A stretch of 25,945 bases of DNA from a virus, in IMG/VR virus record IMGVR_UViG_3300032676_000168, positions 1-25,945 of that record; one strand, given 5' to 3'. Below, piece after piece: positions 1-25,945 of this stretch (positions are counted from its first letter, which is position 1; the number at the start of each line of letters is the position of its first letter). A program made the position numbers and the translations under genes. Below the pieces are notes generated by a model. It saw nothing but the letters and a program-made list of their open reading frames with translations. It made no database searches and was not told the origin of the DNA.

Positions 1-12
1 AACAAAATTCAC

Positions 13-40
13 TTGACAAGAGATAGTGATTTGGGATAAT
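13..40 (+). promoter_or_regulatory. sigma70-type promoter for the left-hand gene module
   Basis: The -35 box TTGACA (13-18) is a perfect consensus. The -10 box GATAAT (35-40) matches five of six, and the spacer is 16 bp. The spacer carries TGATTTGGG (27-35) directly against the -10, a motif that recurs in the promoter at 8175-8203. Transcription would start near 46-48, leaving a short leader before the ribosome site at 64-68. It probably uses host RNA polymerase and drives the small-gene run that follows. Confidence 0.75.
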
Positions 41-63
41 TGAGACTCCAATTTTTAACTTGC

Positions 64-68
64 AAGGA
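64..68 (+). promoter_or_regulatory. ribosome binding site fixing the start at 76
   Basis: AAGGA lies 7 bases before ATG 76. The same frame is open from a TTG at 40, but that codon overlaps the -10 box and precedes the likely transcription start, so ATG 76 is chosen. Confidence 0.75.
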
Positions 69-75
69 ACAAAAA

Positions 76-414
76 ATGGGATATTATGGAATGGAAAAAG
101 AGCCTAAAGGGGCTAAGTCATCAGATAGAACTGGTGAAAAAATGGGTTTAGAGTCTGGTGTAAACAGCACAAAAGGCACAAAAGGCATGACTGGCGAAAA
201 GATGCCTAAAGGCGTTAACGCAAGTGATATGTCTGGTGAGCGCAAAGCTAAACTAGTCGGTGGTGTAGGCATGGGTAAAGCAGACACAATCGGTATGCGT
301 GATGGCAGCCACATGGGTAAAAATGATGGTCGTACTGGTGAGTTCAACACTGGCTCAAAAGAGTCTGAGTGTTATGTTCATGAGAGAACACCACATATCC
401 AAGACACTATGTGA
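76..414 (+). CDS. Gly/Lys/Met-rich small phage protein, unknown function
   Basis: This 112-residue protein has no function I can assign. It is low in complexity and very hydrophilic, rich in Gly, Lys, Ser and Met, with loosely repeated GEKM/KG segments such as TGEKMG, TKGTKGM and TGEKMPKG. The more ordinary tail, from about residue 80, contains SHMGKNDGRTGEFNTG followed by a Cys/His stretch (ESECYVHERTPH). There is no signal peptide or membrane segment. It is the first gene after a near-consensus promoter and is followed by a hairpin, so it may be made in larger amounts than the genes behind it. A disordered nucleic-acid-binding or virion-associated protein would fit the composition, but that is a guess. 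Confidence 0.7.
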   Translation: MGYYGMEKEPKGAKSSDRTGEKMGLESGVNSTKGTKGMTGEKMPKGVNASDMSGERKAKLVGGVGMGKADTIGMRDGSHMGKNDGRTGEFNTGSKESECYVHERTPHIQDTM

Positions 415-422
415 AAAGCGAA

Positions 423-453
423 ATACCCCAAAGATTCGTGGTCTAAGGGGTAT
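423..453 (+). terminator. hairpin, possible weak or attenuating terminator
   Basis: ATACCCC (423-429) pairs perfectly with GGGGTAT (447-453), and an inner AGA (432-434) can pair with TCT (442-444) across an AA/AA internal loop. The next bases are TCTCTAATC rather than a T-run, so it is not a canonical intrinsic terminator. It may slow polymerase, protect the upstream mRNA end, or be incidental. Confidence 0.4.
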
Positions 454-473
454 CTCTAATCAACCCAAATAAT

Positions 474-478
474 AAGGA
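474..478 (+). promoter_or_regulatory. ribosome binding site supporting a TTG start
   Basis: AAGGA ends 6 bases before TTG 485. No ATG in that frame occurs before the first Cys motif, so TTG is the likely start. Confidence 0.6.
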
Positions 479-484
479 TTTGAA

Positions 485-742
485 TTGACTGCTCAACATT
501 GTAAGACTTGTAGATATTTTTCCCAAGAGGGATTTAGGGAAATGGGTGTTTGTAAAAGATACCCTACTTTCCAAAACAGAAATAGCACAGATTGGTGTGG
601 TGAACATAATCCAATTTTGGCAACCACAATAACATTGCCTAAAGTTGATTTAGAGCTAGGTGTTGTTATGAACCCAGCAATAGACCAGGCAGAAAAGAAA
701 AAGCCTGGCAGACCAAAATTAAGTGGGAGGCAAATCCCATGA
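485..742 (+). CDS. small four-Cys zinc-binding-like protein with AT-hook-like tail
   Basis: The protein is 85 residues from a TTG start that has an AAGGA site 6 bases upstream. The N-terminal half has four cysteines, C6 and C9 (CKTC), C23 (GVCKRYP) and C38 (DWCGEH), a spacing that suggests one tetrahedral zinc site. I know this pattern from small uncharacterised bacterial and phage Cys-rich proteins. The C-terminus is basic, and KKPGRPK resembles the GRP core of an AT-hook, which would bind the minor groove of AT-rich DNA. Its stop overlaps the GroES-like gene's start (ATGA at 739-742), so the two are probably translationally coupled. A role in DNA or RNA binding is inference; no specific function is known to me. 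Confidence 0.7.
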   Translation: MTAQHCKTCRYFSQEGFREMGVCKRYPTFQNRNSTDWCGEHNPILATTITLPKVDLELGVVMNPAIDQAEKKKPGRPKLSGRQIP

Positions 743-1017
743 AACCCATAAAAGACAAGATTATTGTTAGACCTATTCCTAGAATACAGTCCACTTTATA
801 TGTCCAGACTGCTGAGGCAGACACAGTAGGACATATTGTGGCAGTTGGGGATGAGGCAGAGGCTGAAGGTCTAAAAGTAGGGGATAAGATATATTTTGGC
901 ACTTTGGCAAAAGATTACAAAGATGAATACTTAAAGTACCATAACTTTAAAGATGGTGATGAAAAGCTATTAGTAATGTCTTGGCAAGATGTTTGTTTTA
1001 TTGAGGAGCAAGAATAA
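739..1017 (+). CDS. GroES-like co-chaperonin (Cpn10 family)
   Basis: At 92 residues this is close to cellular GroES (about 97). The start (MKPIKDKIIVRP) and the segments GHIVAVGDEAEAE, LKVGDKIYFG, KLLVMSWQDVCFIEE follow the Cpn10 beta-barrel order. GroES caps the GroEL folding chamber. Its mobile loop carries a hydrophobic tripeptide (IVL in E. coli) that docks on GroEL, and here the loop at about residues 14-30 is short with LYV (20-22) in that place. T4-type phages encode their own co-chaperonin (gp31) to fold coat protein, so a capsid-folding role with host GroEL is likely but inferred. It overlaps the genes on both sides (ATGA, TAATG). A non-chaperone Cpn10-fold protein is the alternative. 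Confidence 0.8.
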   Translation: MKPIKDKIIVRPIPRIQSTLYVQTAEADTVGHIVAVGDEAEAEGLKVGDKIYFGTLAKDYKDEYLKYHNFKDGDEKLLVMSWQDVCFIEEQE

Positions 1018-1178
1018 TGGCAAAGACTGGACTGTACGCTAATATCCATGCAAAGCAGGAAAGAATAAAAAAAGAAAAGGCTGAGGGCAAACCAGTTGAG
1101 AAGATGAGAAAGCCTGGTTCTAAAGGTGCTCCAACTGCTGATGCATTTAAACAATCTGCAAAGACTGCCAAAAAATGA
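1017..1178 (+). CDS. 53-residue basic phage protein
   Basis: The gene begins at an ATG whose A is the last base of the GroES-like stop codon (TAATG) and ends overlapping the next ATG (ATGA). The product is Lys-rich: MAKTGLYANIHAKQERIKKE, then KMRKPGSKGAPTADAF and a lysine tail. I recognise the pattern from short conserved phage proteins of unknown function. The segment to about residue 25 should be helical, and the rest is Pro/Gly-rich and probably disordered. There is no membrane segment. Coupled translation within the basic small-protein run is the main evidence that it is real, together with the conserved-looking KPGSKGAPTADAFKQSAKTAK motif. Nucleic-acid binding is plausible from charge alone. 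Confidence 0.7.
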   Translation: MAKTGLYANIHAKQERIKKEKAEGKPVEKMRKPGSKGAPTADAFKQSAKTAKK

Positions 1179-1450
1179 CTAAAAAACATGACAAACCAAT
1201 AGAGCACAAAACAACAGGAAAGGGTAAAACATACAACCCTACTGAGAAAGGTGCTGGTATGACTGCAAAAGGAAGGGCAGAATACAATAAAAAGAATGGA
1301 TCAAACCTAAAGCCTCCTGCTCCAAACCCCAAAACAGAGAAAGATGCTGGTAGAAAGGCATCATTTTGTGCGCGGATGGAGGGAGTTGTAGCCAAAGCTA
1401 AAGGTCCTGCTGAAAGGGCTAAAGCATCACTTAAGAACTGGAACTGTTAA
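1175..1450 (+). CDS. conserved small basic phage protein, DUF6321-like
   Basis: The protein is 91 residues and strongly basic. It contains GAGMTAKGRAEYNKKNGSNLK at about residues 27-47 and a C-terminal part with ASFCARMEGV and KASLKNWNC. This GGAGMTAKG ... KSFCARM ... ALKRWNC arrangement matches, from memory, the DUF6321 proteins seen in many marine and freshwater phages, whose function is unknown. The family name should be treated as a recollection rather than a search result. Translation probably couples to the upstream gene through ATGA (1175-1178). Two cysteines, in FCARM and at the very C-terminus, are typical of these proteins and may bind metal or form a disulfide. Confidence 0.75.
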   Translation: MTKKHDKPIEHKTTGKGKTYNPTEKGAGMTAKGRAEYNKKNGSNLKPPAPNPKTEKDAGRKASFCARMEGVVAKAKGPAERAKASLKNWNC

Positions 1451-1451
1451 C

Positions 1452-1595
1452 ATGCCACTCAAAAAATCCACATCACCTAAAGCATTTAAAGAGAATATCA
1501 AGACTGAGGTAAAAGCAGGTAAGCCCATTAAACAGGCTGTTGCAATTGCCTACAGTGAAAAGAGAGAAGCTGAAAAAGCCAAGAAAAAGAAATGA
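1452..1595 (+). CDS. 47-residue Lys-rich protein (KAF..NI..E..AGKP.KQAVAIAYS type)
   Basis: The ATG at 1452 lies just after the preceding stop, and the stop TGA overlaps the next ATG (ATGA, 1592-1595). The product has KAFKENIKTEVKAGKPIKQA followed by VAIAYSEKREAEKAK and a poly-lysine end. I recognise the central pattern (a short helix, GKP, then QAVAIAYS) from many tiny phage and bacterial proteins of unknown function. It should form two helices. The conserved pattern and its place in a chain of overlapping starts and stops make it credible despite its length. No enzymatic role can be assigned. Confidence 0.7.
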   Translation: MPLKKSTSPKAFKENIKTEVKAGKPIKQAVAIAYSEKREAEKAKKKK

Positions 1596-1732
1596 AAGCT
1601 AGTCTAGCAGTCCATCTATTAATAGCACTTGGCTTTGATGAGCATTTGTTCATGAAATGGCAAGCAGGCAAAAACCCCAGCTATACCAAAAAAGGTACAG
1701 GCAGAAAACACCAACAAGGAAAGAAAAAATGA
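1592..1732 (+). CDS. 46-residue small basic protein
   Basis: The gene starts at the ATGA overlap with the upstream stop and ends in another ATGA overlap with the next gene. The N-terminal 20 residues (MKASLAVHLLIALGFDEHLF) form a moderately hydrophobic helix. The rest is basic: KWQAGKNPSYTKKGTGRKHQ, then a lysine run. I do not recognise it. The N-terminal helix is interrupted by His, Asp and Glu, so a membrane anchor is unlikely. The case for its reality rests on the unbroken chain of coupled starts and stops from 1017 to 1914, since the overlapping reading frame at 1657 has no better start. Confidence 0.5.
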   Translation: MKASLAVHLLIALGFDEHLFMKWQAGKNPSYTKKGTGRKHQQGKKK

Positions 1733-1914
1733 TATTTGAACATGAAATCCAAGATGTAAACTTAATAATTACTAGCCTTGAGCACAAAATCAGGGATATG
1801 CAAATATTAGTTCAGAAATTAATGGCAAAAGCTAGTGAACAAATGCCTGTTCAAAACCAATTAAATCCAGTAGCTGAGACACCAACAAATGCAAATCCAA
1901 CAGTACAAAGTTGA
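1729..1914 (+). CDS. 61-residue coiled-coil-like protein, unknown function
   Basis: The ATG at 1729 overlaps the upstream stop (ATGA). The same frame stays open back to an ATG at 1657, but that would overlap the upstream gene by 76 bases and add a very basic segment unlike the rest, so 1729 is preferred. Residues 1-40 (MIFEHEIQDVNLIITSLEHK and on) have heptad-like hydrophobic spacing and should form one amphipathic helix, perhaps a dimeric coiled coil. The remainder is Gln/Pro/Asn-rich and probably disordered. The last 26 bases overlap the ParB-domain gene in another frame. I cannot assign a function. Confidence 0.55.
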   Translation: MIFEHEIQDVNLIITSLEHKIRDMQILVQKLMAKASEQMPVQNQLNPVAETPTNANPTVQS

Positions 1915-2653
1915 AGACTTAATTCCTTACGTTAACAATTCAAGGAAACATTCAGACGAGCAAGTGGCCCAAATAGCTGCAAGCATTAAAGAGTTTGGGT
2001 GGACTAACCCGATACTAGTTGATGGGGAAAAAGGCATTATTTCTGGACATGGCCGTTTAATGGCTGCTCGAAAATTAAAAATGTCTGAAGTGCCGGTTAT
2101 TGAACTTACACATTTGACAGAAACACAAAAAAAAGCATTAATTATTGCGGACAATAAATTAGCGTTAAATGCGGACTGGGATAATGAATTACTTACAATT
2201 GAATTAAATGAATTACTTGCTGATGGTTTTGCATTAGATATTCTTGGTTTTAATCAGTTTGATTTAGATCAAATTTTTATGTCTGAGGAAGAATTAAAAG
2301 AAGATAATCCATATACAACTAATATTAATACACCTAGTTATGAACCAGTTGGTGAAAAGCCTTCATTAGATGAACTTTATGATGATGAAAAGGCAATGGA
2401 TTTAATAACTACAATTCAAGTTAGCAAATTAAGTAATAAAGAAAAGCAATTTTTAATGTCAGCAGCTTCTCGTCATATTGTATTTAATTACGAAAAAATA
2501 GCTAATTTTTATGCTCATTCATCTAAAGAATGTCAACAATTAATGGAAGATAGTGCATTAGTAATTATTGATTTTAATAAAGCTATTGAAAATGGTTTTG
2601 TTAAGTTAACAAATGAAATTAATGAAATGTTTGATATTGATGAAGATGAATAA
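1889..2653 (+). CDS. ParB-like N-terminal-domain protein with a conserved C-terminal module
   Basis: The protein is 254 residues. Residues 1-95 form a ParB/Srx-type domain: VEDLIPYVNNSRKHSDEQVA, then IKEFGWTNPILVDGEKGIISGHGRLMAARKL (GHGR is the ParB box II equivalent) and KKALIIADNKLALNADWD. Such domains bind DNA and nucleotide, and in phages they often precede a DNA methyltransferase domain. Here no methyltransferase motif follows. The C-terminal part (about 150-254) instead has NYEKIANFYAHSSKECQQLM and SALVIIDFNKAIENGF, a helical module I recall from other phage ParB proteins. GC content drops sharply inside the gene, near 2140. It is followed directly by the nucleotidyltransferase and glycosyltransferase genes, so a part in DNA modification, for example site recognition, is plausible but inferred. 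Confidence 0.8.
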   Translation: MQIQQYKVEDLIPYVNNSRKHSDEQVAQIAASIKEFGWTNPILVDGEKGIISGHGRLMAARKLKMSEVPVIELTHLTETQKKALIIADNKLALNADWDNELLTIELNELLADGFALDILGFNQFDLDQIFMSEEELKEDNPYTTNINTPSYEPVGEKPSLDELYDDEKAMDLITTIQVSKLSNKEKQFLMSAASRHIVFNYEKIANFYAHSSKECQQLMEDSALVIIDFNKAIENGFVKLTNEINEMFDIDEDE

Positions 2654-3599
2654 TGAATATACATTTGTTAGACATGGTCAAACTTTTTGGAATAAAAATG
2701 GAATTATGCATGGTCAATTTGATATTCCATTAAATTATACGGGAATCAAACAGGCAAAAGAAATTGCAAATGAGTTAAAGCATGAACATTTTGACTTGTG
2801 TTTATGTTCACCTTTAAAAAGAGCAAAATTAACGGCATATAGTATTTTGCAATATCATAGGAATACAAAGATTTTTTATGACAATAGATTAATGGAATTA
2901 AGTAAAGGATTATTAGAAGGGAAACATTTAAATAGTGAAAAACTACTAAAAACTGAAGATCAAAATATTCTTAAAAAGTTTTGCATTGAAAGCAAAAAGC
3001 ATTTTTATGCAAGAGTTAAAGAATTTATAGATGAAATAGAGAAAAAGTATAAAAATAAGAAAATTTTAATAGTTGCTCATAGTGGAACTATTAAAATGCT
3101 ATTTTTCTCATTTAATTTTCCAAAAACACAATTGCATAAAGCCTATTATGATCTTCATATTAAAAATTGTAAAGCATATAAATTAAACTCAATCAATTTA
3201 AAGGATGAAAAGATGAAGATTGGATTTTTCCCAATGGTCGCAGATATTTTACATTCTGGTCATGTACTATCTTTAGAAGAAGCTAAAAAGCATTGTGACT
3301 TTCTTATTGTAGGATTACATTGCAAACCAAATTATAAGAACCCTCAGCAGTCTATTTATGAGCGTTACATGCAACTTAGAGCTGTAAAATGGGTAGATGA
3401 AGTAATTCCTTATGAAAATATTGAAAAAGATGCAGATTTATTTGTTTCGCTTGATTATGATGTTTATTTTCTTGGGGAAGATCATAAAACTGATGATTGG
3501 GAACTTAAAGATAAAATTGAGCAACTGGAAAAAGAAATTGTTTATTTAAAACGTAAGCACAATTACAGTAGTAGCAAAATTAAAAATGAAAGTAAGTAA
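2646..3599 (+). CDS. bifunctional histidine phosphatase / TagD-like cytidylyltransferase
   Basis: This 317-residue protein has two domains. Residues 1-185 are a phosphoglycerate-mutase-type histidine phosphatase with RHGQT (9-13; phospho-accepting His10), SPLKRA (55-60), ELSKGLLEG (84-92) and the second catalytic His in VAHSGT (143-148). Residues 190-317 are a nucleotidyltransferase with HSGH (203-206), RYMQLRAVKWVDEVIPYE, FLGEDHK and YSSSKIK (307-313), closely following glycerol-3-phosphate cytidylyltransferase (TagD). Both active sites look intact. The pair could make a CDP-linked donor and remove a phosphate. The start is uncertain: in-frame ATGs occur at 2613, 2640 and 2646, and I chose the last because it overlaps the upstream gene least. 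An internal ATG at 3213 with a good ribosome site may also yield the second domain alone. Confidence 0.8.
   Translation: MNNEYTFVRHGQTFWNKNGIMHGQFDIPLNYTGIKQAKEIANELKHEHFDLCLCSPLKRAKLTAYSILQYHRNTKIFYDNRLMELSKGLLEGKHLNSEKLLKTEDQNILKKFCIESKKHFYARVKEFIDEIEKKYKNKKILIVAHSGTIKMLFFSFNFPKTQLHKAYYDLHIKNCKAYKLNSINLKDEKMKIGFFPMVADILHSGHVLSLEEAKKHCDFLIVGLHCKPNYKNPQQSIYERYMQLRAVKWVDEVIPYENIEKDADLFVSLDYDVYFLGEDHKTDDWELKDKIEQLEKEIVYLKRKHNYSSSKIKNESK
3201..3205 (+). promoter_or_regulatory. internal ribosome binding site before the cytidylyltransferase domain
   Basis: AAGGA lies 7 bases before ATG 3213, exactly at the domain boundary of the fusion gene. Starting there would give a complete 128-residue TagD-sized protein. 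It could be chance, since it is embedded in coding sequence (KDEK). Confidence 0.45.
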
Positions 3600-4446
3600 A
3601 AATTACTTAATTTTCATTCTGACTAATGGTCGGCCTGATAATGTTATTACCTATGCAACTTTACGAAAGTCAGGATATACTGGTCGTATTTTCTTGATCG
3701 TGGATGACGAAGATAAGACTAAAGCAGAATATAAAAAGAACTTTCCAGGTGAAGTTATAATTTTTAGTAAATCAGACTATGCTGGTAAGTTTGATATTAT
3801 GGACAATTTTGGTGGAAATCGTGTTATTGTATTTGCTAGAAATGCTTGTTATGATATAGCTAGAAAATTAGGTTTAGACTATTTCTTTGAATACGAAGAC
3901 GATTACACGCAGTTTCAATATAGATATGTAGATAAGGATTCATTAAAAGGGATACAAGTTAAAAATTTAGATCAAATTTTAGATGCAATTATTGATTGTT
4001 TAGATAAAACAAATGCTACGACCATCGCTTTTGCTCAAGGTGGGGATTTTATTGGTGGGGTTGGATCATTTAAAAACAATACTTTTAAACGTAAAGCAAT
4101 GAATAGTTTTGTATTCAAAGTAAATGACGACCCTAAAAATGACACAATATTTATTGGAAGAATGAATGATGATGTAAATACCTATTTGACACAAGGCAAA
4201 ATAGGCAAATTATTTTTTCAAATATCTAATATTTCATTAGTTCAATTAGCAACACAATCCAACTCGGGAGGTAATACAGAAGCCTATAAAGACTATGGAA
4301 CTTATGTAAAATCCTTTTATAGCGTAATAGCTTCACCAAGTTGTTGCAAAATAGACCTAATGGGAAGAATTAATAAAAGGTTACATCATAAAATTAATTG
4401 GAATCATGCTGTACCTAAAATACTTGACCAAAAGTTTAAAAAGTAA
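3586..4446 (+). CDS. TET-associated glycosyltransferase (TAGT)-like protein
   Basis: The protein is 286 residues and fits a GT-A type glycosyltransferase. It contains IFILTNGRPDNVITYATLRK, a second strand IFLIVDDEDKT, then NFGGNRVIVFARNACYDIAR and YFFEYEDDYTQFQYR, where EDD (104-106) would be the metal-binding acidic motif. Further on are IAFAQGGDFIGG (147-158), RMNDDVNTY (192-200) and QSNSGGNTEAYKD. I recognise this layout from phage proteins called TET-associated glycosyltransferases (TAGT), proposed to glycosylate oxidised DNA bases. No TET/JBP-type oxygenase is visible in the window. The gene overlaps the phosphatase/cytidylyltransferase gene by 14 bases, implying joint action. An alternative is glycosylation of a virion protein or a host surface sugar. 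Confidence 0.75.
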   Translation: MKVSKNYLIFILTNGRPDNVITYATLRKSGYTGRIFLIVDDEDKTKAEYKKNFPGEVIIFSKSDYAGKFDIMDNFGGNRVIVFARNACYDIARKLGLDYFFEYEDDYTQFQYRYVDKDSLKGIQVKNLDQILDAIIDCLDKTNATTIAFAQGGDFIGGVGSFKNNTFKRKAMNSFVFKVNDDPKNDTIFIGRMNDDVNTYLTQGKIGKLFFQISNISLVQLATQSNSGGNTEAYKDYGTYVKSFYSVIASPSCCKIDLMGRINKRLHHKINWNHAVPKILDQKFKK

Positions 4447-4452
4447 TAATAT
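4424..4452 (+). promoter_or_regulatory. candidate promoter for the packaging/head operon
   Basis: TTGACC (4424-4429, five of six) and TAATAT (4447-4452, four of six) are separated by 17 bp, ending shortly before the small terminase gene. It lies at the boundary where GC content rises again. It overlaps the end of the glycosyltransferase gene, and in AT-rich DNA a match of this quality can be chance. Confidence 0.4.
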
Positions 4453-4476
4453 ACAACTACATTTCCCCTCAATAAA

Positions 4477-4821
4477 ATGATAGAACATATACCCACTGAT
4501 GAGCAAAGAAGGTTAGTTGAATCAACTAGCGGATTAGGCTTGCCACATGAACAAATAGCCATTCTTGTAGGCATTGATGATAAAACCCTTAGAAAACATT
4601 ACAGAATAGAGCTTGATACGGGTAAGGCTAAGGCAAATGGCCAAATAGCTAAAACATTATTTAACAAAGCCATATCTGGTGACACAACATCATTAATTTG
4701 GTGGACAAAAGCACAAATGAGATGGTCAGAAACTCTAAAGCAGGAGGTTACTGGGCATGATGGTGAAGCATTGCAAGGTTTCCAAATAGTGTTTAAAAAT
4801 GTTGAATCTAGCTCAAGTTGA
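4477..4821 (+). CDS. terminase small subunit
   Basis: The 114-residue product is a typical size for a small terminase, the oligomeric ring that recognises phage DNA and regulates the packaging motor. Residues 8-50 (TDEQRRLVESTSGLGLPHEQ, then IAILVGIDDKTLRKHY) form a helix-turn-helix with the GLPHEQIA...DDKTLRKHYR pattern common to phage terminases and related regulators. The centre (KANGQIAKTLFNKAISGDTT) should be the helical oligomerisation part, ending with IWWTKAQMRWSE. It overlaps the large subunit gene by 23 bases, the usual terminase pair. There is no good Shine-Dalgarno before ATG 4477, which is unusual among its neighbours. Confidence 0.85.
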   Translation: MIEHIPTDEQRRLVESTSGLGLPHEQIAILVGIDDKTLRKHYRIELDTGKAKANGQIAKTLFNKAISGDTTSLIWWTKAQMRWSETLKQEVTGHDGEALQGFQIVFKNVESSSS

Positions 4822-6067
4822 ATTTCCTGTAAAACTGGAATGTCTGTTTAAAAAGAGCAGATATAAGGTTTTATGGGGAGGCAGGGGAGGAGCAAAGTCT
4901 TGGGGAATTGCTCGAGCTTTGCTTATCTTAGGCACAAAAAGCCCATTGCGCATATTATGTGCTCGAGAGTTTCAAACTTCAATCAAAGATTCAGTACACA
5001 AATTATTAAGTGACCAGGTGGTTGCGCTTGGTTTAACTGATTTTTACGAGGTAATTGACAGAACCATTAGGGGTAAAAACGGCACTGAGTTCAATTTTGT
5101 TGGGCTAAAAAACAATGTAGCAAACGTAAAATCATATGAAGGCATCGATATTTGTTGGGTGGAGGAAGCACAAACGGTAAGCTCTAGGTCTTGGGATGTG
5201 CTTGTGCCAACTATTCGCAAGGAAGGCTCAGAAATATGGATTAGTTTTAATCCTGAATTGGAATCGGATGCAACCTACCAGCGTTTTATATTGCATAAGC
5301 CTGAAAATGCTTTAATACAAAAGATTAATTGGTCAGATAATCCTTGGTTTCCTGAGACGCTAAACATGGAGCGTTTGACGTTAAAAAGTCGTGACCCAGA
5401 GGCATACAACACAGTTTGGGAAGGACTTTGCAGGCAGACTGTGGATGGAGCTGTATTTGCCAGAGAAATGCAAATGGCAGAGCTGGAGGAAAGAATCACT
5501 AAAGTCAGGTATGACCCTACCAAGCCAGTGCATGCTGTGTTTGACCTTGGCTGGGCAGATTCCACATCCATCTGGTTTGTCCAGTTCATAGCTCAGGAAA
5601 TCAGATTTATTAGGTACATAGAGGATAGTCAGCAGACTATGAGTTATTATCTGGCACTGATGCAAACCTTTGGATATGTCTATGACACACTCTGGTTACC
5701 ACATGATGCACAGAACAAAACACTGGCAGCTCAGGGCAGAACCATAGAAGAAATTGTCAGAAATTCAGGGTTCAAGACCAAAATAATCCCAAGAACTAGC
5801 ATTGTGGACTCTATTAATGCCTCCAGAACCATGTTCAGGAACTGCTTTTTTGATAGGGATAATTGCTATGATGGTTTGCAATGTCTCAGGCATTACAAGT
5901 ATGAAGTTGACCCAGAGACAAAGGCTTTTAGTAAAAACCCACTCCATGACCAGTATTCACATGGAGCTGATGCTTTTCGCATGGTTGCTTTAGGTGTTCA
6001 AGAGACTAGACCAAGAAGACCAAAGCAAGTAAACTATGCACCACCACAATCATGGATGGCACTATAA
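4799..6067 (+). CDS. terminase large subunit (packaging ATPase/nuclease)
   Basis: The 422-residue protein powers DNA packaging and cuts the concatemer. The ATPase part has Walker A GGRGGAKS (27-34), Walker B IDICWVEEA (116-124) and the coupling motif WISFNP near residue 150. The nuclease part has the first acidic motif FDLGWADST, a second in LPHDAQNK and a third in HDQYSHGADAFR near residue 390, the metal-binding acids of the RNase-H-like fold. The motifs match the PBSX/P22-type Terminase_3/6 group. All catalytic motifs look intact. Position after TerS and before portal is standard. The C-terminal RPRRPKQVNYAPPQSWMAL should be a portal- or TerS-contacting tail (inference). Confidence 0.93.
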   Translation: MLNLAQVEFPVKLECLFKKSRYKVLWGGRGGAKSWGIARALLILGTKSPLRILCAREFQTSIKDSVHKLLSDQVVALGLTDFYEVIDRTIRGKNGTEFNFVGLKNNVANVKSYEGIDICWVEEAQTVSSRSWDVLVPTIRKEGSEIWISFNPELESDATYQRFILHKPENALIQKINWSDNPWFPETLNMERLTLKSRDPEAYNTVWEGLCRQTVDGAVFAREMQMAELEERITKVRYDPTKPVHAVFDLGWADSTSIWFVQFIAQEIRFIRYIEDSQQTMSYYLALMQTFGYVYDTLWLPHDAQNKTLAAQGRTIEEIVRNSGFKTKIIPRTSIVDSINASRTMFRNCFFDRDNCYDGLQCLRHYKYEVDPETKAFSKNPLHDQYSHGADAFRMVALGVQETRPRRPKQVNYAPPQSWMAL

Positions 6068-6068
6068 C

Positions 6069-8174
6069 ATGGCACTTGACCCACTAGAAACAGATTATGA
6101 TCCCATCATAGATGAGGCAAAACAATTCTTGAAGTTTGCTAATGATGCAGACACAATGAATAGGCAGGAGGCTTTGGAAGACCTCAAGTTTGCTAGTGGG
6201 GGCGATCAATGGCCGGTTGACCTGCAGAATTCAAGAAACCTTGAGTCCAGACCAGTTCTAACCATTAACAAGCTAGATGGCTATTGCAGGCAAGTCACTA
6301 ACCAGCAAAGACAGCAAAGACCCAGAATTAGGGTTCATGCCACAAATACTGTGGAAGATGCTGCAGATGCCAAAGTCATCCAAGGCATGGTCAGGCACAT
6401 AGAAGTTAACTCCAATGCTGATAATGCCTATGACAATGCTTATAACTATGCAGTCAGGATGGGATGGGGATACTTAAGGGTTGACCACAGATATGTAAGG
6501 GAAGATTCTTTTGACCAAGAGCTATTCATTGACCCTATTGATAACCCATTTACAGTCTATTTAGACCCAAATTCAATTGCAGTGGATGGCTCAGACCAGG
6601 AAAGATGCCTGATTACATCCATGATGCCAAAGTCTGTGTTCAAGGAAATGTATCCAGATGCACAAGACACTTCATTCACATCCAGAGGTACTGGGGATAC
6701 CCAAAGTGAATGGATTACTAGGGAAGATATTAGAGTTGCTGAATACTTTTACACAGTTAGAGAGAAAGCCAAACTATATTTATTAAGTGATGGCTCTGCA
6801 AGGTTTGCTGATACTAAAGACTTTTTTGAAAGAATTGGCAAAGCTGGTCTAGAAATAGTGGATGAAAGACCTAGTGTCAAAAAGACAATCAAGTGGAAAA
6901 AGCTAACAGCAATTGAAGTGCTGGAGGAGAAGGACTGGCCGGGGTACTACATCCCAATTGTCCCAGTCTATGGCAGGCATGTAGTGATTGGAGACAAGAG
7001 AAAGAAATTTGGCATGGTCAGACACGCTAAGGATGCCCAGAGAATGTACAACTTCTGGGTTACATCCATGACTGAGTCTGTGGCATTAGCTCCAAAGGCG
7101 AAATGGGTGATGGCTGAAGGACAAGATGAGGGTCATGAGTTGGATTGGGCAAGTGCTAATATCAAATCAATGGCTACTTTGAGATACAAACAGACAGATA
7201 TTGATGGCAACCCAGCTCCTCCTCCAATTAGGATGCAACCAGAGCCTCCTCCTACTGGCATATTGACCGCTGCCCAAGAGATCAATCAGGACATGGCAAC
7301 CATTATTGGAATCTATGACCCATCACAGCAACTCCAGGGCAATATGTCTGGCAAGGCTTTAAATGGTCAGCAAATGCAAGTGGATTTGACCAATTTTGAC
7401 CTCTATGACAATCTAACCAAGTCAATTTGCCATGTTGGCAAGATACTTTTAGACCTAATTCCCAAGATTTATGACACTGAAAGGGTTATGAGGATTATTG
7501 GGGATGATGGAAAGCCAGAACTTTTGACCATTAATCAGCTAAGTGCTGTGGGCAGGGTGCTTAATGATGTAACTGTAGGGCAGTATGATGTGGTGATGGA
7601 GACTGGTCCAGGCTACAACAGTAAGAGACAAGAGGCTGTGGATGCCATGATGCCTTTACTTGCCAAGCCTGAGCTATTTAATGTGGCTGGAGACTTGGTG
7701 TTTAGGAATATGGACTTCCCAGGAGCTGAGACTATTGCTGATAGACTAGCGGCCATGAACCCACTTAGCCAAATTGATGAGCACTCTGAAATTCCTCCAC
7801 AAGCTCAGATGATGATTAAACAAGGTCAGGCTCAAGTCCAGCAACTAACCCAACAATTGCAAGCTATGCAACTGGCTATGAAACAAAGACAAGATATTGA
7901 GCAAGTTAAGCAACAGGCTGAGACTCAAAGAGAGTTGATGAGACAGACAACCAAAGCTCACAATACAGAATCTATGCTTCAAGCTAGAGTCCATGATGTG
8001 AATACCAAGGCTATAACTAGCCAAAACAGAGTAGAAATTGAGGCAATTTCAGATATGTTATTGCATCACATGGATACTGCAAGGCTAGAAAAAGAAATAG
8101 CTATGAGAAATCAAGAGCAATATCAAGCAATTGCACAGGCTGACCAGTCCATTATGCCTAATCAGCAACAATAA
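6069..8174 (+). CDS. portal protein, P22 gp1-like
   Basis: At 701 residues this is close to the P22 portal (725). A portal is a 12-fold ring through which DNA enters and leaves the head. Seen here are FASGGDQWP near residue 40, RPVLTINKLDGYCRQVTNQQ and NAYNYAVRMGWGYLRVDHRY, followed by an Asp/Pro-rich wing, then the MSGKALNGQQMQVDLTNFDLYDNL clip/stem region. The C-terminal 100 residues are Gln-rich and helical (QVQQLTQQLQAMQLAMKQRQ and on), as in the long barrel of P22-type portals. ATG 6069 is chosen over an in-frame ATG at 6036 because the latter would overlap the terminase gene and add His-rich residues. Promoter sequences begin directly at its stop. Confidence 0.9.
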   Translation: MALDPLETDYDPIIDEAKQFLKFANDADTMNRQEALEDLKFASGGDQWPVDLQNSRNLESRPVLTINKLDGYCRQVTNQQRQQRPRIRVHATNTVEDAADAKVIQGMVRHIEVNSNADNAYDNAYNYAVRMGWGYLRVDHRYVREDSFDQELFIDPIDNPFTVYLDPNSIAVDGSDQERCLITSMMPKSVFKEMYPDAQDTSFTSRGTGDTQSEWITREDIRVAEYFYTVREKAKLYLLSDGSARFADTKDFFERIGKAGLEIVDERPSVKKTIKWKKLTAIEVLEEKDWPGYYIPIVPVYGRHVVIGDKRKKFGMVRHAKDAQRMYNFWVTSMTESVALAPKAKWVMAEGQDEGHELDWASANIKSMATLRYKQTDIDGNPAPPPIRMQPEPPPTGILTAAQEINQDMATIIGIYDPSQQLQGNMSGKALNGQQMQVDLTNFDLYDNLTKSICHVGKILLDLIPKIYDTERVMRIIGDDGKPELLTINQLSAVGRVLNDVTVGQYDVVMETGPGYNSKRQEAVDAMMPLLAKPELFNVAGDLVFRNMDFPGAETIADRLAAMNPLSQIDEHSEIPPQAQMMIKQGQAQVQQLTQQLQAMQLAMKQRQDIEQVKQQAETQRELMRQTTKAHNTESMLQARVHDVNTKAITSQNRVEIEAISDMLLHHMDTARLEKEIAMRNQEQYQAIAQADQSIMPNQQQ

Positions 8175-8203
8175 TTGACAGCCTTATGATTTTGGGTTAT
8201 ATT
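8175..8203 (+). promoter_or_regulatory. strong sigma70-type promoter before scaffold and coat
   Basis: TTGACA (8175-8180) is a perfect -35, TATATT (8198-8203) is a five-of-six -10, and the spacer is 17 bp. TGATTTTGGG (8187-8196) just upstream of the -10 echoes TGATTTGGG at 27-35. It begins right after the portal stop and lies outside any supported gene, which makes chance unlikely. It would raise scaffold and coat expression above that of portal. Confidence 0.75.
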
Positions 8204-8245
8204 GCCCACAAACCTTACTGGTGAGGCACACCAGGCAAAATACTT

Positions 8246-8250
8246 GAGGA
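8246..8250 (+). promoter_or_regulatory. ribosome binding site fixing the scaffold start at 8256
   Basis: GAGGA stands 5 bases before ATG 8256. The longer in-frame TTG start at 8202 overlaps the -10 box, so it could not be on this promoter's transcript. Confidence 0.7.
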
Positions 8251-8255
8251 AACTC

Positions 8256-9167
8256 ATGAGTGATAGACAAGCAAGTAATATAATTACTTCAGAAAATTCA
8301 GGTGATTTTTATGCCAACAAACTTGGTTTAGCTGATTCCCCTAGTCCTGAACCTGCAGAGACTCCCTCACCAGAGGTTGAGCAACCTGAGCTGACAGAGA
8401 CAAAAGAAGAACAGAGTTTACCAGAGGCAAAAGAGGAAACCAAACCAGCAGAGGAAAGTGCTAGAAAGCCCAAACTTGAAAAAAGGTTTGATAAAGTCAT
8501 CAAAGAAAGGGAACTTGCCAGAGCTGAGGCTCAAAAGGAAAGGGAACAGAGAGAGGCTTTAGAAAACAGGCTAAAGGAACTTGAACAGGCATCTAAGCCA
8601 CAAGTGGCAGAAAATCCTGATAAAGAACCACAGCCTAGTGACTTTACTGATGCATTTGAGTATGCAAAGGCATTAGCAAAGTACTCTACTGAAAAGGCAT
8701 TAAAAGATAGAGATGTAGTTGAAAAGCAAAAGCAGGTTCAAGTTGAGAGAGAAAAGATGATGACATCTTGGAACTCTAAGCTAGAGCAAGCAAAAGCAGA
8801 GTTACCAGACTATGATGATATGGTTGCATCTTCAGATGTAGTTGTATCAGACCAAGTTAGGGATGCAATTTTGGAAAGTGATGTAGGACCAAAGATTCTT
8901 TATCACCTTGCAGAAAACCCAGAGGTAGCTGAAAAAATCAGTGGCATGTCTTTGATTAGTGCCTTGAGAGAGATTGGGAAGTTGGAGGCTAGATTTGACA
9001 AGCCTGCTGAAGCACAAAAGCCTGCTGTGAGAAAGAGCAATGCACCAGCACCTATTAATCCTATTAGAGGGGGTTCTAATGTTGAAGTGCCAATAGATTC
9101 AAATGGGAATTTTAATGGTACTCCAGCACAATGGAAAGAACTCAGGAAAGCAGGAAAGATAAGGTAA
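8256..9167 (+). CDS. scaffolding protein candidate
   Basis: The 303-residue protein is acidic and lacks Cys. It has a Glu/Pro-rich disordered N-terminal third (PEPAETPSPEVEQPELTETK), then a long charged helix at about residues 68-118 with heptad spacing (KRFDKVIKERELARAEAQKE). The centre has helices with PQPSDFTDAFEYAKALAKYS, and the end has WKELRKAGKIR, a short basic helix like the coat-binding tail of P22 scaffold. Placement between portal and coat is exactly that of P22 gp8, also 303 residues long. Identification rests on composition and position, because scaffolds diverge too fast to recognise by motif. A separate protease or fusion is not visible. Confidence 0.75.
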   Translation: MSDRQASNIITSENSGDFYANKLGLADSPSPEPAETPSPEVEQPELTETKEEQSLPEAKEETKPAEESARKPKLEKRFDKVIKERELARAEAQKEREQREALENRLKELEQASKPQVAENPDKEPQPSDFTDAFEYAKALAKYSTEKALKDRDVVEKQKQVQVEREKMMTSWNSKLEQAKAELPDYDDMVASSDVVVSDQVRDAILESDVGPKILYHLAENPEVAEKISGMSLISALREIGKLEARFDKPAEAQKPAVRKSNAPAPINPIRGGSNVEVPIDSNGNFNGTPAQWKELRKAGKIR

Positions 9168-9197
9168 ACAATTTTTTAATCTTAAAAGGAAATCAAA

Positions 9198-10442
9198 ATG
9201 GCAAATAATTTGCTAACAATATCCAAGATCACCAATGAAGCGTTGATGGTTTTGGAAAACGAGCTCACATTTTCAAGCGAAGTTGATCGCAACTATGACG
9301 ACCAGTTTGCCGTAGTTGGTGGCAAAATCGGGAATACTGTGAATGTCCGCAGACCGGGTAGGTTCATCGGGACAACCGGGCCGGCTTTGAACGTAGAAGA
9401 CTTCAACGAAACTTCAGTCCCAGTAACTCTCTCAACGCAGTTCCATGTGGATACACAGTTCACCACAGCTGACCTTGCACTATCTCTTGATATGTTTAGT
9501 GACCGCGTTTTAAAACCTGCGGTCGCTGCCGTAGCAAATAAGATAGATAGAGATGGTCTGACAATGGCGGCTCTCCAAACAGCTAATATTGTTGGAACTG
9601 CTGGTACACCACCGACAGGACTCATCACTTACCTAACTGCTGGTGCTTACTTGGATGCTGAAGGCGCACCAAGGGATGGCCGTAGAGCATGTATTGTTGA
9701 GCCTTTCACATCAGCAACTATTGTTGATAGCTTGAAGGGTTTGTTCATGCCGCAAGAGGCGATTGCGGAACAATACAGAAAAGGTTTGATGGGTCGTGAC
9801 TCAGCCGGTACAAACTGGAAATTGGACCAAAACGTCGTAAGCCAAACCTTTGGTAGCTACAGTGGTAACACATTGTCTGCTGACACTACAGCTCAAGTTG
9901 GTTACCTCTCAACTGGTTGGTCACAATACTCCACAATTCAGATCAAAGCATCATCTTCAAGCACATTAAATGCTGGTGATGTAATCCAAATTGCTGGTGT
10001 ATATGCAACCAACCCACAAAACAGACAGGCTTATGGCTCTGGCAAATTGCGTAACTTTGTAATTCAGTCCACAACAACAGTTGGAACTTCAGCTACAAAC
10101 ATTACAGTTGCTCCAGCAGTTATCATTGGTGGTCAGTTCCAAAACTCAATCATAATTGGTTCTACTTCTACTACAGCAGTGGTTACACCTTTCAACAACA
10201 CTGGAACACTATCTCCACAGAATATGCTTTTCCATAGAAATGCATTTACCTTGGCGGTAGCTGACCTGGAGTTGCCAGAGGGAGTCCACTTTGCAGGCAG
10301 AGCATCTGACAAAGAAGTTGGACTTTCCATGCGGGTTGTCCGCCAATACACAATTAATAACGATAGTATTCCTACTCGTTTAGATGTGTTGTATGGTTGG
10401 GCACCACTCTACCAAGAACTTGCTTGCAGAATCGCGGCTTAA
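9198..10442 (+). CDS. major capsid (coat) protein, P22 gp5-like
   Basis: The 414-residue protein (P22 coat: 430) has the P22-type HK97-fold signature. The N-terminus is NLLTISKITNEALMVLENEL, followed by a beta E-loop part with GNTVNVRRPGRFIGTTG, then TTADLALSLDMFSDRVLKPA and the long spine helix. Residues about 215-330 (through GDVIQIAGVYATNPQNRQAY) match the inserted I-domain of P22-like coats. It is preceded by AAAAGGA at 9184-9190, 7 bases from the ATG, one of the strongest ribosome sites in the window. GC is near 43 % in a sampled line, higher than most fibre genes, and codon use looks more selective (for example CGT/CGC, AAC), as expected for a highly made protein. Confidence 0.93.
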   Translation: MANNLLTISKITNEALMVLENELTFSSEVDRNYDDQFAVVGGKIGNTVNVRRPGRFIGTTGPALNVEDFNETSVPVTLSTQFHVDTQFTTADLALSLDMFSDRVLKPAVAAVANKIDRDGLTMAALQTANIVGTAGTPPTGLITYLTAGAYLDAEGAPRDGRRACIVEPFTSATIVDSLKGLFMPQEAIAEQYRKGLMGRDSAGTNWKLDQNVVSQTFGSYSGNTLSADTTAQVGYLSTGWSQYSTIQIKASSSSTLNAGDVIQIAGVYATNPQNRQAYGSGKLRNFVIQSTTTVGTSATNITVAPAVIIGGQFQNSIIIGSTSTTAVVTPFNNTGTLSPQNMLFHRNAFTLAVADLELPEGVHFAGRASDKEVGLSMRVVRQYTINNDSIPTRLDVLYGWAPLYQELACRIAA

Positions 10443-10468
10443 CCCATTAATTTAAAGGAAACTAAAAA

Positions 10469-10915
10469 ATGAGTAATCCCGGACCAGCAACCACAGTCAC
10501 AGCACATCCACAAAATGTAACCACTAATCAGGCTTTGCGTTTGATTGGTGTTGCCAAGGGTGTTAACCTTAATGCTGTGGCTTTCACACCAGTACCAGTT
10601 GTTAACTCAACTGCTTATTTGCCAAAAGAAATGATTGTTACCAATGTAAACAATGCAGGCTCTGTAGTTTCATTGTCAACATCAACAGCTTTGGGCATCA
10701 CAACCACAAATGCTGGATCACCCTCTAGCTTGTTTGGTGCTTTGACAACTGCACAAATCTCTGCATTGTCAACAGCAGTTTTAGGCACAGCTTATGTTGA
10801 TTCAAGTTCAACTAGCTTGGCTTATAACAACCAAACTTTATATGTTGATGTAACAGTTGCATCTGGTGCTACTGGTACAGGTGATGTATATGTTTATGGT
10901 TATGACTTTAGCTAA
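10469..10915 (+). CDS. small beta-rich virion protein, decoration candidate
   Basis: The 148-residue protein is rich in Thr, Ser, Val, Ala and Asn with very few charged residues. It has alternating polar and hydrophobic stretches (TAYLPKEMIVTNVNNAGSVV, NNQTLYVDVTVASGATG) that predict a beta-sandwich. The ribosome site AAAGGA (10454-10459) is similar in context to that of coat, and the gene ends directly before a strong terminator, so it is on the coat transcript and probably abundant. A head decoration or head-fibre protein would fit (inference). There is no signal peptide or membrane segment. Alternatively it is one of the fibre-associated small proteins that follow after the terminator. Confidence 0.6.
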   Translation: MSNPGPATTVTAHPQNVTTNQALRLIGVAKGVNLNAVAFTPVPVVNSTAYLPKEMIVTNVNNAGSVVSLSTSTALGITTTNAGSPSSLFGALTTAQISALSTAVLGTAYVDSSSTSLAYNNQTLYVDVTVASGATGTGDVYVYGYDFS

Positions 10916-10925
10916 AAAAGCTAAA
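10907..10925 (+). repeat. perfect inverted repeat across the stop codon
   Basis: TTTAGCT (10907-10913) pairs fully with AGCTAAA (10919-10925) around a 5-A loop, enclosing the TAA stop. It sits 12 bases before the terminator hairpin and has no T-run of its own. It may be a pause or RNA-stabilising hairpin, or chance in AT-rich DNA. Confidence 0.45.
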
Positions 10926-10937
10926 TAAATTGAAAGG

Positions 10938-10970
10938 GCTACTCCCAAAAGGGGTAGCTTTTTCTTTTTT
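10938..10970 (+). terminator. rho-independent terminator after the coat operon
   Basis: GCTAC (10938-10942) pairs with GTAGC (10954-10958) and CCC (10944-10946) with GGG (10951-10953), leaving a bulged T and an AAAA loop. A T-tract TTTTTCTTTTTT (10959-10970) follows at once. It separates head genes from fibre genes. No convincing promoter is visible before the next gene at 11006, so read-through probably supplies the downstream genes. Confidence 0.9.
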
Positions 10971-11005
10971 AAACAGTACAATTTAATAATCTTAAAGGAA
11001 AAATC

Positions 11006-11329
11006 ATGCCCTCAACCACAATATTGCGTGGAAATGTAAATGCATATTTCTTAGCAAATCCCACACTCACTCCATCAGCAGTAACTGGTACTTCAGCATC
11101 ACAAAGTTTCACAGTACCTGGTCTTTTGACAACTGATGTTACCAATGTTTCATTCAATGGTGGTGCTCAAACAGCAGGAATTGCAATTGCAAATGACTAT
11201 GTTTCTGCTACAAACACTTTGACAATTCAATTTGTGAACACATCTGGTTCTTCAGCAACTCCAGCATCAGGTTCATATCTAGTTGAAGTGCTTAGAAGTG
11301 ATGGTCCAATTCCTGTTAATGCAGTCTAA
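11006..11329 (+). CDS. small beta-rich virion-type protein, unknown function
   Basis: The 107-residue protein is Ser/Thr/Ala/Asn-rich with almost no charge (a few acids and two Arg). SQSFTVPGLLTTDVTNVSFN and TNTLTIQFVNTSGSSATP suggest short beta-strands in an Ig-like or jelly-roll sandwich, and the C-terminus SYLVEVLRSDGPIPVNAV is a final strand. The AAAGGA ribosome site lies 6 bases before the ATG within TTAAAGGAAA, a leader also used by coat and the preceding gene. As the first gene after the terminator, it may be a capsid-linked or fibre-linked small protein. I do not recognise it. Confidence 0.6.
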   Translation: MPSTTILRGNVNAYFLANPTLTPSAVTGTSASQSFTVPGLLTTDVTNVSFNGGAQTAGIAIANDYVSATNTLTIQFVNTSGSSATPASGSYLVEVLRSDGPIPVNAV

Positions 11330-11331
11330 TC

Positions 11332-11685
11332 ATGGCAAATACCAGTGTATACAGACCCATAGGGCAAACCTATGCTGTGGCAGTAACAACAACTGCAAGT
11401 AGTTCTTTAAGCATTGTCCCAGTTGGCAATGACCAAATTAACTACTGTGCATTTTTGAATACTGGCTCTACACCTATTGCTATTTCAATTGCTCCTTTAA
11501 ATCCTACAAGCATCACTCCAACTCCAGCAGTATTGCCTACAGCAGGAAACACTAGCACATCATTTGTGCTTGGTATTTCCATGTCTCAGCCTACTGTGAT
11601 TGCAGTGCCTGCTAATGGATTTAACTTGAGTGCAGTTGGAACAGCAAATACTTTATATGTAATGCCTGTGGCAGATCAATCATGA
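11332..11685 (+). CDS. small beta-rich virion-type protein
   Basis: The 117-residue protein begins only 2 bases after the preceding stop, without its own good ribosome site, so it is probably translated by coupling. It is rich in Thr, Ser, Pro and Ala, with IGQTYAVAVTTTASSSLSIV, NYCAFLNTGSTPIAISIAPL and a closing strand TANTLYVMPVADQS. This resembles small phage beta-sandwich proteins next to fibres. The residues 'FLNTGSTPIAI' recall secreted and viral beta-sandwich units in which the FxNxGxxPxxI turn repeats. Function is unknown, but a structural role is most likely given the operon. Confidence 0.6.
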   Translation: MANTSVYRPIGQTYAVAVTTTASSSLSIVPVGNDQINYCAFLNTGSTPIAISIAPLNPTSITPTPAVLPTAGNTSTSFVLGISMSQPTVIAVPANGFNLSAVGTANTLYVMPVADQS

Positions 11686-12041
11686 CAAACCAAGTAGCTT
11701 TTACAAACACAACTAACACTGTTCCTGTTACTACTTTCTCTACTCAGCCAGTTATAGCAAGTGGATTTGGTACTTCACCCACAATTAAAGGTGTAAGTCC
11801 AAATTGTTTTGCTGTGACTGTGGGTTCAGGAGGCGCGGCATCTGGGACACTCACACTCCCTCCAGCTCCAAATGGTTGGATGTGTATAGCTAATGATGTT
11901 ACCAATGGTTCAGGTATATTTTTGCAACAAACAGCTAGTAGCACCACATCAGTCACAATGACTGGTTATGGAATTACCACTGGACTTGCAACAAATATGT
12001 CTGCTGGTGATGTAATTGTTATGACTTGCACTGCATATTGA
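11682..12041 (+). CDS. small beta-rich virion-type protein (Gly-rich centre)
   Basis: The gene starts at the ATGA overlap with its upstream neighbour. The 119-residue product has a polar N-terminus (TNQVAFTNTTNTVPVTTFST), then VTVGSGGAASGTLTLPPAPN, WMCIANDVTNGSGIFLQQTA and VTMTGYGITTGLATNMSAGD, VIVMTCTAY. The SGTLTLPPAPNGW...ANDVTNGS...GDVIVMTCTAY layout looks like a known small phage fibre-linked family whose members end in such a strand, but I cannot name it. Charged residues are nearly absent. It is probably a structural component placed beside the large fibre that follows. There is no catalytic signature. Confidence 0.6.
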   Translation: MTNQVAFTNTTNTVPVTTFSTQPVIASGFGTSPTIKGVSPNCFAVTVGSGGAASGTLTLPPAPNGWMCIANDVTNGSGIFLQQTASSTTSVTMTGYGITTGLATNMSAGDVIVMTCTAY

Positions 12042-12043
12042 TT

Positions 12044-15000
12044 ATGAGTGCTCCTGCCCTAACATCTGACCAAAATATCCTGCCAGTTCAGGCATATTTT
12101 AATTTAGATGGTAGTTTTAATACTTTTATAGGGCAAGGACAGCCTTTTTATGCCACTTTGAACCCAGTTCAGAGTGGTCTGACAATTACAAATAGCACAA
12201 TAAATAGCTCCTCCATTGGACTAGTTACACCATCTTCAGGTGCTTTTACCAATATTAGCACCACAACAGGATCAATTAGCACAACTCCAAGCAACCCCAC
12301 AGATTTAGTAAATAAAAACTATGTGGATATGTATGTGCAAGGCTATGCAATCAAGGCTGAGTGCCAAGTTGCAACTACAGGCAACATCACATTATCTGGC
12401 TTGCAAACCATAGATGGCTATACAACTTTGGCAAATGATAGGGTTTTGGTCAAAAACCAGAACACATCATCACAAAATGGAATTTATGTAGCATCTTCAG
12501 GAGCATGGTCTAGATCAAGTGATGCAAATACTTGGAATAGCTTAATTTCAGCCTTTACATTCATAATGAATGGTACAACTCAGCAAAATTCTGGCTGGGT
12601 TTGTACTATCTCTAGTGGTGGAACATTGGGGGTGACACCAGTTACTTGGAGTCAGTTAGCTAATGCGGCCTCTTACTTTGCAGGCACAGGCTTAACTCTA
12701 AGTGCATACACTTTTAGCATTACTCCAGTAGGCACAGCAGGCACTTATGGCTCTGCCTCTAGTGTTCCAGTATTTGTTACAAATGCATCTGGTCAGGTTT
12801 CATCTGTAACTAATACATCTATAAGTATTGCTCCAAGCCAAATTAATGCAACCATCCCTAATTCTGGATTAACCAATAGTTCAATTACAATAAACGGAAC
12901 TAATATTGCACTTGGCGGATCAGGTACTATTACTGCTACTGCTTCCAATGCTTTAACAATAGGTACGGGTTTATCAGGAACATCTTATAACGGAAGTACC
13001 CCTGTAACAATTGCAATTGATAGCACAGTAGTTACTTTAACTGGCTCACAAACATTAACAAATAAAACTTTAACTGCTCCTGTAATTAGTACAATTACTA
13101 ATGTAGGGACATTAACCTTACCCACATCAACAGATACATTGGTTGGTAGAGCAACCACAGATACATTAACAAATAAATCAATTGCTGCAAGTACAAATAC
13201 TATTACAGGATTAACAAATAGTAATTTAAGTGGTACTGCTGGAATAACTAATGGTAATCTTGCAAATTCAAGCGTTACTGTAAACGGAACTGCTATTTCT
13301 TTAGGAGGAAGTGGAACTGTTACAGCCAATACGCCCAATTCTGTTACTTTTAACAGTAGTGGGACAGGAGGCACATCTCCTACATCTTTTAATGGTGGGT
13401 CTGCTGTAACTGTAAGCTACAACACTTTGGGGGCATCTCCTTTAGCGGGTTCTTCAAGTTTAACAACAGTAGGCACAATTGCATCAGGCACTTGGAATGG
13501 ATCGGTTATTGGGTTGAGTTATGGTGGCACAAATGCCAATTTAACGGCAAATGCTGGTGGAATTGTTTATTCAGGAGCATCTGCATTAGCAATAAGCGCA
13601 GCTGGATCAACTGGACAATATTTACAAAGTAACGGAACTGGAGCGCCTACTTGGGCAACTCCTAGTGCATCTGTAACTATTTCAGATCAAACATTATCAT
13701 CAAGCACTTTTTACCCTACATTTGTAAATGCGACAAGTGGTACAACTTCTACAATAGATACTAGTTCTACTAAATTGCAATATGTCCCAAGCACAGGAAC
13801 TTTAACATCTACTGCTTTTAGTGGTTCTGGTGCAAGTTTAACTAGTTTAACTGCTGGTAATTTGTCTGGGACTATACCTAGTGCTGTACTTGGTAATTCT
13901 ACTGTTTACATTGGAACTACTGCAATTTTATTAAATAGGGCTAGTGGTTCTATTAACTTAACTGGTACAAATATAGATGGAAGTGCTGGGTCTGCAACTA
14001 CTGCAACAACAGCTACTAATGCACTAAATGTGCAAGTAACAGACAATACATCTAGTTCAAGCACTTTTTATCCAACTTTGTCGCCTGGAACAACTGGATC
14101 AACAAACTATGCTTTAGGCACAAGTTCTACAAAATTGAGTTTTGCGCCAAACACAGGAACTTTAACCACAACTGCTTTGGTTTCTACTGGTGGAAGTATA
14201 GACAACACTCCGATAGGTGCTACAACTGCTAACACAGGTAAATTCACAACCCTAGAAGTCACAGGAACATCAACTTTGGGAGATGCTTCTACTACTTATA
14301 TTCAGGTGGTAGGGGATGCTTTTTACCCTGCAATTAAAGCGGCAGGAGGAACAAATACACCTCTTGTACTACAACCTTTAGGAACAGGAGCATTACAAGC
14401 ACAACAGACTACATCTAGTGCTACAGGTGGTAATGCTAGGGGTGCTAATGCGGTTGATTGGCAAACAAGTAGAACTACTGCGGCACAAGTGGCATCTGGA
14501 GCACAATCTGTAATTTCTGGAGGACAAAATAATACTACCGCAGGAACTCAAGCTGTAGTTGTTGGGGGATCTACTAATACTACCAATTATTCTTATCAAT
14601 TTATTGGCGCAGGAATTAATAATATATTAAACGGAAGTCCTGCGACAGCATCTGCAATAGTTGCAGGGCAATCCAATACTATTTCTGGGGGCTATTCTGG
14701 TATTTTAAATGGACACTTAAATACTGCGTCTGGTTATTTTAACTTAGTGGTTGGTGGCGAATCTAATTCTGCTACTTCTAGCTCAACTGTAACTACACAG
14801 ACAACAACCATAGCGGTAACTGCAAGTACAACTCTTTATTTATCTAGCACCAATGCGTCAATTAAAGTTGGGCAATTAATATTGGGTACTGGAATTACAA
14901 GCATATCAAATAGTAATTCAGCAACCTACGCAACATCATCTGTAACAACAGGAACTCCTGCGGTAATGGCAACGTCCACTATCTCAGGTACAACTCTTAC

Positions 15001-16051
15001 AGTAGGTTCTTTAACCTCTGGAACAATAATAGCAGGACAAGTATTAACAGGAACAGGGGTTACTGTGGGAACATACATTGTTTCAGGCTCTGGTTCTACT
15101 TGGACAGTTTCAGCATCTCAATCAGTATCCTCTACAACAATAACAGGAACTGCTTATACATTCACAATATCTCAAAACGCAACGACTGCTGCAAATATAA
15201 CCCTATCTTTCTACACACCTCATGGAGTAGTAGTAGGTGGTGGTAACAATCAAGCTACTGGGTCTTATTCGTTTATAGGTGGAGGAGGCGATGCGGGTAC
15301 TGCGGCAAATAGGAACGTAGCTAGTGGTGATTGGAGTTTTGTTGGTGGTGGACAAGTTAATCAAGCAACAGGAAATAAAGCATCTATAGTAGGAGGTGCT
15401 ACAAATATTGCTTCAGCACTTCAAAGTTTTGTTGGTGGTGGTGTTGCAAATAATAATTCTGGAATTAATGCCTACATTATTGCAGGAACTAATAATCAGG
15501 CAACTGGTAATAATTCTGGAATTTTTGGCGGTACTTATGCAACAACAAGAGGCATTACTGCTTATGCATCAATAGGTTCAAGTTCGCCTTTGGGAACTAC
15601 AGTAGGTGCAACTCAAGCTGGATTTTTAGTTATTGCGGGTACAACAACAACGACAGGTTCAATAGCATTGTTGTCAGATGGATCAAGCTCTGCGGGGTCA
15701 GGAAATCAATTAGTATTACCAAACGGACAAACTGGCACAGTTACTGTATATACATTTAGAGTATTAATATCAGCCCACAACTCAGCAAACACAACTGATA
15801 TTGCGGGATGGCAAATACTTGGTGTTATATCTAGGGGTAACGGAGTTGGAACAACTGCTTTAGTTGGAACACCATCTGTAACATTACTGGGAGCTACAAC
15901 AGGTGCTATATTAGCAGGATGGGGAACAGTATCAAACGTAGCGGCAGTAGCAGATACGACTTACGGAGCATTGCAGATACAAGTTACAGGGGTTGCCTCT
16001 ACTACAATTAGATGGTCAGCTAGGGTAGAAACTAACGAATTGGCATATTAA
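12044..16051 (+). CDS. large tail/head fibre with YadA-like head repeats
   Basis: The 1335-residue protein starts at ATG 12044, two bases after the previous stop; an in-frame ATG at 12026 would overlap that gene. The N-terminal part (about 85-215) has the common fibre domain NKNYVDMYVQGYAIKAECQV, TTLANDRVLVKNQNTSSQNGIYVASSGAW and SGWVCTIS. A long beta-repeat stalk follows (LTGSQTLTNKTL, TLPTSTDTLVG). Residues about 819-912 and 1059-1165 are repeats with VVGG..N.A.G and SFIGGG, like the trimeric YadA head roll. Between them (about 912-1057) is a beta-sandwich insert. The C-terminal 120 residues form a separate compact beta domain (HNSANTTDIAGWQILGVISR). It probably acts as a trimeric host-binding fibre. 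There are no frameshifts. Confidence 0.85.
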   Translation: MSAPALTSDQNILPVQAYFNLDGSFNTFIGQGQPFYATLNPVQSGLTITNSTINSSSIGLVTPSSGAFTNISTTTGSISTTPSNPTDLVNKNYVDMYVQGYAIKAECQVATTGNITLSGLQTIDGYTTLANDRVLVKNQNTSSQNGIYVASSGAWSRSSDANTWNSLISAFTFIMNGTTQQNSGWVCTISSGGTLGVTPVTWSQLANAASYFAGTGLTLSAYTFSITPVGTAGTYGSASSVPVFVTNASGQVSSVTNTSISIAPSQINATIPNSGLTNSSITINGTNIALGGSGTITATASNALTIGTGLSGTSYNGSTPVTIAIDSTVVTLTGSQTLTNKTLTAPVISTITNVGTLTLPTSTDTLVGRATTDTLTNKSIAASTNTITGLTNSNLSGTAGITNGNLANSSVTVNGTAISLGGSGTVTANTPNSVTFNSSGTGGTSPTSFNGGSAVTVSYNTLGASPLAGSSSLTTVGTIASGTWNGSVIGLSYGGTNANLTANAGGIVYSGASALAISAAGSTGQYLQSNGTGAPTWATPSASVTISDQTLSSSTFYPTFVNATSGTTSTIDTSSTKLQYVPSTGTLTSTAFSGSGASLTSLTAGNLSGTIPSAVLGNSTVYIGTTAILLNRASGSINLTGTNIDGSAGSATTATTATNALNVQVTDNTSSSSTFYPTLSPGTTGSTNYALGTSSTKLSFAPNTGTLTTTALVSTGGSIDNTPIGATTANTGKFTTLEVTGTSTLGDASTTYIQVVGDAFYPAIKAAGGTNTPLVLQPLGTGALQAQQTTSSATGGNARGANAVDWQTSRTTAAQVASGAQSVISGGQNNTTAGTQAVVVGGSTNTTNYSYQFIGAGINNILNGSPATASAIVAGQSNTISGGYSGILNGHLNTASGYFNLVVGGESNSATSSSTVTTQTTTIAVTASTTLYLSSTNASIKVGQLILGTGITSISNSNSATYATSSVTTGTPAVMATSTISGTTLTVGSLTSGTIIAGQVLTGTGVTVGTYIVSGSGSTWTVSASQSVSSTTITGTAYTFTISQNATTAANITLSFYTPHGVVVGGGNNQATGSYSFIGGGGDAGTAANRNVASGDWSFVGGGQVNQATGNKASIVGGATNIASALQSFVGGGVANNNSGINAYIIAGTNNQATGNNSGIFGGTYATTRGITAYASIGSSSPLGTTVGATQAGFLVIAGTTTTTGSIALLSDGSSSAGSGNQLVLPNGQTGTVTVYTFRVLISAHNSANTTDIAGWQILGVISRGNGVGTTALVGTPSVTLLGATTGAILAGWGTVSNVAAVADTTYGALQIQVTGVASTTIRWSARVETNELAY
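13679..13819 (+). repeat. fibre stalk unit STFYPTF...STGTL, copy 1
   Basis: Within the large fibre, 47 codons encode a unit beginning ISDQTLSSSTFYPTF and ending VPSTGTLTSTAF. The same scheme occurs twice more, at 14036-14179 and, in the next fibre gene, 17013-17150. Confidence 0.75.
14036..14179 (+). repeat. fibre stalk unit STFYPTL...NTGTL, copy 2
   Basis: 48 codons encode VTDNTSSSSTFYPTL to APNTGTLTTTAL. It aligns with copy 1, and even better with the copy in the separate fibre gene at 17013, sharing TDNTSSSST.YPTL and SSTKLSF.P.TGTL. Confidence 0.75.
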
Positions 16052-16060
16052 GGAACTAAC

Positions 16061-16336
16061 ATGGCACTTAAACTAAACTTAGGCACAACTCAATTTGGCG
16101 CACCAGCACCAGAGGCTTACGCTAGAGTTACAAACTTCTTTGGAAACAAAGACAATATCCAAGTACAGGTATCTGTGCATTTCTCAAAGGATGCTAGAGA
16201 TTCAAATCTTAGTCCTGTAAGAGAAGATGCACACTACATTGGACTAGCAGACTTAGCGGGTAAGGGTGAGCTGATGACTGCAATCTACACAGTTCTTAAA
16301 ACAATGTCTCAATATCAAGGCGCAACGGACGTATGA
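16061..16336 (+). CDS. small virion or tail-associated protein, unknown function
   Basis: The 91-residue protein has TAAGGA (16049-16054) 6 bases before its ATG; the site shares its TAA with the fibre stop codon. Unlike the fibres around it, it is balanced in charge. The sequence has TPEAYARVTNF-like chemistry with FFGNKDNIQVQVSVHFSKDA, then DSNLSPVREDAHYIGLADLA and a final helix GELMTAIYTVLKTMSQYQGA. This looks like an alpha/beta protein (a three-strand sheet with helix). I recall similar short proteins beside fibre genes in uncultured aquatic phages, but without a known function. A fibre assembly helper is a possible reading. Confidence 0.6.
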   Translation: MALKLNLGTTQFGAPAPEAYARVTNFFGNKDNIQVQVSVHFSKDARDSNLSPVREDAHYIGLADLAGKGELMTAIYTVLKTMSQYQGATDV

Positions 16337-16644
16337 ATTACATTTGGAAAATATTAGAAATAAGTGCTGAAAATGAGTTAATTACTCATGCCAAATATCA
16401 TTGCACATTATCTGATGACACAAATACAGTAGAAACCGAAGGAAATTGGTTTTTTATAGACCCTGTGATGAATGTGCCATTTGCTCAAGTTACAGAAGAA
16501 ATGGTAGCAAATTGGATAGAAAATGCTTCTATGAAAGATGGGATAAATGTAATAAAATCAAGACTAGAAGAACAATTGAAATCTTTAGAATTAAAAACTG
16601 TTGTACCTCCTTGGAAGCCACAAGTATTTACATTTAATATTTAA
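16333..16644 (+). CDS. small conserved phage protein (TEE.V..W type)
   Basis: The gene starts at an ATGA overlap. The 103-residue product reads MNYIWKILEISAENELITHA, KYHCTLSDDTNTVETEGNWF, FAQVTEEMVANWIENAS and a C-terminal helix ending with PPWKPQVF. Small phage proteins with this plan (an N-terminal beta-sheet with Y.W.I, a proline-containing loop, then TEE.V..W and a final helix) are common near tail genes and carry a DUF name I cannot fix. In many such phages the member is next to a fibre or tail gene. No enzymatic residues stand out. It could be a fibre chaperone or attachment factor, which would be inference from position. Confidence 0.6.
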   Translation: MNYIWKILEISAENELITHAKYHCTLSDDTNTVETEGNWFFIDPVMNVPFAQVTEEMVANWIENASMKDGINVIKSRLEEQLKSLELKTVVPPWKPQVFTFNI

Positions 16645-16646
16645 AC

Positions 16647-17759
16647 ATGGCGCAAACCAATTTCACTTCAATCTATTTATATAACAGCGGAATGGCCAAT
16701 AATACGCCTCTCGCTGCTAATTTGGGTGCGGGTGAATTAGCTATTAATTACACAGATGGAAAGCTATTTTATAAAGATAATAGTTCTGCAATTCAAGTAA
16801 TTGGTTGGAAGACAACTCCTACAACTGCTGGTGGTACTGGATTAACTAGCTATACAACAGGGGATTTGCCTTATTATTCATCTGGTTCTGCTTTATCTAA
16901 ATTAGGTATTGGAACAAGTGGATATGTATTAGAGTCAAATGGTTCTGCTCCTACTTGGGTTGCTCAATCTACTTTGTCTGTTGGAAATGCAACCAATGCA
17001 ACTAATGTGGGCACAACTGACAATACAAGTAGTTCATCAACTTATTACCCAACTTTGGTTAGTGCTACAAGTGGTAATAATCCAATCACAACTTCAAGCA
17101 CTAAATTAAGTTTTGTTCCTTCTACTGGTACTTTAATAACTTCTTATTTAACACCAACTAACCCTGTTGGTATAGCTTATGGTGGTTCAGGTTTAACATC
17201 TACACCTTCAAATGGACAAGTTGATATTGGAAATGGCACAGGATTTACTAGAGCAACTTTAACTGCTGGTAGTGGAATTTCTATTACAAATAGTTCTGGA
17301 AGTATTACTATAACTAATAGTCAAAATACAGGGCCTGCTTTTTTTGCTTATTTAACTACAAATCAATCTATTACAAGTGGTTCTTTTACTCTTGTAGCTT
17401 TAAATTCTGTTTCCAGTCCAGGATTTGACACTAATAGCAATTTTAATACTTCAACTTATTTATTTAAACCTACTGTTGCAGGATATTACCAAATAAATGG
17501 ATCTGTAAATTCAGCCGCATCAAGTGGTGTAAGTAGATTAATTCCATTCATTTATAAAAATGGTAGTGTTTATGCTCAAGGAAATGATTTTAGTTCAGTT
17601 CCTGCGTCGGGAGGGCAATCAACAATTTCTACTATTGTTTATCTTAATGGGTCTACCGATTATATTCAACTTTATACATATATTAATGCTGTATCAGCCG
17701 CAATACAATCAGGAAGTGCTTATACATTTATGTCTGGCTCAATGATAAGGACATCATAA
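16647..17759 (+). CDS. tail fibre with C-terminal C1q-like domain
   Basis: The 370-residue protein begins with a small head (TSIYLYNSGMANNTPLAANL, then GELAINYTDGKLFYKDN) that is common at the N-terminus of phage fibre proteins. Next are GGTGLTSYTTGDLPYYSSGS repeats, the TDNTSSSSTYYPTL unit (17013-17150) shared with the large fibre, and a C-terminal domain at about residues 228-370. That domain reads PAFFAYLTTNQSITSG, NFNTSTYLFKPTVAGYYQIN, YKNGSVYAQGN and TDYIQLYTYI, the C1q/TNF jelly-roll pattern, which is trimeric and binds ligands. A receptor-binding fibre is the natural reading. It ends in TAATG with the XkdW-like gene. Confidence 0.85.
   Translation: MAQTNFTSIYLYNSGMANNTPLAANLGAGELAINYTDGKLFYKDNSSAIQVIGWKTTPTTAGGTGLTSYTTGDLPYYSSGSALSKLGIGTSGYVLESNGSAPTWVAQSTLSVGNATNATNVGTTDNTSSSSTYYPTLVSATSGNNPITTSSTKLSFVPSTGTLITSYLTPTNPVGIAYGGSGLTSTPSNGQVDIGNGTGFTRATLTAGSGISITNSSGSITITNSQNTGPAFFAYLTTNQSITSGSFTLVALNSVSSPGFDTNSNFNTSTYLFKPTVAGYYQINGSVNSAASSGVSRLIPFIYKNGSVYAQGNDFSSVPASGGQSTISTIVYLNGSTDYIQLYTYINAVSAAIQSGSAYTFMSGSMIRTS
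17013..17150 (+). repeat. fibre stalk unit STYYPTL...STGTL, copy 3
   Basis: 46 codons encode TTDNTSSSSTYYPTL to VPSTGTLITSYL, in a different gene from copies 1 and 2. This implies domain shuffling or duplication between the two fibres. Confidence 0.75.
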
Positions 17760-17929
17760 TGAATTTAATTGAAAAAATAATAAAAATTTATCCCTCATTA
17801 TCCATAAATGATTTTTTTCCTTTTTCTGGAACAATAATTATTCAAAATGATGGAAATGGAGATTATATTAAAAGTTGGTCTAATTCAAATGCAGAACCAA
17901 CTTTACAACAACTAAATGAAATAACATAA
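17759..17929 (+). CDS. XkdW-like 56-residue tail protein
   Basis: The ATG at 17759 overlaps the fibre stop codon (TAATG). The product is MNLIEKIIKIYPSLSINDFF, then PFSGTIIIQNDGNGDYIKSW and a tail SNSNAEPTLQQLNEIT. The order (N-terminal helix, D-F, GTI.LQNDG.GDYI..W and P.PT..QL) matches my memory of the XkdW family, short proteins from phages and PBSX-like prophages located next to tail-fibre genes. Their role is unknown; a link to fibre attachment is suspected from position. The next gene starts after TTGAGG with an 11-base gap. Because it is short it is easily missed, but the conserved pattern makes it a firm call. Confidence 0.8.
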   Translation: MNLIEKIIKIYPSLSINDFFPFSGTIIIQNDGNGDYIKSWSNSNAEPTLQQLNEIT

Positions 17930-17941
17930 TTGAGGTAAAAA

Positions 17942-19984
17942 ATGACAACAGTTGCTCTTTCTCCTTTAGCTGGTGTTGGATGGCAATTTTTTGATAATAA
18001 TGGAGTTCCTCTTGCTGGAGGATTACTTTATACATATTTAGCTGGGACTACAACCCAAGTTGCAACTTATACATCATCCAATGGTTCTGTAGCTAATTCA
18101 AATCCTATTGTTTTAGATGCAAGTGGAAGAACAACTAATGAAGTTTGGTTAACACAAGGAACAACATATAAATTTGTTTTGCAAACATCTTCTGCTGTAC
18201 AAATTTGGTCTAATGATAATATTAGTGGAATAAATGATTTTAGTTCTTTAAATGCTGTAAGTGGTGCATCTTTAATTGGTTTTAAACAAGGCAATAGTTC
18301 ATCTTATTACACAGGTGCTAGTAACAGAACAGTAGCATCTAAATTACAAGAATCTGTATCTGTTTTAGATTTTGGTGCTGATCCAACAGGGACAAATGAC
18401 TGTACAACAGCAATTCAAAATGCTACTAATACTGGTCAACCTGTATTTTTTCCAGCAGGCACTTATAAAATGCTTTCTTCAGTTACTTACACAGGAACTG
18501 TTGTTTGGTATGGTGTAGGTGCTGAATCTATCATCAAAAATGATTCAACTGTTATTAATGTTACTTCAGGTAGTAACTCAAGTATTGATAACTTGTATTT
18601 GCAAAGCATTACATGGCCTTCAATCATTAGCCGCAACACAACAACCTGGGCTACTAATCCAACACCTTATACATCAAGTGCTGGTAGTCATGCAGGGTAT
18701 CAGCCAACAGTAAATGATTCTGATCTTTCTCCAACACCTACTTACACAACAATTGGACCTGTAATTTATTTTCAACAAAATGCAACTAATATTTCTGTTA
18801 GCAGAATTTATGGTTTATTTGTTACTATTAATGTTTATGATGCAATTTATTCAACTGTAAGAGATTGCACATTCCAAGGTGGTGCAGGAATTGGTGGTAT
18901 TGTATTTTGGAATATAAACAATCAGCAAGGAGAAAGAAACTCTGCAATTAATAACAACATCACTTATGCAAGCTATTCAGGAATTACATTTGCAAGAAAT
19001 TTTGATGGCATAGCACAAGGAAATATTATTTCTTATTGTGGTGAATCAGGTATTAAAACATATCAAGGCACAATTAGTGGAACAGATGCTAGGTGTTACC
19101 ACATGCAATTTATTGGTAATACATCTATGTACCAATACTATGATGGATTTGATTTTAGTTCTGATTATCCACATACAGGAACAATAGATTCTCGTCATCA
19201 AATTATTGGCAACATGACCTATGGCAATCATGGAGCAGGATTTTATGCTGATGGTTTAAACAATCAATTTATTGATAACAATGCTAGAAATTGCCAATCA
19301 ACAGGCATGGCTTTAGATTTTAACAATTCAATTATTTCAAATAATTATGTGTATGGTTGCAATGCTTCTAATACAGCAAGTGGAATACATCAAATTTCAG
19401 TTAATTACAATTTAAACACAATTTCTAATAATTACATTGACCAAACTTCTGCGATAACAAATGGTTATGCTATTTACGCAACTGGAAATAATGTAGTTTC
19501 TAATAATCAAGCATTGTATGGAACAATTTTTCTTGGAAATGCAAATTCAGTTACAGCTCAAACATTGGGTAATGTAGATTCAGTTTATGGAATATCAGGT
19601 TCATTTACTCCAACAATTACTGTTGGTAGCACATTACAAACTTCTTATAATTTACAAGAAGGATTTTATACAAGAGTTGGACAAAGAATTTTCTTTGATA
19701 TTACTATTCAATTAAGTGCTTTATCTGGAACAGGAAATGTTGTTATAAATTTGGCAAATATGCCAGATGCAACAGCAAGAGGGTCTGGTATTTATGGTGC
19801 AACAGGAGCAATATTAGGACAAAATTGTTCTTATACTGGTGTATTAACTTGGTTTATTAATGATGGTACAAATTATATTTCTTTAGTTACTGATACAAAT
19901 GGAACTCAAACATACATTACTAACAGTAGTATAAGTTCATCATCTAAGTTTTATATTTCTGGTAGTTACTTAGCCTCACAATAA
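17942..19984 (+). CDS. tailspike with right-handed beta-helix (pectate-lyase-like)
   Basis: The protein is 680 residues, near the P22 tailspike (667). Residues 1-95 resemble a particle-binding head (GVGWQFFDNNGVPLAGGLLY, then TYLAGTTTQVATYTSSNG and WLTQGTTYKFVL), often seen at the start of podovirus spikes. From about residue 138, ESVSVLDFGADPTGTNDCTT and FFPAGTYKM mark the pectate-lyase-type beta-helix entry, followed by many N-rich coils (NNNITYASYSGITFARNFDG, IISYCGESGIKT, QFIDNNARNC, IISNNYVYG). A beta-rich C-terminal domain follows (ITVGSTLQTSYNL and on). It would bind and probably cleave or deacetylate host surface polysaccharide; catalytic residues cannot be fixed from the sequence. 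The ribosome site is GAGG at 17932-17935. Confidence 0.85.
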   Translation: MTTVALSPLAGVGWQFFDNNGVPLAGGLLYTYLAGTTTQVATYTSSNGSVANSNPIVLDASGRTTNEVWLTQGTTYKFVLQTSSAVQIWSNDNISGINDFSSLNAVSGASLIGFKQGNSSSYYTGASNRTVASKLQESVSVLDFGADPTGTNDCTTAIQNATNTGQPVFFPAGTYKMLSSVTYTGTVVWYGVGAESIIKNDSTVINVTSGSNSSIDNLYLQSITWPSIISRNTTTWATNPTPYTSSAGSHAGYQPTVNDSDLSPTPTYTTIGPVIYFQQNATNISVSRIYGLFVTINVYDAIYSTVRDCTFQGGAGIGGIVFWNINNQQGERNSAINNNITYASYSGITFARNFDGIAQGNIISYCGESGIKTYQGTISGTDARCYHMQFIGNTSMYQYYDGFDFSSDYPHTGTIDSRHQIIGNMTYGNHGAGFYADGLNNQFIDNNARNCQSTGMALDFNNSIISNNYVYGCNASNTASGIHQISVNYNLNTISNNYIDQTSAITNGYAIYATGNNVVSNNQALYGTIFLGNANSVTAQTLGNVDSVYGISGSFTPTITVGSTLQTSYNLQEGFYTRVGQRIFFDITIQLSALSGTGNVVINLANMPDATARGSGIYGATGAILGQNCSYTGVLTWFINDGTNYISLVTDTNGTQTYITNSSISSSSKFYISGSYLASQ

Positions 19985-19992
19985 GGATAGAA

Positions 19993-20970
19993 ATGACTAC
20001 ACCTAATGACATAATTAGTAGAGCATTAAAAGACATTGGTGCTTTAGAGGCTGGTGAAACTCCAACTGCTGAGGCATCTCTAGATGCTTTTGATATGTTG
20101 CAAGATATGTTAGACCAGTGGTCTAATGAAGACATGATGGTGTTTTACAAGAATGAAATCATATTTCCTGTTGTTTCTGGACAAACTCAGTACACCATCG
20201 GCCCAGGTGGTCAAATTGGTGCTATCTTTACTGGAAGCATTACTGGTAATGTTCTCACTATTACTTCTATCCAGTCTGGGGGTATTTCTCTTGGTCAAAC
20301 TCTTAGTGGAACTGGCATTACATCAGGTACAACTATTGTTCAAATGCTCACAGGAGCAGGAAACAATGTAAATGAGGTAGGCACTTATTTATTAAATAAA
20401 ACTTATTTAAGTCCTATAACAAGTGAAACCATTAATTCTTATTATCAAAGACCTTTGAGGTTTAATTCTGCTTTTGTGAGAATTAATACTTATTCAAATG
20501 GTCAGCCTATAACAAATGGTGGTTTGGATTATCCTGTTTCTGTGTTGAATGTAGAACAATATCAGATGATTGGGTTGAAGACATTAAATGGGCCGTGGCC
20601 GAAGGCTGTGTACTATGAACCCACAGAAACTTTGGGGAATGTGTACCTGTGGCCGAACCCCAGCCAAGGGGAAATGCACATTTTTGTAGATCAACTTTTC
20701 CAAAGATTTACAACACAGTTTGATAATATCAATTTGCCTCAAGGTTATAACATGGCTCTTAGGTGGTGTTTGGCAGAAAGGCTAATGCCAATGTATGGCA
20801 AAGCCTCTCCCACACAAATTCAGATGATTATGAAGTTTGCCGCACAAGGAAAGTCAACAGTAAAGAGAACAAACATGAATCCAGCTATTGTTTCCACTTA
20901 TGCAGACTCACTTTTGGTTGGAAGACAAAAAGATGCAGGCTGGATACTTTCTGGGGGGTTCTTTAGATAA
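19993..20970 (+). CDS. head-to-tail connector, P22 gp4 (tail accessory factor)-like, with inserted domain
   Basis: The 325-residue protein resembles P22 gp4 (166 residues), which completes the portal. It starts PNDIISRALKDIGALEAGET with ASLDAFDMLQDMLDQWSNED and YKNEIIFPVVSGQTQYTIGP, then has the insert at about residues 75-150 (GSITGNVLTITSIQSGGISL, GQTLSGTGITSGTTIVQMLT). It resumes with RPLRFNSAFVRI, VYYEPTETLGNVYLWPNP and the helical end MALRWCLAERLMPMYGKASP. The extra length relative to gp4 is explained by the insert and longer loops. The ribosome site AAGGA lies 5 bases before the ATG. Its stop overlaps the gp10-like start (TAATG), consistent with joint use in closing the head. Confidence 0.85.
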   Translation: MTTPNDIISRALKDIGALEAGETPTAEASLDAFDMLQDMLDQWSNEDMMVFYKNEIIFPVVSGQTQYTIGPGGQIGAIFTGSITGNVLTITSIQSGGISLGQTLSGTGITSGTTIVQMLTGAGNNVNEVGTYLLNKTYLSPITSETINSYYQRPLRFNSAFVRINTYSNGQPITNGGLDYPVSVLNVEQYQMIGLKTLNGPWPKAVYYEPTETLGNVYLWPNPSQGEMHIFVDQLFQRFTTQFDNINLPQGYNMALRWCLAERLMPMYGKASPTQIQMIMKFAAQGKSTVKRTNMNPAIVSTYADSLLVGRQKDAGWILSGGFFR

Positions 20971-22439
20971 TGGCTGATTTTGGCTTTGTCGGCCCCTCCT
21001 ATGAAGCGGCCTCCATCTACCAAGAAGCACAAGAGTGCATTAATTTCTATCCAGAGATTGATCCTTTAAAGCCTCCTGGCAGTAGAGGTGTGGTTGCCTT
21101 GTATCCAACTCCAGGACTTACTTCAATACTTCAACTTAATAATGCTCCAGTAAGAGGAATGAGAACTCTATCAGGAGGTAAATATTTAATTATTGTTTGT
21201 GGTTCATCTGTTTATTCAATTACTTATTCAAATGGTTATGTCTCAACTCAAATAGGGACATTAACCACTTCAACTGGATATGTTTCTATAACAGACAATA
21301 TTATGAGCAATACAGGTTTAAATGCTTATATTGTTGATGGGGCAAATAGATATTATTGGATTGCATCCACAAATTCTTTTAATACTTTGCCAAGCACAGA
21401 TGGTCCTTGGCAGGGGGCAAATGTCTGTGATGTTGTAGATAACTATATTATTTACAACCAGCCTGGAACACAGAACTGGGCGGCCACAGACTTGGGGTTA
21501 GTCACATCTACTAATGCTTACTATGGCACAAAAGATGGTGCTCCTGATCCACTTGTTTCACTTATTGTTGACCATAGACAAGTATTTTTACTTGGTGAGT
21601 TTACTGCTGAAATGTGGACAGATGTAGGAAATGTAATACCTAACATTATCAGTTTTCCATTTCAAAGGGTTACAGGAACATCTGTACAGCATGGCATTGC
21701 CGCACCTTTTAGTGTTGCCAGATTTGGTGAACAATTTGCTTTTGTAAGCCAAGACTATAGAGGTCAAAACATTATTGGAGTCATGCAAGGTTATTCTTTT
21801 AAGAGAATAAGTACCCATGCTGTAGAACAAACTTTAATGAACCAATACATTGCTGATGCAGTTGCATATACTTACCAGTTAGATGGACATGAGTTTTATG
21901 TAGTCACATTTCCAACTATCAACATTACATGGGTTTATGATTTAAATTCTGAAATGTGGCATAAATGGCTATCTTGGGATGGAGTGCAATTTAATAGACA
22001 TAGATCAAATTGTGGAGCTATTTTTAATAATGTTTATTTGGTTGGAGACTATCAAAATGGTCAAATCTACCAATTAGACAATGCTGTATATACAGAGGCA
22101 GGGAATACCATTAGAAGGCTAAGAAGATGTCCTCATTTGGTAATTGATTTGCAAAGGCAATATTTTGCTGAATTACAAATTCAATTTCAGCCTGGTGTTG
22201 GATTAGAAAATGGTCAAGGACAGAATCCACAAGCTATGCTTAGATGGTCAAATGATGGTGGTTCTACCTATTCCAATGAGCATTGGTGTACTATTGGAGC
22301 AGTTGGAAAGTATAAAAACAGGGCAATTTGGAGAAGACTAGGTACTGCTAGGGATAGAATTTATGAGGTTAGTATTAGTGATCCAGTAAAAGCTGTGATT
22401 ATTTCTGCTAATTTGAAAGCTGAGGAGGGTGAAAACTAA
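20970..22439 (+). CDS. packaged DNA stabilisation protein, P22 gp10-like
   Basis: The 489-residue protein (P22 gp10: 472) begins MADFGFVGPSYEAASIYQEA and ECINFYPEIDPLKPPGSRGV, the YxxxS...DAQECINWYPE start typical of this family, then GVVALYPTPGLTSI and VRGMRTLSGGKYLIIVCGSS. The middle is beta-rich, with DHRQVFLLGEFTAEMWTDVG and FAFVSQDYRGQNIIGVMQGY, and a later WVYDLNSEMWHKWLSWDGVQ. This is a ring-shaped beta-propeller that plugs the portal after packaging and connects gp4 to the tail spike assembly. The order gp4-gp10 matches P22. It overlaps the small downstream gene by one base (TAATG). No anomalies are seen. Confidence 0.92.
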   Translation: MADFGFVGPSYEAASIYQEAQECINFYPEIDPLKPPGSRGVVALYPTPGLTSILQLNNAPVRGMRTLSGGKYLIIVCGSSVYSITYSNGYVSTQIGTLTTSTGYVSITDNIMSNTGLNAYIVDGANRYYWIASTNSFNTLPSTDGPWQGANVCDVVDNYIIYNQPGTQNWAATDLGLVTSTNAYYGTKDGAPDPLVSLIVDHRQVFLLGEFTAEMWTDVGNVIPNIISFPFQRVTGTSVQHGIAAPFSVARFGEQFAFVSQDYRGQNIIGVMQGYSFKRISTHAVEQTLMNQYIADAVAYTYQLDGHEFYVVTFPTINITWVYDLNSEMWHKWLSWDGVQFNRHRSNCGAIFNNVYLVGDYQNGQIYQLDNAVYTEAGNTIRRLRRCPHLVIDLQRQYFAELQIQFQPGVGLENGQGQNPQAMLRWSNDGGSTYSNEHWCTIGAVGKYKNRAIWRRLGTARDRIYEVSISDPVKAVIISANLKAEEGEN

Positions 22440-22666
22440 TGGCTACTTCAAGCTCTAGTGGAAATATACTCTGGCCGAGAGTTCCATTCCTAGACCCTAC
22501 CTCTCAACAACCAGCTTTGCCTTGGTTATTGTGGCTTCAAAGCCCTAATTTTGTTAGTCTCAAGACTGGTGCACAAACAATTCAAGGCAACCAAACCATT
22601 ACTGGAAATGCTGTAGTGGATGGAACTTTTACTGCTTTAGGTGGTATTTCAGGGGGTACATTTTGA
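22439..22666 (+). CDS. small tail/virion protein in the position of the P22 needle gene
   Basis: The 75-residue protein has ILWPRVPFLDPTSQQPALPW, LLWLQSPNF, then a beta-type tail with GNQTITGNAVVDGTFTALGG. The PFLDPTT.RPA..WLLWLQNP motif recurs in short proteins just after gp10-like genes of P22-like phages in my memory, but they have no defined function. The position matches P22 gp26 (the tail needle, 233 residues), but this is far too short and has no coiled coil. It may be a small cap or adaptor on the gp10 ring. The TTGA at 22663-22666 joins its stop to the following cupin-like gene. Confidence 0.65.
   Translation: MATSSSSGNILWPRVPFLDPTSQQPALPWLLWLQSPNFVSLKTGAQTIQGNQTITGNAVVDGTFTALGGISGGTF
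22651..22656 (+). promoter_or_regulatory. ribosome binding site supporting a TTG start
   Basis: AGGGGG lies 6 bases before TTG 22663. The TTG overlaps the upstream TGA, a typical coupled start, and no ATG exists before the conserved part of the protein. Confidence 0.6.
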
Positions 22667-23013
22667 ATTTAGCTGATATTTTGAAAGCAAATGAAGGTTT
22701 GATGGAATTTGATCCTCAAATTGTTCACCATTTTTCTGATGGCTTGTATGCCAAGCAGTTTGTTTTGCCCAAAGACCACTTTATTGTCCAACATGCCCAT
22801 AAATACAGCCATTTAAGCCTTTTGGCTAAGGGAAAAGTGATAGTAAGGACTGACAACACAGAAGAAATGTATAGTGCTCCTTACTGTTTTGAAATAAAAT
22901 CAGGGATAAACCATTCTATTCAGTCCTTGGAGGATTGTGTATGGTTTTGTATTCATGCAACAGATGAAAAAGACCCATCCAAAGTGGATGAAGTTTTAAT
23001 TCAAAGGGGATAA
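22663..23013 (+). CDS. cupin-like protein
   Basis: The 116-residue protein is a small beta-barrel of the cupin or RmlC type. Residues about 18-40 read DPQIVHHFSDGLYAKQFVLP, then KDHFIVQHAHKYSHLSLLAK (H45/H47/H51 region) and GKVIVRTDN, with the second motif around CFEIKSGINHSIQSLEDCVW. The HxHxxxHxxLLxxG layout and the later H (NHSIQ) are close to metal-binding cupin motifs 1 and 2. Small cupin-fold proteins of this type recur near tail genes in uncultured phages without known function. The start is TTG, with AGGGGG 6 bases upstream. It may be a structural adaptor that kept the fold, or an enzyme on host sugars or lipids; both are inference. Confidence 0.75.
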   Translation: MNLADILKANEGLMEFDPQIVHHFSDGLYAKQFVLPKDHFIVQHAHKYSHLSLLAKGKVIVRTDNTEEMYSAPYCFEIKSGINHSIQSLEDCVWFCIHATDEKDPSKVDEVLIQRG

Positions 23014-23015
23014 AA

Positions 23016-23786
23016 ATGCCTATAGGACTTGGAGCAGGATTAGCAATTGCAGGAGGATTGGGACTTATAGGGTCTATGAATCAAGCAAACGCGGCACAAA
23101 GCGCAGCACAAACACAGGCAAATGCTTCATTAGCAGGGCAACAACAGTTGCAACAAAACTACCAGCAATTGTCTCCTCAATTTCAGCCTTATTTACAAGC
23201 AGGAAATCAAGGTTTAGCTCAGTTACAGTCTCAACTTCCTAGTTTGACACAGGCTTTTGGACCAGAGCAACTTAAAAGCAATCTAGCTCCTAATTATCAG
23301 TTTATGCTCCAACAAGGTTTGGGTGCTCAAAACCAGGCTTTAAATGCTGGAGGTGGTGGTTCAAACATAAATACAGCAGGAACTAAGTTTGCAGAAGATT
23401 ATGCATCTAATGCATATCAGCAGGCTTTTAATAATTATCAAGCACAGCAATCTAATATTTATAACAAACTAGCAAACATTGCAGGAATAGGTCAACAAAG
23501 CCTGGCTAATCTTTCTAATCTTTCTACTGGAAATGCTACAAACATATCTAACTTGGGGGTTGGGGCGGCTAATGCACAAGCAGCAGGCACAGTAGGAAGT
23601 GCTAGTGCCTTGGCTGGTGGTTTAAATAGTGTGGGTTCTAATTTAACTTTGGCATCATTGTTAAATCCAGCTAACCAAGCAGGAGCTAGTTCTGTAACTC
23701 CTGCAAATATGGCAGGATTCCAAACTCCTTATCAAGCACCAAGTTATCAAGTAACAGCACCACAACCATATAACCCAACTTATTAA
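23016..23786 (+). CDS. DNA-ejection protein candidate (P22 gp7 position)
   Basis: The 256-residue protein is rich in Ala, Gln, Asn and Gly. It begins with a hydrophobic glycine-rich segment LGAGLAIAGGLGLIGSM (residues 4-20) that could enter a membrane, then a helical QAQAAQSAAQTQANASL-like stretch and QQLQQNYQQLSPQFQPYLQA. It goes on with APNYQFMLQQGLGAQNQALN, GTKFAEDYASNAYQQAFNNY and QQSNIYNKLANIAGIGQQSL. This layout is common among phage proteins annotated as DNA transfer proteins, placed right after gp10-type genes, and matches P22 gp7 in composition and site. It would leave the head with the DNA and help form a channel through the host envelope. The family name is from memory. Confidence 0.75.
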   Translation: MPIGLGAGLAIAGGLGLIGSMNQANAAQSAAQTQANASLAGQQQLQQNYQQLSPQFQPYLQAGNQGLAQLQSQLPSLTQAFGPEQLKSNLAPNYQFMLQQGLGAQNQALNAGGGGSNINTAGTKFAEDYASNAYQQAFNNYQAQQSNIYNKLANIAGIGQQSLANLSNLSTGNATNISNLGVGAANAQAAGTVGSASALAGGLNSVGSNLTLASLLNPANQAGASSVTPANMAGFQTPYQAPSYQVTAPQPYNPTY

Positions 23787-23794
23787 GGATAAAT

Positions 23795-25297
23795 ATGGGT
23801 ATTCAATCTTTTCAAATAGCAACACCAACTCCTATTCAAACAAATCCTGTGCAGGGTAATTCAATTGCACAGATGGTGAACGCTGCCAATGGCATCCAAG
23901 CCTACAAACAAGCCCAACAGTTAAATCCTTTGCAACTTCAACAAGCTCAAATGGCTATTGAGCAAGCACAACAAATCAATCCCTTAGCTGTTAAAGAAGC
24001 TGAAGCAAAATTAGAAACTGCTCAAACTGGAGCACAACAATCAAAACAAAATTATCTTGTTTCTGGTGAAGATTATGCAAGAAAAATGATTAATGCTTTG
24101 CCTCCAATTGATGATTATGTAGATAAAAATGGTGAAGTAAATCAAAAAGCATTAACTAGGTCTTTAGACATTGTTAGGAAAAGCACTGAGGCTGTAGGCT
24201 TGCCAAAACATCCATCTAACTTGCTTGGTCAGTTAGAAGATGCAGTAACCAAAAAAGATTACAACAGATATGAAGAATTAAGAAATAGAGTTGCTGGAAG
24301 TTCTGCATCACCATCTGAACAGTTTGCATCTAAGTTTCCTAATGTCCAATTTCAAAATCTTGGTGGAACTGTTCAGCCAGTCACTACAGGAAATCCTAAA
24401 ATTGCTGAAACTGCACCAGGTACTAAAATTGGAGCTGGTTTACCAATTGGTCCAAGTCCAATGCAACCAGGTGTGACAACTGTAAATGGTATTATTGGAC
24501 AGTATGATTCAACTGGTAAATTTGTGCCATTTAATGTACAGCCTGGTCAACAACCTGGCAATCTTTCTATGCCAGGCATGGTGCAAACTCCTGCTCCATC
24601 TGCAGTTGGGCAAAATAAAATGCCATCAATTGTAAAAATTGACAATTTTTCTGCTCCTGGTCAACAAAATACTCAAGAAGCTGCTAGATATCAAATTGGT
24701 GCAGATGATTTTAATAAAATTCAAGAAAGATCAACTCTTGCTCAAGAAAGTTCATTAGATGCGTCAATAATTAAAAAATCATTAGCTGCTGCATCTGGTG
24801 GTAAACCCGGTCAAATAATGAGAGATACTGGTCAATTTTTGTTTGGAGATGCAAAGAAAGATGAGTTAGTTAAAACTTTAGCTCGTAATGCAGTTAATCA
24901 ATCGGCATTAATGGGCGTAAAAAACCAAACAGCAGAAGGAGATGTAAAAACTGCCAATGGTTCAGAACAAATTACTGCTGAAGCATTAGCTCACATTGTT
25001 GAACGTATTGAATCAACAAATTTGGCTGCTGAAAAATACAATCAAGCCTTAATAAAATTACAAGAAAAACACGGAAAAGACAAAGCATATTTAAATAATG
25101 ATAATTTTAAAGCTGCATGGGCTAGTGCTTATAACCCAATTGCTTTTATTATTCAAAATACAAATCGTCAAAATATTCCACAAAAAGACAAAGATAGAAT
25201 AATTGATTATTACACTCAAGATATGAGCCAAAAACAATTAGATGCTTTACATAATTCACAAGTAAGATTAAAACGTCTTGAACGTGGAGATTTTTGA
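23795..25297 (+). CDS. internal virion / ejection protein candidate (P22 gp20 position)
   Basis: The 500-residue protein has a Gln/Ala/Asn-rich helical N-terminus (NPLQLQQAQMAIEQAQQINP, LAVKEAEAKLETAQTGAQQS), a disordered Pro/Gly/Gln centre (about 190-280) and a C-terminal helical part from about residue 330 (SIIKKSLAAASGGKPGQIMR, LVKTLARNAVNQSALMGVKN, EALAHIVERIESTNLAAEKY). It lies between the gp7-like candidate and the large ejection-protein start, as in the P22 7-20-16 order. Its helical, Gln-rich nature agrees with ejection proteins. No enzymatic motif is seen. Composition is more AT-rich than head genes (about 30 % GC in the sampled line 24121-24180). Identity is by position and composition only. 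Confidence 0.7.
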   Translation: MGIQSFQIATPTPIQTNPVQGNSIAQMVNAANGIQAYKQAQQLNPLQLQQAQMAIEQAQQINPLAVKEAEAKLETAQTGAQQSKQNYLVSGEDYARKMINALPPIDDYVDKNGEVNQKALTRSLDIVRKSTEAVGLPKHPSNLLGQLEDAVTKKDYNRYEELRNRVAGSSASPSEQFASKFPNVQFQNLGGTVQPVTTGNPKIAETAPGTKIGAGLPIGPSPMQPGVTTVNGIIGQYDSTGKFVPFNVQPGQQPGNLSMPGMVQTPAPSAVGQNKMPSIVKIDNFSAPGQQNTQEAARYQIGADDFNKIQERSTLAQESSLDASIIKKSLAAASGGKPGQIMRDTGQFLFGDAKKDELVKTLARNAVNQSALMGVKNQTAEGDVKTANGSEQITAEALAHIVERIESTNLAAEKYNQALIKLQEKHGKDKAYLNNDNFKAAWASAYNPIAFIIQNTNRQNIPQKDKDRIIDYYTQDMSQKQLDALHNSQVRLKRLERGDF

Positions 25298-25945
25298 TGG
25301 CTATATCAACAAGCCCATATGATTTAGACCCTGATGTAGCGGTCATTAAAAAACGTATGCCAGTAAATATACCTACTGGTAAAAGTTCAATGTATGGTAA
25401 AAATCCTAATCTACAACCAGATGAAGAATATAGTTACGATACTGATCCAGATATAGTTGCTTTAAAGAAAAGAAAAGAAATATCTCCAGAAGAATTAGAT
25501 AAAGGTGGATTTTTGCCATCTTGGTTAAAAGGAGCGGGAGAAGCAGCAGTACACAGCATAGCTTCAATTGCATCTGTGCCTGTTAGCGCAGCTGCTGGTA
25601 TTTACGGAACTTTGACAAGTGGTAAGTTTGGTACTCAAGAAGGTATCCAAGCTGGTAATGCTTTGGCAGCAAAAGTACAACAAGCAATGCAAAATGCTGG
25701 TACTCAACCGACTACTGAAGAAGGTAAAAATTATTTAGAAAATTTACAATCTGCATTTGAAACTTCAAAAATACCTTCAGCTGCACCTGAATTAGCTGGT
25801 TTAACTGCTGAACGCCAGATGGCATTTAAATCAGGAATTAATGCAAAACAACAGTTAAATTCACAATTTGCAAATATTAAAGCACCTAAAATTAAAATTG
25901 AAACTGTGCCAGGTTTAAGAAGTGCAGGAGCTGCAGCAACAGAAA
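25297..25945 (+). CDS. large internal virion protein, N-terminal part (cut by window end)
   Basis: The frame is open from ATG 25297, which shares its A with the upstream stop TGA, through the last base, giving 216 residues with no stop. The N-terminal part is short, charged and repeated (SPYDLDPDVAVIKKRMPV and DTDPDIVALKKRKEISPE, a DPD.....KKR pair). A hydrophobic helix follows at about residues 80-105 (SIASIASVPVSAAAGIYGTL), then SGKFGTQEGIQAGNALAAKV and TTEEGKNYLENLQSAF. I recall this GxYGxLTSGKFGTxEGI...PxTEEG layout from the start of very long phage internal virion proteins that carry lytic or ejection domains later. The product is probably much longer than what is seen here. Confidence 0.8.
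   Translation, partial: MAISTSPYDLDPDVAVIKKRMPVNIPTGKSSMYGKNPNLQPDEEYSYDTDPDIVALKKRKEISPEELDKGGFLPSWLKGAGEAAVHSIASIASVPVSAAAGIYGTLTSGKFGTQEGIQAGNALAAKVQQAMQNAGTQPTTEEGKNYLENLQSAFETSKIPSAAPELAGLTAERQMAFKSGINAKQQLNSQFANIKAPKIKIETVPGLRSAGAAATE

Follow-up and report, generated by a model that had tools for sequence, protein, structure and literature searches.

A putative phage DNA-modification cassette combining a TAGT-family glycosyltransferase, a conserved partner domain and a phosphatase-nucleotidyltransferase fusion

Three overlapping genes in the 25.9-kb viral record fragment analysed here (the window) probably constitute a modular phage DNA-modification cassette. Judged from sequence and gene neighbourhood, it would occupy an interchangeable slot and combine a partner domain (TPD), a fusion protein that makes an NDP-linked donor, and a glycosyltransferase of the TET-associated (TAGT) family that acts on phage DNA; the phage's own genome is the likely target. 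The initial annotation had proposed a DNA-hypermodification cassette of this general kind. That proposal is strengthened considerably by the neighbourhood of the slot, with the role of ParB revised to that of a swap hinge.

In the proposed mechanism, the ParB domain would bring the complex to DNA, and the TPD would serve as a subunit needed by the TAGT, either for recognition of the DNA or acceptor or for folding and stabilization. The fusion would act on a sugar or polyol (bis)phosphate, stripping off one phosphate and coupling the one left to a nucleotide (probably CTP, possibly ATP), giving an NDP-linked donor. The TAGT would then place a sugar-like group on the phage DNA ahead of packaging and so protect it from restriction. 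Explanations of the TAGT family usually invoke TET or hydroxymethylase genes, which are missing in these genomes. A naturally glycosylated DNA base that has not been hydroxylated, or a donor other than a UDP-sugar, would be a novelty in DNA chemistry, useful for labelling and for explaining the evasion of restriction.

Gene layout and the pre-terminase slot

The three overlapping genes, reported to follow a series of small genes and to precede the terminase genes, are all present as ORFs on the + strand (Table 1), although the length of one overlap required amendment. The fusion probably starts at M12, the start used in many homologues, which shortens its overlap with parB from 41 to 8 nt; the start of the TAGT gene shares 14 nt with the end of the fusion gene, and an overlap between these two genes recurs in 50 of 56 distinct cases. 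The genes are real, intact and under purifying selection (dN/dS against relatives 0.02-0.13 in the comparisons that allowed a calculation, with dS close to or at saturation). GC content is 25% inside the cassette and about 41% around it, a drop that points to a recently imported block. The portal, coat and tail genes of the window are P22-like by profile matches, and the early small-gene run includes a GroES/Cpn10-like co-chaperonin gene (739-1017; phrog_3188, 1.9e-7).

Table 1. Features of the cassette and its surroundings (window coordinates).
Feature	Position	Strand	Details
parB ORF	1889-2653	+	254 aa
ParB/Srx-fold N-terminal domain, aa 1-134	1889..2290	+	phrog_620 1.3e-66, phrog_498 3.5e-53, PADLOC MTase_II aa 1-137
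Import junction	2250..2310		methyltransferase-type homology ends, GC falls
TPD, unnamed ~95-aa domain, C-terminal part of parB product	2315..2610	+	own profile
Phosphatase-nucleotidyltransferase fusion ORF	2613-3599	+	328 aa
Fusion gene, likely start 2646	2646..3599	+	phosphatase aa 18-191, TagD/RfaE-type nucleotidyltransferase aa 201-326
TAGT ORF	3586-4446	+	286 aa
Terminase small subunit gene	4477-4821	+	phrog_309 5e-14; slot landmark, terminase block 4477..6067
Terminase large subunit gene	4799-6067	+	Terminase_3 1.3e-38; slot landmark

The N-terminal domain of the parB product belongs to the ParB/Srx fold by profiles and motif. The PHROG ParB matches are strong, phrog_498 being the family of DNA methyltransferases with ParB, and the Pfam ParB_N score of 26.0 bits lies just below the cut-off of 26.3. 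A GHGR motif agrees with the GxxR box, and the A8 profile matches Spo0J and Noc structures. No HTH domain was found among the Pfam matches of the protein, whose second conserved domain (residues ~143-240) corresponds to the TPD; it appears to lack the features of a chromosome or plasmid partition ParB, namely the HTH and the C-terminal dimer domain. The ParB domain is 74-84% identical to ParBs that are fused to N6_N4 methyltransferases or that precede Mom or TET.

The occupants of the slot were surveyed with ParB residues 1-144 only, a query independent of the TAGT, with matches mostly stopping near residue 133. The 67 distinct loci retrieved belong to the phage lineage of the window and share the ParB N-domain just upstream of the terminase. 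An N6/N4 DNA methyltransferase, either behind ParB or fused to it, is found in 52 of them, an ABC-ATPase/GNAT protein in five, Mom in five, TAGT in three and TET/JBP in two; no locus was without an assigned occupant, and Pfam checks support the assignments. With known DNA modifiers in 59 of the 67 slots, the TAGT most likely targets DNA as well. The argument is one of guilt by association, but a strong one. By the same reasoning, unknown genes between ParB and terminase in these phages can be read as candidate DNA modifiers.

Two types of occupant deserve separate mention. A Tet_JBP dioxygenase lies directly behind ParB in two records that have no TAGT (L375:1417-2268 and L390:2511-3368). The ABC/AAA ATPase and GNAT protein of 350-380 residues (L255:1844-2908, L265:682-1821 and L351:2463-3521) is a candidate for a new DNA-modifying enzyme.

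Comparison with loci L335 and L336, relatives of the methyltransferase type, locates the boundary of the exchanged block. Up to ~2250, most 60-nt bins show about 72-82% DNA identity; the value falls to 62-63% in the following bin and is 43-52% beyond ~2310; over the same interval GC content shifts from 32-47% to 20-32%. The break in homology lies inside parB and coincides with the drop in GC, indicating that recombination within parB exchanged a DNA methyltransferase for the cassette. The ParB N-domain is the hinge of an interchangeable DNA-modification slot in front of the terminase.

The glycosyltransferase and its partner domain

The assignment of the third protein to the TAGT group is confirmed by its match to PF20691 (7.7e-35; 121.1 bits against a cut-off of 27.5). 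The family name, which refers to TET association, is misleading here; membership is defined by sequence and stands. The AlphaFold (AF2) model of the TAGT (pLDDT 83, pTM 0.85) has TarP, AvpGT and SpsA as Foldseek neighbours, at modest TM-scores. The modelled fold is clearly GT-A, and these neighbours are informative about fold only, not substrate; a sequence search against the PDB gave nothing useful. The metal motif is E104-D105-D106 (nt 3895-3903), in which D105 and D106 are kept in at least 99% of 169 TAGTs.

The initial annotation had counted the ParB-type protein as a member of the cassette. The ParB fold is indeed present, but the constant partner of the TAGT is the separate C-terminal domain, the TPD, and not the ParB fold. 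Alignment of ParB homologues shows that many short genes preceding a TAGT hold only the C-terminal region of the window protein. With separate ParB and TPD profiles, 154 of 165 TAGT clusters have the TPD upstream, 131 of them as part of a ParB protein and 23 as a domain on its own. Of the 11 clusters that lack it, seven are additional copies in genomes with several TAGTs and one is truncated by the end of its contig, which leaves three genuine exceptions. In the ParB survey the TPD occurs in three of 78 ParBs, exactly the TAGT-type ones. An earlier count that made the ParB fold the constant partner (148 of 151 clusters) was discarded, as the full-length profile had also matched solo C-terminal domains.

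The consensus of the TPD is K.FL..AA.RH.VF.Y.KIA..YAH...E.Q.LME.SALVIID...AI.NGYVKL. The solo protein that was scanned matched nothing in Pfam, and in PHROGs the domain matches only the tail of phrog_620. A conserved, unannotated domain can now be named as the partner of a large glycosyltransferase family. Since loci were gathered by TAGT, CTase (cytidylyltransferase), ParB and terminase searches, and the neighbourhood samples are thus drawn by homology, the TPD may also occur outside TAGT loci.

Scans of IMG/VR gave 80 loci for the fusion and 80 for the TAGT, and the cassette was found in dozens of related viral contigs. The order ParB, fusion, TAGT holds in nearly all window-type loci, the terminases of which range from near-identical to barely related; the cassette appears both conserved and mobile. 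The suggested tie between the nucleotidyltransferase and a TAGT-family glycosyltransferase was borne out by the neighbourhood survey, in which an intact TAGT adjoins 93 of 96 ORFs with both phosphatase and nucleotidyltransferase domains; the other three are accounted for by the end of a contig, a truncated TAGT and a damaged ORF. A nucleotide search of the cassette against isolate phages gave no match. Without a CTase, the ParB-TAGT combination precedes the terminase in phages of Salmonella, Lactobacillus and Nocardia and lies close to it in a haloarchaeal virus; it is also found in prophages of many phyla. Among 5,426 E. coli genomes, 905 carry the pair in prophages (at least 80% coverage; e.g. 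L175, L411); the annotation there calls the ParB gene ynaK and labels the TAGT gene hypothetical or GREB1-related, and the ynaK of ATCC 8739 is annotated as incomplete.

Two unusual arrangements were also observed. In a 115-kb phage (L124:5416-10840), five TAGT genes and a stand-alone cytidylyltransferase lie behind a TPD, an array that suggests stepwise building of an oligosaccharide. In a phage contig (L063:6952-10420), a Radical SAM protein and an ADP-ribosyltransferase-family gene lie beside ParB, a divergent TAGT and a CTase.

Donor and acceptor of the predicted reaction

The second protein, described at the outset as having intact phosphatase and cytidylyltransferase sites, does combine the two domains (Pfam His_Phos_1, 3.5e-37, and CTP_transf_like, 1.4e-14). 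In aligned full-length fusions, R20, H21, R70, E95 and H156 of the phosphatase are invariant, as are the HxGH motif (214-217; H214, G216 and H217), R314, S319 and S320 of the nucleotidyltransferase; all four motifs are found in 92 of 94 fusions. The AF2 model has a mean pLDDT of 84, and Foldseek relates the first domain to phosphoserine and alpha-ribazole phosphatases. The nucleotidyltransferase domain scores alike with the glycerol-phosphate and heptose-phosphate models, below threshold with both (TIGR01518, 55.6 bits, cut-off 165.4; TIGR02199, 52.2 bits, cut-off 181). Identification as a glycerol-phosphate enzyme (TagD) was rejected on that score, which is under the NCBIfam equivalog cut-off, although the active-site motifs are kept. 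The motif of these enzymes is common to those that use CTP and those that use ATP. A single ORF joining ParB, phosphatase and CTase (L044) was also rejected as a natural fusion; its RHG motif is missing, and a deletion or assembly fault is the most likely origin.

The TAGTs linked to a CTase form one clade (support 99). Of its 48 tree rows, 46 have a CTase nearby; one of the remaining rows comes from a truncated contig and the other from an array with a more distant CTase. E104 is present in 48 of 49 CTase-linked TAGTs and in only five of 120 unlinked ones, of which 113 have D104. The EDD motif, in place of DDD, and the link to the CTase fit a changed donor, and the coincidence of this clade with the EDD motif suggests that the fusion probably makes a dedicated donor. 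As both features belong largely to one clade, and hence to one evolutionary event, shared ancestry may account for their association.

The more distant CTases sit with epimerases, GDP-mannose dehydratases, aminotransferases and a HAD phosphatase. This sugar-nucleotide context favours an NDP-sugar, which is at least as likely as a CDP-linked polyol or aminoalcohol; given such general clusters, the donor could also serve something other than DNA. Phage AB434P2 (L132) has choline-kinase-like, cytidylyltransferase and thymidylate-synthase-family dUMP-hydroxymethylase-like genes in one run (1314-5582), together with two possible glycosyltransferase genes. The run is likely to be another hypermodification cluster and would represent a second, independent link of the CTase family to base hypermodification; its choline-kinase-like and dUMP-hydroxymethylase-like genes keep an aminoalcohol donor possible.

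Alternative roles can be imagined for these proteins. The fusion might salvage or detoxify a nucleotide, or counter a host signal, while the TAGT uses a host UDP-sugar. Histidine phosphatases are broad in substrate, and 120 of the 169 TAGT tree rows have no CTase nearby and must rely on a host donor; nevertheless, we regard this role as improbable, given that CTase linkage is almost confined to one TAGT clade with an altered metal motif, that the gene overlap is conserved and that the fusion is essentially never found away from a TAGT. Very little weight is given to the idea that the cassette glycosylates a virion protein, a host surface glycan or a teichoic-acid-like polymer, with ParB as an unrelated neighbour. 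The slot of sister phages holds methyltransferase, Mom or TET/JBP, and the TAGT-TPD/ParB combination occurs in phages of Proteobacteria, Bacillota, Actinomycetota and haloarchaea, whose envelopes have no common polymer. The similarity of the TAGT model to TarP and SpsA would suit such a target but, as discussed above, reflects the GT-A fold; the epimerases and dehydratases beside distant CTases would suit it too, as would the fact that TagD-type enzymes produce CDP-glycerol for wall teichoic acid. Glycosylation of phage DNA with a dedicated donor remains the preferred reading.

The acceptor was sought in 55 TAGT-bearing records (three records without a TAGT were left out), including five isolates from different hosts deposited as complete genomes, the haloarchaeal HHTV-2 among them. 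The window contains no base oxygenase, in agreement with the initial annotation, and Tet_JBP matched none of the 55 records, its positive control having worked. The thymidylate-synthase family (PF00303) was found in one of the 55, phage pv27, and in none with the fusion; it is absent, as is Tet_JBP, from the five complete isolates and from 49 viral TAGT records. 2OG-FeII_Oxy_3 was absent from the 23 TAGT records searched. C5 methyltransferases occur in two TAGT records of the first set and N6_N4 in one, and the annotated gene list of phage c5 holds no other candidate. The Lactobacillus phages c5 and phi jlb1 and the virus HHTV-2 are isolates that have ParB, TPD and TAGT but no hydroxymethylase. 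As no enzyme for a hydroxymethyl- or hydroxy-base was found, the acceptor is probably an unmodified base; by analogy with the slot methyltransferases and Mom, this is the simplest reading of the TPD-TAGT pair. Ordinary hydroxymethyl glycosylation with an unusual donor, on a 5-methyl or 5-hydroxymethyl pyrimidine supplied by the host or by a phage enzyme that escaped detection, is unlikely in view of these searches, even though pv27 has its thymidylate-synthase-family gene, the window record is only a fragment and, to our knowledge, every TAGT/T6-type enzyme characterised so far uses hydroxymethyl pyrimidines, or the sugars on them, as substrate. We tentatively raise a wider possibility, short of an expectation: TPD and TAGT could form a two-subunit glycosyltransferase that places sugar directly on a canonical base without hydroxylation, in bacterial and archaeal viruses alike, to which the clade of the window would add its own non-UDP donor, and hence a previously undescribed decoration of DNA.

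Comparison with known systems

TAGT enzymes and ParB-methyltransferase fusions are known kinds. No description of the exchange at the ParB hinge, of the TPD partner or of the donor-making fusion seems to exist in the literature searched, which did not reach all key older work. NTP binding is known for ParB folds, and DNA nicking for some of them (PMC12704722, PMC5512222); glycosyltransferases are unmentioned in the texts of these two surveys, of the ParB fold and of polyvalent proteins, respectively. Phage ParB-DNA methyltransferase fusions share the ParB domain and the pre-terminase slot with the window and differ in the catalytic part, which is replaced in the window by TPD, phosphatase-nucleotidyltransferase and TAGT. 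TagD and domain II of RfaE share the HxGH and RxxxxS(S/T) motifs with the fusion, whereas the window CTase falls well below both curated cut-offs and is fused to a histidine phosphatase.

The known DNA glucosyltransferase ggt of T6, a beta-glucosyl-HMC-alpha-glucosyltransferase (PMC13390438), matches PF20691 at 4.8e-11 and is a remote relative only. It and the TET-linked TAGTs have in common with the window TAGT the PF20691 domain and the transfer of sugar to phage DNA, predicted in our case (PMC13390438). However, T6 ggt has a dCMP hydroxymethylase next door, neither TPD nor CTase, and a DDD motif, in contrast to the window with no hydroxymethylase, a TPD, a donor enzyme and EDD. Its substrate, hydroxymethylcytosine that is already glucosylated, also counts against a close analogy.

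The occurrence of ParB next to a DNA carboxymethyltransferase has already been reported (PMC12783734). That carboxymethylcytosine system, CmoA/CmoX/CmoY, pairs a cofactor-making enzyme with a DNA-acting transferase, often together with ParBc, as the cassette is predicted to do (PMC12783734); its chemistry is carboxymethyl/glycyl, whereas that of the window cassette is predicted to be glycosyl.
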